Positions 1-64,000 of a DNA stretch of 64,000 nt are shown here, piece by piece. The stretch is taken from assembly GCF_030734285.1 (NCBI RefSeq), contig NZ_CP132294.1, forward strand, positions 2,790,001-2,854,000. Reading direction: 5' to 3'. Positions within the stretch are counted from its first letter, which is position 1. Every line of letters begins with the position of its first letter. Under the pieces are notes generated by a model. The model was not told where the DNA came from, searched no databases, and was given only the letters and a program-made list of their open reading frames with translations. The stretch comes from Natronococcus sp. AD-5. GTDB taxonomy: Archaea; Halobacteriota; Halobacteria; Halobacteriales; Natrialbaceae. Both the position numbers and the translations under genes were made by a program.

Positions 1-23
1 CTATCGTTACCGATCGGATCCGG

Positions 24-1268
24 TCACCACGGCAGCTCGAGGTCGAGTTGCTGCTTCGCGAAGCGCGCGAGCAGCGACGCGTCCTCGACGCCGAGCAGTT
101 TCGTGATTGCCAGCGGGTTGCCGTTGTTCGCCTTCGCCAGCGTCTCCTCGTCGAGGCGTCCCAGATCCGCCATCAGCTTGTCGTAGCGGTCGTTGGAGGC
201 CAGGTAGAGCAGCTGCGTCATCAACAGTCGCTTCTTGGCGTTCGGGGCGACCTTCGTGTGCCAGAGCGAGTCGTACACGCCGAGGTTCTCCGCGTTCGGC
301 TCGACGTTCCCGTGTTTGAGACAGCTGTCGGCGGCGGCCGCTGCCATCCGGCCGGACTGCATGCAGGTGTGGATCCCCTCGCCCCACAGCGGGTCGACCG
401 TCGGCACGGTGTCGCCGATCGCCATGAACCGGTCGGTGTGGACCCGGCCCGGCATCTGAATGTGGGCCGAGCCGCGGTGTTGCTTGCCCTCGAGTCGCGA
501 CGCGTTCCGGAACCGCGGGTCGGTGTCGAGCCAGTGGGTGAGGTAGTCGTCGATGCTGAAGTCGTCCCGGGCGTACTGGTCGTGGCTGTCGTTCTGGATG
601 TAACAGACGCCGACCTTGGCGGTGTCCTCGCCCGTGTGGAAGATCCAGGAGTAGCCGCCGGGCGCGATGTTGTGGTCCAGCCGGAGCATCATGGCGTCGT
701 GGAGGTCGGCGAAGCCGGGGCGGTCGACCTCGATCCCCTCGAGTTCGTACTCGATGCCGATGGCGTGGTTCTCCCGCTGCAGGTCGCTGACGCCGAGTTT
801 CTTCGCGAGCGGCGCGGCCGGTCCGGTCGCGTCGACCACGATTTCGGCGTAGACCTCCTCGTCGCCGTTGTAGGTGACGCCGACGGGCTCGCCGTCCTCG
901 ACGATCGGCGCGGTCGCACGCGCGTCGAACCGGTACTCGGCGCCTTCGTCGCGGCCGTCGGCGACGAGGAACCGCTTGAAGTCCGCGAACTCGAGGACGG
1001 CGCCCGACTGTTCCTGGACGTAGTGGTTCGAGGGCGACTCGAGGACGACCTTGTCGGTGTACTGCATCACCACGTCGTCGGGGATGCCGAACGAGGCCAT
1101 CATCGACGGGAACGTCCCCGCGGTCGACTTGTTGCTCTGGCGCGGGAAGTCGTCTTCCGACTCCGTCTCGAGGACGACGACGTCGTAGCCTCGCGTCGCG
1201 AGGTCGCGAGCACACTGGGCGCCGGCCGGTCCGGCCCCGGCGATAACTACATCGTAACGCTCGTTCAT
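24..1268 (-). CDS. Geranylgeranyl reductase-family FAD-dependent oxidoreductase
   Basis: 414-aa flavoprotein. The N-terminus is a classical Rossmann FAD site (VVIAGAGPAGAQCARDLATR, residues 7-26), followed by an acidic ribose-binding strand (VVVLETE). The C-terminal FAD motif MAIGDTVPTVDPLWGEGI is typical of geranylgeranyl reductase/halogenase-like enzymes. Archaeal members reduce isoprenoid double bonds of membrane lipids or menaquinone side chains; the exact substrate is not determinable here. The start is placed at the Met directly before NERYDVV; an in-frame upstream start would add 13 residues with no family resemblance. No operon partner is apparent. Confidence 0.88.
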   Translation of the reverse strand: MNERYDVVIAGAGPAGAQCARDLATRGYDVVVLETESEDDFPRQSNKSTAGTFPSMMASFGIPDDVVMQYTDKVVLESPSNHYVQEQSGAVLEFADFKRFLVADGRDEGAEYRFDARATAPIVEDGEPVGVTYNGDEEVYAEIVVDATGPAAPLAKKLGVSDLQRENHAIGIEYELEGIEVDRPGFADLHDAMMLRLDHNIAPGGYSWIFHTGEDTAKVGVCYIQNDSHDQYARDDFSIDDYLTHWLDTDPRFRNASRLEGKQHRGSAHIQMPGRVHTDRFMAIGDTVPTVDPLWGEGIHTCMQSGRMAAAAADSCLKHGNVEPNAENLGVYDSLWHTKVAPNAKKRLLMTQLLYLASNDRYDKLMADLGRLDEETLAKANNGNPLAITKLLGVEDASLLARFAKQQLDLELPW

Positions 1269-1452
1269 GGTCTCGAAACTGTCTCGCCCCCTAATGAGTT
1301 TGTCCAAGCCGTTGCGCTCCCGCGTGTTCCCGGTCGATCGCCCGAGCGCCGCCGAGAGAGGCGCTCGCCCCGGATAGGAGGAGTTTCAGGGTCGGCGTGG
1401 CGGTACGGCCGCGTTCGCCGCGACTTCGACGGACCGCGGGAGTCACTGCTAG

Positions 1453-1602
1453 TCACTCGGAGTACCCTTCCTGCATGAACGTTCCCTCGGCCTCGTAGAT
1501 CGAAACGAGCTCTTCGACGAACTCCTCGCGGGACTGGCCTTCCTCGCGGTAGCCGTCGAGCCGTTCCGCGAGGTCGTCGCTTATCTCGAGCGTGCGAGTC
1601 AT
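1453..1602 (-). CDS. Small ribbon-helix-helix-like protein (49 aa)
   Basis: A 49-aa reading frame beginning MTRTLEISDDLAERLDGYRE and ending with TGA. The N-terminal beta strand (TRTLEIS) followed by an amphipathic helix and an acidic second helix resembles the short RHH/antitoxin-like proteins (DUF7557 type) common in haloarchaea. These are presumed DNA-binding or antitoxin-like, but no function is shown. There is no adjacent toxin. It lies 184 nt upstream of the reductase and reads in the same direction. Confidence 0.6.
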   Translation of the reverse strand: MTRTLEISDDLAERLDGYREEGQSREEFVEELVSIYEAEGTFMQEGYSE

Positions 1603-1725
1603 GGGAGGCGGTTATCGGTCCCGACGCCGGCGAACGACAAATAAATCGGGGGCCGCACGTGCAGCTACCGCGGCCGGCACGAGACGGCACGGCGATTATT
1701 CCGCCTCCCGACGAATCGTCGCGTC

Positions 1726-1965
1726 ATGAAAGTCACACTGACCGACGACGAGGTCGGCAAAAAAGTGATCGACGCGGAAGGCAAGGAACTCGGCATCGTC
1801 GCGAAGGTCGAGGGCGGCCGCGCGTCCGTCGATCCCAACCCGAGCGTCGCGGAACACCTGCTCGCGAAGATCGGCTGGGAGGGCGAGGACGAGGAGGACT
1901 ACCTCGTCACGGAGGACATGATCGACCGGGTCGACGACGAGATCGTCCTGCAGGGCGATATCTAA
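1726..1965 (+). CDS. PRC-barrel domain protein
   Basis: 79-aa acidic protein that is essentially a single PRC-barrel: a beta-rich core with GKKVIDAEGKELGIVAKVEGG (an interrupted version of the family's G-x-V-D-x-x-G-x-x-I-G signature) at residues 11-31, then HLLAKIGW and VTEDMIDRVDDEIVL. PRC-barrels bind RNA or mediate protein-protein contacts in ribosome maturation and photosynthetic reaction centres; in haloarchaea the free-standing copies are uncharacterised. It is monocistronic by position and convergent with the BtrH-like gene. Confidence 0.85.
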   Translation: MKVTLTDDEVGKKVIDAEGKELGIVAKVEGGRASVDPNPSVAEHLLAKIGWEGEDEEDYLVTEDMIDRVDDEIVLQGDI

Positions 1966-1976
1966 CTCGGCCCGAA

Positions 1977-2990
1977 TCACGCGAGTTCGGCTCGCAACTC
2001 CCCGTACAACCGCTCTTCGCGATCCGCGAGGTCGCGGATCGACTCGCCGGCGTCGACCAGCGCCGGCCGCATCGCCTCGGGATCGGCCCGTTCGCTCGCC
2101 TCCGCGAGCGTCTCCCCGACGGCGGTCCAGTCGGCCGCGATGTCGTGCATCCGCGAGGGCGCGTCGTCCGGCAGCGCCGGCACCGCGTCGGCCGCGCGCT
2201 CGAGGAAGTCGGCGTACAGCCGGCGGAACGCCCCGCCGCCGGTCCCTCGTCGTTCGACGTTCTGGTAGGCGAAGCGGACCGTCCACCGCGGATTCTCGAG
2301 GTCGACCCACGACGGGAGGTCCTCGGCGAGTCGGCGGATCCCCTCGATCCCCTGCGTGCCGAACCCGGTATCGCGATCCTGATCGTTCGGCTCGAGCATC
2401 GTCCCGGCCATCTCGGCGATCGCTTCGGGCGCGGCGTCCGCCAGCGTACGATCCGGTTCGGGGTCGGCGACGACGATGTGACGGTTCCGAAGCGGGAGGA
2501 CGTGATCCGACGCCATCGCCGCGCGGAGTCGCTCGAGCGACACCTCCTGGAGCTCGTCGAACTCGCTGTCGGAGAGCAGCGCCGTTTCCGCCTCCTCGTC
2601 GATCCCGACGCAGAGCAACGCGTGGGGCGCGAAGTGGGTGTCCGTCCCGAAGTAGTCGAGGTAGTAGATGTCGGTGAAGACCAGCGCCGGATCGCCGGCG
2701 GCGACGGCGGTGCGTATCCGCTCGAGCGTCGTCTCCCAGTCGCCGCCCTCGTGCCGGTCGACGTCGATCGCGAGCCGGTCGAAGAAAGCGGGCTCGAGCC
2801 GCGGGGGGCGGCCGAAGAACCCGCGGTGGGGGCTCTCGTCGACCTCGAAGTAGGTGAAGCCGAGCCCGGCGGCGAGCCCGAAACAGGTCTCCTCGTCGTA
2901 GCCCCAGCCGTAGTGGCCGGCGAGGTTTCGAAGCGACGTCGAGCCGCAGTGGCGGCCGACGTGGTGAGCGTAGTCGTCGACGCGGACCAT
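1977..2990 (-). CDS. BtrH N-terminal domain-containing protein
   Basis: 337-aa protein. The first ~135 residues match the BtrH/papain-like acyltransferase domain: HCGSTSLRNLAGHYG contains the nucleophilic Cys (residue 15) after the family's H-C-x-S pattern, and DTHFAPHALLCVGID supplies the likely catalytic His. The C-terminal half is a helical DUF4872-type domain. In butirosin biosynthesis BtrH transfers an acyl chain from a carrier protein to an aminoglycoside, but archaeal homologues lack that context and may be C39-like peptidases or acyltransferases. No carrier protein or pathway gene lies nearby, so the substrate is unknown. Confidence 0.8.
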   Translation of the reverse strand: MVRVDDYAHHVGRHCGSTSLRNLAGHYGWGYDEETCFGLAAGLGFTYFEVDESPHRGFFGRPPRLEPAFFDRLAIDVDRHEGGDWETTLERIRTAVAAGDPALVFTDIYYLDYFGTDTHFAPHALLCVGIDEEAETALLSDSEFDELQEVSLERLRAAMASDHVLPLRNRHIVVADPEPDRTLADAAPEAIAEMAGTMLEPNDQDRDTGFGTQGIEGIRRLAEDLPSWVDLENPRWTVRFAYQNVERRGTGGGAFRRLYADFLERAADAVPALPDDAPSRMHDIAADWTAVGETLAEASERADPEAMRPALVDAGESIRDLADREERLYGELRAELA

Positions 2991-3038
2991 ACCTAGGGTC
3001 CCGCCGGCGAGCCGATAACGGTTCGGATTCAGTCGGCG

Positions 3039-3203
3039 TCAGGACGGGTGCTGGTGGCTGAGCCGTTCGGCGACGACGCCGGGAACCGGCGTTCCGCAAT
3101 CTTTGCACTTCCAGTTGCGGCGGACGCCGCCCCGCTCTTTCGACATGTCCTGTCTGAACCGCAGCGTCGCGCCACAGGTGCACCTGTGGGTCGTCGGGGA
3201 CAT
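3039..3203 (-). CDS. Small zinc-ribbon protein (54 aa)
   Basis: 54 residues starting MSPTTHRCTCGATLRF. Two pairs of Cys (C8-x-C10 and C34-x2-C37, the second in WKCKDCGTPVPG) form a zinc ribbon. An in-frame upstream start would add 26 Arg-rich residues with no structure, so the shorter form is preferred. The function is unknown; free-standing haloarchaeal zinc ribbons of this size are abundant and sometimes regulate transcription. Confidence 0.6.
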   Translation of the reverse strand: MSPTTHRCTCGATLRFRQDMSKERGGVRRNWKCKDCGTPVPGVVAERLSHQHPS

Positions 3204-3356
3204 ACGACGGAGTTCGCTCGCTCGAGTAAAAGATGTTGTTGCCGATCGCAACTGCCGGCGATCACGTGGAGGGCGGGCCACCAGTCGACAGTCGGCCGCG
3301 ATCGGAGAGACGACACCGGAAGCGGATGCCTGACGGCGTCGAAAGCGGGAGTAGGA

Positions 3357-3857
3357 TCACTCCGAGCCGTCGTCGCGCGACTCGAGGACGACCTCGAGGA
3401 TCGTCTCGCGATCCTCGAAGTACGCCGGCGCGTCGGCCTCGGCCTCGAACTCGACGACGCGGGTCAGCGCCTCTTGTCCGTCGTCGACGTCGGTCTGTAA
3501 CTCCGCGGCGAGTTCGGTGTAGCCCGCCGCGAGCTCCTGGAAGGCCTGGATCCGCGCCTGCTTGGCGTCGACCAGCAGCTGTTTCTCCTCCAGGTCCCGT
3601 CCGGTCGCCTCGAGGGCGTCGACGTCGGGCTCCTCGTCCGGCCCGGTCGCCGACGGCGGACGAGCCGTTCGCGGCGTGTCTCCCGACTGGCCTTCGAGTT
3701 CCGAGCGCAACTCGGCGAGCTCCTCGTCGATCTCGTCCAGCAGTTCGTTCGCCTCGTCGGTCATCGTCTCGACGCGTCCCGAGAGCAAGCCCGCCTGCGT
3801 CCGGCAGTACTCGACGAACTCCGCAACTGAAAGCGCGGCCCCGGTGTCGTCGCTCAT
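3357..3857 (-). CDS. Acidic coiled-coil protein, unknown function
   Basis: 166-aa soluble protein rich in Glu and Asp. Residues 32-58 (MTDEANELLDEIDEELAELR and following) and 85-130 form heptad-like helices separated by a disordered Ser/Thr/Pro stretch (SGDTPRTARPPSATGPDEEP). No catalytic motif is visible. It is divergent from uvrA with about 175 nt between the starts, but nothing ties it to repair. Probably a haloarchaea-specific conserved hypothetical. Confidence 0.75.
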   Translation of the reverse strand: MSDDTGAALSVAEFVEYCRTQAGLLSGRVETMTDEANELLDEIDEELAELRSELEGQSGDTPRTARPPSATGPDEEPDVDALEATGRDLEEKQLLVDAKQARIQAFQELAAGYTELAAELQTDVDDGQEALTRVVEFEAEADAPAYFEDRETILEVVLESRDDGSE

Positions 3858-4032
3858 ACCGAACCGTTAGCGCTTCTGACCGAAGTCACTTGGGTCGCCG
3901 CGAACCGAACGCTGTTAGCACGTACCACGGAATTCGGCTTTCAGACGGGTTAAGTTCCTCCAACTCTTGACTCAGGTACAATGAACCGACTGTCAGATCG
4001 ATCACCGGTCCGTTCCACCGCTCGAGTCCGCC

Positions 4033-6993
4033 ATGAGTAAGGAACGCATCGAGGTTCGGGGGGCGGAAGAGCACAACCTCAAGGATCTCGACGTCTCGAT
4101 CCCGCGCGAGGAGTTCACGGTCGTCACCGGCCTCTCCGGGTCCGGGAAGTCCTCGCTGGCGTTCGAGACGGTCTACGCCGAAGGGCAGCGTCGCTACATC
4201 GAGAGCCTCTCGGCGTACGCTCGCAACTTCCTCGGACAGATGGACAAGCCGCAGGTCGAGACCGTCGAGGGCCTCTCCCCGGCGATCTCGATCGACCAGA
4301 AGAACGCCGCGAACAACCCCCGTTCGACGGTGGGGACCGTCACGGAACTCCACGACTACCTCCGTCTCCTCTACGCCCGCGTCGGCACCCCCCACTGTCC
4401 CGAGTGCGGCCGCGAGGTCGGCGAACAGAGCGCCCAGAACATGGTCGAGCGCATCCTCGAACTCCCCGAGGGGACGAAGGCCAAACTCGCCGCGCCCGTC
4501 GTCCGCGACCAGAAGGGCGCCTTCGAGGATCTGTTCGACGAGCTGGTGTCGGAAGGGTACGCCCGCGTGGAGGTCGACGGCGAGGAGCACGACCTCACGC
4601 TCGACAAACCCGACCTCGACGAGAACTTCGACCACACGATCGACGTGATCGTCGACCGCGTGAAGGTCTCGACCGGGGCCCGACCGCGGATCATCGACAG
4701 CGTCGAAACCGCGCTCGAGGAGGCCGAGGGCGTCCTGAAGGTCATCCTCCCGGATCCGCCCGAGGAAGCCGCCGCGGACCTCGGCGACGAGGCCCGCAGC
4801 ACGGGCGCGCTCGGCGACGAGGTCGAGGAAGACGATCGCTTCGTCGTCGAGTTCTCGAAGGACCTCGCCTGCACCCACTGCGGGATCGACGTCCCCGAGA
4901 TCGAGACGCGCTCGTTCTCGTTCAACTCGCCTCACGGCGCCTGTCCCGAGTGTGAAGGGCTGGGCGAGACGAAGGAGGTCGACGAGGACCTCGTCGTCCA
5001 GGACGAGTCCAAGCCCCTGAAACACGTCTTCGAGGCCTGGAGTTACAATCGCTCGTACTACAAGACCCGGTTGGACGCCGTGGCGGAGCACTTCGACGTC
5101 TCGCTGTCGACCCCGTTCGAGGAACTCGACGAGGACGTCCAGGACGCGTTCCTCTACGGCACCAGCAAGCAGGTGCTGTTCAAGCGCCACACCAAGAACG
5201 GCACCCGCCGGAAGCGCAAGCGCTTCGAGGGCGTCATTCCGAACTTAGAGCGTCGCTACCTCGAGACCGACTCCGACTCGACCCGCGAGCACATCGAGGA
5301 CTACATGTCGGCGACGGAGTGTCCGTCCTGTGACGGCACCCGCCTGAAAGCCGCATCCAGGGCCGTGCTCGTCGACGGCACCGCCATCACCGAGATCAAC
5401 GCGATGAGCATCGGCGACGCGCTCGCACACTTCGAATCGATGGAGGCCGACCTCACCGAGCGCGAGAAGGTGATCGCCGAGGAGATCCTCAAAGAGATCC
5501 GCGCGCGACTCGGCTTCATGTGCGAGGTGGGCCTCGAGTACCTTACGCTCGACCGCGAGGCCTCCACCCTGTCGGGCGGCGAGAGCCAGCGCATTCGGCT
5601 CGCGACGCAGATCGGCTCCGGCCTCGTCGGCGTGCTGTACGTGCTCGACGAGCCGTCGATCGGCCTCCACCAGCGGGACAACGACCGGCTGCTGGACACC
5701 TTGGAGGAGCTTCGGGACCTCGGCAACACCCTGATCGTCGTCGAACACGACGAGGAGACGATGCGCCGCGCGGACAACGTCATCGACATGGGGCCCGGCC
5801 CCGGAAAGCGCGGCGGCGAGGTCGTCGTCAACGGCTCCGTCGACGAGGTCAAACGGTGCGAGGAGTCGATCACCGGCGACTACCTCTCCGGCCGCCGGCA
5901 GATCCCGGTCCCCGACGAGCGACGGGATCCGGACGGCGCGCTCACGATCAAAGGCGCCCGCCAGCACAACCTCGACGACCTGGATGTCGACATCCCGCTC
6001 GGTAACTTCACGGCCATCACGGGCGTCTCGGGCTCGGGCAAGTCCACGCTCATGCACGAGGTGCTCTACAAGGGTCTCGCACGCGAGATGAACGACAACA
6101 CGAGCGTCATCCCGGGCGACCACGATAACCTCGCGGGCCTCGACCAGATCGAAACCGTGCGGCTGATCGACCAGTCGCCGATCGGTCGGACGCCGCGCTC
6201 GAACCCGGCGACGTACACCAACGTCTTCGACTACGTTCGGGAGCTGTTCGCCCAGACCAAGCTCGCCAAACAGCGCGGCTACGAGAAGGGTCGGTTCTCG
6301 TTCAACGTCAAAGGCGGCCGCTGCGAGGAGTGCGGCGGCCAGGGAACCGTGAAGATCGAGATGAACTTCCTCTCGGACGTGTACGTCCCCTGCGAGGAGT
6401 GCGACGGCGCTCGCTACAACGACGCCACCCTCGACGTCACCTACAAGGGCAAGACGATCGCGGACGTGCTGGACATGGAAGTCGAGGAGGCCTACGAGTT
6501 CTTCGAGTCCTCGAGCCAGATCCGCCGCCGGCTCCAGTTGCTGAAGGACGTCGGGCTGGGCTACATGACCCTGGGACAGCCCTCGACGACCCTCTCGGGC
6601 GGCGAGGCCCAGCGGGTCAAGCTCGCCGAAGAGCTGGGGAAGAAAGACTCCGGCGAGACGCTCTACCTGCTCGACGAGCCCACGACGGGGCTCCACCACG
6701 AGGACGAGCGCAAGCTGATCGACGTCCTCCACCGGCTGACCGACAACGGCAACACCGTCGTCGTCATCGAGCACGAACTCGACCTCGTGAAGAACGCCGA
6801 CCACGTCGTCGACCTCGGACCCGAGGGCGGCGAGAACGGCGGCGAGGTCGTCGCGACGGGCACCCCCGAGGAGGTCGCCCGCCTCGACGAGTCACACACC
6901 GGTCGTTACCTCCGGGACCTGCTCCCGAAGATCGACCTCGAGGGGCCGCGCGGCGAGCGCGTCGAGCCCGTGACGGCGCCGACGGACGACTGA
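4033..6993 (+). CDS. uvrA: UvrABC excinuclease subunit A
   Basis: 986-aa damage-recognition ATPase of bacterial-type nucleotide excision repair, loading UvrB at lesions. Both ABC modules are complete: Walker [14 protein letters not shown] (about residue 34) and [13 protein letters not shown] (about 669); signature [12 protein letters not shown] and [14 protein letters not shown]; Walker [11 protein letters not shown] and [10 protein letters not shown]. Zinc fingers are present as CPECGR, CTHCGID...CPECEG and CEECGGQG...CEECDG. An acidic insertion near residues 240-275 is a typical halophile elaboration. uvrB and uvrC are not in the window, so it is an isolated copy. No frame problems are seen. 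Confidence 0.97.
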
Positions 6994-7076
6994 CCGCGAA
7001 CCGGCCGTACCGGTAGTCGACGGGCGCGCGACGGCCGTCGATCCGTGTGCCGTACGCTCGCTCGAGGCGCCGAACG

Positions 7077-8426
7077 CTACCCGCGGTCGATCCGATCGGG
7101 CCACTCGCCGCACTTTCGTGCGTCCAATCGGTCGTCGGTTATCGCGATCCACCGTACCTCGTTCCAGCTCAACCGATAGTGACAGGTCTCCGGTTTCATC
7201 TGTTTCCAGTAGATGGTCTCCATCGACGGGACGTCCGCGTCACCCGGCGACATCGACAGCTCTTCGTCCGGCCTGGCGTCCTCCTGCATCGTCTGGAGCG
7301 CCGGTTCCGGGGGCGGCGCGCGGACGTTCCAGACGAATCCGGAGAGGACGAGCAGCCCGATGACGGCGACGACGGCGACGACGGTGACGATCATCCGCCG
7401 ACGATCCGACATCGCCGCCCGCACGGCGATCACGCGCTCGACGGCGACGGCCACGCCGAGCGCGACGAAGGCGAGCCAGAGGAACGCGTCAGTCGCGCCG
7501 TCCATGTCGACGAACAGCACCTGAAACCCGAGTATCAACCCTCCCGCCGGAATCCACCACCGTTCCCGCAGGTCGCGGGCGGCGGCGTGCGCCCAGCCGT
7601 AGAACGCCACCGGGAGGAGCAGCGATCCGTAGCCGAACACGAGCAGTATCGAGTAGACGTGCTCGGTCAGGGAGTGCGGCGATCCGGCGACCAGCGGCGC
7701 GATCACCGTCTCGACGATCATGGGAACGAGCGCGCCGGCGGCCGCGAACGCGAGGACGATACCTCCGGCGACGGCGCCGCCACCGGCGGCCGCCGAGAGC
7801 GCACCCCGCTTCCCGGTTCGCTGGTACGCCATCCCGACGACCAGCAACGCGAATGCGGCCCCCGCCTGCCAGGAACCGGCGCTCAACGCCGCGACGGCTC
7901 CCGCGAGAAACGGCCGGTCGCGGAGGGCGAGCGCGAGCGCGAGAACGCCGAAAAACAGCGCGTAAAACTGCGCTCGGACGCCGAGCAGCGGGGCGACGAA
8001 GAGTTCGGGGATGACGAGCGTCATGAGGCCGGCGGCGACCGCCGCCGCATCTTCTCCGGTCACGAGGTACGCCACCCACCCGACGAGCAGAATGCTCGAG
8101 GCGGCGACGAACATTGTGAGCGCCACGCTCAACCCGTGCAGGAGGGACATATCCCCGCCGGAGAGGGCGGCCAGGGCGGCCGTGATTCCGAACGGCACGG
8201 GCGGGTTCACGTCCCAGACGTCGACGTACGGCACGCCGCCGTTGACGATGTACCAGCCCGTGTGCTGGAAGAACAGCGGATCGATCATCGCCGCGCGTCG
8301 GGCCTCGGGCGAGGGTCGGTCGGTGAGATGGAATACCGCGAACGCGACGGCGAACACGACCGCGACGATCGGACCGAGGACGGCGATCCAACTGGATCGA
8401 ATTTGGAAACGTGAACGTACGGACAT
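7077..8426 (-). CDS. Polytopic membrane protein, mannosyltransferase-like
   Basis: 449-aa integral membrane protein with about ten hydrophobic segments (for example residues 15-34, 87-116, 131-150, 165-190). The conserved first extracytoplasmic loop carries HTGWYIVNGGVPYVDVWDVN, the acidic-residue pattern of GT39/GT-C dolichyl-phosphate-sugar transferases; related haloarchaeal proteins are labelled DolP-mannose mannosyltransferase. It would act on the outer face of the membrane in lipid-linked glycan or glycolipid assembly. The start is taken at MSVRSRFQIRSSW; an upstream in-frame start adds 12 residues. C-terminal residues after the last helix form an outside tail with two Cys. Confidence 0.72.
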   Translation of the reverse strand: MSVRSRFQIRSSWIAVLGPIVAVVFAVAFAVFHLTDRPSPEARRAAMIDPLFFQHTGWYIVNGGVPYVDVWDVNPPVPFGITAALAALSGGDMSLLHGLSVALTMFVAASSILLVGWVAYLVTGEDAAAVAAGLMTLVIPELFVAPLLGVRAQFYALFFGVLALALALRDRPFLAGAVAALSAGSWQAGAAFALLVVGMAYQRTGKRGALSAAAGGGAVAGGIVLAFAAAGALVPMIVETVIAPLVAGSPHSLTEHVYSILLVFGYGSLLLPVAFYGWAHAAARDLRERWWIPAGGLILGFQVLFVDMDGATDAFLWLAFVALGVAVAVERVIAVRAAMSDRRRMIVTVVAVVAVIGLLVLSGFVWNVRAPPPEPALQTMQEDARPDEELSMSPGDADVPSMETIYWKQMKPETCHYRLSWNEVRWIAITDDRLDARKCGEWPDRIDRG

Positions 8427-8754
8427 CGTGGAGGACTTCACCGGTCGTACGAGTACGGTCACCGGAGAGCACCTTATTGTACTAGTCGACTCCCTGCAGA
8501 CCCTGAATGTACGTCATCGATGGATTCGCGTCGGCGTTGATTCTCCGGACGAGTAAACTGAACCGCTCGGTGAGAGCGCTCTTCCGTCAAAACCGCTGTG
8601 AGGCCGTTTTCGCTTCACGACGGCGACGCCTTCCGGTCGCACGCGACATCGTCCGAATCGTCCTCCGTTCGGGATCGTCGTACCCGTTCGTATTTCCACC
8701 CGGTGCGAGCCGACCGCGTCCGGTTATAAGGCGTTCCGGCGACTGTGTACGGGC
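8427..8754. other. Divergent intergenic region
   Basis: A 328-nt spacer between divergent genes. No open frame with family resemblance is present. The right end carries a TATA box for the ABC ATPase gene. The left part (about 8465-8490) is AT-richer and likely holds the promoter of the membrane protein gene. Nothing else is recognised. Confidence 0.6.
8724..8730 (+). promoter_or_regulatory. TATA box of ABC transporter ATPase gene
   Basis: TTATAAG centred 28 nt before the GTG start at 8755, the spacing expected for a leaderless haloarchaeal transcript. This supports the GTG as the true start. Confidence 0.6.
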
Positions 8755-9729
8755 GTGACCGTCCCGAACGCGTCGCCGATCGAGGTGGGCGGGTTGACGA
8801 AGTATTACGGCGACGTTCGCGGCGTCGAGGAGCTCTCGTTCACCGTCGACTCCGGCGAGATATTCGGATTTCTCGGGCCGAACGGGGCGGGGAAGTCGAC
8901 CGCGATTCGCGTACTGCTCGGTCTGCTGAAACCGACCGACGGGGAAGCTCGGCTTCTCGGCCGCGACGTGACCGACCGCGACGAGCTGCTCGAGGCCAAG
9001 CGCGACCTGGGCTACCTGCCGAGCGACGTCGCCTTCTACGACCGGGTGACGGGGGCCGAGATCCTCGACTACTTCGGGCGGATCCGCGGCGACGAGCGCC
9101 GCGCGGAGTTGCTCGAGCGCTTTCCCGTCCCGCTCGACCGGAACGTCAAGGCCTACTCGAGCGGCAACCGCCAGAAGCTCGCCATCGTCGCGACGTTCAT
9201 GCACGACCCCGACCTCGTCGTCATGGACGAACCCACATCGGGGCTCGATCCGCTGGTCCAGAACGAGTTCTACGGGCTGCTCGACGAGCAGCGCGAGCGG
9301 GGCAAGACCTCGTTTTTCTCGTCGCACATCCTGAGCGAGGTCCGCCGCGTCTGCGACCGCGTCGGGATCATCCGCGACGGGCGGCTGACCGAACTGGACA
9401 GCGTCGAGGGCATCCTCGAGGAGAGCGGCACCGTCGTCCGGGTTCACCTCGCGGAGGCGCCCGATCCGGAAGCGCTTCGGTTTCCGGGCGTCTCGAGCGC
9501 CGAGCGCGTCGACGACGGTGTCGGCCTCGGCGAGGAACCGCGAGACGAGGGTGGCGGCACCTACCAGCTCGTGCTCTCGCGGGAGTTCGACGCGCTGATC
9601 GACCGCCTGTCCGCGTACACGGTCGAGGACCTCGAAGTGCGCGAGGCGGCCATCGAGGACGTGTTCATGCACTTCTACGACGCCGCCGAGGTCGAACCGG
9701 AGGCCGCGACGACCGAAGGCGACGATTGA
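8755..9729 (+). CDS. ABC transporter ATP-binding protein
   Basis: 324-aa ATPase. Walker A GPNGAGKSTAIR (about residue 42), Q-loop region YLPSDVAFYD, degenerate signature YSSGNRQKLAI, Walker B LVVMDEPTSGLDP, and H-loop SSHILSEV. The C-terminal ~90 residues form the accessory domain seen in multidrug/antibiotic exporters (DrrA/CcmA/NatA group). It starts with GTG. The matching permease is very probably the gene at 11081-11881, which is separated from it by one gene on the other strand. The exported substrate is unknown. Confidence 0.92.
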   Translation: MTVPNASPIEVGGLTKYYGDVRGVEELSFTVDSGEIFGFLGPNGAGKSTAIRVLLGLLKPTDGEARLLGRDVTDRDELLEAKRDLGYLPSDVAFYDRVTGAEILDYFGRIRGDERRAELLERFPVPLDRNVKAYSSGNRQKLAIVATFMHDPDLVVMDEPTSGLDPLVQNEFYGLLDEQRERGKTSFFSSHILSEVRRVCDRVGIIRDGRLTELDSVEGILEESGTVVRVHLAEAPDPEALRFPGVSSAERVDDGVGLGEEPRDEGGGTYQLVLSREFDALIDRLSAYTVEDLEVREAAIEDVFMHFYDAAEVEPEAATTEGDD

Positions 9730-9761
9730 CGCGCGCGATCACGGCCGTCCGCGCCGTGACA

Positions 9762-10910
9762 TCATCGTCGACGCCACCACCAGGCGGCGACGAGGACGAG
9801 CACCGCGACGGCGGCGGCGAGCGGGGCGATCGATTCGACGGCCGCCTCGTCGTCGTCCTCGACGATGGACACCGGGACCTGGATCGGATCCGCGCTCGTC
9901 CGCTCGCCCGACGCGGCGTCGTAGGTGAGCGTCACCGCGATGCTGTCGGTCGTCTCGATCGCGCCCTCGGAGGGCTCGAGGCCGAAGCGTACCGTCTCGG
10001 ACTCGCCGGGCTCGAGCGTGCCGACGTAAGCGGAGGGCGACGGGCTCGACAGCGGCGGACCGGTCTCCGCCGTCGCCACGACGTCCGTCGCGGTCTCGTT
10101 GCCCTCGTTCGTGATCCGGACCGCGTAGCTCGACTCGCCGTCGACGGGGACGCGCTCGGAGACGTTCGTCGCCTCGAACTGCAGGGCCTCGTTCACCTCG
10201 ACGGGGACGAGCGTCGGGCCGACGGTGCGGACGACCTCGTCGTCATCGCCGTCATCGTCGTCACCGTTATCGTCGCCGTCGTCACCGTTACCGCCGTCAT
10301 CGTCGTCTTCGACGTACTGGATCGTCGCGAACAGCGGGTACGAACCCGGCGTTACGCGCGCCGCACCGACGTCGACGTCGACCGTCTCGGAGTCGTCCGA
10401 CGACAGCGCCTCGAGGTGGACCGATCGCTGCTGCTGCGGAGCCGAGGGCGAGCCGAAGAACAGCGCCGGGTCGCCGGACCGGAGCGTCACGACGACGTCC
10501 CGAATCTCGTCGTCCGCCTCGTTGTCCACCTCGAACGCGAGCGTCTCGACGCCGGTCGCGGGGACGGATCCGTTCTCGAGAGCGACCGTAACGTCACCGT
10601 CATCTTCGGGCGCCTGCGTCGGCGGTTCGATCGCGTCTCCGGCGCCGGGTTCCGGTTCGTCGTCTTCGAGCGGTGGTGCGTCGTCAGGTGGCGTTTCCCC
10701 GTCCGGTGGCGCATCCTCGTCCTCGCGCGGCGGTTCGGTCGGCGTCTCGTTCCCCATTTCCCCCGCCCGACCGTCGGAATCGTTCTCCTGTGCCGCGATT
10801 CCGGTGAGTCCGCTCGCGCCGACCAGAAGTGCCACGATCAGTAGTAGCGAGAGGGCGGCGATTCCGACGCGTCGCTGGAATCGAGCGCTCGAGTCGGTTC
10901 TCGCCGCCAT
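9762..10910 (-). CDS. Secreted/anchored COG1361-type surface protein
   Basis: 382-aa protein with an N-terminal signal segment (residues 15-38, GIAALSLLLIVALLVGASGL), a low-complexity acidic Pro/Asp/Glu region (about 45-95), two immunoglobulin-like CARDB/NPCBM-type beta domains (EVDNEADDEIRDVVVTLRSG; VRITNEGNETATDVVATAET) and a C-terminal membrane anchor (APLAAAVAVLVLVAAWWWRRR minus the last residues). This is the architecture of COG1361 S-layer-like proteins often encoded beside ABC permeases. It lies antisense between the ATPase and permease genes, so the three genes may form one export module; the protein may be an extracellular accessory subunit. Confidence 0.78.
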   Translation of the reverse strand: MAARTDSSARFQRRVGIAALSLLLIVALLVGASGLTGIAAQENDSDGRAGEMGNETPTEPPREDEDAPPDGETPPDDAPPLEDDEPEPGAGDAIEPPTQAPEDDGDVTVALENGSVPATGVETLAFEVDNEADDEIRDVVVTLRSGDPALFFGSPSAPQQQRSVHLEALSSDDSETVDVDVGAARVTPGSYPLFATIQYVEDDDDGGNGDDGDDNGDDDDGDDDEVVRTVGPTLVPVEVNEALQFEATNVSERVPVDGESSYAVRITNEGNETATDVVATAETGPPLSSPSPSAYVGTLEPGESETVRFGLEPSEGAIETTDSIAVTLTYDAASGERTSADPIQVPVSIVEDDDEAAVESIAPLAAAVAVLVLVAAWWWRRR

Positions 10911-11080
10911 ACGACCGACGACGAGGCGGTGCCCGTCGATAAGCGGACGTGGCCGTTCCGATCGATAAGGGCGGGCTACTTCGATTTCGATCGACTAACG
11001 GCCCGTTATCGCCTCGACGCCGCGGGCGGCGGGTCGCAGCTATATGTGGCGGGCTCCCGTTAGCACGGGCCGACGATCGA

Positions 11081-11881
11081 ATGCTCGAGATAACCGCCTT
11101 CGAAGCCCGCCGGCGGCTGCGCGGCACGCTGTTTCTGTCGGCCGCGTTTCTCGCGCTGATCGCGCTGACCGTCGGTCTCTTCCCGTCGATTCAGGAGGCG
11201 GGCGTCGACTTCGACGCCTACCTCGAGACGCTGCCGCCGGAGGCTTCCCGCGCGTTCGTCGGGAGCGTGACCACGCTGACGACGATCGAGGGCTACCTGG
11301 TTTCGCAACTGTACCAGTTCGCCTGGGTGATCCTGCTCGCGAACTACTACGCGTACGCCGCGGCCTCGACGGTCGCGGCCGAGATCGAACGGGGGACGGT
11401 CGACGTGATGCTCTCGCTTCCCGTCTCGCGGAGTCGCTTCGTCGTCGGCAAGTTCCTCGCGCTCGTGCCGAGCGTCCTGCTCGTCAACGCGATCACGTTT
11501 CTCGGGGTGTACGTCGGAGTCGTGTTTGTCGGCGAGTCGATCGACGTGGTGGACCTGTTCGCCGTCCACGCCTACTCGGTCGTCTACCTGCTGGCCTGTG
11601 CGGGGATCGGGGTGCTCGCGTCGGTGGGCGTCAGCTCGATCCGGCGCGCACAGACCGCCGCCGTCGGCGCGGTCTTCGGCACCTTCCTGCTCGATTCGCT
11701 CACCTTCGACACCGACTACGAGTGGCTCGGGGACGTCGCACCCTCGCGGTACTTCGATCCGGGCGAGATCCTCGCCGAGGGAGAGATCGCGTGGGGCGAC
11801 CTCGCGATCCTCGCGGTCGCCGTCGCCGTCCTGCTCGTCGTCAGCGCGGAGTACTTCGAGCGGCGGGACCTCGCGGACTGA
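11081..11881 (+). CDS. ABC transporter permease (ABC-2 type)
   Basis: 266-aa membrane protein with six predicted helices. It opens MLEITAFEARRRLRGTLFLS, typical of ABC-2 permeases related to copper-processing NosY and antibiotic exporters, and carries the cytoplasmic motif EIERGTVDVMLSLPVSRSRFVVGK. The start is placed at this Met because upstream in-frame residues are Arg-rich and non-membrane. Its partner is likely the ATPase at 8755-9729. Confidence 0.88.
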   Translation: MLEITAFEARRRLRGTLFLSAAFLALIALTVGLFPSIQEAGVDFDAYLETLPPEASRAFVGSVTTLTTIEGYLVSQLYQFAWVILLANYYAYAAASTVAAEIERGTVDVMLSLPVSRSRFVVGKFLALVPSVLLVNAITFLGVYVGVVFVGESIDVVDLFAVHAYSVVYLLACAGIGVLASVGVSSIRRAQTAAVGAVFGTFLLDSLTFDTDYEWLGDVAPSRYFDPGEILAEGEIAWGDLAILAVAVAVLLVVSAEYFERRDLAD

Positions 11882-11938
11882 GCGGGTCGCCCGTCCGAAC
11901 GGAAAGCGACTTGCAGTCCGCGCCGGGAGGAACGGTCG

Positions 11939-12145
11939 ATGACCGAAAACTCGGAGGATGACCGGTGTCGGATGACGGGATGTACCCGACCCGCCGAGCG
12001 GACGGTGACGTTCGAGCGGCGCGAGGATATCGCCGTCTGCGACGCCCACTACAAACGTACCGTCGCGATCAAGTACGGCGTGTTGGTCGGGATCTCGGTC
12101 GTCCTCGCGGGGCTCGCGCTGGCCGCTCGCTGGCTCGTCGTCTGA
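11939..12145 (+). CDS. Small Cys/His membrane protein (68 aa)
   Basis: 68 residues. The N-terminal half has C9, C14, C35 and H38 (CRMTGC...CDAHY), a probable zinc-binding knuckle facing the cytoplasm; residues 45-66 form one transmembrane helix (YGVLVGISVVLAGLALAARW). Follows the permease by 57 nt on the same strand and could be co-transcribed. No known function. Confidence 0.7.
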   Translation: MTENSEDDRCRMTGCTRPAERTVTFERREDIAVCDAHYKRTVAIKYGVLVGISVVLAGLALAARWLVV

Positions 12146-12226
12146 GCGGCTCGACCGCCGATCGTCACCCGTCGGACGAGCAGTACTGGGGGAAGGTTTC
12201 TGAGTGCTGGCGACCTACGTCCGAGT

Positions 12227-13270
12227 ATGACGACGATCTACGCCGCGATGCGGGATCGACTGCTCGTCTGCACCGCCGACGCCGACGAGGGCTGGGAGAC
12301 GACCGAACGCCTCGAGGGTCACGACCTCGAGTGCGTCGCCGCCTCATCGGAGGCTCCGGAGCGCGTCTTCGTCGGGACGTTCGAGAGCGGTTTCTTTCGC
12401 TCGACGGACGGCGGCGACTCGTTCGAGCCCCTCGAGACGACCTTCGCGACCGAACTCGAGGAGGGGTACGGCGACGCCGAGAACGTCGAGAGCGACGCCG
12501 TGATGTCGGCGACGATCAGCCCGCACGATCCCGACGTCGTCTACGCCGGGACCGAACCCAGCCGCGTCTACCGCTCCGACGACGGCGGCGACTCCTGGAC
12601 GCACCTCGAGGGACTCGTCGACCTCCCCTCGGCCGACGAGTGGTTCTTCCCGCCGCGGCCGCACACCCACCACGTCCGCTGGCTCGAGGTCGATCCCTTC
12701 GATCCCGATCGGCTCTACGTCGGCATCGAGGCCGGCGCGTTCGTCCTCAGTACGGACGGCGGCGAGCGCTGGCGGGAGCGGCCGTCGGGGGCGCGCCTGG
12801 ACAACCACAGCCTGGCGACCCACGCCGACCGCGAGGGGCTCGTCTACTCGGCTGCCGGCGACGGCTTCGCCGTCTCCGCCGACGGCGGCGAGTCGTGGAA
12901 CCACCCGCAGGACGGCCTCGAGCGCCGGTACTGCTGGAGCGTCGCGCCCGATCCCGGCGACCCGGGATCGGTGCTCGTCTCGAGCGCCAGCGGCGCGAGG
13001 TCGGCTCACACGGCCGGTTCGGCGGAGTCGTACGTCTACCGAAAGGCGGGTGACGCGGCCTGGGAACGTCTCGACGGCAACGGTCTCCCGACGGGCGAGG
13101 GCGTCGTCCGCGCCGTCTTCGCAGCCGGCGCCGACGCCGGCGTCGTCTACGGCGCGAACAACCGGGGCCTGTTCGCGACGCGTGACTTCGGCGACTCGTG
13201 GGAGCGCGTGGAGATCGACTGGCCGGAGGGGCTCGAGGCGCAGGCGCCGCGCGGGCTGGTCGTCGTCTAA
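12227..13270 (+). CDS. BNR/Asp-box beta-propeller protein
   Basis: 347-aa soluble protein with no signal peptide. Five Asp-box repeats (S/T-x-D-x-G-x-x-W/F) are visible: STDGGDSFEPLE, RSDDGGDSWTHLEG, STDGGERWRERPSG, SADGGESWNHPQDG and TRDFGDSWERVEI, about 55-70 residues apart, forming the sialidase/VPS10-type propeller. The sialidase catalytic Arg triad is not evident, so an enzymatic role is doubtful; intracellular homologues are annotated as glycosyl hydrolase-like without proof. The stop codon is immediately followed by the decayed isomerase. Confidence 0.82.
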   Translation: MTTIYAAMRDRLLVCTADADEGWETTERLEGHDLECVAASSEAPERVFVGTFESGFFRSTDGGDSFEPLETTFATELEEGYGDAENVESDAVMSATISPHDPDVVYAGTEPSRVYRSDDGGDSWTHLEGLVDLPSADEWFFPPRPHTHHVRWLEVDPFDPDRLYVGIEAGAFVLSTDGGERWRERPSGARLDNHSLATHADREGLVYSAAGDGFAVSADGGESWNHPQDGLERRYCWSVAPDPGDPGSVLVSSASGARSAHTAGSAESYVYRKAGDAAWERLDGNGLPTGEGVVRAVFAAGADAGVVYGANNRGLFATRDFGDSWERVEIDWPEGLEAQAPRGLVVV

Positions 13271-13833
13271 CTCCCGAATCGAAACGAGAGACGCTGCTCC
13301 AGACGGGGATCGACGTCGTCGTTCACCTGCCGTTTAGCGTCGATCCCGGCTCTCCCTTCGCGCCCGTCGGGGAGGGCGCCGTCGACGAACTCGTCGCGGG
13401 AATGGATCTCGCCTCGAAACTCGGCGCCGAGCGCGTCGTGTTCCACCCGTCCTCGGACGCCCGGGAACGCGGGTGAACCGCGGACGAGCGCCGCGAGTTC
13501 GTCCACGCGGGACTCGACGATCTGATCCCCGCGGCCCGCGATCGCGGGCTCGAGCCGTGCGTCGAGAACGTCGCCGGGATGAACGAGGCCGAAATGGGGA
13601 GGTGTTCGTCGCGATCGCTTCGGGTGTCGACCAGGTGAAGGTGGCCGATCCGCTCGGCGTGCGCTCGACAGAACCTCCCCGTCGGGATGGGGACCCTCGA
13701 TTTCGAGCCGGCGTTCGCGGGGCTCGCCGACGCCGGCTGGTCCGGGACGGCCACGCTCGAGATCGCGACGCTCGATTACGAGACGATAGCGCTCGGGAAG
13801 CGTCGCGTCGAGGGGCTGGTCGGCTCGAGGTGA
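13271..13833 (+). pseudogene. Sugar phosphate isomerase/epimerase (xylose isomerase-like TIM barrel), rearranged
   Basis: Remains of a TIM-barrel isomerase. The first recognisable residues are SKRETLLQTGIDVVVHLPF, so roughly the first 60 residues are missing. An in-frame TGA at 13474 interrupts ARERG-TADERREF. After the metal-site strand CVENV about 35 residues of the usual barrel appear deleted. Then comes a 69-nt segment whose coding sense lies on the opposite strand (RIGHLHLVDTRSDRDEHLP, with the family's H-x-H/D metal-binding pattern), after which the sense returns with VGMGTLDFEPAF and GKRRVEGLVGSR-stop. No start codon remains. Confidence 0.82.
13596..13680. repeat. 8-bp inverted repeat flanking an inverted 69-bp segment
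   Basis: GGGGAGGT (13596-13603) and its exact reverse complement ACCTCCCC (13673-13680) enclose 69 nt. Reversing the enclosed segment joins codons in frame on both sides (NEAEMGR + FCRAHAERIGHLHLVDTRSD... + HLPVGMG), giving uninterrupted coding sequence. The arms extend imperfectly by one more matching base after one mismatch. Confidence 0.85.
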
Positions 13834-14097
13834 CCGACCGTCGAATCGATCGCTCGGGACGAGACGCGAATTCGAGTCGATCGGTTCTTCACGAAGAATC
13901 GCTCGTAGACGAGTTGTCCGGGAAGAGCGGTCGTCCGAACGCCGCCGCGTTCGGCCTTTCGGGGAGTCGCGTCGACCGCGACCCGACGAGTTTCCGACGA
14001 GTCCGGCTTCGTCCGACCATCTCGTCCCTGCTAACGCCACCTCTATACATTCGACACGCTCAATAATTTTATATTGTTTCACGATTGTTATTTAGTC

Positions 14098-16227
14098 GTG
14101 TCGCGCAATATCCCCCGTCGAACGTTCCTGACCGCCGCGACGGCGGCCGTCGGCGGTACGACGGTCGTAGACTCGATCGAACTCGTCGCAGCCGAATCCG
14201 GTTCCGTCGGCGATTGCGACGCCGATCCCGTCCCGGATCTGGTGTTCAACGAGACCTCGAGTCTGCTTGACGCGAACTACGACCGGCTGAAAGACGACGA
14301 GATCGTCTTCGTCTTCAGCGAGGGGACGGCCGACGCCGGCAGCTACGACGACGAGGAAGTGCCGCTGTGGGCCAAAGACGGCACGATCTACGGCAGCGGA
14401 TCGCTGCTCGTCGACGACGACGAGGACAACGGTCTCGACTACGGGCAGGATGCGGTCCTCCTGAACGTCGTCGACTCGTACGCAGACGGGTCCGGTCACA
14501 TCGTCTACGACGAGTCTGCCGGCCAGGAGTACACCCTTCACGGCCGCTTCTCGAAGTTCCGGGACTGGGTCCGGGAGAACGGGTACTCGATCGAGGCGAG
14601 TTCGGACCTCGCCGAAGGCCTCGTCGACGCGGACGCGCTGCTGGTCACCCTTCCCGGCGAGGAGCACGCGGCCGATCAGGTCGACGCGATCCGGGAGTTC
14701 GCCGCCGACGGGAACCCGGTGTTCCTGTTCAACGAGGCCGCCTCCTGGGACACGGACGTCCTCAACTCCCTCGCGGAACGGCTCGAGCTCGCCTACCGGT
14801 TCGCCGAGGACGAGGTCACCGACGAGCCGGGCTGGGAGTGGGACGACTGGCCGATCACCGGCAACTACGACGACGAGACGTATCCCGAGTACTTCGAGAA
14901 TCGGGAGGGAATCGGCTTCGAACCCGGAACCGAGTACGCCGCCGAGGTCGTCGAGGTCGTCGACGCCGACACGTTCGACGTCCGAATCACCGGCGGCTAC
15001 CACGACGGCGAGGAAGAGCGCGTCCGCCATTTAGGCGTAGATACTCCGGAGACCGGAAGCGCCGACAATAATCCCGACGAGTGGATCGGGATCGAGGACG
15101 AGAAGTGGCTCGACGACTGGGGGAGCGAAGCCGCCGCCTACGCCGAAGACAGCTTCGATGCGGGGGACGCGATCACGTTCTGGGTCGACGAGCGTGAGTT
15201 TCCCCGCGGTAACTACGGCCGACTGCTCGCGTACCACACCTATCCCGAGGACGGCGACGACGCCGACGTCACCTACAACCGCGACCTGATCGAGAAGGGG
15301 TACGCGAAGCCCTACGACACCTCCTTCTCGGAGCACGACCGGCACACCGAGGCGTTCCGGTCGGCCCGCGAGAACGACCGCCGCGTCTGGGCGGAGAGCG
15401 ATCCCGACGCGACCGAAGAGCGGTGGAACCGCGACGTCGAGACCCTCGCGTTCCGGAAGCCGACGAGTGTCGTCACCGTCGACGAGCAACTCGAGAGTCA
15501 CCGAACCGCCGTCTGGGCCGAGCCCTCGGCCGAGCAGGACCTCGGCGACGACGGGATCGCCTACGACGGCGATATTCCGCTCGTCGGCGTCGATTCGGCG
15601 AACCGGATCGCGCTCGTCGGCGGGCTGATGAACGCCGACGCGTTCGAGGACGGCGACGACGAGAACTTCGTCTTCAACGCGAACCTCGCCGACGAACTCT
15701 CGGACGTCGGCCACGACGACCGCTACCTCATCGAGGGCGGTCACGGTCAGTTCGATGTCTCCTACGACTTCGGCAAGGAGGGCAAGGAGACGTTCCTGCG
15801 CTTCCTCGAGGGACTCGACGGGATGGAGTTCCAGGGGATCAACGCGCTGACCGAGGAGTACCTCAACACCGACGAGGGGCACGCCATCGTCATCACGCCG
15901 CCGGCCGGCCGGTTCTGCTACACGGACGCGGAAATCGGCCAGCTTCGGCAGTTCCGCGACGACGGCGGCGCCGTCGTCCTGCGGACCAGCCGAGGCGTCG
16001 ATCCGGAATCGACCGCGATTCTCGACGAGCTGGCCGCGGCGCTCGGGACCGATCTCCGGTTCAACGACGACGCGGTCACCGACTCCGACAGCAACAAGGG
16101 CGGCGCGGACGAGCCCGAAACGTCGAACTTCAACGTCGACCGCGACCTCTTCGAGGCGTACGACCACGACGGACCCACCGGCGACGGTGACGACGATGAC
16201 GACTGCCACCCGCCGGGGCAGTGTTGA
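14098..16227 (+). CDS. Secreted protein with internal thermonuclease (SNase-like) domain
   Basis: 709-aa protein starting at GTG with a Tat-type signal (MSRNIPRRTFLTAATAAVGG). Residues ~45-270 resemble a glutamine-amidotransferase/DUF4350-like fold (VFVFSEGT, DALLVTLPGEEH, GNPVFLFNEA). Residues ~280-430 are a staphylococcal-nuclease domain: VVDADTFDVRI, RVRHLGVDTPETG (catalytic Arg and Glu) and NYGRLLAYH (second catalytic Arg). Residues ~455-690 return to the first fold (RIALVGGLMNAD, HAIVITPPAGRF, FRDDGGAVVLRTSR). The tail is Asp-rich with a final C-x6-C. Likely an extracellular nuclease using Ca. A TTG 24 nt upstream is a less likely start. AT-rich promoter DNA precedes it. Confidence 0.85.
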   Translation: MSRNIPRRTFLTAATAAVGGTTVVDSIELVAAESGSVGDCDADPVPDLVFNETSSLLDANYDRLKDDEIVFVFSEGTADAGSYDDEEVPLWAKDGTIYGSGSLLVDDDEDNGLDYGQDAVLLNVVDSYADGSGHIVYDESAGQEYTLHGRFSKFRDWVRENGYSIEASSDLAEGLVDADALLVTLPGEEHAADQVDAIREFAADGNPVFLFNEAASWDTDVLNSLAERLELAYRFAEDEVTDEPGWEWDDWPITGNYDDETYPEYFENREGIGFEPGTEYAAEVVEVVDADTFDVRITGGYHDGEEERVRHLGVDTPETGSADNNPDEWIGIEDEKWLDDWGSEAAAYAEDSFDAGDAITFWVDEREFPRGNYGRLLAYHTYPEDGDDADVTYNRDLIEKGYAKPYDTSFSEHDRHTEAFRSARENDRRVWAESDPDATEERWNRDVETLAFRKPTSVVTVDEQLESHRTAVWAEPSAEQDLGDDGIAYDGDIPLVGVDSANRIALVGGLMNADAFEDGDDENFVFNANLADELSDVGHDDRYLIEGGHGQFDVSYDFGKEGKETFLRFLEGLDGMEFQGINALTEEYLNTDEGHAIVITPPAGRFCYTDAEIGQLRQFRDDGGAVVLRTSRGVDPESTAILDELAAALGTDLRFNDDAVTDSDSNKGGADEPETSNFNVDRDLFEAYDHDGPTGDGDDDDDCHPPGQC

Positions 16228-16319
16228 GCGGGGAATTAGCGTGACCCTCCGAGACGTCAATCTCGAGAGGCCCAGCCCGGAGAACTGAACGGCGCCGCGT
16301 GGTTCGCCGATCCGTCCGC

Positions 16320-17294
16320 TCAGGAGCGACCGGATCCGGCGACCGAGCGGTTGCTCGAGGGGTGGGATTCGACGGAGAGCCACTCGTAGAGGAGCTGTTT
16401 GGTCGCCTCGCTCGTCCGGACGCCGTCGTGGTCGGTCTCGAGCACGACGTTCTCCGCGCCCTCGAGCACCGGGCTCTCCGGACGAACGAGGAAGAACTCG
16501 TCGTAGCGGCCGCGGATCGTGTAGTAGTCGATCGCGCCGTCGTTCGGCGTCTCGTCGGGCGCGTTGAGTTCGTACAGCGGCTCGCCCGGCGTATCCGCAC
16601 AGGAATGGGAGATGAACCGACAGACCCGGCTCGTCCCCGGCCCTTCCTCGCAGCCGGGCCCGCAGGTCCAGGTGCCGTGGTTCGCGCCCGCGAGGCCGAC
16701 GACGGTCTCGACGCGGTCGTAGCGATCGGGGTGCTCGTCGAGGCCGTCCATCCAGTACCGCAGGCCCGTCACGCCGAGGCTGTGGCCGACCACCTGGACG
16801 CTGTCGGCACCGGTGTACTCGAGGACGTTGTCGACGAACGCGTCCAGTTGCGCGCGCATCTCCTCGTGACTGGCGCCCTCGCGGCCGAAGGTGATCGCCC
16901 AGAGGTCGTCGCCGGCGAAGCCGCGCTCGAGGAGGAAGTCGGCGTGCTCGAGGAAGTCGCAGGCGTCGCGGGTGTTGCCGTGGGCGAAGACGACGGGCGC
17001 GTGTTCGAGGCCGGGATCGGTGCCGTGGAACTCGTGGCCGCCCCAGCCGCCGTAGCCGTCGGTGTCGAACGGTAACTGCGAGTCGTCGGTCCGGTCCCGC
17101 TCGCAGGGGTCGCCGGTTCCGACCTGGAGTCCCGCGAGGTCGTCGTCCGCCTCGAGGGTGTCGGCGGCGGTGGCGGTTCCGGTTCCCGCGACGCCGACGG
17201 CGGTTGCCGCTCCCAGCGCGCCGAGGATGCGGCGCCGGCACGGTCTCGACGGCACGTCCGGTTCGGTCTCGTCTCCGCGCTCGTCCTGTCGCAT
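16320..17294 (-). CDS. Secreted alpha/beta hydrolase, lipase-like
   Basis: 324-aa protein with a Tat-type signal (PCRRRILGALGAATAVGVAG). The mature part is an alpha/beta hydrolase: oxyanion-hole segment PVVFAHGNT, nucleophile elbow VVGHSLGVTG (Ser about residue 165), and a late D/H pair (ETDHDGVRTS). Four Cys in TWTCGPGCEEG...CRFISHSC suggest disulfides, consistent with secretion. It resembles bacterial class-2 lipases and extracellular esterases acting on acyl esters. The start is at MRQDERGDE; the earlier in-frame TTG is unlikely. It converges with the nuclease gene. Confidence 0.88.
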   Translation of the reverse strand: MRQDERGDETEPDVPSRPCRRRILGALGAATAVGVAGTGTATAADTLEADDDLAGLQVGTGDPCERDRTDDSQLPFDTDGYGGWGGHEFHGTDPGLEHAPVVFAHGNTRDACDFLEHADFLLERGFAGDDLWAITFGREGASHEEMRAQLDAFVDNVLEYTGADSVQVVGHSLGVTGLRYWMDGLDEHPDRYDRVETVVGLAGANHGTWTCGPGCEEGPGTSRVCRFISHSCADTPGEPLYELNAPDETPNDGAIDYYTIRGRYDEFFLVRPESPVLEGAENVVLETDHDGVRTSEATKQLLYEWLSVESHPSSNRSVAGSGRS

Positions 17295-17509
17295 GTACTG
17301 ACGGTCCAACGGACTGGTCCTAAACCGTTGTCCCGAGGCGACGCGGCGGTGCGACGGCTGCGCCGGACGGCTCGGCGCAGCGACCGTCGCCGCCGAAAAC
17401 TCGGCCTCGAGACGTCGACGGACGGCCCGTTCGAGCGAGCGGCCGGCGTCACCCGCTTCGAAATCCTTTTAGGCGCTACACGGGGATAGTAGGGTAACTG
17501 AGTGATATC

Positions 17510-17827
17510 ATGGACGTCGACATCATCTCCGAGGAGGAGAACCCCATGTTGCACCGCACGGACGTCACGTTCGAACTGGTCCACGAGGACGCCACGCCCT
17601 CCCGCCTGCAGGTGCGTGACAGCCTCGCCGCGAAGCTGAACAAGGACGCCGACGAGGTCGTCATCCGCCAGCTCGACACCAAGTTCGGGATGCGCAAGAC
17701 CGTCGGCCAGGCCAAGGTCTACGAGACGGCCGACGACGCCCGCGACGTCGAGCAGGACCACATGCTCGAGCGCAACAAGATCGGCGCCGACGAGGCCGAG
17801 GCGGAAGCCGAAGCGGAGGAAGCGTAA
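17510..17827 (+). CDS. rps24e: 30S ribosomal protein S24e
   Basis: 105-aa protein with the S24e fold: MDVDIISEEENPMLHRTDVTFEL at the start, then RLQVRDSLAAKLN, VVIRQLDTKFGMRKTVGQAKVY and a C-terminal acidic Glu/Ala tail typical of halophiles. It is followed directly (0 nt gap) by rps27ae and then kae1-bud32, an order conserved in archaea. Confidence 0.97.
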   Translation: MDVDIISEEENPMLHRTDVTFELVHEDATPSRLQVRDSLAAKLNKDADEVVIRQLDTKFGMRKTVGQAKVYETADDARDVEQDHMLERNKIGADEAEAEAEAEEA

Positions 17828-17962
17828 ATGGCTCGCTACGAACTCTACGGCGACGACGGGAGCACGGAACGCGAACAGTGTCCCCGCTGCGGCGACACCT
17901 TCCTCGCCGACCACGGCGACCGCACGCACTGCGGCAAGTGCGGATACACCGAGTGGGAGTAG
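17828..17962 (+). CDS. rps27ae: 30S ribosomal protein S27ae
   Basis: 44-aa zinc-ribbon ribosomal protein: [11 protein letters not shown], then [27 protein letters not shown], with the four zinc-ligand Cys (C-x2-C and C-x2-C). The start ATG follows the S24e stop codon with no gap, so the two are translationally coupled. Confidence 0.96.
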
Positions 17963-17964
17963 GA

Positions 17965-17993
17965 CGATGCGCCGAGCGGAGCGAGGGGCATCG
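17965..17993 (+). repeat. Stem-loop / palindromic element after rps27ae
   Basis: CGATGC and GCATCG pair across 17 nt directly after the rps27ae stop. The interior GCCGAGCGGAGCGAGG matches 15 of 16 bases of GCCGAGCGCAGCGAGG inside mutS (43071-43086), so this looks like a dispersed haloarchaeal palindromic element. It might act as a processing or termination signal before kae1-bud32; that is inference. Confidence 0.45.
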
Positions 17994-18087
17994 CGGAAAA
18001 GCGAACGGACGCGAAGCGCCCGTGAGCGCGTAACGCCGCCGCTCGCTTCCCGCCGCGTACTCGCGTAGCGAACACGAACCACGAGCA

Positions 18088-19761
18088 GTGAGTTCTCACA
18101 CCCGCGTTCTCGGAATCGAGGGGACCGCCTGGGCGGCCAGCGCAGCCTGTTACGATTCTTCGACCGACGACGTCTTCATCGAGAGCGACGCCTACCAGCC
18201 CGACAGCGGCGGGATCCACCCGCGCGAGGCGTCCGAACACATGCACGACGCGGTTCCGCGCGTCGTGGAGACGGCGCTCGAGCACGCCCGCGAGACGTAC
18301 GACGGGCCCGAAACCGAGCCTCCCATCGACGTCGACGAGCGGAGCTCGTCGGGCCAACAGGCAGCGCCTGTTGATGCCGTCGCCTTCTCCCGCGGCCCCG
18401 GTCTCGGCCCCTGTCTGCGCGTCGTCGGAACGGCCGCGCGAGCGCTGAGCCAGTCGCTCGGCGTACCGCTCGTGGGAGTGAACCACATGGTCGCCCACCT
18501 CGAGATCGGGCGCCACACCTCCGGCTTCGATTCGCCGGTCTGTTTGAACGCCAGCGGCGCGAACGCCCACCTGCTGGCGTACCGAAACGGTCGGTACCGC
18601 GTCCTGGGCGAGACGATGGACACCGGCGTCGGCAACGCGATCGACAAGTTCACCCGCCACGTCGGCTGGACCCACCCGGGCGGACCGAAGGTCGAGGCCG
18701 CGGCGGCCGAGGGCGAGTACGTCGACCTGCCGTACGTCGTCAAGGGAATGGACTTCTCCTTCTCGGGAATCATGAGCGCGGCGAAGCAGGCCTACGACGA
18801 CGGCGTGCCGGTCGAGGACGTCTGCTACTCGCTCCAGGAGAACGTCTTCGGGATGCTCACCGAGGTCTCCGAGCGCGCGCTCTCGCTGACCGGCAGCGAC
18901 GAACTCGTTCTCGGCGGCGGCGTCGGCCAGAACGCCCGCCTCCGGGAGATGCTCGCGGAGATGTGCGCCCAGCGCGGGGCCAGCTTCCACGCGCCCGAAC
19001 CCCGGTTCTTGCGGGACAACGCCGGGATGATCGCCGTCCTCGGCGCGAAGATGTACGACGCCGGCGACACGCTCGCGCTCGAGGACTCGCGGGTGAATCC
19101 GGACTTCCGGCCCGATCAGGTGCCGGTCACGTGGCGGACGGACGAGTCCGACCTGGCGCTCGGCCGCGAGGAGGGCAGCGTCCAGGGCGCCGAGGCGCTC
19201 GTCGAACTCGATCCCGAAGCGGGACGCGCGACGAAGCGCCGCGAGCGCAAGGCGTACCGCCACCCCGAACTCGACGAGCGACTCCGTCGGGAGCGAACCC
19301 GCATCGAGGCCCGGCTGACGAGCCTGGCCCGCCGCGAGGGCGTGCCGACGCCGGTGCTCTCGGACGTCGACCCTCGAGAGGCGCGCCTCGAACTCGAGTA
19401 CGTCGGCCGGCGGGACCTCCGGACCTCGCTCTCGGCCGACCGAGTTCGCGACGTGAGCCGGCACCTGGCGCGGTTACACCGGGCCGGATTCGTCCACGGC
19501 GATCTGACGACGCGAAACGTCAGAGTAGATGGGGCCAGGACGCACCTCATCGACTTCGGACTCGGCTACTACACCGATCACGTCGAGGACTACGCGATGG
19601 ACTTACACGTCTTCGACCAGAGCCTCGTCGGCACCGCCGCGGATCCCGAACCCCTGCGCGCGGCCCTCCGCGAGGGGTATCGCGAGGAGGGCGAGGAGCG
19701 GGTGCTCGAGCGCCTCGAGGACGTCGAGGGCCGGGGCCGGTACGTCGGCAGCGACTCGTAG
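18088..19761 (+). CDS. Kae1-Bud32 fusion: tRNA threonylcarbamoyltransferase / KEOPS kinase
   Basis: 557-aa fusion with GTG start. The N-terminal ~330 residues are Kae1/TsaD, which transfers the threonylcarbamoyl group to A37 of ANN-decoding tRNAs: metal ligands in GVNHMVAHLEIGR, nucleotide-site GGGVGQNARLREML, and FSFSGIMSAAKQAY. After an acidic linker (~335-360), residues 365-557 are Bud32, a small kinase/ATPase of KEOPS: GVPTPVLSDVD, FVHGDLTTRNVRV (catalytic loop) and HLIDFGLGYYT (DFG). Fusions of this type are known in several Euryarchaeota. Partners Pcc1, Cgi121 and Sua5 are not in the window. Confidence 0.96.
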   Translation: MSSHTRVLGIEGTAWAASAACYDSSTDDVFIESDAYQPDSGGIHPREASEHMHDAVPRVVETALEHARETYDGPETEPPIDVDERSSSGQQAAPVDAVAFSRGPGLGPCLRVVGTAARALSQSLGVPLVGVNHMVAHLEIGRHTSGFDSPVCLNASGANAHLLAYRNGRYRVLGETMDTGVGNAIDKFTRHVGWTHPGGPKVEAAAAEGEYVDLPYVVKGMDFSFSGIMSAAKQAYDDGVPVEDVCYSLQENVFGMLTEVSERALSLTGSDELVLGGGVGQNARLREMLAEMCAQRGASFHAPEPRFLRDNAGMIAVLGAKMYDAGDTLALEDSRVNPDFRPDQVPVTWRTDESDLALGREEGSVQGAEALVELDPEAGRATKRRERKAYRHPELDERLRRERTRIEARLTSLARREGVPTPVLSDVDPREARLELEYVGRRDLRTSLSADRVRDVSRHLARLHRAGFVHGDLTTRNVRVDGARTHLIDFGLGYYTDHVEDYAMDLHVFDQSLVGTAADPEPLRAALREGYREEGEERVLERLEDVEGRGRYVGSDS

Positions 19762-19998
19762 TCACTCCGCGCCGCACGGGTCGGTCGTCGTGTCGATCCC
19801 GAGCAGGTAGTTCCCGCCGCAGAACCCGGTCAGCGCGTTCTGCAACAGACCGAGTCCGGCGATCCCCGCGATCGCGGCGCGTTCGCGTTCGTCGCCCGTG
19901 TACGCCGCGATCGCGACTGCGAGCAGTCAGCCGCCGAGTACCCCCCGAACGATGCGGTCGAGTCCGCCGACGTTCCGTTTCGCGCGCCAATTGTTGCT
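19762..19998 (-). pseudogene. DUF2892-type small membrane protein, nonsense-disrupted
   Basis: On the minus strand the frame reads RNVGGLDRIVRGVLGG, then TGA (19927-19929), then LLAVAIAAYTGDERERAAIAGIAGLGLLQNALTGFCGGNYLLGIDTTTDPCGAE-stop. The pieces match YgaP-like DUF2892 proteins (NVGG-DR-R, two helices, a final Cys-rich GIDT motif). The TGA falls where Trp would fit. No ATG is seen before RNVGG. The gene is convergent with kae1-bud32. Confidence 0.6.
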
Positions 19999-20151
19999 GC
20001 GGTGTCGGTTAGCTGTATCGCCTACTCCTCCAGCGGAGTCGTCTGCCGCGCGTTCAGCCCGAACGTCGACGCCGGCCGACCACCGCACGCGTGCTCGAGA
20101 CGGGCCGCCGAAATCGGGAGTCTCTTTGAACGACCGTTCGAGGAACGACCG

Positions 20152-20781
20152 ATGACCGACGCTCTCGTAACCGGCTACGAACCGTTCGGCGAGTTCGAGA
20201 CGAACCCCGCGAGCCAGCTTGCGACGCGACTCGACGGCACCGAGATCGGCGGTGCCGGCGTCGTCGGAACCGAACTCCCCGTCGTCTTCGACCGCGCGGC
20301 GCCGCGGCTCGAGGCGGCCGTCGACGAACACGATCCCGACGTCGTCTGCGCGCTCGGTCAGGCAGGGGGGCGAGCCGCGCTCTCGCTCGAGCGCGTCGGA
20401 ATCAACCTCCGCGACACGAGGGGCGTGCCGGACAACGAGGACCGCGAGGTCGTCGACGAGCGGGTCGCCGACGACGGCCCCGACGCCTACTTCGCGACGC
20501 TGCCGTGCCGGGAGATGAAGGCGACGATGCGAGGCGCCGGCGTTCCGACGCGGCTCTCGACCGACGCCGGCACGCACTGCTGTAACAACCTGTTGTACGC
20601 CGCTCGCCACCTCGCCGAGACGACCGACCGCGCGTTCCGCGCCGGGTTCGTCCACGTTCCTCTCTCCCACGAACAGGCCGCGACCCGGGACGAGGGCGAA
20701 CCGAGTATGGCGCTCGAGGCGATGGAGCGCGGGCTCCGCGCGGGACTCGAGACGGCACTAACCGTGCGTACGGGCCGCTGA
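20152..20781 (+). CDS. pcp: Pyroglutamyl-peptidase I
   Basis: 209-aa cytosolic Cys peptidase (family C15) removing N-terminal pyroglutamate. It opens LVTGYEPFGEFETNPA, the family signature. The catalytic triad is visible as Glu in LSLERVGINL, Cys in DAGTHCCNNLLY (about residue 143) and His in GFVHVPLSHEQ (about residue 166). Length equals the usual ~200-215. The start is set at MTDALVTGYE because upstream residues are unrelated. Confidence 0.95.
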   Translation: MTDALVTGYEPFGEFETNPASQLATRLDGTEIGGAGVVGTELPVVFDRAAPRLEAAVDEHDPDVVCALGQAGGRAALSLERVGINLRDTRGVPDNEDREVVDERVADDGPDAYFATLPCREMKATMRGAGVPTRLSTDAGTHCCNNLLYAARHLAETTDRAFRAGFVHVPLSHEQAATRDEGEPSMALEAMERGLRAGLETALTVRTGR

Positions 20782-20898
20782 AGGGACGCTGCGGCGGTGT
20801 GCGGATCGAGTTCGATCGAACAATCGCCGTGACAGACCAAATTCCGGAACCGAGACGAGCACACAATACTCTTAATCGTGGACATCGTGCGTTCGCGC

Positions 20899-21177
20899 AT
20901 GGTAGACAAGCCAACCTCCGGTGAGATTCTCGGCGTACCGTACAACTTCGAGCGACCGAGTATGGGTCGGATGCTCTCGTCGTACTGGCAGCCCGGCAAG
21001 GGAATGCTCGTCGAGAAACCCTTCGGCGTCGGCTACACCCTGAACCTCGCCAACTGGCGCTCGTGGATCGTCGTCGCCGTCGCCGGCCTCCTCCTCTGGC
21101 AGGAGCAGAAGGGCAAGACGGAGGGAACCGACGGAACCGAAGACGAACCGGTCGAGGTCATCGTCGACGACGAGTAA
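20899..21177 (+). CDS. DUF5808 domain membrane protein
   Basis: 92-aa protein starting MVDKPTSGEILGVPYNFERP. The conserved segment YWQPGKGMLVEKPFGVGYTLNLAN is diagnostic of DUF5808; residues 52-69 (SWIVVAVAGLLLW) form a transmembrane helix followed by an acidic tail. Function unknown. Confidence 0.85.
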   Translation: MVDKPTSGEILGVPYNFERPSMGRMLSSYWQPGKGMLVEKPFGVGYTLNLANWRSWIVVAVAGLLLWQEQKGKTEGTDGTEDEPVEVIVDDE

Positions 21178-21284
21178 TCCTTCTGCGAGCGGGTTACCCA
21201 CCTGACCGCATCGGCTATCGATCGGCCTACGGCCGCGTGATAGCAACGGGAACGTTTTTTCGGCGGATTCGCGATATCTAACGT

Positions 21285-21491
21285 ATGACAGCGGACCGCG
21301 AGACCGTCTGGGAGTACGAGACGATTCGTCCACCCCGCGAGGCGACGATGGAGGAAGCGAGCGATCCGAAAGACCTCCTGAACGACCTCGGACGGGACGG
21401 CTGGGAACTCATCAGTACGATCGAGTACTCCGGCGGCGGGACCAAGTATCTCGTCTTCAAGCGGCCGGCGCGCGGTGACGCCGATGAGTGA
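21285..21491 (+). CDS. DUF4177-like small protein
   Basis: 68-aa protein, probably a single alpha/beta domain: WEYETIRPP, then DLLNDLGRDGWELISTIEYSGGGTKYLVFKRP, which is the DUF4177 pattern (LN-LG--GWELV). Its last codons overlap the start of the next gene by 8 nt, so the two are co-translated. Confidence 0.85.
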   Translation: MTADRETVWEYETIRPPREATMEEASDPKDLLNDLGRDGWELISTIEYSGGGTKYLVFKRPARGDADE

Positions 21492-22500
21492 GAGCGACGA
21501 TCAGGTCAGCACCGAGGACACGATGCGCGAGCGAGCCGACGAGAGCCGGATCAAGCTCTGGCTACTCGTCGGGGCGAACCGGCTGGTCGTCACCGGCGTC
21601 CTCTCGCTCGCGTTCTTCGGCCTCTTCATGCTCGGCAGCTTCCTCGATCCGACCCTTTCGGGGCTGCTCGAGCAGCGCAGCGTCATCGAGTCGCTGTACG
21701 CGCAGATGATCGGCGCGCTCATCACCGGCGTCACCCTCGTCGTCACCATCAGCCAGCTGATCATCTCCCAGGAGAACGGACCGCTCGGCGAACAACGCAC
21801 TCGAATGAGCGAGACGATGGACTTTCGTGGGTACATCCAGGAGCTCACCGCCAAACCGGCGCCGGCCGATCCGTCGGCGTTTCTTCGGGAGATCGTCGAC
21901 GCCACGCAAACCCGCGCCGAGAACCTTCGGGAAGCCGTCGGATCGACGGACGACGGGGAGCTCAAAGACGAGATCGACGAGTTCGTCGACAGCATCACAG
22001 GGAACGCCGAAACCGTCCGCGAGAAGCTCGACGGGGCCCGGTTCGGGACCTTCGACGTCGTATACGCGTCGATGGACTACAACTACGCCTGGAAGATCTT
22101 CCAGATCGAACGGTTCGAGGACGAGTATCGAGACGTCCTCGGCGACGAGCAGCGCGAGGCGTTCAACGAACTCCGGACCTCGCTGGTCATGTTCGGGCCC
22201 GCTCGAGAACACGTCAAGACGCTGTACTTCCAGTGGGAACTCATCAACCTCTCGCGGTACATCCTCTACGTCGCGATTCCTGCGCTGCTCATCTCCGGGA
22301 TGATGTTGACGTTCGTCGACGCGACGACGATCACCGGATCGATCCTCGGCGTCGAAACGCTGCTCTGGACCGTCGGCGTGACGTTCACCGTCACGCTCGT
22401 CCCGTTCTTCTTGCTAACCTCGTACATCGTGCGGATCGCGACGGCCGCGAAACGGACGCTCGCGATCGGCCCGCTGATCCTCCGGGACTCGCAGCGGTGA
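21484..22500 (+). CDS. Four-helix membrane protein, unknown function
   Basis: 338-aa protein. Two N-terminal helices (LVVTGVLSLAFFGLFMLGSF; MIGALITGVTLVVTISQLII), a ~170-residue soluble coiled-coil-like domain (TRAENLREAVGS to AREHVKTLYFQ), then two C-terminal helices (YILYVAIPALLISGMMLTF; VTFTVTLVPFFLLTSYIVRI). No enzyme motif. Start at MSESDDQ overlaps the DUF4177 gene. Haloarchaeal homologues are conserved hypotheticals. Confidence 0.85.
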   Translation: MSESDDQVSTEDTMRERADESRIKLWLLVGANRLVVTGVLSLAFFGLFMLGSFLDPTLSGLLEQRSVIESLYAQMIGALITGVTLVVTISQLIISQENGPLGEQRTRMSETMDFRGYIQELTAKPAPADPSAFLREIVDATQTRAENLREAVGSTDDGELKDEIDEFVDSITGNAETVREKLDGARFGTFDVVYASMDYNYAWKIFQIERFEDEYRDVLGDEQREAFNELRTSLVMFGPAREHVKTLYFQWELINLSRYILYVAIPALLISGMMLTFVDATTITGSILGVETLLWTVGVTFTVTLVPFFLLTSYIVRIATAAKRTLAIGPLILRDSQR

Positions 22501-22528
22501 GAGCCAACGGATCGCGACGAACTGCCGC

Positions 22529-23608
22529 CTATTCGACCGGGACCGAGACGCCTTCCTCCGCGGACCGGTAGATGGCGTCGATCACGCGCTGGACGGTCAG
22601 GGCCTGTTCGACCGTGTTCCGTTCGGGCGCCTCGCCGGCTTCGACGGTCGCGAGGAACCGCCTGTCGCTTCCCTCCCAGCCGGTGTAGTCGAGTTCGCCG
22701 CCGGTGAGCGTAGAGTCGAGGAGGTGGTCGGTTCCCTGTTTGCCGGCCTGGTACATCGTCAGCTCCTCGCCGCCGAGTTCGAGCTCCGCGCCGGCGTCGG
22801 TACCGCGGACGACGAAGTCGTTCGTCTCGGCCTGGTTCGCGGCCCACGTGACCTCGAGCGAGATCGTCCGGTCGTCTTCACAGCGGATCATCGCCGTGGC
22901 CGAGTCCTCGACGTCGAAGACGGCCTCCTCGGTCTCGTCGTACCAGTCGCCGGGGTCCACGTACCCGTCGCGGTGGCCGAACTCCGTCCGCGTGGTGGCG
23001 AAAACCTCCTCGACGGCGGGGTACTCCATCAGGTAGAGCGCGAAGTCGATCGCGTGAACGCCGATGTCGACGACCGCGCCGCCGCCGGACAGTTCCTGGT
23101 TGGTGAACCACGAACCGACGCCGGGGATCCCCCGCCGACGGACGTAGTTCGCGTCGACGTGCGTGATATCGCCGAAGAGACCCTCCTCCTGGTAGTCCTT
23201 GAACACCTCCGGCGCGGTCGAAACGCGGTTGTGGAAGTTCACTATGCAGAAGCCGTCGGCGTCGGCCGCGGCTGCGGCGATTCGCTCGGCGCTCTCGAGG
23301 TCGTTCGCGAGCGGCTTCTCGCAGAAGACGTCGTAGCCGTGCTCGAGCGCGGCGACGACGGCCGGTTCGTGGAACGCGTTCGGGGTCGAGACCGCGACGG
23401 CGTCGAGCTCTTCGGCCTCGTACATCGCCTCGAACTCCTCGTAGACCGTCGCGCCGTACGTTTGTGCGAACTCCTCGCGCGTGGTAGCGATCAGGTCGGC
23501 GCCCGCGACGACGTCGTGACCGAACGTCTCGGCGTTCGTGGCGTGGGTCTGTCCCATGAAGCCGAGCCCGACGACACCGAGTCGGACGCTGCCCGTTGAA
23601 TCAGTCAT
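22529..23608 (-). CDS. Gfo/Idh/MocA-family sugar oxidoreductase
   Basis: 359-aa NAD(P)-dependent dehydrogenase. Rossmann motif GVVGLGFMGQTHATNAE at residues 11-27; the family's catalytic-site motif CEKPLANDLE near residue 95 supplies the Lys; GGGAVVDIGVHAIDFALYLM (interrupted D-x-x-x-H pattern) supplies the substrate His. Members oxidise sugars, inositols or sugar acids. It is divergent from the XTP pyrophosphatase gene. Substrate not determinable. Confidence 0.93.
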   Translation of the reverse strand: MTDSTGSVRLGVVGLGFMGQTHATNAETFGHDVVAGADLIATTREEFAQTYGATVYEEFEAMYEAEELDAVAVSTPNAFHEPAVVAALEHGYDVFCEKPLANDLESAERIAAAAADADGFCIVNFHNRVSTAPEVFKDYQEEGLFGDITHVDANYVRRRGIPGVGSWFTNQELSGGGAVVDIGVHAIDFALYLMEYPAVEEVFATTRTEFGHRDGYVDPGDWYDETEEAVFDVEDSATAMIRCEDDRTISLEVTWAANQAETNDFVVRGTDAGAELELGGEELTMYQAGKQGTDHLLDSTLTGGELDYTGWEGSDRRFLATVEAGEAPERNTVEQALTVQRVIDAIYRSAEEGVSVPVE

Positions 23609-23722
23609 CAGTTCGTGTGAGCGGGTGCACCACAGAAAGCGTTAGCGTTGCGGCGAACACGGCGACGCCCGCGGCGGGACGCAATCGACGACGCTTTGGC
23701 TCCGGTGGACGGTCCCTGGCAC

Positions 23723-24271
23723 ATGGCCATTCGATTCGTCACGGGCAACGAGGGCAAGGTTGGGGAAGCCCGCGAGTACCTCGAGGGGATCGACTCCGTC
23801 GAACAGGTCGACTACGACTACGCCGAACTCCAGAGCGACTCGCTCGAGGAGATCGTCACCCGCGGCGCTCGCGAGGCCGTCAACGCGCTGGACAGCGAGG
23901 AGCCGGTGCTGGTCGACGACACGGGGCTGTTCGTCGACGCGCTGGGCGGCTTTCCGGGTCCGTACTCGGCGTACGTCGAGGACACCGTGGGGATCGAACG
24001 CCTCTGGCGGCTCGCGAGCGAGGAGGAGAACCGCCGAGCGCGCTTCCGGACGGTGATGGCGTACGCGGACGGCGAGCGAACGGAGACGTTCGAGGGATCG
24101 GTCGCCGGCACTCTCGTCGCGCCGCGGGGCGAGGGCGGCTTCGGCTACGACCCGATCTTCGAGTACAACGGTCAGACGCTCGCGGAGATGAACACCGAGG
24201 AGAAGAACGCGATCTCACACCGCGGCCGGGCGCTGGCCGCGTTCGCGGAGTGGTACGCCGACCAGCGGTAG
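23723..24271 (+). CDS. XTP/dITP diphosphatase (Ham1/RdgB family)
   Basis: 182-aa house-cleaning enzyme hydrolysing deaminated purine triphosphates. Motifs: FVTGNEGKVGEAREYL at the N-terminus, LVDDTGLFVDALGGFPGPYSA (metal-binding Asp), GGFGYDPIFEY and SHRGRALAAFAEWY at the C-terminus. Start at MAIRFVTGN. A partial copy of its 3' end lies about 1 kb downstream (25161-25239). Confidence 0.95.
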   Translation: MAIRFVTGNEGKVGEAREYLEGIDSVEQVDYDYAELQSDSLEEIVTRGAREAVNALDSEEPVLVDDTGLFVDALGGFPGPYSAYVEDTVGIERLWRLASEEENRRARFRTVMAYADGERTETFEGSVAGTLVAPRGEGGFGYDPIFEYNGQTLAEMNTEEKNAISHRGRALAAFAEWYADQR

Positions 24272-24372
24272 CCGACCGGCAACAACGGTCGACGACCGAC
24301 CGGCCAGTGAGCTAGCGTGTGTCTCGCACACTACACAAAGATTGAACAGTCGCGGTTCTGTAACCGTCGGTA

Positions 24373-25075
24373 ATGGTCGAGAAAGACGCCGTTCGTCGGT
24401 CGTACGACGAGATAGCCGGCACGTACGCCGCACACCGATCCGAGAACGGTCGGGGAATGCGAATCCTGGCGCAGTTTCTCGAGTCGCTGTCCGATCCGGC
24501 CGCGTCCTCGATGCCGGCTGTGGACAGGGGACGCCGGTTCTCACTCGACTGAGCGACGCGAGGACGGCGGTCGGCGTCGATTTTTCCCGCGAACAGCTGA
24601 ACCTGGCCGCGGAGAACGCGCCCGACGCGGTCCTCGTGCAGGGCGATATGACGACGCTTCCGTTCGAGAGTTCGACGTTCGACGCCGTCGTCGCGTACTG
24701 GTCGGTGATCCACGTGCCGATGGACGACCACCAGGCGGTCGTCGACGAGTTCGCACGCGTCGTGCGTCCGGGCGGTCGGATACTGCTGTGCGAGGGAACG
24801 AACGAGTGGGCCGGCGAGAACCCGGACTGGCTCGAGAGCGGCGTTCGGACGGAGTGGGACATCGCCGGCGCGGAGGCAACGCGAGAGCAGTTACGGACCG
24901 CCGGCTTCGAGATCGTCGACGAGTGGGGCGTCCCCGAGGACCTGAACGAGAAGGGAGACGACTCGGCCGCCGGGGAACTGAGCGAAAACGAACGTGACGA
25001 CGAGGACGTCGACGACCACCCGTGGACGTTCTTCTCCGCCCGACTCGAGGCACAGAATCCGCAGCGAGAGCCGCT
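24373..25075 (+). pseudogene. Class I SAM methyltransferase, single frameshift
   Basis: Starts MVEKDAVRRSYDEIAGTYAAHRSENGRG minus a few residues, then loses frame at about 24505; the other frame continues RVLDAGCGQGTPVLTRLSD (SAM motif I), GVDFSREQLNLA (motif II), VQGDMTTLPF and FDAVVAYWSVIHV (motif IV), VVRPGGRILLCEG and ends near WTFFSARL. One base lost or two gained near CCGGCCGCGTCC would explain it. Everything else is intact, so recent inactivation or a sequencing error are equally possible. Confidence 0.8.
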
Positions 25076-25149
25076 CTCGAGACCGCTGACGACGAGCCAC
25101 TCGTCTTCGCGAGCGTCGCTGATGAGCGGGTCGGCCGAGAGCACTACGC

Positions 25150-25239
25150 GGGAACGACGTCTTCGGCTACGACCCGATCTTCGAGTACAGGGGCCTGGCT
25201 CTGACCGTGTTTGCGGAACGGTACGCCGAGCACCGGTAA
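25150..25239 (+). pseudogene. 3' remnant of a second Ham1-family gene
   Basis: Reads VFGYDPIFEYRGLALTVFAERYAEHR-stop, a shortened copy of the C-terminus of the Ham1 protein at 23723-24271 (GFGYDPIFEY...ALAAFAEWYADQR). A 29-nt run (25161-25189) is identical to 24139-24167. About 18 codons between the two motifs are missing. This is likely a degraded duplicate. Confidence 0.7.
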
Positions 25240-25331
25240 CGGCTGCGGCATCACCGCCGTCTTCGAACCCGCCTTCCCGAAGCGACGAGATGGCACCGTC
25301 GACGGCGACCGCGTCCGTTTCCCTTCGATCT

Positions 25332-25535
25332 TCAAAGGTGCTCGGTCGCGAACGCCGCGATCGAGCGCTTTCGATGGCTCCGTTGCAGGTGCGCGGACAT
25401 CGTTTCGTCTTCCGCGGCGACAAAACCGCACAGGGGACAGGCACGCTGTCCGTCCGCGGTCGTCCCGTCCGCACCCGCGGATTCCGCATCCGTCCTCGTT
25501 TCGCGATCCGAAGTTGTGCGAGCGTTGTCCGTCAT
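25332..25535 (-). CDS. C2H2 zinc-finger small protein
   Basis: 67-aa protein: a polar, Thr/Asp-rich N-terminus, then ACPLCGFVAAEDETMSAHLQ and RSHRKR, giving C-x2-C-x11-H-x4-H, a classical C2H2 finger. A TATA box sits 24-30 nt before the ATG. Likely nucleic-acid or protein binding; target unknown. Confidence 0.65.
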   Translation of the reverse strand: MTDNARTTSDRETRTDAESAGADGTTADGQRACPLCGFVAAEDETMSAHLQRSHRKRSIAAFATEHL

Positions 25536-25558
25536 TCGCTCGGGGATGGACTCCGCTG

Positions 25559-25565
25559 TTATATA
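25559..25565 (-). promoter_or_regulatory. TATA box of C2H2 zinc-finger gene
   Basis: TATATAA on the minus strand, 24-30 nt upstream of the start at 25535, in an otherwise GC-rich region; indicates a leaderless transcript. Confidence 0.5.
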
Positions 25566-25662
25566 CGCGCTTCTAATAGTCGAATATATTGTTCGAGATC
25601 GGTACAGCGAGGTATGTAACGCGCCGTTCCGCTCGAACGAGCGGCGGACCGAAGGACCGGAG

Positions 25663-26145
25663 CTACTCCCGGGGATTGCGGTCCGGTCCCGGATACTCGC
25701 CGCCGACGGCGGCTTCGTAGAGGCTCTCGGGATCGAACAGGCGGGCGAACGCGTCCGGCGGACGAACGCTCACCGAGACGCGGGGCTGGAGCGAGAGTCC
25801 CGCCTTCGCGGAACTGAGCCGCTCGTCGTAGGAGAGCAGGTGCGCCGCCTCTCCCCGATAGGCGGACGCCAGCGCGGGGTGGTCGTCTTCCGGCTGATCG
25901 ATCGCGACGCTATCGGCCTCGAGTCGCTCCCGGTGGTCGGCGGCGAGTTCCTCGTCGGCGAGGGAGGCGACGAGCCGTTCGGTCTCCTCGAGCAGTCGAT
26001 CGCTCGCGACGAGGTCGATCCAGGAGTGTCGCCGCACGTGATCGAGCGCCTCGCGGGCGTCGCCGCCGACGAAAAGGTCGGCCGCGAGCACCGCCGGATC
26101 GGCGACGACTCGAGTCGGGTCGGGCTCGTCGCGGCGTTCACTCAT
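25663..26145 (-). CDS. PIN-like domain protein (DUF7384 type)
   Basis: 160-aa protein: VVADPAVLAADLFVGGDAREAL at the N-terminus gives the first acidic residue of a PIN-like fold, WIDLVASDRLLEETERLVASL the second, and HLLSYDERLSSAKAGLSL a third Asp. PIN-domain RNases use such an acidic triad with Mg. Its start overlaps the preceding 35-aa gene by 8 nt, an arrangement reminiscent of toxin-antitoxin pairs, though no activity is known. Confidence 0.75.
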   Translation of the reverse strand: MSERRDEPDPTRVVADPAVLAADLFVGGDAREALDHVRRHSWIDLVASDRLLEETERLVASLADEELAADHRERLEADSVAIDQPEDDHPALASAYRGEAAHLLSYDERLSSAKAGLSLQPRVSVSVRPPDAFARLFDPESLYEAAVGGEYPGPDRNPRE

Positions 26146-26245
26146 CGGTCGCCTCCGCCTGCGCGTCGTACGTTTCTCGGACGTCCTCGAGATCGACGTC
26201 GTGCTCCGCCCCTCGCTCGAACAGGTCGCTCCATCGCGCAGTCAT
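26138..26245 (-). CDS. 35-aa acidic protein preceding the PIN-like gene
   Basis: 35 residues: MTARWSDLFERGAEHDVDLE then DVRETYDAQAEATDE. It overlaps the PIN-like gene by 8 nt. Acidic and helical, with no motif. Its coupling suggests a partner or antitoxin-like role for the PIN-like protein. That is inference from arrangement only. Confidence 0.6.
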   Translation of the reverse strand: MTARWSDLFERGAEHDVDLEDVRETYDAQAEATDE

Positions 26246-26482
26246 CGGCGGACGTTGGGCAAGGACGGTGAAAACGGCACCGGGGATCGACGCGACGGCA
26301 GACGGTCGAGGTGTCCGGTTTCGCGACCGGAGCCGCCTCAGGCGTGCTCGAGGGACCGCTCGACGCACCAGACTCACTCCCGTAGCCGGGGAAGTGATCC
26401 CCCACCAGGTGCAGCCGTCGTTGGTCGGCGCCTGCGCTCGTGAAATCGCGGGCGATCGCGAGTAGAACGGAGCGGCCCGCCG

Positions 26483-27586
26483 TTACTCCAGGCGCGAAAC
26501 CCCCCAGAACGCGACGGCTCCGAGGACGAACGCGACGCCGACGTTGATCGCGAGGCCGACGACGCCGACGCCGACGACGAGCGCGAGCGACCGTCCGTCC
26601 GCAACGGGATCGAACGCCGCCCGGCCGAGCTCGAGCGCGACGACGACCAGCAGAACGCCGAGCAGGGCGAGCGGGAACGCGGCGAGCAGAGCGCCGGCGG
26701 CGACCAGCGCGAGCGCGAGGTAGCCCAGGCCGAGGAGGACGTTCGCGCCGCCGGTTCGCGCGCCGAAGGCGTACTTGCCGGCGAGGCCGCCGCTGCCGTG
26801 GCACATCGGCACGCCGCCGATAGGGATCGCGGCGAGGCAGGTGACGCCCATGCTCTGCGAGAGGTCGTCGGCGTCGATATCCCGATCGTAGAGGTCGCCA
26901 CAGAGCAGCGCCGTCGCGATGGCCGCGTTGCCGATCGTCATGCCGAGCTGGGCGACCGTCCCCTCGAGCGCCGCCGTCGTGACCGCCGGCGAGCCGGCGG
27001 GAAAGAGCGCGGGGTCGGGGACTCGAGGCGTCGGAACGCCGGTCGCGGCCGTCGCGGCGACCGCGCCGAGCGCGAGGACGGCCAGCACGCTTACCTGCCG
27101 GTAGCCGACGAGCGCGAGCGCGACGACCACGGCGAGCCCGGCGACCGCGACGGGGAGGTTGCCGACCGAGAGGCCGACGGCCGCCTCGAGCAACAGCAGC
27201 GCGACGGCGAACTGGACGCCCCGGATCACGGGTTCGCCGACGACGCGCTGGAGCCGGCCGACGAGGCCGAGTCGGCCGACTGCGAGCAGGACGCCGCCCG
27301 CGAGCAGCCCGGCGGCCGCCAGCTCCGGATACGAAAGGGAGCCGACGATGGCCAGCCCGACGAGGGCCTTCATCGGCTCCACGGAGAGCGGCATCCCGTA
27401 GTAGAGCCCCCAGACGATCTGGAAGACGCCGAAGCCGACGAGGACGTGCGGCAACGAGACGGTCGTCGTCGCGGCCAGCGCGACCAGCAGCGGGAGAACC
27501 GTAATCGAATCACCTAGCGCACCCGCCAGTTCTCTCGCGGTGAACTCGAGATCGGACCGCGCCTCAGAACGCGCCGAGTACGCCAT
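26483..27586 (-). CDS. MOT1-type molybdate/sulfate transporter
   Basis: 367-aa integral membrane protein with 10-11 helices. It begins with FTARELAGALGDSITVLPLL, the hallmark of the MOT1 branch of the SulP superfamily, and carries PLSVEPMKALVGLAI and IPIGGVPMCHGSGGLAGKYAFG, the conserved P-M-C-H-G-x-G-G-L substrate-site loop. MOT1 proteins import molybdate with high affinity; some archaeal members may carry sulfate. No STAS domain is present. No molybdenum cofactor genes adjoin. Confidence 0.9.
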   Translation of the reverse strand: MAYSARSEARSDLEFTARELAGALGDSITVLPLLVALAATTTVSLPHVLVGFGVFQIVWGLYYGMPLSVEPMKALVGLAIVGSLSYPELAAAGLLAGGVLLAVGRLGLVGRLQRVVGEPVIRGVQFAVALLLLEAAVGLSVGNLPVAVAGLAVVVALALVGYRQVSVLAVLALGAVAATAATGVPTPRVPDPALFPAGSPAVTTAALEGTVAQLGMTIGNAAIATALLCGDLYDRDIDADDLSQSMGVTCLAAIPIGGVPMCHGSGGLAGKYAFGARTGGANVLLGLGYLALALVAAGALLAAFPLALLGVLLVVVALELGRAAFDPVADGRSLALVVGVGVVGLAINVGVAFVLGAVAFWGVSRLE

Positions 27587-27671
27587 CTACAGGCGCTTTA
27601 ACGCCGACGAACTTCACCCTTGTCAGTAACTGTGTACGATTCACTCGTCCGAAGGATGAAACTGTATGTAG

Positions 27672-28538
27672 TTACGTCTCGAGTGCTTCGAAGAGAATCG
27701 ACTCGAGTTCGGTTTCGGCGCCGTCCTCGAGCGGGCGGAGCGGACGGCGGGGTCGACCGACGGGCCGATCGCGAAGCGCGAGGGCGGCCTTGACGCCCGG
27801 CACGCCGAACCGCGCGGTGACCGCGTGGTTGAGTTCGACGAACGCGGCGTTTCGGTCGCGAGCCTCGTCCGGTCGCCCGTCCCGGGCGAGTCGGAAAACC
27901 TCGCTCGCCCGTTCGGGAACCACGTTCGCGACCGCGAGTACGCCGCCATCGGCGCCGGCCGCGAGTCCGGCCGCGTAGACGCTGGCGCTGCCCACCAGCA
28001 CCGAGAACGACTCGTCGGCGGCGTGCTGGACGATCCGCTGGATCGAGCCGAGGCTCCCGCTCGAGTCCTTGATCCCGGCGATATTTTCGTGGCTCGAGAG
28101 CGCGCCGACGGTCCGCGGCGAGAGCGCGTGATCCGTGAACTTGGGCACGCTGTAGAGGTAGACCGGGATCGGCGACGCGTCGGCGACGTCCCGGTAGTAG
28201 GCGGCGAGTTCCGCGTCGCCGGAGCCGTAATAGGCGGGCGTGATCACGAGCGCCGCGTCGGCGCCCGCCGCGGCGGCGCGTTCGGTGGTCTCGAGCGTCG
28301 GTTCGAGGCCCTCCTGGCCGGTGCCGGCGAGCACCGGGAGGTCGGTCGCCTCGGCGACGGTTTCGACGACCGCGACGCGCTCGTCGATCGTCAGCGACGG
28401 CGCCTCGCCGGTCGACCCGCAGGGGACGAGGAAGTCGACGCCGGCTTCCTCGAGCCACTCGACGAGAACCGTCAGCCGCTCGCGGTCGATCCTGCCGTCG
28501 GAGAACGGCGTGACGGTGGGGACGCCAGTTCCGTGCAC
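27672..28538 (-). CDS. Dihydrodipicolinate synthase/KDG aldolase family protein
   Basis: 288-aa class I aldolase TIM barrel. Motifs: GVPTVTPFSDGRIDRERL at the start, VPCGSTGEAPSLT (residues 39-51), the Tyr-containing strand VYLYSVPKFT, and Schiff-base Lys in IAGIKDSSGSL (about residue 157). The YSVPKFT sequence, unlike YNVPGRT of DapA, argues for a 2-keto-3-deoxy sugar acid aldolase rather than lysine biosynthesis. Haloarchaea degrade glucose through KDG, and a KDG kinase lies at 51219, so this is plausible, but substrate is not proven. Confidence 0.88.
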   Translation of the reverse strand: MHGTGVPTVTPFSDGRIDRERLTVLVEWLEEAGVDFLVPCGSTGEAPSLTIDERVAVVETVAEATDLPVLAGTGQEGLEPTLETTERAAAAGADAALVITPAYYGSGDAELAAYYRDVADASPIPVYLYSVPKFTDHALSPRTVGALSSHENIAGIKDSSGSLGSIQRIVQHAADESFSVLVGSASVYAAGLAAGADGGVLAVANVVPERASEVFRLARDGRPDEARDRNAAFVELNHAVTARFGVPGVKAALALRDRPVGRPRRPLRPLEDGAETELESILFEALET

Positions 28539-28663
28539 GACCCGCTCTACGACCGTCGGTCCTAAAGGAACGTGTGGTTCGGGCAGCGTTCGCTCGAACG
28601 CCGCGCGGAGTCTGAGGGCGTTCGCGCCGGGAATTATTTGCGCCGTGTCAACGAGGAGTCACC

Positions 28664-29227
28664 ATGGACATCCGTCGTCTGGACGCGGACGGAGTGAGCG
28701 ACGCACGCGCGATTAATCGGCGCGAGGGCCTGGCGCGACGCGTACGACGGCCTGCTTCCCGACGAGGTGCTCGCGGGGTTCGATTCCGATCCGTCCGAGG
28801 AACGACTGCGCGAAAGGACCGACCGGCTGCGCGACGATCGCGACGGGATCTTCCTGGCGGGGATCGACGGTACCGTCCGCGGCTACAGCTATTTCCGGTG
28901 GGGTGAGGAGACGAAGTCCTTCGTCGGCGAGGACGAGGCCGGCCTCAAGGAGATCTACGTCGACCCCGATTACTGGGGCGAAGGGATCGGCACGGCGCTG
29001 CTCGAGCGCGGCCTCGACGGATTACCGGACGGCGTCGAACGCGTTCGATCGAGATGCTCGACGGCAACGAGGTCGGCCACCGCTTCTACGCGGCTCGCGG
29101 CTTCGACCGAACCGGCAGTTCTGAGTTCGAGATCGCCGGCGAGGCGTACCCGACGGTGACTGACATGTTCGTCGGCGTAAATGATTTTTCCATTCGTCGA
29201 CTCGTCCAATCGCTCCGATCGCTTTGA
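28664..29227 (+). pseudogene. GNAT acetyltransferase with two frameshifts
   Basis: Frame 1 gives MDIRRLDADGVSDARAINR; an extra G near 28720 moves to the frame reading AWRDAYDGLLPDEVLAGF...EIYVDPDYWGEGIGTALLERGL (acetyl-CoA loop); a second shift near 29045 leads to IEMLDGNEVGHRFYAARGFD and a stop at 29225. All GNAT motifs are still readable. A TATA-like GAATTATTTG about 30 nt upstream suggests it was once leaderless-transcribed. Confidence 0.82.
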
Positions 29228-29462
29228 TCTCTCACCTGCGGCGATTCTAACCGGAACCGAACTGATGACAGCGGCACTACTGAAATTCTTAAGAAGCGCT
29301 CTTCTGTTTATATGTATTGATGGTTTACAATAAAATATTGGATACTATAAATAACCCTCTATCGATATATTTTCATGGCTTAATCTTGTGATGATAAGTC
29401 TAGGTGGTGCAGAATATTCCGATAAACGGAAGGCGTATATTCATATGCAGAATGGTTCAACT
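29228..29462. other. AT-rich spacer, left part of low-GC island
   Basis: Strikingly AT-rich DNA (for example ATTGATGGTTTACAATAAAA) compared with the ~65% GC surroundings. No gene is seen. Several TATA-like tracts could serve the downstream lipoprotein gene. Confidence 0.6.
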
Positions 29463-30026
29463 ATGAACACTTTACGGCGCCGTCATTTCACCAAACTCGG
29501 TAGTATTGCAGGAGTCACCGCTCTAAGCGGGTGTCTGGATGTGATAGGAGATGTAACAACTAATCGCTCGGAAGATGCTAGAGATGATCTTGGACTATCT
29601 ATCTCTTCTAGTGGATCAGGATGTCTACAGCATGGAGATGACATCCAGAGTGGCTGGGTCCACACTGTTGCAGACGGTGACACAGATGGTATGACATTTG
29701 ATGTGAGGGTGTCCCATAGACAAGGAGAAGAGGTAGATGCGAATCTAACAACGACACCGACGCCGAGCGAATACGCACTGAAATTTACTATTGAAGAGTC
29801 TTCAGAAGAGTCAGACGAACGGGATAAGCCGATCAGTGATTCCGATTGTGACACAGGAACCAGGCTCAAAGGAGGAGGAAGTATCCCAGATGATTTTGAA
29901 GTGTTGCAGGTCACTATCAACGATAAGGCGCTAAAAACTATAGAACGGGAAGGAACGTTCGGAACCCTTCACCCACTTCCGGATCCAATAAAACCTGACG
30001 ATCAAAAGAAGAAGTCGGACGAGTAA
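29463..30026 (+). CDS. Putative lipoprotein, low-GC island
   Basis: 187-aa secreted lipoprotein candidate: MNTLRRRHFTKLGSIAGVTA with a Tat-like RRR and lipobox LSGC (Cys about residue 23). The mature part is acidic, Ser/Thr/Asp-rich, with beta-like stretches (GMTFDVRVSHRQ; FEVLQVTINDKAL) and two Cys pairs. Codon use includes AGA, ATA, TTA and TCT, unlike neighbours, so the gene is probably horizontally acquired. No family recognised. Upstream in-frame starts would precede the signal and are unlikely. Confidence 0.72.
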   Translation: MNTLRRRHFTKLGSIAGVTALSGCLDVIGDVTTNRSEDARDDLGLSISSSGSGCLQHGDDIQSGWVHTVADGDTDGMTFDVRVSHRQGEEVDANLTTTPTPSEYALKFTIEESSEESDERDKPISDSDCDTGTRLKGGGSIPDDFEVLQVTINDKALKTIEREGTFGTLHPLPDPIKPDDQKKKSDE

Positions 30027-30035
30027 TACACCCGG

Positions 30036-30131
30036 TCACTCGAATTCGTCGAGGACGTATTCCTCGAGGTCGCTACTCTCGAGACCTGCCCGAATAAACC
30101 CCCCGAGAATCTGACCACACAAATAACTCAT
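30036..30131 (-). CDS. Possible 31-aa micro-protein
   Basis: An ATG-started frame MSYLCGQILGGFIRAGLESS then DLEEYVLDEFE-stop fills most of the gap between the lipoprotein and the next small gene. The hydrophobic start and acidic end look protein-like, but a C-terminal remnant of a lost gene is just as likely. Confidence 0.3.
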   Translation of the reverse strand: MSYLCGQILGGFIRAGLESSDLEEYVLDEFE

Positions 30132-30167
30132 ATAGGTTATGCTCTATCTGTCGAGGACGGAGACTCC

Positions 30168-30380
30168 GTGAACCAGGATACTGCAGTAGCTGAGAGCGAT
30201 GCATCGCCACCAGAACATGGTGGGTACGTCGATATCCGACTGATCCATCCGCTCTACATTCGGAACGACCGTGATCATTGCGGCCATCTGTGGGTCAAGG
30301 CATCCGACGTCGACGCCGACAACGCCCGCTGCAAGGAGTGTGGATGGACCCAGGGGTGGAGTTCAGGCGCGAAGGACTGA
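30168..30380 (+). CDS. Small Cys/His protein (70 aa)
   Basis: 70 residues from GTG. HCGHLWVKASDVDADNARC and CKECGW carry a possible zinc ribbon (C38, C55, C58 with His37 or His40). Follows the low-GC island; its own composition is close to the genome norm. Unknown function. Confidence 0.5.
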   Translation: MNQDTAVAESDASPPEHGGYVDIRLIHPLYIRNDRDHCGHLWVKASDVDADNARCKECGWTQGWSSGAKD

Positions 30381-30423
30381 CCGCGTACGGAGCTTTTTCA
30401 GCGGGCGGGTCGGAGACCCACCC

Positions 30424-31059
30424 ATGGAGGTACTCGTAGCGGGCGCCCACGGCCAGGTCGGACAGCACGTGACCGAACTGCTCGCGGAGAGCGATCACGA
30501 CGCATACGGGATGGTTCGCGACGAGGACCAGCTGTCGGACATCGACGACCTCGGCGCCGAACCGGTCCTCGCCGACCTGACCGAGGACATTACGCACGCC
30601 GTCGAGGATCGCGACGCGATCATCTTCGCCGCCGGCTCCGGCGGGAACGACGTGTGGGGCGTCGACCGCGACGGGGCGATCAACATCGTCGACGCCGCGG
30701 AGGCCGAGGGTGTCGGGCGCTTCGTGATGCTGAGTTCGATCAACGCCGATCAGCCGGAGAACAGCCCCGAGGCGCTGCGGGAGTACCTCCGCGCGAAGGC
30801 CGAAGCCGACGAGTACCTCCGCGAGAGCGACTTGACGTACACCATCGTCCGTCCCGGGCCGCTCACGAACGAGGAGGGGACCGGCGAGATCCGGACCGGC
30901 GCGGACCTCGACCGCGACGACGTCGAAATCCCGCGCGAGGACGTCGCTCGGACGCTCGTCGCGGCGCTCGAGACAGAGAATACCTACGGGAAAACGTTCG
31001 AACTCGCGGCCGGAGACGAGTCGATCGATCGAGCGCTCGAGGATCCGCTGGGCGACTGA
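30424..31059 (+). CDS. NAD(P)-binding atypical SDR (YwnB/NmrA-like)
   Basis: 211-aa protein. It starts MEVLVAGAHGQVGQHVTELL, the GxxGxxG dinucleotide motif of atypical short-chain dehydrogenases, and has IIFAAGSGG, FVMLSSINAD and YTIVRPGPLTNEEG, the pattern of NAD(P)H-binding epimerase-like proteins (SDR_a5). The catalytic Tyr-x3-Lys is replaced by YLRAKAEAD. Members often act as redox sensors or epimerase-like enzymes; substrate unknown. Confidence 0.9.
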   Translation: MEVLVAGAHGQVGQHVTELLAESDHDAYGMVRDEDQLSDIDDLGAEPVLADLTEDITHAVEDRDAIIFAAGSGGNDVWGVDRDGAINIVDAAEAEGVGRFVMLSSINADQPENSPEALREYLRAKAEADEYLRESDLTYTIVRPGPLTNEEGTGEIRTGADLDRDDVEIPREDVARTLVAALETENTYGKTFELAAGDESIDRALEDPLGD

Positions 31060-31168
31060 TCGACGCTCCGCGGAGCTAAAGGGGTCTGAGCGAATCCCGG
31101 ACCTGGGATACCCGACGAGCGACCGCCGGAGACCGAGCCCTTTCGTCCGTCGAACGAGTAGGATCGAC

Positions 31169-32326
31169 GTGTCTCAGACACGGTCTCACCGAACGGCGAA
31201 CTCGCTCGAGGTCGCCATCTCCGGCGGTTCGATGGGCGGACTCTTCGCGGGGATCGCCCTCGAGCGAGCGGGACACGACGTGACGATTTACGAGCGATCG
31301 ACGGGCGAGCTTCGGAGCCGCGGCGCCGGGATCGTCGCCCAGCAGCACGTGCGTCGCTTCCTCGAGCGCCACGACATCGTCGTGCCGGAGGAGATCACGA
31401 CGGCCTCGAGCGAGCGGCGGTTTCTCGCCCGAGACGGTGACGTCCGGGCGTCGCGACCCGACTCGATGGTCTTCACGTCGTGGGACGCCGTCTACCGCCG
31501 GCTCCGCGACGCGTTTCCCGACGATCGGTACCGGATGGGGGCCGAAGTCGTCGACGTCGCGCCCGAGACGGCGACTGCCACGATCGCAGGCGGGAGCGAA
31601 CGCGTCGCCGATCTGGTCGTCGCCGCCGAAGGCGGGCAGTCGTCGACCCGTCGCCGACTGTTTCCCGAGGTCGAGCCGAAGGTCGCGGACTACGTCGCCT
31701 GGCGCGGCGTCGTCCCGGAATCCGATCTCGCGACGGATACCGTTGAGGCGTTCGACGACCGTTTCGTCTTCTACCAGGGGTCGAATCTCCTGATTCTCGC
31801 CTACCTCATTCCGGGCGCCGACGGCGGGACCGAACCGGGCGAGCGCAGACTCAACTGGGTGTGGTACGACACGCTCGCGGATCGGGACCGAACCGCGATC
31901 TTCACCGACGCGAGCGACACCGAACGCGCGTTCACCGTTCCGCCCGGCCGCCTCCGCGATCCGGTCCGGCGTCGGCAACTCGAGCGGGCGGCGAACGTCC
32001 TCCCGCCGGTGTTCGAAACCGTCGCGGCGGAGACCGAAGCGCCGTTCGTCCAAGCTATCTACGACCTGGCCGTCCCGGAGATGACGGTCGAGCGGGCGTG
32101 TCTGCTCGGCGACGCCGCGTTCGTCGCCCGCCCGCACACCGCGGCGGGGACCGCGAAGGCCGCCGGCGACGGCGCGGAACTGGCGAACGCGCTCGAGGAG
32201 AACGACTCCCCGGACGCGGCCCTCTCGTCGTGGGACGAAACGCGAACCGAGTACGGGTCGCGCTTGGTCGCGCGAGGGAAGCGGATGGGGGACGAGCGCC
32301 TCCACCTGGCCACGCGACCGAGTTAA
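31169..32326 (+). CDS. FAD-dependent aromatic-ring monooxygenase-like protein
   Basis: 385-aa flavoprotein, GTG start. FAD motif AISGGSMGGLFAGIALERAG (GxxxGG variant), ribose-binding ERSTGELRSRGAGI, central DLVVAAEGGQSSTR and C-terminal GD motif CLLGDAAFVARPHTAAGTAK. The sequence is closest in pattern to 2,6-dihydroxypyridine 3-hydroxylase-like monooxygenases, which hydroxylate aromatic or heterocyclic rings. No catabolic genes are adjacent. Confidence 0.87.
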   Translation: MSQTRSHRTANSLEVAISGGSMGGLFAGIALERAGHDVTIYERSTGELRSRGAGIVAQQHVRRFLERHDIVVPEEITTASSERRFLARDGDVRASRPDSMVFTSWDAVYRRLRDAFPDDRYRMGAEVVDVAPETATATIAGGSERVADLVVAAEGGQSSTRRRLFPEVEPKVADYVAWRGVVPESDLATDTVEAFDDRFVFYQGSNLLILAYLIPGADGGTEPGERRLNWVWYDTLADRDRTAIFTDASDTERAFTVPPGRLRDPVRRRQLERAANVLPPVFETVAAETEAPFVQAIYDLAVPEMTVERACLLGDAAFVARPHTAAGTAKAAGDGAELANALEENDSPDAALSSWDETRTEYGSRLVARGKRMGDERLHLATRPS

Positions 32327-32426
32327 CGCGGAACGAAAACCGCGCGATCGGCTACCGGCGCGTTCGGAAAAACGTCCGTCGACGCGGACCAGCACCGCTA
32401 AGGGGGCGCGACCGGATTCACCGCCC

Positions 32427-33434
32427 GTGAGCGACCTCGGCAAGATCGATCGACGGTTCTTCGAGCGCCGCATCGCGCCGAACCTCGGCGCCGACCGCGA
32501 CGACGTCGCCCTCGGACCCAGCCACGGCGTCGACTTCGGCGTCCTCGATATCGACGGGCGGGCGCTGGTCACCGCCACCGACCCGCTCTCGATCCTTCCC
32601 GACCTCGGCCTCGAGCGCGCCGCGCGGTTCGCGCTCGACCTCGTGCTCGCGGACGTCGCCGTCAGCGGAGTTCCGCCGTCGCACCTCTCGATCTGTTTCA
32701 CGCTCCCCGAGACGATGAGCGACGACGAGTTCGCGACGGTCTGGGAGACGATCCACGCGGAGTGTGCGGATCTCGGCGTGGCCGTCGCGACGGGCCACAC
32801 GGCGCGGTACTCGGGCCAGTCCTACCCGTGGGTCGGCGCCGCGACCGCGATGGGCGTCGGCGACCGCGCCGACGTCGTCCGCCCGGACGGTGCGCGCGAG
32901 GGGGATCGACTCCTGCTGACGACCGGGCCCGCCGTCGAGTCGGTGGGCCTCCTGAGCACGCTCTTTCCCGACGAGCTCGAGCTTCCCGACGACGCGATCG
33001 CGGACGCCCAGGAGCGGCTCGAGGAGGTCTACGCCGTCCGGGACGCGCTCGCGGCGGCCGCCGCGGGACCCGTGACCGCGATGCACGACGTGACCGAGGG
33101 CGGCCTTGCGGGTGCGCTGAACGAGATGGCCGCCGGCGCGGACGCCAGATTCGCCGTCGACCGCGCGTCGGTTCCGATGCGTCCCGGCGTCGCGGAGGTC
33201 TGTGACTCCCTCGAGATCGACCCCTGGGCGGCGACCAGTTGCGGCTCGCTCGCGATCGCGGTCGACCCCGACGGCGTCGACGCGGTCCGCGGGGCGCTCG
33301 AGGCGCGCGGCACCGTCGTGGCCGATATCGGCCGCGTCGAGTCCGGTGAGGGGGTCGTCGTCGACGGAGAGCGCCTCGAGCACCCGCGGGTCGATCCCTC
33401 GTGGGACGCCTACGCCGAACTGGCCGGCGGGTAG
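32427..33434 (+). CDS. AIR synthase-like (PurM/HypE/ThiL fold) protein
   Basis: 335-aa ATP-binding protein, GTG start. N-terminal ATPase half: DDVALGPSHGVDF, TATDPLSILPDLGLERAARF, VLADVAVSGVPPSHLSI; C-terminal half: GDRLLLTTGPAVESVG and TAMHDVTEGGLAGALNEMA, the conserved D-V-T-E-G-G phosphate loop. It is not PurM itself. Directly followed by thiD-thiN, so a thiamine-related kinase role (ThiL is in this fold) is possible; ThiL-specific residues are not obvious. Confidence 0.87.
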   Translation: MSDLGKIDRRFFERRIAPNLGADRDDVALGPSHGVDFGVLDIDGRALVTATDPLSILPDLGLERAARFALDLVLADVAVSGVPPSHLSICFTLPETMSDDEFATVWETIHAECADLGVAVATGHTARYSGQSYPWVGAATAMGVGDRADVVRPDGAREGDRLLLTTGPAVESVGLLSTLFPDELELPDDAIADAQERLEEVYAVRDALAAAAAGPVTAMHDVTEGGLAGALNEMAAGADARFAVDRASVPMRPGVAEVCDSLEIDPWAATSCGSLAIAVDPDGVDAVRGALEARGTVVADIGRVESGEGVVVDGERLEHPRVDPSWDAYAELAGG

Positions 33435-33518
33435 CTCGAGTCCGCGTTTCGTCGCCGGAACCGACGTTCGGAGACTCCGACCACTACCGATTAGTACAAC
33501 GGGCCGATACCCACACCC

Positions 33519-34835
33519 ATGAGAACGCCAGCACCCGACGCGCGTCCCGTCGCGCTGACGATCGCAGGGAGCGACTCCGGCGGCGGGGCCGGGATCCAGG
33601 CGGACCTCGCGACGATGACCGCCCACGGCGTCTTCGGGACGTCGGCGATCAGCGCCGTCACCGCCCAGCACACCCGCGGCGTCGAGTCCTCGTTCGCGCT
33701 GCCGCCCGCGGAGGTCGAGGCCCAGATCGAGGCCGTCACCGACGACTTCGCGGTCGGCGCGGCGAAGACGGGCATGCTCGCGACGACCGAGATCGTCCGG
33801 TTAGTCGCCGAACGGGCCTCGTCGTTCGACTTCCCGCTGGTCGTCGACCCCGTCATGGTCGCTTCCTCCGGCGACCGGCTGCTCGAGCCGGAGGCCGAAC
33901 GGGCCTACGAGGACCTGTTCGGGGAGGCGACGCTCGCGACGCCGAACGCCGACGAGGCCGAAGTGCTGTCGGGAATCGAGGTTACCGACGTAGAGAGCGC
34001 CCGCGAGGCCGGCGACGCGATCCTCGAGACCGGCGTCGACGCGGTGCTCCTCAAGGGCGGTCACGTCCCCGGCGAGACGGTCCGGGACGTGTTCGTCACC
34101 GCGGACGATGCCAGGACGTTCGAACATCCGCGGATCGGGACCGACGCGACCCACGGCTCCGGCTGCGCGCTCGCGTCGGCGATCACCGCCCGGTTGGCGA
34201 AGCGAGAGCCGCTCGAGCCGGCCGTCGAGGGGGCGACCGACTTCCTCGCCCGGGCGGTGCGCTACTACTACGACGTCGGGGAGGGCCACGGCGCGGTCAA
34301 CCACGCCGTCGAGCTCCGGAACGCGGCCGCCCGCGAGCCGACCGCCGAGGCGGTCCAGGCGGTCGTCGACCGCCTCGTCGCGGCCGACGTCTCGGGGCTC
34401 GTCCCCGAGGTCGGGATGAACGTCGTCGGCGCGACGCCGTACGCCGAGTCGATTGCCGAGACGGCCGCCGTCGAGGGCCGGATCACGCGCGTGCTTGACG
34501 GCGTCCAGCCCAACCGCGGCGTCCGGTTCGGCGCCTCGAGTCACCTCGCCGACTTCCTCGTCTCGGCCCGCGAGTACGCCCCCGACCTGCGCTTCGCCGT
34601 CAACTGTCGGTTCGACGAGGGCGTCGAGCGCGCGCTCGAGGGCCTCGAGTGGCCGGTCGCCGAGACCGATCGCTCGAGCGAGCCGGCGGACGCGTTCGGC
34701 GACCGCGAGACGACGCCCGCCGCGGTGATCGACCGCGGCGACGTCGGGAGGGAAGCGATGACCCGACTCGTCGCCGAGGAGCCGGAGACGCTGGCCGACC
34801 GGTTGTTGGCGCTCGACGCGGAGGTGGGCGAATGA
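33519..34835 (+). CDS. thiD: Bifunctional HMP(-P) kinase / thiamine-phosphate synthase (ThiD-ThiN)
   Basis: 438-aa fusion. Residues 1-265 are ThiD, phosphorylating hydroxymethylpyrimidine: [20 protein letters not shown] (substrate site), [22 protein letters not shown] and [16 protein letters not shown] (anion hole and catalytic Asp/Cys region). Residues 270-438 are archaeal ThiN, the thiamine phosphate synthase used instead of Thi[35 protein letters not shown]. The stop overlaps the next start (ATGA), so the two genes are coupled. Confidence 0.94.
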
Positions 34836-35800
34836 GCGCCCTCGACGCCGATATCGGGGTAATCCTCCCCCAGTACGGGACCGACGTCGAGACGATTCGA
34901 CGCGTCGCGACCGAGGCCGAATCGCTCGGCTACGACGCCGTCTGGCTCGAGGACCACCTCCAGTCCTGGATCGGCGATCCCCGCCGGGAGACCGCCGAGT
35001 GCTGGACGACCCTCGCCGCGCTCGCCGAGGCGACGGACCGGATCCGCCTCGGGTCGCTCGTCACGAGCCAGTCCTATCGCCACCCGTCGCTGCTGGCGAA
35101 GATGGCGGCGACGGTCGATCGCGTCAGCGACGGCCGACTCGAGCTCGGACTCGGCGCGGGCTGGTACGAGGACGAGTACGACCGCTTCGGCTACGAGTTC
35201 CGGGAGCCGCCGGCCGAACGAATTCGACGGCTCGCCGAGACGGTCGAGATCCTGCAGGGGCTGTGGACGAACGAGACCTTCAGCTACGAGGGCGAGGCGC
35301 TCGACGTCGCCCTCGAGGACGCGTTCTGCGAACCGCAGCCGGTACAGGATCCCCATCCCCCGATCTGGATCGGCGGCGGCGGCGAGCGGTTCACCCTGCG
35401 ATACGCCGCCGAACTGGCCGACGGCTGGAACTACGGGACCCTCGAACCCGAGGGGTTCGCCGAGAAGCTCGCGGTGTTGCGCGAGCACTGTGACGACGAG
35501 CAGCGGTACGAAGAGATCACCAAGTCCGCCGAACTGTTCGTCTTCGTCGACGAGACCGACGAGGACGCCGAGCGAAAGCGTGCGCGATTCGCGGACGAGT
35601 ACCTGCCCGACGGGCCGTCCGAACCGCGGGAGTTCTTCCTCTCGGCGTACGTCGAGACGGCGCCGACGGGGTCGCCAGAGACGGTCCGGGAGCGCCTCCG
35701 GGAGTACGGAGACGTCGGCATCGAGACGCTCATGCTCGCGGTTCCGGACGCGGTCGACGACGACAGTCTCGCGCTGCTGGGCGACGCGCTGCTCGAGTAG
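34832..35800 (+). CDS. LLM-class (F420/flavin-dependent) oxidoreductase
   Basis: 322-aa luciferase-like TIM-barrel oxidoreductase: GVILPQYGTDVETIRRVATE at the start, DAVWLEDHLQSWIG, RIRLGSLVTSQSYRHPSLLA (cofactor loop), LGLGAGWYEDEY and PIWIGGGGERFTL. These are features of the coenzyme F420-binding subgroup; haloarchaea make F420. Co-translated with thiD-thiN, but whether it works on a thiamine intermediate is unknown. Confidence 0.92.
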   Translation: MSALDADIGVILPQYGTDVETIRRVATEAESLGYDAVWLEDHLQSWIGDPRRETAECWTTLAALAEATDRIRLGSLVTSQSYRHPSLLAKMAATVDRVSDGRLELGLGAGWYEDEYDRFGYEFREPPAERIRRLAETVEILQGLWTNETFSYEGEALDVALEDAFCEPQPVQDPHPPIWIGGGGERFTLRYAAELADGWNYGTLEPEGFAEKLAVLREHCDDEQRYEEITKSAELFVFVDETDEDAERKRARFADEYLPDGPSEPREFFLSAYVETAPTGSPETVRERLREYGDVGIETLMLAVPDAVDDDSLALLGDALLE

Positions 35801-35905
35801 GAGAACCGATCGGAGTGCGAACGCGAGCGGCGTCTCGCTCGTTCGATCTCTCTCGAGCGCGGTGTCGGAGAACGCGACGTCGAGGCCGCTGGCGAAAACC
35901 GGACC

Positions 35906-36166
35906 TCATTCGACGGAGACCGTCCCGTCGCTTGCCACCGTCACGTCGTATCCACAGTAGGTAAAACTCATACTCCCGTCGAGTCCGTGCTGGCCACCGC
36001 CGGGCGACCCGCAGAGTCGATCCAGCGTTTCGGGATCGACGACGCTGTAGAGCGGTGGCCGGAGCTCCGCCGGCGGACAATCCTCGCGTTCGGCCACCGT
36101 CGAGATCACCTCGAGACTCGGCCGGCCGAATTCGGCGCCGTTTTCCATCGGTACTATCTCAGACAT
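35906..36166 (-). CDS. HalOD1 output-domain protein
   Basis: 86-aa protein with the HalOD1 pattern: RPSLEVISTVAEREDCPPAE, RPPLYSVVDPETLDRLC and a C-terminal FTYCGYDVTVASDGTVSVE strand pair. HalOD1 is a haloarchaeal-specific output domain often attached to response regulators; free-standing copies may be protein-interaction modulators. It lies next to a Bat-type HTH gene transcribed the same way. Confidence 0.88.
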   Translation of the reverse strand: MSEIVPMENGAEFGRPSLEVISTVAEREDCPPAELRPPLYSVVDPETLDRLCGSPGGGQHGLDGSMSFTYCGYDVTVASDGTVSVE

Positions 36167-36245
36167 CGTAATCAATTATTGTGTACAGATAGTTCGTTCT
36201 ACCGTCTAATAATCAGGCGTCTTATAACAGGGCAGGTAACGGAGA

Positions 36246-36920
36246 CTACAGGTAGGCGCGCGGGTTCTCCACGAAGAGTTCGCCGTAAATTTTGTTCGTG
36301 ATCAGCCGTAGATGACCCGAGAGCGCCGATTGCGAGATATCGAGTTCGTCGGCTACGTCGCCGGCGTCCGCGCCCTCGGAATCGAAGTACCCCATCGTCG
36401 CCGCCGTCGTCGCGACCTCGCGCTGTCGGTCAGTCAGTTCCAGACCGAGACGGGCCCCGCACTGCAGGTCGGCGTACGTTTCGACAGAGTACAACCGGTT
36501 CAACTGGAACGTGATCCCCGTTCGATCGCAGTATTCGGTCAGCTTCGTGAGAGCGTCTCGATCGCTGACGTACAGCAGGTATTTCCAGACGCCCTCGTAG
36601 CTACGCGCGTCGAGAATGCAGCCGCGTAGATCAGCTATTATCGAGGAGACTGTCTCTACGTCCGGCTCAGTCGTCATCCGGTAGAGAGCGGTCTCGTCCA
36701 CGTCGAGGAGCCGATTCCAGTCCGTTATCGAATCGGTCTCGTCGCAGACGGATTCGAACGCGATCGTATCGACGTTCGTGACGGAGTAGAACAGCGTCGG
36801 CTCGGCGAGATCGGTTACCGGTTGCGGTTTGATCTCGGCGACGATTTCCGGGAGCGACTCGAGCACCGCCCCCAGGTGCAATCGGGGGTGGGTAAACGAT
36901 ACTTCGGCGATATAACTCAT
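36246..36920 (-). CDS. Bacterio-opsin activator-type HTH_10 regulator
   Basis: 224-aa transcription regulator. Residues 1-155 form an alpha/beta sensor-like domain without recognised ligand motif. Residues ~165-224 are the HTH_10 domain: GLELTDRQREVATTAATMGY, DAGDVADELDISQSALSGHL and LITNKIYGEL. The start is MSYIAEVSF; upstream residues in the frame cross AT-rich promoter DNA. Confidence 0.9.
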   Translation of the reverse strand: MSYIAEVSFTHPRLHLGAVLESLPEIVAEIKPQPVTDLAEPTLFYSVTNVDTIAFESVCDETDSITDWNRLLDVDETALYRMTTEPDVETVSSIIADLRGCILDARSYEGVWKYLLYVSDRDALTKLTEYCDRTGITFQLNRLYSVETYADLQCGARLGLELTDRQREVATTAATMGYFDSEGADAGDVADELDISQSALSGHLRLITNKIYGELFVENPRAYL

Positions 36921-37057
36921 TGAGCGGTTCGTTATTACACACTCGTTCGAATGCCACATAAATCCACCATCAATATTCCTGGGATATGCGGGAGAGATTA
37001 ATACGAAAATCGGAGTGCCGCCTTCGGCGAGAGGACCACGCTCCGCCGGGACGATCA

Positions 37058-37065
37058 TTTTTTAA
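37058..37065 (+). promoter_or_regulatory. TATA box of tRNA-binding protein gene
   Basis: TTTTTTAA 23-30 nt before the ATG at 37088, consistent with a leaderless transcript and supporting this start. Confidence 0.5.
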
Positions 37066-37087
37066 CGCGTCGGTGGGAGAAGAGGAC

Positions 37088-37423
37088 ATGGCAGCGACCG
37101 AGAGCCCGTTCGACGTCGAGATTCGCGTCGGGGAAGTACTCGAAGCCGAGTCGTTCCCGGAAGCGAACAAGCCGGAGATGACGAAACTCTGGATCGACCT
37201 CGGGGAGGAACGCGGCGAGATCCAGTCCGCCGCGCAGCTCGACCACCACTACGATCCCGACGAACTCGAGGGGCGACAGGTGCTGTGCGCGACGAACCTC
37301 GGCTCGGTCCGGATCGCCGGGTTCAAATCCGAGGCGTTGACCGTCGGCGTGCCGGACGAGGAGGGGTATCCGGTGCTCGTGGAACCGAACAAGGACGTGC
37401 CGCTCGACGGTCTCCTGTTCTGA
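37088..37423 (+). CDS. CsaA-like tRNA-binding domain protein
   Basis: 111-aa OB-fold protein of the tRNA_bind family: [59 protein letters not shown] and VPLDGLLF, equivalent to free-standing CsaA/Arc1p C-terminal-like modules of Met-tRNA synthetase. Bacterial CsaA is a secretion-linked chaperone; archaeal copies bind tRNA or assist synthetases. Confidence 0.9.
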
Positions 37424-37471
37424 TCGACGGCGGCCGTCTCGAGGGGCCGGCGGCGATCGCTCGCATTAGCG

Positions 37472-37477
37472 CTATAC
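37472..37477 (+). promoter_or_regulatory. TATA box of amino-acid permease gene
   Basis: CTATAC centred about 27 nt before the ATG at 37501; leaderless arrangement. Confidence 0.45.
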
Positions 37478-37500
37478 GTCCGGCTAGAATCACGTTCACT

Positions 37501-38922
37501 ATGGACGGCCCACCGCCGTCGGCCGGGGGAACCAACGTCGAGGGAGAGGCGCCGCAGATCGAGCCGACGATCGAAACCGAGGAGGCGTCGATCACCGACG
37601 ACGCCGAACTCGAGCGAACGCTCGGACTCCCCGGCGGACTCGCTATCGGAATCGGGACGATGATCGGGGCCGGTATCTTCGTCTTCCCCGGGCTCGCAGC
37701 CGGCCGCGCGGGTCCCGCCGCGGCGGCGTCGTTCGCCGTCGGGGCGCTCGTCGCGCTGTTGGTCGCACTGCCGGCCTCCGAACTCGCGACGGCGATGCCC
37801 AGGAGCGGCGGCGGTTACTACTTCATCTCGCGCGGACTGGGCACGCTCACCGGGACCGTCGTCGGGTTGTCGCTGTGGTTCGGGCTGGTGTTCGCCACGG
37901 CTTTTTACCTCGTCGGCTTCGGTTACTACGGCGTCGACACGCTCGCCGAACTCGGGCTCGCGGTCGAGGAGGCGCTCGTCATTCCGCTGGCGCTGCTGTT
38001 CGGCGCGGGCTTTACCGTCCTGAACGTCACGGGGACGGAAAACGCGGCGAAGCTCCAGAACGGGATCGTCGCGTTGTTGCTGTCGATACTCGTCTGTTTC
38101 CTGTCCTACGGCGGCCTCGACGCCGCCGGACTCGTGGGCGAACCGGCAGCACCCGAGCGGTTCGCTCCCTTCGGGGCGATGCCCGTCTTCACGACGTCGG
38201 CGCTCGTGTTCACCTCCTATCTCGGCTTCGCACAAGTGGCGACCGTCGCCGGGGAGATGAGAGATCCCGGACGAAACCTGCCGCTGGCGATGGTCGGTTC
38301 GGTCCTCATCGTCGGCGTTCTCTACGTGGCGACGATCTTCGTCGCGACGAGCGCGTTCGGGAGCGAGCAGCTCTCGCGGTTCGGCGAGACGGCGATGGTC
38401 GAGGTCGGCCGCCACTACCTCGGCGCCGCCGGCGCGTTCGCGATCGTCTTCGGCGGGCTGCTCGCGACGATGTCCAGCGCCAACGCGTCGGTGCTCAGCA
38501 CGTCTCGAGCCATTTACGCCGTCTCGAAGGACGCCCTGTTACCGCGGCGGGCGAGTCGCATCAACCTCCGGTACGGCACGCCGCACGTCGCGCTGGGGAT
38601 GGCCGGCGGACCGATCCTCGTCCTGACCGCGACCGGCCGCGTGGAGCTGCTCGCCGAGGTCGCTTCGTTCCTGCACCTCATCATGTACGGGCTGGTCTGC
38701 GTGGCGCTGCTCGCGCTGCGTCGAAACGAGCCGGAGTGGTACGACCCCGACTTTCGAGTGCCCGGCCACCCCGTCGTTCCGGCCTTCGGGGCGGTCGCCA
38801 GCTTCGCCCTGATCGGGTTCATGCAGCCCGCGTCCCAGTTCGTCGGCATCGGTATCATGATCGCGACCGCCGGATGGTACTTCTACTACGCCCGAGACGT
38901 CACCCTAAAAGGAGCACTATGA
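37501..38922 (+). CDS. APC-superfamily amino acid permease
   Basis: 473-aa membrane protein with twelve predicted helices after a ~40-residue acidic N-terminus. The first helix carries the APC substrate motif [20 protein letters not shown] (residues 48-67), and [16 protein letters not shown] and [20 protein letters not shown] follow. A GTSTGY-like solute site is not evident, so the cargo is unknown. The UspA-type gene downstream starts within its stop codon (ATGA), so the two are co-translated. Confidence 0.93.
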
Positions 38923-39650
38923 CACGCGTACTCGTTCCGCTGGCGATACTGGAGGGGGAATCGGCCTCGGCCGGGCTGACGACGCTGCTCGAGCCGATGA
39001 ACGTCACCGTGCTGGGATATCACGAGCTGCCCGAACAGACGCCGCCGGACCAAGCTCGGCTGCAGTACGAGGAGCGCGCGACCGACGCGCTCGAGGGCCT
39101 CGCGACGGAGTTCGGGGCGGCGGACGGAACCGCCGATTACCGCCTCGTCTTCACGCACGACCGAACGCAGACGTTCGATCGGGTCGCTGCGGAGACGAAG
39201 GCGGACGTCTACGCGATCCCGGGAACGGCCGCACCGATCGACCGGCTCCTCGTGGCGCTAACGGGCGACGTCGCCGTCGAGCGAATCGTCTCGTTCGTCG
39301 GGGAACTGGTCTGCGATCGCGACATCGGCGTCACGCTTTTTCTCGCAACCGACGACGAGTCCGCGGGCAGGGAGTTACTCGACACGGCCGCCCTCCCCCT
39401 CGCCGGCCGCGGCATCGACGTGCGAACCGAACTCGCGGTCGACGAACTGCCGCTCGAGGCGCTCGTCGACGCGGCGGTCGGCCACGGCGCGATCGTCGTG
39501 GGCGAGCGAGCGCCGTCGCTCCGAACGCTCGTCTTCGGCGAGGAGGCTGAACGCATCGCCGCCGAGTCGGTCGGCCCGGTACTCGTCGTCCGACACGTCG
39601 AGGAAGGCGCCGGTGCGAACGGGAACCGAACCAGAAGCGACGACTCGTGA
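38919..39650 (+). CDS. UspA-type universal stress protein, permease-linked
   Basis: 243-aa protein with two Usp-like halves: [35 protein letters not shown] at the N-terminus; [19 protein letters not shown]-terminal [20 protein letters not shown] and [12 protein letters not shown]. The ATP-binding G-x2-G-x9-G(S/T) loop is only partly conserved. Overlaps the permease stop by 4 nt and likely regulates that transporter. It is paralogous to the convergent gene at 39658. Confidence 0.85.
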
Positions 39651-39657
39651 TCGACCG

Positions 39658-40419
39658 TCACGCGGTATCGTCGACCGCCTCCGCGTCGTCCGCCTCGAGG
39701 TACTCTCCGCGAATCACCAGCACCGGATCGACCGTCCCCTTGGCCAGCGTCTTCGCCCGATCGCGGAAGATGAAGCGGCGAATCGACGGTCGGCTTTCGC
39801 CGACGACGAGCATGTCGTGATCGGCCGCGGCCTCGAGAATCTCCCGCGTCGGCGAACCGTCGACGACGAGCGAGGTGTCGATCCGACCGCGGTCGACGCC
39901 GGCGTCGACCAGTTCGGAGACGGCAGCGTCGAGAAGTTCGGTACCACGTTCGCGCTCGTCCTCGTCGGGGACGACGTGGAAGAACGTCACCTCGAGATCG
40001 GTGTCGGTGAGCAGCGCGCCCAGAAGACGGGCGATGTACTCGAGGTTGACGTCGCCGCGGACCGCGACGAGAACCCGTTCGAGAACCGGTGCAGGGTTGA
40101 GCAGCAGGATCGCGTCGCACGACGCTTCGACCGCGACGCGTTCGAACGTCTTCAGTCGGTCGTGCGTGAAGACGAGACGCGACGAGACGTCGAGACAGCC
40201 GGCGTCTTCGAACGCGTCGTGCAGTTCGTCGAGTTCGGCGCGAGCGCGCGCTTCGTACCGATCGCGCGCCTGGTCCGACGGCGTCTGCTCGGGGAGGACG
40301 TGGTAGCCGAGCAGGACGACCGGAACCGACGCGAACGCGTCGATAACCGTCTGCGGGACGGCCTCGCCGCCGAGGACGTCGATCGGGACGAGCACGCGGT
40401 GGGCGCGAGGAGCAGCCAT
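39658..40419 (-). CDS. UspA-type universal stress protein, paralogue of upstream gene
   Basis: 253-aa protein sharing order and motifs with the gene at 38919-39650: [75 protein letters not shown] and DHDMLVVGESRPSIRRFIFR. The two genes are arranged tail-to-tail with 7 nt between the stops, indicating an inverted duplication. It faces mutS. Confidence 0.87.
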   Translation of the reverse strand: MAAPRAHRVLVPIDVLGGEAVPQTVIDAFASVPVVLLGYHVLPEQTPSDQARDRYEARARAELDELHDAFEDAGCLDVSSRLVFTHDRLKTFERVAVEASCDAILLLNPAPVLERVLVAVRGDVNLEYIARLLGALLTDTDLEVTFFHVVPDEDERERGTELLDAAVSELVDAGVDRGRIDTSLVVDGSPTREILEAAADHDMLVVGESRPSIRRFIFRDRAKTLAKGTVDPVLVIRGEYLEADDAEAVDDTA

Positions 40420-40569
40420 TGTGGGAGTGTATCACGTACGGCAGCGAACGTAATAGAACCCTCGCGGGAGAACCGCGTCGCCGGAAGACCGCACGGAGAG
40501 GTGCCGGGGGTCGATCACTTTCACCGCGGATCCCGCAGGGTTTTTGTCGTGGCCCGCCAGTCACCGCGT

Positions 40570-43254
40570 ATGACCGAGGCGACGGGCATCGTCGGAGAAT
40601 TCTTCTCGCTCAAAGAGGGTACCGACGCCGACTTGCTGACGATGCAGTGTGGCGACTTCTACGAATTTTTCGGCGAGGACGCCGAACTCGTCAGCGAGGA
40701 ACTCGATCTCAAGGTCTCTCAGAAGTCCTCTCACGGCTCGTCGTACCCGATGGCCGGCGTCCCGATCGACGACCTGACGCCCTACCTGAAGGCGCTGGTC
40801 GAGCGCGGCTACCGGGTCGCCGTCGCCGACCAGTACGAGACCGACTCGGGCCACGCGCGGGAGGTCGTCCGGGTCGTCACGCCCGGCACCCTGCTCGAGA
40901 CGAGCGACGCCGACGCGCAGTACCTAGCCGCGATCGTGGCCGACTCGAGCGGCGGATCGGAGAGCTACGGCCTGGCGTTCGCCGACGTGACGACCGGCCG
41001 CTTCCTCGTCGCGGCGGCCGACGACGTCGATGAGACGCTGACGGAACTGTACCGATTCGACCCCGTCGAGGTGCTGCCGGGCCCCGACGTTCGAACCGAC
41101 GACGACCTGCTGAGCCTGGTTCGCGAGCGCGTCGACGCGACGCTCACGCTCCACGAGACGGAGGCCTTCGCTCCCAAGCGGGCGACCCGCGCGGTTCGCG
41201 AGCAGTTCGGTCGGGAAACCGTCGAGCGCCTGCCGGTCGACGAACCGGCGGTCGCGGCCGCGGGCGCCGTCCTCGACTACGTCGACGAGACCGGCGCCGG
41301 CGTGCTGGCCTCGATGACGCGCATCCAGGCCCACCGCGGCGACGACCACGTCACGCTCGACGCGACCACCCAGCGCAACCTCGAGCTCACCGAGACCATG
41401 CAGGGCGAGCGCGAGGGGTCGCTGTTCGCGACGATCGACCACACCGCGACGAGCGCCGGCGGCCGCCTGCTGAAGGAGTGGCTCCAGCGTCCCCGTCGGT
41501 CCCTCGAGACGCTCGAGCGCCGCCAGGAGTCCGTCGCGGCGCTGTCGACGGCGGCGCTCGCCCGCGACGAGATCCAGGACGCGCTCGGCGAGGCCTACGA
41601 CCTGGCGCGGCTGGCCTCGAAGGCGAGCCACGGCAGCGCCGACGCGCGCGATCTGGTGGCCGTCCGGGAGACGCTCGCGGTGTTGCCCGCGCTGGCCGAC
41701 ACCGTCGCGTCGACGCCGGATCTGGCCGACTCGCCCCTTTCGGGGATCGTCGACCGACCGGATCGGGACGCCGCCCGCGAGTTGCGCGAGACGCTCGAGG
41801 AGGCCATCGCCGAGGAGCCGCCGTCGACGGTGACCCAGGGCGAGCTCTTCCGGTACGGGTACGACGACGAACTCGACGAGGTGATCGAGCGCCACGACGA
41901 GGTCAAGGAGTGGCTCGACACCCTCGACGAGCGCGAAAAACGGCAGTACGGTCTCTCGCACGTGACCGTCGACCGGAACAAGACCGACGGCTACTACGTC
42001 CAGGTCGGCAAATCCGCGGCCGACGGCGTCCCCGACCACTACGAGCAGATCAAGACGCTGAAGAACTCGAAGCGGTTCACGACCGACGAACTCGAGGAGA
42101 AGGAGCGCGAAATCCTGCGCCTCGAGGAGCGGCGCGGCGACCTCGAGTACGAACTCTTCGAGGAGCTCCGCGAGAACGTCGCCGCGCGGGCCGAACTGTT
42201 ACAGGACGTCGGCCGGGCGCTCGCGACCGTCGACGCGCTCGCGAGCCTGGCCACCCATGCGGCGGAGAACCGGTGGGTCGAGCCCGACCTGCACCGGGGC
42301 AAACGACTCGAGATCGACCAGGGCCGCCACCCGGTCGTCGAGCAGACGACGGAGTTCGTTCCGAACGACGTCCGACTCGACGAAGAGCGGGGTTTCCTCG
42401 TCGTCACCGGACCCAACATGTCCGGGAAGTCGACCTACATGCGTCAGGTCGCCGGGATCGTCCTGTTAGCCCAGATCGGCAGCTTCGTTCCGGCGAAGGA
42501 GGCCGAGATCGGACTGGTCGACGGCATCTTCACGCGCGTCGGCGCGCTCGACGAACTCGCGCAGGGCCGCTCGACGTTCATGGTCGAGATGAGCGAACTC
42601 TCGAACATCCTGCACGCGGCGACCGAGGACTCGCTCGTGATCCTTGACGAAGTCGGTCGCGGGACCGCGACGTACGACGGCATCTCCATCGCCTGGGCCG
42701 CCACGGAGTACCTCCACAACGAGGTCAAGGCGAAGACGCTGTTCGCGACCCACTACCACGAACTGACCGGGCTGGCCGAAAAGCTGCCTCGCGTGGCCAA
42801 CGTCCACGTCGCCGCGGACGAGCGCGACGGCGACGTCACCTTCCTCCGGACCGTTCGGGACGGTCCGACGGATCGCAGCTACGGGATCCACGTCGCCGAC
42901 CTCGCCGGCGTCCCCGACCCCGTCGTCGGCCGATCGCGGGAGGTCCTAGGGCGCCTGCGCGAGGAGAAGGCCATCGAAGCCAAAGGCGGCGCCTCGAGCG
43001 AACCCGTCCAGACGGTGTTCGACGTCTCGAGCGGCCAGTTCCGCGGGCCGGCGAACGCGGACGGAGGTGAGCCGAGCGCAGCGAGGCGATCCTCGTCGGA
43101 GGGGACCTCCGACGGAGGGGATCCCAACGAGACGCTCGACCCGGATACCGAGCGGGTGCTCGACGACCTCGAGGACCTCGACGTGAACGCGACGGCGCCG
43201 GTCGAGTTGATCTCGAAGGTCCAGGAGTGGCAGCGGACGCTCGAGGACGCGTAG
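40570..43254 (+). CDS. mutS: DNA mismatch repair ATPase MutS
   Basis: 894-aa mismatch-recognition protein (MutS1). N-terminal mismatch-contact motif QCGDFYEFFGEDAELVSEEL with the F-x-E wedge; connector and lever regions intact; Walker A TGPNMSGKSTYMRQVAG (about residue 613), GSFVPAKEAEIGLVD, Walker B LVILDEVGRGTATYDG and LFATHYHELT. Between about residues 830 and 857 is an acidic disordered insert (PANADGGEPSAARRSSSEGT) coded by a palindromic element, before the C-terminal helices. Unlike many haloarchaea, mutL is not immediately adjacent. Confidence 0.97.
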   Translation: MTEATGIVGEFFSLKEGTDADLLTMQCGDFYEFFGEDAELVSEELDLKVSQKSSHGSSYPMAGVPIDDLTPYLKALVERGYRVAVADQYETDSGHAREVVRVVTPGTLLETSDADAQYLAAIVADSSGGSESYGLAFADVTTGRFLVAAADDVDETLTELYRFDPVEVLPGPDVRTDDDLLSLVRERVDATLTLHETEAFAPKRATRAVREQFGRETVERLPVDEPAVAAAGAVLDYVDETGAGVLASMTRIQAHRGDDHVTLDATTQRNLELTETMQGEREGSLFATIDHTATSAGGRLLKEWLQRPRRSLETLERRQESVAALSTAALARDEIQDALGEAYDLARLASKASHGSADARDLVAVRETLAVLPALADTVASTPDLADSPLSGIVDRPDRDAARELRETLEEAIAEEPPSTVTQGELFRYGYDDELDEVIERHDEVKEWLDTLDEREKRQYGLSHVTVDRNKTDGYYVQVGKSAADGVPDHYEQIKTLKNSKRFTTDELEEKEREILRLEERRGDLEYELFEELRENVAARAELLQDVGRALATVDALASLATHAAENRWVEPDLHRGKRLEIDQGRHPVVEQTTEFVPNDVRLDEERGFLVVTGPNMSGKSTYMRQVAGIVLLAQIGSFVPAKEAEIGLVDGIFTRVGALDELAQGRSTFMVEMSELSNILHAATEDSLVILDEVGRGTATYDGISIAWAATEYLHNEVKAKTLFATHYHELTGLAEKLPRVANVHVAADERDGDVTFLRTVRDGPTDRSYGIHVADLAGVPDPVVGRSREVLGRLREEKAIEAKGGASSEPVQTVFDVSSGQFRGPANADGGEPSAARRSSSEGTSDGGDPNETLDPDTERVLDDLEDLDVNATAPVELISKVQEWQRTLEDA
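43069..43124 (+). repeat. Palindromic insertion within mutS
   Basis: GCCGAGCGCAGCGAGG (43071-43086, 15 of 16 matching the element after rps27ae) is followed by a hairpin: GTCGGAGG (43095-43102), loop GGA, CCTCCGAC (43106-43113), with imperfect extension GATCCTC/GGAGGGGATC. It encodes the Ser/Arg/Gly-rich stretch of the MutS linker without breaking the frame. Confidence 0.6.
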
Positions 43255-43326
43255 CGATCGTCCTCCGGGGAACGCTTCGAGCCCGCGCCGACGACGCGAG
43301 CGCGAGACGCCGGCAGCGATCGGGCG

Positions 43327-43620
43327 TTACGCCTCGCTTTCGTAGACGTTCACCGGCTTCTCCCAGTTGACCAGTTGGTCCATCGCGAAGTAGTGCTCCG
43401 TAATACCGTCGTCGATGACGATGACTTCCCCGTCGAAATCGAACGTTGCGGTGCCCTGTCTCACTTCGACCTTGTCGTCGGAGTCGGCCCACGTCGCGTG
43501 GACCTCCCCGTGGTCGAGTACGTCACGCATGAGGGTGACGATCGTCGGATACTCGTCGGGCGTGTGTTCGTCGAACTCTCCCTCGATCTGGAGCTCCTCG
43601 AGTGCGCGGTTGACGACCAT
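43327..43620 (-). CDS. Conserved haloarchaeal hypothetical (97 aa)
   Basis: 97-aa acidic protein starting MVVNRALEELQIEGEFDEHT. Compact alpha/beta: TIVTLMRDVLDHGEVHATW, then beta strands DDKVEVRQGTATFDFDGEVIVIDD. No known motif. Start chosen at the Met after a Cys-bearing upstream frame that would be an unlikely N-terminus. Confidence 0.75.
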   Translation of the reverse strand: MVVNRALEELQIEGEFDEHTPDEYPTIVTLMRDVLDHGEVHATWADSDDKVEVRQGTATFDFDGEVIVIDDGITEHYFAMDQLVNWEKPVNVYESEA

Positions 43621-43761
43621 ACACGTGCATATTGGAGCTACCGAATAGAAAGCGTTGACTCCCGAGACCACCACCAACCGCGGCTGAACGTACGGTTCGG
43701 GATCACGATATTCGACGACGAGTACCCCGTCTTCGACGGCCCAGGACGGATCGATCCGGCC

Positions 43762-44598
43762 TCACACGCGGACGGACTCCGTCGAATCGCCCCCGTCCTC
43801 GGCCCGATCCGTACGAGCGTCGGCCCGGTGGTAGTCTCCGACCACCACGTTCACCGCCGTCCCGACGAGCAGGACGAGGGCGTTGCCGTAGAGCCAGACG
43901 AGCAGCAGGATGACCGCCCCGAGCGTCTCGTAGGTGCCGACGGTGTCGACGAGACCGACGTAGATCCCGAAGACGGCCTCGAGCAGGACCCACCCCGCGG
44001 CGGCGACGATCGCCCCCGGCAGAGCCTCGCGAACGGTCAGGTCCGGGTCGGGAAAGACGTAGTACATCGGAAAGAACGCGACGGTCAGGCCGACGAACAG
44101 CGCGAACGGGGTTATCGCCTCGACGAGCGGATGGTCGACCGCGCCGAACGCGGCCGTCACGAATCCGCCCCCGACGGTCGCGATCAGGATCACGACGAAG
44201 ACGACGACGCCGTCGAGCATTTTCTTCGGAAACGAACTCCCGTCGCCGCCGTAGAGTTCGTCGAACGCGGTGTTGATGCCCCGGAAGATGCGCAGCATGC
44301 CCCACAGCAGCGAGGCGATGCCGATGAGCGATGCGCCGGCGCGGTCGGAGGCGTGCGTCAGCGCCTCGAACACCAGCCCCTCGCCGGCGGGGCTCAGGTG
44401 CTCGCGCGCCATCGCGACGATCTGCTCGGTCAGGTACTCGTTGCCGACCGCGCCGACGATGATGAATAGCAACAATAGCAGCGGCAGGATGGAGAGAAAC
44501 GCGGCGTGGGCGATGCTACCTGCCATGAACGTCACGTTGTTCTCGCGGACGACGCTCACCACGTCTCGAGCGACGGAACCAGCCCGTCGCAGGTCCAT
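43762..44598 (-). CDS. YihY/BrkB-family inner membrane protein
   Basis: 278-aa protein with six helices. VRENNVTFMAGSIAHAAFLS is the family's N-terminal signature; SLLWGMLRIFRGINTAFDEL and LLLVWLYGNALVLLVGTAVN are the other conserved segments. YihY proteins were misassigned as RNase BN; they are membrane proteins of unknown function, possibly transporters. Start at MDLRRAGSVA. Confidence 0.92.
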   Translation of the reverse strand: MDLRRAGSVARDVVSVVRENNVTFMAGSIAHAAFLSILPLLLLLFIIVGAVGNEYLTEQIVAMAREHLSPAGEGLVFEALTHASDRAGASLIGIASLLWGMLRIFRGINTAFDELYGGDGSSFPKKMLDGVVVFVVILIATVGGGFVTAAFGAVDHPLVEAITPFALFVGLTVAFFPMYYVFPDPDLTVREALPGAIVAAAGWVLLEAVFGIYVGLVDTVGTYETLGAVILLLVWLYGNALVLLVGTAVNVVVGDYHRADARTDRAEDGGDSTESVRV

Positions 44599-44763
44599 AC
44601 CGAACGGAGGACTGCGACGCCGAAAAACACCGGGCCGGCACACGCTCGAGGGACGAACCGTAACCGCGAGCGCAGACGACGGCTGTGTTCCTATCGTTCG
44701 CACTTTCCCGCACTTCGACGAACGTCGTTCACTGTTCCCGAGAAGATACCTTCCATCGATAAG

Positions 44764-44769
44764 AATATA
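44764..44769 (+). promoter_or_regulatory. TATA box of SDR gene
   Basis: AATATA 25-30 nt before the ATG at 44794, consistent with leaderless transcription. Confidence 0.5.
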
Positions 44770-44793
44770 GGCGACAGCAACTCAGATAGGACG

Positions 44794-45594
44794 ATGCACG
44801 AACCGAAGTTCGGAGTAGCGGGGAAGACGGCCATCGTTACGGGTGCGAGTCAGGGAATCGGCCGCGCCATCGCGGAGACGCTGGCGGCGGGCGGCGCCGA
44901 CGTCGCGATCTGTTCGCGCTCGATGGACCGCGTCGGTCCGGTCGCCGAGGGGATCGACGAGGCCGAGGACGTCGACGGCGAGGCGCTCGCCGTCGAGTGT
45001 AACGTCCGCGAGCGCGAGCAGGTCGAGGCGTTCGTCGAGGAGACGGTCGAGGAGTTCGGTGACGTCGACATCCTCGTGAACAACGCCGGCGGCGAGTTCG
45101 TCGCACCCTTCGAGGACATCTCGCCGAACGGGTGGGACGCGATCGTCGACCTGAACCTCAACGGCACCGTCCACTGCACGCAGGTCGTCGGCGAGGCCAT
45201 GCGCGACGGCGACGGCGGGGTCATCATCAACCTCTCGAGCGTGAACGGCCAGCACCCGGCGCCGAACGAGAGCCACTACGGCGCGTCGAAGGCCGCGATC
45301 ATCCGGCTGACCGAGACGCTCGCCGTCGAGTGGGCCGAGGACGGGATCAGGGTCAACTGCGTCGCGCCCGGTCTCGTCCAGACGCCCGGCGTCGCGGACA
45401 CGCTCGGCATTCGGAGCGAGCAGATGCCGCCGCGCGAGAAGACCGACCGCCGCATCGGCCACGACGAGGAGATCGCGGACGTCGTCCAGTTCCTCGTCAG
45501 CCCGGCCGCGTCGTTCGTGACCGGTGAGACGATCACCGCGAAGGGCGTCCCGCGACCCGGCAACTCCTTCGACGTCGATCTGGGGCTCGAGTAA
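44794..45594 (+). CDS. Short-chain dehydrogenase/reductase
   Basis: 266-aa classical SDR: coenzyme motif AIVTGASQGIGRAIAETLAA (residues 12-31), NNAGGEFVAPF, catalytic Ser in VIINLSSVNG and Tyr/Lys in HYGASKAAIIR; VNCVAPGLVQTPG follows. The length is typical of FabG-like 3-oxoacyl or sugar/alcohol dehydrogenases. Substrate unknown. It lies between YihY and mutL. Confidence 0.94.
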   Translation: MHEPKFGVAGKTAIVTGASQGIGRAIAETLAAGGADVAICSRSMDRVGPVAEGIDEAEDVDGEALAVECNVREREQVEAFVEETVEEFGDVDILVNNAGGEFVAPFEDISPNGWDAIVDLNLNGTVHCTQVVGEAMRDGDGGVIINLSSVNGQHPAPNESHYGASKAAIIRLTETLAVEWAEDGIRVNCVAPGLVQTPGVADTLGIRSEQMPPREKTDRRIGHDEEIADVVQFLVSPAASFVTGETITAKGVPRPGNSFDVDLGLE

Positions 45595-45696
45595 CCCCGC
45601 GGACGCGTAAGACCTAACCAGCCTCCCTGAGTACGGAGTATCGATGACGCGCGGGAACGGTCGGCCGCTCGAGCGTACCACTACCGAACAGACACC

Positions 45697-47919
45697 ATGA
45701 GCGACGACGCCACCCCACCGGACGGGACCGAGATTCGACGGCTCGACGAGGACACCGTCGCCCGGATCGCCGCCGGCGAGGTCGTCGAACGACCGGCGAG
45801 CGCGGTCAAGGAACTCGTCGAGAACAGTCTCGACGCGGACGCCGACAGCGTCGACGTCACCATCGAGGCGGGCGGCACCGGGTTGATCCGGGTCGCCGAC
45901 GACGGCCGCGGCATGGCCGAGGCGGACCTCCGGGCGGCCGTCCGCCAGCACACGACGAGCAAGATCGGCGGCCTCGAGGACCTCGAGTCCGGCGTCGCGA
46001 CGCTCGGCTTCCGGGGCGAGGCGCTGCACACCATCGGCTCCGTCTCGCGGGTGACCATCCGGAGCCGGCCCCGCGACGCCGACGGAGCCGGGACGGAACT
46101 GGTCTACGAGGGCGGCGACGTGGCGTCGGTCGAGCCGACGGGCTGTCCCGCGGGGACGACCGTCGAGGTCGAGGACCTCTTTTACAACACCCCCGCGCGC
46201 CGGAAGTTCCTCAAGACGACCGCGACCGAGTTCGCCCACGTCAACCGCGTCGTCACCCGCTACGCGCTCGCGAATCCGGACGTCGCGGTCTCGCTGACCC
46301 ACGACGGCCGCGAGGTCTTTTCCACGACCGGACAGGGCGACCTGCAAGCCGCCGTCCTCGCCGTCTACGGTCGGGAGGTCGCCTCCGCGATGATCCCGAT
46401 CGAGGCCGAGGCCGACGACCTTCCGATCGGCCCGCTCGAGTCCGTCTCCGGACTGGTCTCCCACCCCGAGACGAACCGCTCGAGCCGGGAGTACCTCGCC
46501 ACGTACGTCAACGGCCGGGCCGTCTCGGCGGACGCGGTCCGTGAGGGGATCATGGGCGCGTACGGCACTCAGCTCGGCGGCGACCGCTACCCGTTCGTCG
46601 TGCTCTTCCTCGACGTGCCCGGCGACGCCGTCGACGTGAACGTCCACCCGCGCAAACGAGAGGTGCGGTTCGACGACGACGACGCGGTGCGCCGGCAGGT
46701 CGACGCCGCCGTCGAGCGCGCGCTGCTCGAGCACGGCCTGTTGCGCTCGCGGGCGCCCCGCGGTCGGTCGGCCCCAGACGAGGCGCGACTCGAGCCCGGT
46801 AGCGTCGACGAGGCGGCGGACGACTCGGCGGTCGGGGACTCGAGCGACGCCGGGACGACGGAGCCCCGGGAGCCGGCGTCCGAATCCGAGCGCGAGCCCG
46901 GACCCGGGACGACCGCGTCCCCTTCGACCGGCTCCGAGGCGCGAACGAAACCGTCGGACGGGCCTCGGACGGGCGGAGCCGAGGGAGGCGACTCAGTCTC
47001 GCCCGATTCGAGTACTCCGAGCGACGTGGGCCGACCGGACGAGGCCGGGACGCTCTCGTCGGAACCGGCGGACGACGCTCCGGAATCGTCGCCCGAGGCG
47101 GATACCGAGCGCCAGCCGACGGGAGGCGATCTGCAATCGCCGGACGACGACAACGCGGTACCCGCCGGATCGGATCGGGCACGCGGTCGGGATGCGGACG
47201 AGCGTCACCGGGGCGCTCGAGCCGACTCGAGCCAGCACCAGCGCTTCTCCGGACCGACCGAGCAGCGAACGCTGGGCGGGGAGGCCGCGAACGGCGAGGC
47301 GTCCGACTTCGACTCGCTGCCGCCGCTGCGGGTGCTCGGCCAGTTTCGGGAGACGTACCTCGTCTGCGAGGCGCCCGACGGGCTCGTGCTCGTCGACCAG
47401 CACGCCGCCGACGAGCGCGTCAACTACGAGCGACTACGGGACGCCTTCGCCGACGACCCGGCCGCCCAGGCGCTGGCCTCGCCGGTCGAACTCGAGCTGA
47501 CGGCCGCGGAGGCCGAGGCGTTCGAGAGCTACCGCGAGGCGCTCGCGCGACTGGGCTTCTACGCCGACCGGGTCGACGACCGGACGGTCGCGGTGACGAC
47601 CGTCCCCGCGGTGCTCGAGGAGACCCTCGAGCCCGCCCGGTTGCGGGACGTCCTCACCTCGTTCGTCGAGGGCGACCGCGAGGCCGGCGCCGAGACGATC
47701 GACGCGCTGGCCGACGAGTTCCTCGGCGACCTAGCCTGTTACCCGTCGATCACGGGGAACACCTCGCTGACCGAGGGGTCGGTCGTCGACCTGCTCGCGG
47801 CGCTGGACGACTGCGAGAACCCGTACTCCTGTCCGCACGGTCGACCGGTTATCGTCCGGCTCGACGAGACGGAGATCGAAGACCGGTTCGAGCGCGACTA
47901 TCCCGGCCACGCCGGGTAA
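45697..47919 (+). CDS. mutL: DNA mismatch repair endonuclease MutL
   Basis: 740-aa protein. GHKL ATPase region: AAGEVVERPASAVKELVENS with LDADADSVDVTIEAGG, DDGRGM and TLGFRGEALHTIGSVS. Residues ~350-530 are a long acidic low-complexity linker. The C-terminal dimer domain contains DQHAADERVNYERL, matching the DQHA-x2-E-x4-E metal endonuclease motif, ACYPSITGN and CPHGRPVIVRL. So it is a nicking-type MutL, as in most organisms lacking MutH. Partner mutS lies 2.4 kb upstream. Confidence 0.96.
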   Translation: MSDDATPPDGTEIRRLDEDTVARIAAGEVVERPASAVKELVENSLDADADSVDVTIEAGGTGLIRVADDGRGMAEADLRAAVRQHTTSKIGGLEDLESGVATLGFRGEALHTIGSVSRVTIRSRPRDADGAGTELVYEGGDVASVEPTGCPAGTTVEVEDLFYNTPARRKFLKTTATEFAHVNRVVTRYALANPDVAVSLTHDGREVFSTTGQGDLQAAVLAVYGREVASAMIPIEAEADDLPIGPLESVSGLVSHPETNRSSREYLATYVNGRAVSADAVREGIMGAYGTQLGGDRYPFVVLFLDVPGDAVDVNVHPRKREVRFDDDDAVRRQVDAAVERALLEHGLLRSRAPRGRSAPDEARLEPGSVDEAADDSAVGDSSDAGTTEPREPASESEREPGPGTTASPSTGSEARTKPSDGPRTGGAEGGDSVSPDSSTPSDVGRPDEAGTLSSEPADDAPESSPEADTERQPTGGDLQSPDDDNAVPAGSDRARGRDADERHRGARADSSQHQRFSGPTEQRTLGGEAANGEASDFDSLPPLRVLGQFRETYLVCEAPDGLVLVDQHAADERVNYERLRDAFADDPAAQALASPVELELTAAEAEAFESYREALARLGFYADRVDDRTVAVTTVPAVLEETLEPARLRDVLTSFVEGDREAGAETIDALADEFLGDLACYPSITGNTSLTEGSVVDLLAALDDCENPYSCPHGRPVIVRLDETEIEDRFERDYPGHAG

Positions 47920-48063
47920 CGGTGGAGCGTATCGCGTTCGCCTTCCGCAGAAATTCCCGTGGAGTTCCTGTTTCGGACAGCGCACGCGCAACGGGAGGGC
48001 GATTGCCGAAGCCGAGACTCCGCGAGTCCGGAGGACGCGGTTCGATCCTGCTCGCGCATTCCC

Positions 48064-48348
48064 TCACTGGTCGGGGAGTTCCCAACCGTCTACGCGGGAC
48101 GGGAGGGGGCGTTCACGTTTCTCGAGTTCGTTCTCGTCGCGTTGGTGGGCTATCGTTCGAAGAATCCCCTCCCCCAGCAGGCCGATAGCCTCTCCATGAG
48201 CGCCCTTTCTGCGGTGAACCGACATCGGGGAGACGTTCCGTTCGTCGTATTCTCCGTACGCGTCGGCGGGAACGTCCCCGCAGTCACGGAGTTCGTTGCG
48301 GATTTGTACGAGGAGGCCGTGCATATAGACGAGGCTCTGTTTTTTCAT
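48064..48348 (-). CDS. UPF0058-family protein
   Basis: 94-aa protein starting MKKQSLVYMHGLLVQIRNEL, the UPF0058 signature; SPMSVHRRKGAHGEAIGLLGEGI is the conserved central helix-turn. Function unknown; Haloferax homologues are conserved small metal- or nucleotide-related proteins. A TATA-like sequence sits 23-29 nt upstream. Confidence 0.85.
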   Translation of the reverse strand: MKKQSLVYMHGLLVQIRNELRDCGDVPADAYGEYDERNVSPMSVHRRKGAHGEAIGLLGEGILRTIAHQRDENELEKRERPLPSRVDGWELPDQ

Positions 48349-48370
48349 GCATCTATGCGAGTAGCTAGCC

Positions 48371-48377
48371 ATTAATA
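48371..48377 (-). promoter_or_regulatory. TATA-like box of UPF0058 gene
   Basis: TATTAAT on the minus strand, 23-29 nt before the ATG at 48348. Confidence 0.4.
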
Positions 48378-48519
48378 CGTAAGAACCTGTTTGACACTGG
48401 TATTATAGTATCGGCTGAATAAGGGTATCCGGCTCGTTCTCCCGTTCAATTGCCAACAGAACAGTTCGATCTAATCCAGGCTGAACCGCTGCTGGTACCC
48501 GCCGAGGGCGGCTATCCTG

Positions 48520-49842
48520 CTACTCGCCGCTTACTCGCTCGGAACTCGAGGCCGCGAGTTCGTCCCGTCCGGCTCGCTGGCGCCGATAGATCCAGATCGT
48601 ACAGCCGAGGGCGATCACGGCCGCGAGGGTGGCGATCCAGAAGGCGACCCGGTAGCCGGTTTCGCTGTAGACGCGAGCGCCGCCGGCGTACTCGCCGGTC
48701 CAGTAGGCGTCGAGCGTCCACCCCATCAGCGTCGGGAGCGTGGCCGCGCCGAAAAACCCCGCGCCGTTGATCGTCCCGGTCGAGATGCCGCTCGCGCTGC
48801 TGGGATGGCGGTCCTTGACGATCGGGTAGCCGAGCAGGAACGAACCGAGCAGGGCACCGGTCAGGAAGAACGCGCTCCCGACGACCACCAGGGGCGGATT
48901 TCCGGCGACGGCGAGCACGGCGAGACAGACGACGTAACAGAACCCGCCGGCGACCATCAGTTCGACCCGTCGACCGAGCCGGTCGGAGAGCCAGCCGATC
49001 GCCGGCGGGCCGACGATCCCGCCGACGCCGCCGAGCAGCGTGAACACGGAGGCGTAGGTCACCGAGACGTCGTACGTCTGCCTGACGTAGGGGACGCCCC
49101 ACAGGCCGAACAGCGTCAGGTTGAGTCCGCTCGTACAGAACAGCATGACGCTGAGAACCCAGACCCAGCGATCCCGGAGCACCGTCGAGAGGTGCGATTT
49201 GAGCTCCGCGTTCGTCAACGTCGGCTGTCGCGGCACGCCCTCGAGCGGCTCGAGTCCGGCTCGCTCGGGCGTATCCCGGACGAGGGCGAAGACGAGGACG
49301 GTGACGCCGAGCCCGACGACGCCGAGCCAGCCGATCGCGGAGCGCCAGCCGACCGCGTCAACGGCGACGGCCAGCGGCGTCGTCGCGAGGACGCCGCCGA
49401 TTCCGGCGACGGCGAAGGTGGCGCCGCTCATGGTGGCGAACTCGTCGGCCCGGTACCAGTTGGCGCAAAAGCGCAGGATGCAGACGAAGACGACGCTCCC
49501 GCCGAGGCCGACCAGCCCGCGGGCGAGGATCGCCGTGAGGTAGCCGTCCGCAAACGCGAACCAGATCGCGCCGACGTTCATCACCGCCGCGCCCGCCGCC
49601 GCCGTCAGCCGCGGTCCGACCCGATCGGCGAGAACGCCCGTCGGAATCTGCATGACCGCGTAAATCCAGAAGAATACCGCGTGGAGCGTTCCCAGCTGGG
49701 CGCCCGTCGTCCCGAACGCAGCCATCAGTTCCTCGGCGAGCACCGCGGAGGAGAGCCGGTTGACGTTGACGAGTAGGAAGACGATCCCCAGCGTCCCCCA
49801 GAGGAGCCACCGTCGTCGGAGCGGGTTGTCCCAGAGTCGCAT
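48520..49842 (-). CDS. MFS transporter
   Basis: 440-aa major facilitator with twelve helices. The loop 2-3 motif GVLADRVGPRLTAAAGAAV (G-x3-D-R-x-G-R-R variant) and its repeat in the second half GWLSDRLGRRVELMVAGG are clear. Length and N-terminus (MRLWDNPLRRRWLLWGTLG) fit anion/sugar-phosphate-like MFS members such as the NarK/glycerol-3-phosphate branch. Cargo unknown. Divergent from rtcA. Confidence 0.92.
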   Translation of the reverse strand: MRLWDNPLRRRWLLWGTLGIVFLLVNVNRLSSAVLAEELMAAFGTTGAQLGTLHAVFFWIYAVMQIPTGVLADRVGPRLTAAAGAAVMNVGAIWFAFADGYLTAILARGLVGLGGSVVFVCILRFCANWYRADEFATMSGATFAVAGIGGVLATTPLAVAVDAVGWRSAIGWLGVVGLGVTVLVFALVRDTPERAGLEPLEGVPRQPTLTNAELKSHLSTVLRDRWVWVLSVMLFCTSGLNLTLFGLWGVPYVRQTYDVSVTYASVFTLLGGVGGIVGPPAIGWLSDRLGRRVELMVAGGFCYVVCLAVLAVAGNPPLVVVGSAFFLTGALLGSFLLGYPIVKDRHPSSASGISTGTINGAGFFGAATLPTLMGWTLDAYWTGEYAGGARVYSETGYRVAFWIATLAAVIALGCTIWIYRRQRAGRDELAASSSERVSGE

Positions 49843-49967
49843 CGCCGACAGTTTCCCGGCGGTGTCCGAAAGTCTTCGCGAACCGGCAGGGCGGGACACC
49901 CGACCCCTCGGTCGGACGGCGAACCCGTTCGGCAACGGTACGTCGCTCGAGTTCGTACCACCCGCCC

Positions 49968-51104
49968 ATGCGCGAACTCGACGGCTCGAAGGCGGGCGGC
50001 CAGTTCGTCCGGACGGCTCTCACGCTGTCCGTGCTCGAGAACGAGCCCGTGCGACTCGAGAACGTCCGCGGCGATCGACCGGACCCCGGCCTGGCCCACC
50101 AGCACCTGGCCGTCCTCGAGACGATGGCCGAACTCTGCGACGCCGACGCGTCGGGTGCCGACCTCGGTGCGGAAACGATCGAGTTCGATCCGGGGCTCTC
50201 GGACGAGGGCGGGAGCGGAAACGGGAACGGGGGCAACTCCGGTACGGCGCGTCTCGGCGGCGGCAGCTACGCCGTCGACATCGGCACCGCGGGGAGCGTG
50301 ACCCTGCTGTTCGACGCTCTCCTCCCGCTCGCGGCGGTGCTCGAGTCGCCGCTGTCGGTCGCGGTCACCGGCGGGACGGACGTGGCGTGGTCGCCGCCGC
50401 TCGATTACGCGCGGCAGGTGAAACTACCCTTGCTGGGTCGGTACGGCCTCGTCGCGTCCTGCGAGGTCGACCGACGGGGGTTCTACCCCGACGGCGGCGG
50501 ACGGGCGACGCTCCGGCTCGCGCCGTCGACCCTCGAGTCCCTCGACCTCGCGGAGCGGGGCGACCTCGAGGGCGTCCGGCTCTACTCGACCGAATCGGCG
50601 TCGCTCGCGGATCGCGACGTGGCACACCGACAGCTCGAGGGCGCGCTCGAGCGGCTCGATCTCGCGGGAGCCCGCTCGGGCGACGGCGATAGCGACGAGA
50701 GCGGGAGCGCCGGCGGACTCGAGGTGCTCGAGCGCCAGGAGCGAACCGCGGCGAGCCCCTCGCCCGGATCCGCGCTGGTGATCCGCGTCGACCACGGCAC
50801 CGGGATCGCCGGCTTCAGCGCCCTCGGCGAGCGCGGGAAGCCGGCCGAGCGGGTCGGCGAGGACGCCGCCGACGCCGCGAACCGGTTTCTCGAGGCCTCG
50901 GCGGCCGTCGACCCGCACATGGGCGACCAGCTGCTCGTCTACCTCGCGCTCGCCGGCGGGCGCGTTCGGCTCCCCGCCGTGACCGACCACGTCGAGACGA
51001 GCCGCGAGTTGCTCGCGTCGTTCGGGCTCGAGACCGTACTCGAGCGAGAGCGCGACGGCGAGGCGATCGTCTCGCTCGAGTCGGCGCCGCTGCTGAGCCC
51101 CTGA
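49968..51104 (+). CDS. rtcA: RNA 3'-terminal phosphate cyclase
   Basis: 378-aa enzyme converting RNA 3'-phosphate ends to 2',3'-cyclic phosphates through a covalent His-AMP. N-terminal motif RELDGSKAGGQFVRTALTLS (variant of EGGGQ-R) and RGDRPDPGLAHQHLAVLET; core YAVDIGTAGSVTLLFDALLP and GGTDVAWSPPLDYARQV; catalytic-His region PHMGDQLLVYLALAG. Slightly longer than usual (~340-350) because of acidic insertions around residues 70-95 and 230-255. Confidence 0.94.
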   Translation: MRELDGSKAGGQFVRTALTLSVLENEPVRLENVRGDRPDPGLAHQHLAVLETMAELCDADASGADLGAETIEFDPGLSDEGGSGNGNGGNSGTARLGGGSYAVDIGTAGSVTLLFDALLPLAAVLESPLSVAVTGGTDVAWSPPLDYARQVKLPLLGRYGLVASCEVDRRGFYPDGGGRATLRLAPSTLESLDLAERGDLEGVRLYSTESASLADRDVAHRQLEGALERLDLAGARSGDGDSDESGSAGGLEVLERQERTAASPSPGSALVIRVDHGTGIAGFSALGERGKPAERVGEDAADAANRFLEASAAVDPHMGDQLLVYLALAGGRVRLPAVTDHVETSRELLASFGLETVLERERDGEAIVSLESAPLLSP

Positions 51105-51218
51105 CGAGCGCCGCGTCGTCGCCGGCGGCGCATCGCCACCACTTATAGCACGTCCGGACCATCCACCAGGTATGACCGCCACACCGATCACCGTTGCAGC
51201 GACCCGGAGAGCCGAGCC

Positions 51219-52175
51219 GTGAGCGACATCGTCACCTTCGGGGAAACGATGCTCCGCCTCTCGCCGCCCGACCACCGGCGGCTCGAGGACACCGACGAAC
51301 TCGAACTCCGCGCCGCGGGGGCCGAGAGCAACGTCGCCATCGCGGCCCAGCGCCTAGGCTCGGCCTCGGCGACCTGGACCTCGAAGCTGCCCGACTCGCC
51401 GCTCGGCCGACGCGTCGTCGGCGAACTCAGCAAGTACGGCATCGACACGGACATCGTCTGGAGCGACGAGGGACGGCAGGGGACGTACTACCTCGAGCAC
51501 GGCGGCAAGCCCCGCGGCACGAACGTCATCTACGACCGGGACGACACCGCGATCTCGACCGCCGAGGCTCGGGAGTTCGACGTCGATCTGATCCAGGGTG
51601 CGGACGTCTTCTTCACGACCGGGATCACCCCCGCGCTCTCGCCGACGCTTCGCGACACGACGACGAACATGCTCAAGGCGGCCAGACAGGGGGGGACCAC
51701 CACCGCGTTCGACTTCAACTACCGCCAGAAGCTCTGGTCGCCCGAGGAGGCGAAGGAGACGCTGACGAAGCTCTTCCCGGGTATCGACGTGCTCGTGATC
51801 GCCGCTCGAGACGCCCGGAACGTACTCGGGATCGACGGCGATCCGCGCCAGGTCGCGCACACCCTCGGCTCGCAGTTCGACTTCACCACCGTCGTGGTCA
51901 CGCGCGGCTCGAAGGGAGCCCTCGCCTGGCACGACAACACGGTCTACGATCACGGCGCCTACGAGACCGAGACCGTCGACCCGATCGGAACCGGTGACGC
52001 GTTCACCGGCGCGTTCATCGCTCGCCGACTCGACGGCGAGGACGTGCCGACCGCGCTCGAGTACGGCGCGGCGACGGCGGCGCTCAAGCGGACGATTCCC
52101 GGCGACGTCGCGCTCGTCACCCGGGAGGAGGTCGAGCAGGTCGTCTCGGAGGACGACGAGGAAATTTCGCGGTAA
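51219..52175 (+). CDS. PfkB-family carbohydrate kinase, KDG kinase-like
   Basis: 318-aa ribokinase-fold kinase, GTG start. TFGETMLRLSPPDHRRLEDT opens the sugar-binding region; RAAGAESNVAIAAQRLGSAS is PfkB signature 1; DPIGTGDAFTGAFIARRLDG is signature 2 with the catalytic Asp. FDFNYRQKLWSPEEA matches 2-keto-3-deoxygluconate kinases of the semi-phosphorylative Entner-Doudoroff pathway. A KDG-aldolase-like gene lies at 27672, but not in operon. Confidence 0.93.
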   Translation: MSDIVTFGETMLRLSPPDHRRLEDTDELELRAAGAESNVAIAAQRLGSASATWTSKLPDSPLGRRVVGELSKYGIDTDIVWSDEGRQGTYYLEHGGKPRGTNVIYDRDDTAISTAEAREFDVDLIQGADVFFTTGITPALSPTLRDTTTNMLKAARQGGTTTAFDFNYRQKLWSPEEAKETLTKLFPGIDVLVIAARDARNVLGIDGDPRQVAHTLGSQFDFTTVVVTRGSKGALAWHDNTVYDHGAYETETVDPIGTGDAFTGAFIARRLDGEDVPTALEYGAATAALKRTIPGDVALVTREEVEQVVSEDDEEISR

Positions 52176-52357
52176 TCAGCTCCCGGACCGAGTCTCGTCG
52201 CCGAACGATTCGGAACGTCGTATATTCGTCATCCGGTTGGATTATTTTACAAACAATTACTTATCTGACACCGATGCGACGGATGTGATAACTATATACA
52301 CGGTTTGATTGGTTTGTCAGAAAGAGTTTAATAGGGCGGTGACTATCGCCGACTGCA
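52176..52357. other. AT-rich promoter region of the PGF-CTERM gene
   Basis: The region is unusually AT-rich (GATTATTTTACAAACAATTA and following). Besides the TATA box at its right end it contains several T-tracts that could terminate the KDG kinase transcript. No gene. Confidence 0.5.
52327..52333 (+). promoter_or_regulatory. TATA box of PGF-CTERM protein gene
   Basis: TTTAATA 25-31 nt before the ATG at 52358; leaderless arrangement. Confidence 0.55.
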
Positions 52358-53521
52358 ATGAATCGCGCAACTGCCGTTGCACTCGCGTTCATCGTCACGA
52401 CGGCGACCCTCTCGGTCGCCGCCGTCGGCGCCGGCGCGAGCGCAGCATCGCCCTCCCAACAGACCGTCGGCGCGCAGTCCGACTCCGACGCGTACGCGGG
52501 CGCCTACGTCGCGTTCGAGGCGTCCGGAAACGCGCTCACCGACTACCGCGTTGACGACGACCCGGTCTTCGAGAACGTGAGCGTCGCCGCGCAGAGCGAC
52601 CACCAGACCGAAGCCGGCGTCGGTGCCGACGTCAGCCTCGCGGCCGTAACCAACCTCTCGGGTGCCGGTCTCGAGTTCGATGCACGGAGCGAGACCCGCG
52701 CCGAAGTCAGCACCGAGGGGTCCGCGTCGATCAACGCTCACGACACCGAGCGCGGGATCCTGACCGTCGACGCCGGCGACGAAGCCCAGTACGTCGAACT
52801 CGAGCTCGCCGGCGAGAGCGAAGCCGAGGCCGACGGCGATCGCGTCGTCGTCGAAAGCGACGAGCGTACGGGCGCGTTCGTCGTCGTCGGCGACGGCGAC
52901 GTGACCGTTAACGAACAAGGCGACGTCACGGCCGACCTCGAGAGCGAGTCGACGCTCGTCTTCCGCTCGTACGCGGACGGCGAGCGCGACGACGACGCCG
53001 AGGCGCAGGAAGAACTGATCGCCGACGGAACGGCGACCGCGGAGGTCTACGTCGACGAGCGCGACGGCGACCGCGTCGCGGACGTCGCGACCTACGGCCA
53101 GGGCGTCGCCGTCGAGACGCAGAGCCAGAGCGAAGACCGCCTCGAGATGACCGTCGAGCGGGCCCGGAGCGAAGGGACCGTCGTCATCACGAGCGTCTCC
53201 GAGAGCGCCCTCGAGGCCGCCGAGAGCGCCGACGACCTCGAGGTGACGGTCGACGGCGAGGCCGCCGCGGAGGCCTCCTCGTACAGCGAACTCGAGGGCG
53301 GCATCGGCGAGGAGCCGCGGTACATGGTGAGCCAGTCCGGCGAGGCGTCGGCCGCCGCCGACGTGCTCGTCGCGGTGGACCACTTCTCCGAGCGCGAAGT
53401 CGCGATCCAGGATAGCGGCTCCGACGAAACCGGCGACGATACCGCAGACAGCGTCCCCGGCTTCGGTGCCATCGCGGCGCTCGTCGCGGCGCTCGTCGCC
53501 GCCGCCAGCCGCGTCCGGTAA
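52358..53521 (+). CDS. Secreted PGF-CTERM surface protein
   Basis: 387-aa acidic protein. Sec signal peptide (MNRATAVALAFIVTTATLSV, cleavage after ~AGASA). The mature part is a beta-rich repeat-like region, Asp/Glu/Ala-rich, with no enzyme motif. The C-terminus SVPGFGAIAALVAALVAAAS-RVR is a PGF-CTERM tripartite signal (Pro-Gly-Phe, hydrophobic helix, basic end), which archaeosortase A removes when attaching a lipid anchor. Function unknown. Confidence 0.87.
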   Translation: MNRATAVALAFIVTTATLSVAAVGAGASAASPSQQTVGAQSDSDAYAGAYVAFEASGNALTDYRVDDDPVFENVSVAAQSDHQTEAGVGADVSLAAVTNLSGAGLEFDARSETRAEVSTEGSASINAHDTERGILTVDAGDEAQYVELELAGESEAEADGDRVVVESDERTGAFVVVGDGDVTVNEQGDVTADLESESTLVFRSYADGERDDDAEAQEELIADGTATAEVYVDERDGDRVADVATYGQGVAVETQSQSEDRLEMTVERARSEGTVVITSVSESALEAAESADDLEVTVDGEAAAEASSYSELEGGIGEEPRYMVSQSGEASAAADVLVAVDHFSEREVAIQDSGSDETGDDTADSVPGFGAIAALVAALVAAASRVR

Positions 53522-53612
53522 CGCTCGATAATCGTCTTCTCTTCGTCTCTCGTCAGCGGCCGACCGCTCCGGCCTGCAGAACGTCTTTTTATCCCACCAG
53601 TGTATTCGGGGT

Positions 53613-55069
53613 ATGGTTCACGTCGCGATCGTCGGGGCGTACGGAAGCGCGGGGGTCGCCGTCGCCGACGGGTTACTCGATCGAGTCGGAGACCTCCCGG
53701 AACTCGAACTGACGCTGATCGACGACGGCGAGCCCGGCGGCGGGCTCTGTATTTTGAAGGGGTGTATGCCCTCGAAGGAGGTTCTCTCGGCCGGCAAGCA
53801 CCGCTACCAGGCGCGCCACGACGACCGACTCGAGGGCGTCCCCGAGATCGACCCCGAGACCGTCGTCGCCCGAAAGGACGAGCACGTCTCGAGCTTCGCC
53901 GAACACCGTCGAGGGCACGTCCACGACCTCGCGGAGCGCGAGCGCGTCGAGTTCGTCCGCGACGCCGCGCGGTTCGTCGGCGATCGGGTGATCGCGATCG
54001 GCGACCGGCGGATCGAGCCCGACTACGTCGTCGTCGCGACCGGCTCGACGCTCGACGTTCCCGATCTGCCGGGTATCGACGAGGTGCCGTTCGCGAGCAG
54101 CGCGGACGTCCTCGACGCGACGGCGTTCCCGACTCGGGCATCGTCATGGGCTTCGGCTACATCGGCCTCGAGCTCGCACCGTACATAAGCGAGGTCGGCG
54201 GCGTCGACCTCACCGTGATCGAGCACGACGACCACCCGCTCGACGAGATGGAACCCGCCTACGGCGAGACGATCCTCGACCTCTACCGCGAGCACTTCGG
54301 CGTCGAAGTGTTGACGAACACCGACGAGCGACACCTCGAGCGAACCGACGACGGCGGCGTCCGGCTGTACGCCGAGCGCGAGGGCGAGGAGCGGGTTCTC
54401 GAGGCCGACGAACTCTACTGCTTTACGGGCCGGCGACCGAATCTCGACGGACTTGGGCTCGAGACGACGCGCCTCGAGCCCGGCGACGGCTGGGTGGAGT
54501 CGACGATGCAGTCGGCCGACGACGAGCGGGTCTTCGTCGTCGGCGACGCGAACGGCCGCGAACCGATCCTCCACGTCGCGAAGGAGCAGGGCTTTGCGGC
54601 CGCCGAAAACATCGTCCGACACGCTCGCGGAGAGGAATGCGAACCGTACGCCGCCGTCCCGCACCACGTAATCTTCTCCGGACTCGGGGCGTACCCGTTC
54701 GCCCGCGTCGGTCACACGCCCGCGACGGCGTCCGCTTCCCACATGGACGCCTTCGTGGTCACCCGCGAGGCCGGTTCGGACGGCGTTTTCGAGACGAAAA
54801 ATCACCCCGAAGGGCGGGCGACGCTCGTCGTCGACGCCGAGAACGGGGCCGTCCTCGGCTACCAGGGGCTGCACCTCCACGCCGACGTGATGGCGAAGAC
54901 GATGCAGGTCGCCGTCGAGATGAAACTCGACGTCCGCGAGGTGCCAAAGCGCGCCTACCACCCTACGACGCCTGAAATTCTCGACGGACTCCTCCGGGAG
55001 GCCTGCGAGCGCCTCGCCGACGAGCAGGACTGCGTCGGCGACACCGACTCCCGCGATATGGCGCTGTAA
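53613..55069 (+). pseudogene. Dihydrolipoyl dehydrogenase/mercuric reductase family, frameshifted
   Basis: First frame (53613-54127): HVAIVGAYGSAGVAVADGLL, redox disulfide GGGLCILKGCMPSKE, YVVVATGSTLDVPDLPG. It leaves frame at CCC near 54128 (FPTRASS); the +2 frame continues DSGIVMGFGYIGLELAPYIS, LYCFTGRRPNLDGLGL, VFVVGDANGREPILHVAKEQ and the dimer-domain H-x-E-like ending REVPKRAYHPTTPEILD. A single missing C (FPDSG) would repair it. All motifs are intact, so a sequencing error or very recent loss. Confidence 0.88.
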
Positions 55070-55109
55070 CTGCGCGTCACCCCCTGTCCAGAAACCTTTA
55101 TCGTTAATT

Positions 55110-55619
55110 ATGTCCTATATATCTCGATCACCCGTGAGATCCTTCGACGAAATGAACCGCACGTTCCGCGAGATGGACCGTATGTTCGACCAGTTCCGTT
55201 CGACCTGGATGGACGAATTCGGGGCGCGCGGGTACGGACCTGTTCGACCGATGTTCGAGGGCGGCGTCGACGTGAAGACGCTCGACGGGGAAACGCTCGG
55301 CGGGGAGACGACGGCGAACCTCGAGGACGAGGGCGACGCCTACGTCTTCGTCATGGACGTGCCCGGCTTCGAGAAGGAAGACGTCGACCTCACCTTCCGC
55401 AACGGCGCGTTATCGGTGCGCGCTCACCCCGACGCCGAGGAGGGTTCGGACGCCTACCGCTCCGTTCGCTCGCGTCGGGTCGCCAAACGGGTCCCGATCC
55501 CGAAAGAAGTGGTTGCCGACGAGATCACCGCGAGCTACCACAACGGCGTCCTCGAGGTCCGACTCCCGATCGTGGAGGACGAGCGCGACGAGGACGGCCA
55601 CCGGATCGACATCGAGTAG
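55110..55619 (+). CDS. Hsp20/alpha-crystallin small heat shock protein
   Basis: 169-aa chaperone holding unfolded proteins. N-terminal amphipathic region SFDEMNRTFREMDRMFDQFR; alpha-crystallin domain residues ~62-160: DEGDAYVFVMDVPGFEKEDV, LTFRNGALSVRAHPD, RRVAKRVPIPKEV and ASYHNGVLEVRLPI (G-V-L motif). AT-rich DNA precedes the ATG; the nearest TATA-like sequence would fit better with a GTG start at 55134 (VRSFDEM), so the N-terminus may be 8 residues shorter. Confidence 0.9.
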   Translation: MSYISRSPVRSFDEMNRTFREMDRMFDQFRSTWMDEFGARGYGPVRPMFEGGVDVKTLDGETLGGETTANLEDEGDAYVFVMDVPGFEKEDVDLTFRNGALSVRAHPDAEEGSDAYRSVRSRRVAKRVPIPKEVVADEITASYHNGVLEVRLPIVEDERDEDGHRIDIE

Positions 55620-55673
55620 AACTCGAACTCGAGGTCAGTAACGATTTTTAGCCGACCGTGAGCAGCCGGTACT

Positions 55674-56192
55674 GTGACTTGGTACATTCGCAAGGCGACG
55701 CCAGACGCGGCACCGGTCGTCCGCGAGATCGCCCGCGAGAGCTGGCACGCCGCCTACGACGAGTTTCTCGGCGCCGAGCGCGTTGCGAACACGGTTGCGG
55801 AGTGGTACGCGATCGAGGAACTCGAGGCGGCCGACCGCGAGGACGCGACCTTCCTGCTGGCCGGGCGGGGACGTGACGGCGACGGAGACGGGAGCGACGA
55901 CGCGATCGCCGGGTTCGCACACGTCGGTGCGGCCGACGACGACCCCGGCGTGGCTCACCTGTTCCGGCTGTACGTCCGTCCGACGGCGTGGGGCGACGGT
56001 GCCGGAACGGCGCTGCTCGAGCGCGTCGAATCCGACCTTCGAAACGCGTGTGACCGACTCCGACTGGTCGTCCTCGCGGACAACGAAGTCGGCGTCTCCT
56101 TCTACGAGTCGTCGGGGTTCGAGCGGGTCGAGACTCGCGACGCTGAACTCGGAGATGGGCTCGAAGAGTACGCCTACGAAAAATCGCTTTAG
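55674..56192 (+). CDS. GNAT-family N-acetyltransferase
   Basis: 172-aa enzyme, GTG start. WYIRKATPDAAPVVREIARE at the start; acetyl-CoA loop LYVRPTAWGDGAGTALLERV (R/Q-x2-G-x-G/A) about residues 100-120; LVVLADNEVGVSFYESSGFE closing helix. The acceptor is unknown. A Gly/Asp-rich insertion (RGRDGDGDGSDD) lies mid-domain. Confidence 0.92.
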   Translation: MTWYIRKATPDAAPVVREIARESWHAAYDEFLGAERVANTVAEWYAIEELEAADREDATFLLAGRGRDGDGDGSDDAIAGFAHVGAADDDPGVAHLFRLYVRPTAWGDGAGTALLERVESDLRNACDRLRLVVLADNEVGVSFYESSGFERVETRDAELGDGLEEYAYEKSL

Positions 56193-56216
56193 CGCACGAT
56201 CGGCGACCAGGTCGGT

Positions 56217-57515
56217 TTAGAGCGTGTTGTCCGCCTCTTCCTCGTCCACCACTTCGATGCCGCGATTGTTCACGGCTGCGGGGTCGAGTCCGACCTCCTG
56301 GAGGAACTGCTTGTACTCCCGTTCGCACTGCTCCGCGTCCTTCTGCTTGTCGCTGGCGCGGTCGCAGAGTTCGATCAGGTTCTCCGGGACGTCGTTCTGG
56401 TAGACGATCCAGTGGTTGATCAGGTCCGAGAGCCGGCGGATCGGGCTGGTGAAGTGACCGTAGATCTCGAAGTTCAGCGCGTGGTGGCCGCCGAAGGGAT
56501 CGTTCATGTACTTCGCGCGGGGCATCACCTTCATCACCGCCCACTGGATTTTATCGAGCTGACGGCCGGGGGCCTGCTCGAGCGTCGCGTTGACCGCTTT
56601 CCGCGGGTCCTCCCACTTGTCGCCGGGGATCGAGACGCCCTCTAGGTCCTGGATCTCCCGGAGCGCCTCGGACCACTCGTCGGGACTGGGCTGCGGGTGG
56701 ACGCGGTACATCGCCTCGACGCCGCGGTTCCACATCAGCTCGTGCGTGACGGCCTTGTTGGCCTTCAGCATGCACTCCTCGATGATGGTGTGGGCGCGGT
56801 CGCGGGCGGGGTTGAGGACGAGCGAGCCGTCCTCCTTGCGCTGTTCGTGCATGCGGTTGGCGACCTCGTAGACCAATTCGTTCTCCTCGTGGAGGGGCGC
56901 GTCGGGGTCGTCGAGGCGGTTCTCGGCCTGCGAGTAAGTCAGGCGCTCGTCGGACTCGATGACGGACTTGTAGATCTCGATGTTCTCGTAGGAGAGGTGC
57001 TCCTTGTCGAGGTGCATCTCGACGGTGTGGGCGAACCGCTCCTCGTTCGGCACGAGCGAGCAGACCGACTCCGCGAGGATCGGCGGGAGCATGTGGATCG
57101 TGTAGCCGGGCAGGTAGACCGTGTTGCTCCGTTCGACGGCCTCGTCCCACATCGCGGTGTCCGGATTGACGTAGTGGGTCACGTCGGCGATGTGGACCCA
57201 GAGGACGTACTCGTCGTCGCGCTCCTCGATCGAGAGCGCGTCGTCGAAGTCCTGGGCGTCGATCGGGTCCGTCGTCCACGTCGTCAGGTCCCGGAGATCC
57301 TCCCGCTCGTCGATCTCCTCGTCGATGTCCGCCTGGACGTCCCCGGTCAGCTCTTTCGCTTCCTCGAGGACCTCCCGTGGAAACTCGTCGCGAATTTCGA
57401 TCTTCTCGAACAACTCCTCGCGCTTGTTCTCGAGGTGGCGCGCGAGGTCCTCGGAGATTTCGACTGGCCCCTGTCCTTCGGCCGTTCCGGCCTGGGCCTG
57501 TGCGTCGTCGCTCAT
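56217..57515 (-). CDS. RNB-domain ribonuclease (RNase II/R type), compact
   Basis: 432-aa 3'-5' exoribonuclease candidate. RNB motif: DPIDAQDFDDALSIEERDDE with the clustered Asp for two metals, VLWVHIADVTHYVNPDTAMW, then HMLPPILAESVCSLVPNEER and YGHFTSPIRRLSDLINHWIV (conserved Arg). Neither N-terminal cold-shock nor C-terminal S1 RNA-binding domains are present, so it is only the catalytic core plus helical N-terminus, as in other haloarchaeal RNase R-like proteins. Convergent with the GNAT gene by 24 nt. Confidence 0.92.
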   Translation of the reverse strand: MSDDAQAQAGTAEGQGPVEISEDLARHLENKREELFEKIEIRDEFPREVLEEAKELTGDVQADIDEEIDEREDLRDLTTWTTDPIDAQDFDDALSIEERDDEYVLWVHIADVTHYVNPDTAMWDEAVERSNTVYLPGYTIHMLPPILAESVCSLVPNEERFAHTVEMHLDKEHLSYENIEIYKSVIESDERLTYSQAENRLDDPDAPLHEENELVYEVANRMHEQRKEDGSLVLNPARDRAHTIIEECMLKANKAVTHELMWNRGVEAMYRVHPQPSPDEWSEALREIQDLEGVSIPGDKWEDPRKAVNATLEQAPGRQLDKIQWAVMKVMPRAKYMNDPFGGHHALNFEIYGHFTSPIRRLSDLINHWIVYQNDVPENLIELCDRASDKQKDAEQCEREYKQFLQEVGLDPAAVNNRGIEVVDEEEADNTL

Positions 57516-57567
57516 AGCGAGGCCTACGGACGTGAGGGTGAAAGTCGTGTCGGGATGGGATAGCGAG

Positions 57568-57861
57568 TCAGGACCCCTCCTCGAGCGGCCCGTATCGCTC
57601 CTCGACGGCCCGCAGGTAGCCGGCGAGAAACGCCGCCTGATCGGACTCGCCCGCCTCGAGGTCGACGAGCAGGGCCTCGAGGCCCTCTCGAGGGAGGTGA
57701 CAGAGGTCGTTGTAGCAGGGTTTACAGAGGTGCTCGAACGCCTTGTCTTCGCGATCCCAGCGGTCGCCGTACTTGTCGTACTCGCGGGCCGTCGACCGGG
57801 GAACCTCGCTGCCGCAGGCGAGACAGATAACAGACGGATCTCGGTTCCGGGAGGGCCACAT
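57568..57861 (-). CDS. Zinc-finger small protein (97 aa, DUF7562-like)
   Basis: 97-aa protein with ICLACGSEVPRSTAREYDKY and LCKPCYNDLCHLPREGL: C-x2-C and C-x2-C with another Cys/His nearby, a zinc ribbon/knuckle. The remaining C-terminal helix is acidic. Start at MWPSRNRDP, with a TATA-like box about 25 nt upstream. Same direction as the RNB gene, 52 nt upstream of it, so co-transcription is possible. Confidence 0.82.
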   Translation of the reverse strand: MWPSRNRDPSVICLACGSEVPRSTAREYDKYGDRWDREDKAFEHLCKPCYNDLCHLPREGLEALLVDLEAGESDQAAFLAGYLRAVEERYGPLEEGS

Positions 57862-57882
57862 AGTAGCGACGAGACCGTGCAC

Positions 57883-57889
57883 ATACTTA
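57883..57889 (-). promoter_or_regulatory. TATA-like box of zinc-finger gene
   Basis: TAAGTAT on the minus strand, 22-28 nt before the ATG at 57861. Confidence 0.4.
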
Positions 57890-57954
57890 GCGATTGTCAC
57901 ACTCCTCGCACGGACGGACTCTCAGCGCTGTCGGTCGGTCACGGGAACGGTCGT

Positions 57955-57960
57955 TTTATA
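57955..57960 (+). promoter_or_regulatory. TATA box of PUA-domain gene
   Basis: TTTATA 25-30 nt before the ATG at 57985; leaderless arrangement. The start choice rests on this and on the PUA alignment. Confidence 0.55.
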
Positions 57961-57984
57961 CCGGGACCGGCCGTTTCCTCGGGT

Positions 57985-58464
57985 ATGCAGGTCAAGTCTC
58001 GACACCACCTTCGCAGCGACGCCATCTCCGATATCGAGGAGATGCTGTCCGAGCAGCTGGGCGTCTCGCCGGCGGGCGATACCTACGAGCGCGTCGAGTT
58101 CGAGGAGACCGACTGGGAGGTCGTCCTGATCGACGGCGAGCCGCAGATCGCGTTCTTCGACGACGAACCGTTCCTGACCGTCCGGGGGGCGAACGCCTAC
58201 GACCCCGAAAACCGGCTGGTCACCGTCGACGCCGGCGCCATCTCGTTCGTCAGCGACGGCGCCGACGTGATGCGCCCCGGCATCACCGAGGCGACCGACG
58301 ACATCTCCCCCGACGACCTGGTCCTGATCGCCGAGGAGTCACACGGGAAGGTGCTCGCCGTCGGCCGCGCCCGCGTCGAGGGCTCGGAGATGGTCGGCGA
58401 CGAAGGGAAGGTCGTCGACTCGCTGCACCACGTCGGCGACGAACTGTACGAGTTCGCCGGCTGA
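57985..58464 (+). CDS. PUA-domain RNA-binding protein
   Basis: 159-aa protein: an N-terminal alpha/beta pre-PUA domain (MQVKSRHHLRSDAISDIEEM) and a C-terminal PUA domain (residues ~78-155): NRLVTVDAGAISFVSDGADV, MRPGITEATDDISPDDLVLI and KVLAVGRARV. Such archaeal pairs occur in tRNA/rRNA-modifying enzymes; here only the RNA-binding part exists. It likely binds structured RNA. Confidence 0.92.
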   Translation: MQVKSRHHLRSDAISDIEEMLSEQLGVSPAGDTYERVEFEETDWEVVLIDGEPQIAFFDDEPFLTVRGANAYDPENRLVTVDAGAISFVSDGADVMRPGITEATDDISPDDLVLIAEESHGKVLAVGRARVEGSEMVGDEGKVVDSLHHVGDELYEFAG

Positions 58465-58576
58465 GAATCGTCGATCGGGGGCTACGTTCTGTTCCTGGAG
58501 TCGGTCCAGTCTCGACCGTCCTGCGCGAGATAGCCTCGACCCGCTCTCTATCATTTTTGTTCAACGAGCCAAGGGT

Positions 58577-59167
58577 ATGGACGTGTTTCCCGAAACGATC
58601 GAGACCGACTCCCTCGTCCTGAGTCGGTTGTCCGAGGCGAACGTCGACGTATTCGAACTGTACGATCTCTTCGCGGGGGGACGCGACGGCGTCGCGGACG
58701 CGTTCGAGTACGTTCCGCAGGAACCGTACGCGTCGGTCAAGGACGCTCGAGACCAGCTGGACGAGGCAGCGGCATCGTGCGACGACGGCGACGCCGCGCA
58801 GTACGCCGTGTACACGGTTGACGGTACCCTCGCCGGCTACACCGGGCTCTTCCTCGAGTGGGACCGTCGGACGGGACGGATCGGATTCATCCTCGGGAAG
58901 TCCCACTGGGGGAACGGCTACGCGGAGGAGTGCGCACTGGCGTTGACCGACCTCGCGTTCGACCGGCTCGACCTCGACCTGGTGGCGATCGGCCACGAGG
59001 AGGGTAACGGCCGATCGAAGCGGGCGATCGAGCGGTTCACCGACTCCGTCGGCGGGCAGTACGACGGCATCTTGCGAAATTGGACGCCGATCGGCTTCGA
59101 AATCGCCGACCACTACCGCTACACCGTTACCCGGGACCAGTATCAGCGCGCACAGACGGAACAGTAG
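58577..59167 (+). CDS. GNAT N-acetyltransferase (RimJ/RimL-like)
   Basis: 196-aa enzyme: FPETIETDSLVLSRLSEANV at the start is typical of RimJ-like ribosomal or amino-acid acetyltransferases; acetyl-CoA loop RIGFILGKSHWGNGYAEECA about residues 97-116; EEGNGRSKRAIERF closes. Substrate unknown. Confidence 0.92.
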   Translation: MDVFPETIETDSLVLSRLSEANVDVFELYDLFAGGRDGVADAFEYVPQEPYASVKDARDQLDEAAASCDDGDAAQYAVYTVDGTLAGYTGLFLEWDRRTGRIGFILGKSHWGNGYAEECALALTDLAFDRLDLDLVAIGHEEGNGRSKRAIERFTDSVGGQYDGILRNWTPIGFEIADHYRYTVTRDQYQRAQTEQ

Positions 59168-59222
59168 TGCTGGCGGCGGAGACGGGCCGCGCACGGCGGC
59201 TGCTCGATGACGACCGCCCGGT

Positions 59223-59681
59223 TCAGTATTCGTCACCGGCTGGTACGGGATACGACTGATCCCGCGCGACGACCGTCTCCGGCGTGAACTCGATGAGTCG
59301 ATATCGGTCAGCGTCGAGACCGACGAACGTCTCGGGCCACTCGTCGCGGCGTTCGCCCAGGTACTTCTCCAACAGCCGCTCGGCCCGGTCCTCGTCGTAC
59401 GGCTCGAGCGACGCCGTCCCGCGCATGCCGACGTGTTCGACTCGCCCCGTCGTCGGCTCGAAGTCGAGAATCGCGAGGGCGGTCTCGGGATCTCGCCGGA
59501 CTCGGTCGGGGTAGGAACGTCCGTGAAGCTGTGCGATGATCAAGACCGCGTCGTCTTCCCATAGAAACCAGAGCGGTGACACTCGAGGACCGTCTGCCGA
59601 TCGTTGGGCCAGAAAGCAAAACAGCGGCCGAGCGAGGACGTCCTCGAGGTCGACCTCGAGCGTGTTCTCGATCAGTTCCAT
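59223..59681 (-). CDS. Pyridoxamine 5'-phosphate oxidase-like FMN protein
   Basis: 152-aa FMN-binding split-barrel protein: LEVDLEDVLARPLFCFLAQR, GPRVSPLWFLWEDDAVLIIA, YPDRVRRDPETALAILDFEP and VEHVGMRGTASLEPYDED. Members reduce or bind F420/FMN-linked substrates. An alternative start at 59732 (MKSTTQKYY) would overlap the stop of the upstream broken gene by 4 nt (ATGA), suggesting former translational coupling. Confidence 0.88.
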   Translation of the reverse strand: MELIENTLEVDLEDVLARPLFCFLAQRSADGPRVSPLWFLWEDDAVLIIAQLHGRSYPDRVRRDPETALAILDFEPTTGRVEHVGMRGTASLEPYDEDRAERLLEKYLGERRDEWPETFVGLDADRYRLIEFTPETVVARDQSYPVPAGDEY

Positions 59682-59728
59682 GCGTCCGGAAAGACGTGTC
59701 AGCAGATAGTACTTCTGTGTCGTAGATT

Positions 59729-60214
59729 TCATTCCTCCGTACCGACCGTCTCGGCGACTCGAAACCGGACGATGATGAGCTGTTCTTTCGCCCGTGCGAG
59801 GTGAGCGGGATCTGCGAGAGACACGCTCCCGAAACCGAACAGCCATCGCAGCGCCGGCGACGAGTCGAGACGTGCAGCGAGCATCACGTCGCGGTCGTCG
59901 CCGGTGACCACCGCGCCGGTCGCCAGCCGCATCTCGCCGCGAACCGAGACGGCACACCGACGGGGTTCGGCGAAGTTCTTTCACCAGGTGGTTTCGTCCG
60001 GCGGCGTGACGACGACGAAATCGCCGCCCTGCTGCGAATAGCGGACGGGAACGGTGTAGCGAGTTCCGGGGCGACGGTCCTCGTACGAGACGAGCAGCAG
60101 TCGATGACTCGCGAGCCAGTGGAGACTGGACCGCAGGAGTCGCGAAGCACCGGGTTAGCGATTCGTCGCTCGAGAACGCGCTACACCGTCGACACTGAAG
60201 CCGCGGCGGACGAG
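59729..60214 (-). pseudogene. Deazaflavin-dependent nitroreductase-like (DUF385) gene, broken
   Basis: Minus-strand remains: RVLERRIANPVLR, then a shifted frame LLRSSLHWLASHRLLLVSYE, RRPGTRYTVPVRYSQQGG, DFVVVTPPDETTW, TGA at 59981-59983, then KNFAEPRRCAVSVRGEMRLA and a clean ending ARAKEQLIIVRFRVAETVGT-EE. These match the nitroreductase-like split barrel (V-P-V-R-Y, E-T-T-W-W-x-N-F). One frameshift and one nonsense codon exist. The family expects Trp at the TGA. Confidence 0.75.
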
Positions 60215-60368
60215 TCGTCTGACCGTCGGTTCATCTCCTCGAGTGCGAGGACGTCGGCTGGACGGATAACGGTTAGCAGGTGGAGCGGAATAACGGAGTC
60301 GCGCTCCGCCCTACGGGAGTACGGTCGGGCGTCCGTCAATCGCATCCGAGAATACCAGATCGTCCCGA

Positions 60369-61124
60369 TCACTCTGCGGCTTCGTCCATCGAGTCCTCCT
60401 CGTCGTCCTCGTACCGGGCCAGCGTGTCCTCGTAGCCCTGCACCGCGAGGTCGTAGGTCTCCTGCAAGTCCGCGATCGGCGTCGCCGTCGCGTCGACGCG
60501 CAGGTCGTTGTACGGCGGCGTCACGTCGTTCGGTTCGGTGGTTTCGACGACGACGGCCGCGCTCTGGATCGGCAACTCCTCGCGCTTGTCGCCGCCCTCG
60601 AGGTGACCCGCGGCCAGCGCCTCGATCAGCCGCTTCGCGAGCGGGTCGGCCCCGTTTCGGTTCCGCGGACTCCCGGCCGTGTCGTCGGTCGTCTCGTGGA
60701 CGGCGTCCGTCTCGTAGGTCGACGCGGTTTCCTCGAGTACCGCTTCACCCGTCAACAGATTGCCGGCGACCGTGTAATGGTCGCCCTCGAGGTGGCCGTA
60801 CCACCCCCGGCACTCGTCGCCGGAGAAGGCGAACGTCGCGTCGGCGTCGACGCCGTGCAGTTGGCGCTGGGGCGCGCCGTCGTCGGCGTTAAGCAGCGCC
60901 TCGAGGGCGTCGTCGACCGCCAGTCCGTCGTCGACGTACTCGATCCCGCGCCGGCCGAGGTCGACGTTGACCAGGCTCTGGGTCGCGACGGCGCCGTTCT
61001 CGCTGGCGAACGGGCAGAGGGTGCCGACGCCCGGCAGTCGCGTCGTGACGGCGACGCCGAACCGGTCGTGGGTCTCGCCCGCGGGCGTCTCGTACGTTTC
61101 GTGAACGCAGATGCTGAACGTCAT
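60369..61124 (-). CDS. DUF1028 protein (Ntn-hydrolase fold)
   Basis: 251-aa protein. MTFSICVHETYETPAGETHD, FGVAVTTRLPGVGTLCPFAS, GAVATQSLVNVDLGRRGIEY and YTVAGNLLTGEAVLEETAST match DUF1028 (an Ntn-hydrolase-like fold of unknown substrate). It is longer than the usual ~220 residues because of an acidic C-terminal tail. Start chosen at MTFSICV. Confidence 0.92.
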   Translation of the reverse strand: MTFSICVHETYETPAGETHDRFGVAVTTRLPGVGTLCPFASENGAVATQSLVNVDLGRRGIEYVDDGLAVDDALEALLNADDGAPQRQLHGVDADATFAFSGDECRGWYGHLEGDHYTVAGNLLTGEAVLEETASTYETDAVHETTDDTAGSPRNRNGADPLAKRLIEALAAGHLEGGDKREELPIQSAAVVVETTEPNDVTPPYNDLRVDATATPIADLQETYDLAVQGYEDTLARYEDDEEDSMDEAAE

Positions 61125-61172
61125 ACTCGAGACCACAGACCGACCTGACAAAAAGGAGTGGCTCCCGGAACG

Positions 61173-62660
61173 CTAGAAGGGGCGAGTGTCGCTCGTCTCG
61201 TTGCCCCCTTCGTCGACGACGGTGAGCCGAACCGCTTCGGGTTCGTCGTCCGAACGGAGGTCGCGCTCACCCGACGCGCTCGAGCCGCCGACGCTCGAGG
61301 TTTCGTCGTCGAGGACGGTCCCGTCGGCGGCGACCAGTTCGCTCGTCACCGACTCGAGGGCGCCGTCGTCGGAGACGGCCCAGTCGACGTCCGCGCGGTA
61401 CCACCGTCCGCCGATCCTGGTGGAGACGGTGAACTCGTCGATGTCGGGATCCGACTCCGGATCGGGGTCGTCGTCGCCCTCGAGACCGAGCGCATTAGCG
61501 ACGTTCAGTCGACCCGCGCCCTGTTCGTCGTCGTCGAGACCGACGTCGTCGGCGGCCGCTTTCAGCTCCTCCCGGACGCTCCCGGGGTCGGTTCCCGCCG
61601 CGATCAGCGTCGCGTACGCTCCGGCGACGTGCGGGCTCGCCATCGAGGTGCCGTCGAACTCGTCGTAGTCGTCCCGGGGGATCGACGAGCGCACGTCCAC
61701 GCCCGGCGCCGCGAGGTCGACTTCGGGGCCGGCCGAGGAGAAGTCCGCGAGGTCGTCGTTCCGGTCGGCCGCCGAGACGGCGATCACCTCGTCGTGGGCG
61801 GCCGGGTAGCCGACGCAGTCGGAACAGGGGCCGTCGTTGCCGGCCGCGGCAACCATGACGACGCCCCGCTGGTCGGCGTAGGCGACCGCGTCGGCGACGA
61901 CGTCGCTCTCGTCGCCGTCGAGGCTCATGTTCTGAACGTCGTGGCCCCGATCTGCGGACCGCTGGATCCCGGCGGCGATGTCGTCGTAGGACCCGGAGCC
62001 ACAGCAGTCGAGCACCTTCACCGCGTGCAGGGTGACGTCCGGCCGACGCCGAGGACGCTCCGGCCGTTGTCCGCGGCGCCCGCGGTGCCGGCGACGTGAG
62101 TGCCGTGATCGTTGTCGTCGTCCCACTCCTCGTAACACGCGTCGATGTCGTTGGACGAACAAAGAAGCCGCCGCTACAGTCGTCCTGATAGGCGGCCGCT
62201 ACCGCAGCCCACCCCTCGCCGAGGTTCGTCTCGAGCGTCTCGTGGCGGGCGTCGATCCCGGTGTCGATAATCGCGATGCTGACGCCGTCGCCGGTCTCGC
62301 CCTCGTCGATGGCGACGTCGGCGTCGACCTGTTCGATCCCGTACGGCGTCTCCTGCTCGAGCGCGCGCATCCGGCCGTTCTCCTCGACGTACCGGACGTT
62401 CGGGTTGTTCTCGAGGTTCGCGACGGCGTCGTCGGAGAACCGGCCGGCGACCGCCCGTCCGAGTCGCCGAAGTCCAGCTCCCGGCGTACCGACTCGGCGG
62501 CCTCGCGGGCCCGTTCGAGCCCGCGGTCGGGACCGACGCCGACGACGTACTCGTCGCCGTCGCCCTCTCTCGCCGATGCCTGTCCGATCAGCGCCGTTCC
62601 GGCGACTCCGGCACCGACACCCCGCAGAATCGTTCGACGTGAAACGGTATCGTTTGGCAT
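61173..62660 (-). pseudogene. Subtilisin-like (S8) protease with three frameshifts
   Basis: Tat signal MPNDTVSRRTILRGVGAGVA and the start of the I9-like propeptide lie in frame 1; frames change near 62460, 62160 and 62040. Catalytic elements are all present across frames: SIAIIDTGIDARHE (Asp), DHGTHVAGTAGAADNGRS (His), VAAAGNDG (Asn) and FDGTSMASPHVAGAYATLI (Ser), and an extra C-terminal beta domain after DPDIDEFTVST. Each break is one or two nucleotides. A working secreted protease before the breaks; now broken or mis-sequenced. Confidence 0.88.
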
Positions 62661-62819
62661 GAGTTTTCAAACCGCGAAATGGAACAGTATACGTTACTAT
62701 AAATATTTCCTGTATATTTCGAATAATGAAAGGAGTCAATGGGGTGCGAAGAAGGCCGTTCAGGACTTGTTCAGCCGCTGACGTCCGGTACTGAACCGTG
62801 ACATTCCGTCTGACGTAAG

Positions 62820-62843
62820 AACTATACTGGCGGCCACGGAGGA
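62820..62843 (+). promoter_or_regulatory. Promoter/ribosome-binding region of sepF
   Basis: AACTATA (62820-62826) sits 26-32 nt before the ATG and GGAGGA (62838-62843) 9-14 nt before it. If the TATA drives a leaderless transcript, the GGAGGA would not be translated from; if transcription starts further upstream, it is the ribosome-binding site. The sequence alone cannot choose. Confidence 0.5.
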
Positions 62844-62851
62844 TAACGCCA

Positions 62852-63202
62852 ATGGGATTTATGGATAAGATCGTCGGCGGCGGGCAGTCCCGTTCCGTCG
62901 ACGACTACGTCGAACTGAATCTCGACGACGTATCGAGGGAGTCGGCCGAGGCGGCGATGCAGGTACACATCGCCGAGATCGGCGGGCAGGCCGACGCCAT
63001 CGACATCAAGGACGCCGTCTACGACGGCGACATCGTGATCGCGGACATCACTCGACTGCGGACCAACGACAACACCGTCGAACACATCGTCGACGAACTC
63101 CGGCAGGTCGCCCACGAAGTCGACGGCGATATCGTCCGGAAGGGCGACGATCAGATCATCGTCACCCCGACGGCGATCCGGATCAGCCGCGAGAAACTCT
63201 GA
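62852..63202 (+). CDS. sepF: SepF-family cell division protein
   Basis: 116-aa protein. MGFMDKIVGGG at the N-terminus is the membrane-anchoring amphipathic helix, followed by the SepF core: YVELNLDDVSRESAEAAMQV, YDGDIVIADITRLRTNDNTV and GDIVRKGDDQIIVTPTAIRI. Archaeal SepF tethers FtsZ2 (and FtsZ1) to the membrane at the division site. No ftsZ nearby. Confidence 0.95.
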   Translation: MGFMDKIVGGGQSRSVDDYVELNLDDVSRESAEAAMQVHIAEIGGQADAIDIKDAVYDGDIVIADITRLRTNDNTVEHIVDELRQVAHEVDGDIVRKGDDQIIVTPTAIRISREKL

Positions 63203-63354
63203 CAGTAGGTCTGAACGGGTTCTACGCTGCTTTTCGGACCGATTCTATCGGCTCGCTTCGGGCATCTCGATCACGCCCACTTACTGGGGACGTCGAGAGC
63301 GGAGTCGCTAAACCCGACCCACGAGGGGTGTGCTACGGGAGACGATGCGAATCC

Positions 63355-63849
63355 GTCTGCCTGCTCCCTCCCTTCGCCACTGCACCGAGCATCGAGGCGA
63401 ATCGTTCGTTCCGCATTCGGCGTCGCGGCGAGGCGTGTATACCGGTTCGAACCGCCGACTGTGCGTCCGAACTCGTCGAAGGGACGGGAACGCTGGGTTC
63501 GCCGATGTGAACTCAGAGCGGCTCCCTGTTCCTGGCGTTCGATACGTTCGAACTCGAGTCGGTCGCCGAGATCGTCGACGCGCTCCGCGGAGCGTTCGAC
63601 GGCGTCGACGAGGTTCTCACGCAGGACCACGAGGAACCGTCGATCGATACGGTCGTCGTCGATCGGAACCGCCTCACCGCTCGTCAGCGAAAGGTTCTCG
63701 AGACGGCCTCCGAGAGGGGATACGTCGACTGCTCGAAAGGTGCGAACGCGACGAACGTCGCCGAGGAACTCGGACAGGCGCGGTCGGCGGTTACCGAGCA
63801 CCTGACGGCCGCCCAGACGAAACAGACGAGTGCGATCCTCGGGCGCTGA
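63355..63849 (+). pseudogene. Bat-type HTH_10 regulator remnant
   Basis: Continuous frame reads SFRIRRRGEACIPVRTADCA and following, then TGA at 63508-63510, then TQSGSLFLAFDTFELESVAE, LTARQRKVLETASERGYVD, CSKGANATNVAEELGQARSA and VTEHLTAAQTKQTSAILGR-stop. The C-terminal 60 residues are a complete HTH_10 domain. The N-terminus has no clear start and is truncated. Confidence 0.72.
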
Positions 63850-64000
63850 ACCGTCCGCTCGTGTCGATCGTGGTTCACGCGTGACGACTCGCGTGACGGG
63901 TGAAATCCACGGCCGGCCACCCAGCGGAACCGAATCCGGAACTTCGGCCGCGTTCGGTCGTCACAGCGTACAAACGATAATACTTTTCCATTACCGTGTG

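Follow-up and report, generated by a model that had tools for sequence, protein, structure and literature searches.

The window analysed here, a 64,000-nt stretch of haloarchaeal DNA, contains a sugar phosphate isomerase/epimerase pseudogene in which a 69-bp segment lies inverted between the two arms of a perfect 8-bp inverted repeat. The arrangement is a microinversion in archaeal coding sequence, clean and recent, and it very probably arose as a one-off accident at these short repeats. The best explanation is that the microinversion was single, recent and fixed, and that the gene was already a pseudogene or was becoming one. The event reveals no new system. It is recognisable only by following the protein frame onto the other strand. 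The case suggests that events of this kind can escape annotation pipelines, which would call only a broken gene.

The inverted segment and its borders

The plus-strand isomerase frame extends from position 13270 to a TGA at 13831–13833. The features of the pseudogene are the following:

13270–13833, plus strand: sugar phosphate isomerase/epimerase pseudogene (xylose isomerase-like TIM barrel, PF01261), identified by its Pfam match and by alignment with 21 intact relatives
13474–13476, plus strand: in-frame TGA replacing a family-invariant Trp
13570–13575, plus strand: junction (13572/13573) of a 93-nt (31-codon) in-frame deletion, ENV/AGM
13596–13603, plus strand: left inverted-repeat arm, GGGGAGGT, codons GGG AGG
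13604–13672, minus strand: inverted segment, 69 bp
13636–13638, plus strand: TGA that the inversion introduced into the plus-strand frame
13673–13680, plus strand: right inverted-repeat arm, ACCTCCCC, inside conserved H-L-P-V-G codons

Between 13604 and 13672 the plus strand makes no family sense and has a TGA inside, and the native frame across the segment translates as EAEMGRCSSRSLRVSTR, a stop codon and RWPIRSACARQNLPVGM. The minus-strand reading, by contrast, continues the isomerase frame. When the segment is reverse-complemented, it reads FCRAHAERIGHLHLVDTRSDRDEH in frame, both junctions are crossed without indels, and the full flipped-frame translation becomes EAEMGRFCRAHAERIGHLHLVDTRSDRDEHLPVGM. 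The initial annotation had placed a 69-bp segment between 8-bp inverted repeats at 13596–13680, with a frame that re-inversion makes continuous across both junctions and with minus-strand isomerase sense that includes the metal-binding H-L-H...D...H pattern of the family. Arms and spacer are exactly as it described, the restored frame is confirmed, and the segment holds the motif HLHLVD...DEH.

Profile and alignment results agree with this reading. The score against the PF01261 (AP_endonuc_2) profile, for which the cut-off is 31.1 bits, lies above that cut-off in both orientations and rises from 62.4 bits in the native state to 84.6 bits after flipping. A search with the flipped protein matched the minus-strand segment of the unmodified genome on its own (E = 1.4e-14). 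Alignment of the re-inverted segment with isomerases, a check that the initial annotation had proposed, matched 15–20 of 23–24 residues. The inversion has preserved the length of the segment exactly.

One arm of the perfect repeat lies at each breakpoint. The 8-mer of the right arm is also present in the genes of three relatives, while the left arm occurs in none of the 21 relatives examined and includes AGG, which makes up 1% of the Arg codons in neighbouring genes. Inverted repeats of 8-mers are commonplace, with 478 pairs at 20–100 nt spacing within the 64-kb window. For a given 85-bp span, however, the chance of an 8-bp repeat is about 9e-5, or 0.4% when a slack of ±3 nt is allowed at each end. 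Since the chance at a given pair of positions is so low, the repeats at both breakpoints are meaningful and tied to the breakpoints. The hairpin was also considered, and unusual stability was not found for it (z about −1).

Ancestral orientation and decay of the gene

Intact genes occur in many haloarchaea, including Haladaptatus, Halomicrococcus, Halegenticoccus and Halomarina, and 21 intact haloarchaeal relatives were compared at the codon level. The PF01261 isomerases/epimerases of Haladaptatus, Halomicrococcus, Halegenticoccus and others are homologous to the window copy, with about 55–77% protein identity over the aligned parts. All 21 relatives show the segment uninverted, in the order EM-x-x-F...HLHLVDTR...DEHLPVG or a slight variant of it, and the spacing from EM to HLP is comparable throughout; the inverted orientation is found in none of them. 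This comparison, which the initial annotation had suggested as a way to find the ancestral orientation, identifies the orientation of the window copy as the derived one. Judged by protein homology rather than by near-identical ancestral DNA (the closest relative has about 77% protein identity over this part), the segment is the reverse complement of the ancestral sequence, of the same length and in the same frame.

The isomerase genes of the relatives are intact. The window copy, in contrast, has been truncated and interrupted, has suffered a deletion and is inverted in part. It lacks about 60 N-terminal codons that the relatives have, and the TGA at 13474 interrupts the remaining frame. The 93-nt deletion took out the stretch YYD...FDTSHALL, which holds conserved barrel Asp and His residues; its ENV/AGM junction, judging from the codons of relatives, may carry a short microhomology (TCG). 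In total, 20 N-terminal and 16 internal invariant residues have been deleted, and a complete barrel is absent. The truncation, the stop and the deletion all remain whichever way the 69-bp segment lies, so neither orientation can give an intact enzyme. The initial annotation had noted in general terms that the gene was damaged and had taken this to favour an accidental inversion. This preference is supported, and the damage is worse than it described: the 93-nt deletion and the N-terminal truncation had both been overlooked.

Within the flipped segment, 13 of 13 family-invariant residues are kept, while changes are found at 3 of 44 and 1 of 22 such residues elsewhere. The complete retention indicates that the flip is recent, and flip and decay both look recent. 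The 93-nt deletion lies 23 nt to the left of the left arm, and the two changes may have arisen together in a single complex event.

The same damage bears on the question of a sequencing or assembly artefact. The genome is known from one assembly, which leaves room for such an error. However, the assembly (5.17 Mb) is in two contigs with a completeness of 98.8%, the isomerase locus is single-copy, and three further, independent lesions disrupt the surrounding gene. An artefact is thus most improbable. A second copy of the isomerase gene was sought in the same genome, and none was found.

Origin of the inversion

A phase-variable switch had been offered by the initial annotation as an alternative to an accident. 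In such an intragenic inverton, a recombinase would flip the segment to and fro and thereby switch the protein on and off. The locus does share an invertible-looking segment with phase-variable invertons: inverted repeats mark its borders exactly, the frame is locally open in one orientation and stopped in the other, and the genome contains 21 tyrosine-recombinase family matches, 16 of them over the curated cut-off. Yet both orientations keep the lesions described above and give no functional product, and the 8-bp arms fall below the 10–20 nt repeats that are usual for invertible sites (PMC5903667). Furthermore, the repeat pair occurs only once in the genome at 60–80 nt spacing, and the left arm lacks conservation. 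No tyrosine-recombinase match lies closer than about 0.95 Mb, although enzymes of this kind need not be encoded near their target sites. The switch fails as an explanation and has very little probability; it is just as hard to credit that the segment is still flipping in the population, as an archaeal intragenic inverton using 8-bp repeats on a broken gene.

For the accidental microinversion, the route was probably one of copying rather than of strand exchange. During replication or break repair, synthesis would leave its template at the left short repeat, copy the opposite strand across the 69-bp spacer and return at the other repeat, so that the spacer would be reverse-complemented with length and frame otherwise kept. 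Replication template switching and microhomology-mediated break repair are the candidate routes. It is possible but unproven that the left arm itself arose, or became a perfect match, during the event as a copy of the right arm (arm homogenisation). The absence of the left arm from the relatives and its rare AGG codon hint at this, although even the closest relative is too diverged for the ancestral sequence to be read from it.

Conservative strand exchange between two pre-existing perfect 8-bp repeats, as a one-off event without copying, is a variant of the same explanation that differs in route alone. It would give an identical product, and the exact preservation of length is equally consistent with it. 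However, homologous recombination normally uses lengths far above 8 bp, and none of the relatives has a pre-existing left arm. We therefore regard strand exchange as unlikely, and copying as the preferred route.

Comparable events have been reported in eukaryotes. The microinversions reported between human and chimpanzee all have flanking inverted repeats; these are 3–75 nt long and measure at least 8 nt in 23 of 59 cases (Potapova et al. 2022, PMC8755829), and two routes have been proposed for them, namely template switching and microhomology-mediated break-induced replication (PMC8755829). In yeast, template switching inverts spacers within coding sequence and can leave the two arms with the same sequence (Abraham and Hazkani-Covo 2021, PMC8604942). 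The window segment resembles the primate cases in its exact reverse-complement replacement with inverted repeats at the borders, and the yeast cases in that a spacer between arms is inverted inside coding sequence. It differs from the former in being archaeal, in lying in coding sequence and in its length of 69 bp, as primate segments span 17–33 nt (PMC8755829). The yeast arms exceed 9 bp and enclose spacers of a few bases, whereas here arms of 8 bp enclose a spacer of 69 bp in a dead gene (PMC8604942). A spacer longer than in the primate and yeast cases counts against a template-switch-type explanation, as does the unremarkable stability of the hairpin.

The initial annotation had called the mechanism uncommon and directly seen. 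It is the product that is seen and not the mechanism, and the class of mutation is well documented in primates and yeast (PMC8755829, PMC8604942). Accordingly, this is a new instance and not a new phenomenon. Replication template switching at short inverted repeats is known from eukaryotes and bacteria, and the present case suggests that it may leave its mark on archaeal genomes as well. A search for other microinversions along 51.7 kb aligned with the corresponding region of the closest congener found none. Collinear minus-strand matches to this congener were weak, with E ≥ 0.1 for all except one (the best, 74% over 89 columns, E = 0.002), and they fall within stretches whose plus-strand alignment is good.

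Genomic setting of the pseudogene

The pseudogene has the following neighbours:

12227–13270: BNR-repeat gene, upstream
14074–16227: DUF4350/nuclease-like gene (DUF4350-SNase, with a Tat-like N terminus), downstream

In the closest congener, about 370 bp separate the BNR-repeat gene from a lipase gene, in comparison to about 3.1 kb in the window. Relative to that congener, window positions 13264–16367 (about 3.1 kb, comprising the isomerase pseudogene and the DUF4350-SNase gene) resemble a lineage-specific insertion. The upstream gene is present in 8 of 8 congeners (80–89%); neither the pseudogene nor an isomerase gene was found in any of these eight, and 125 genomes of the same family yielded no intact gene of similar closeness. 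This lineage probably acquired the isomerase gene, which has decayed since.

Plasmids were also considered as a source of close intact copies, and the matches there were distant or partial only. Two plasmids of Haladaptatus halobius, NZ_CP085340.1 and NZ_CP085338.1, carry partial matches that cover 40–53% of the query with 61–65% identity. Their annotations read hypothetical protein and GrpB family protein, and the matches may represent additional relics of this isomerase gene.
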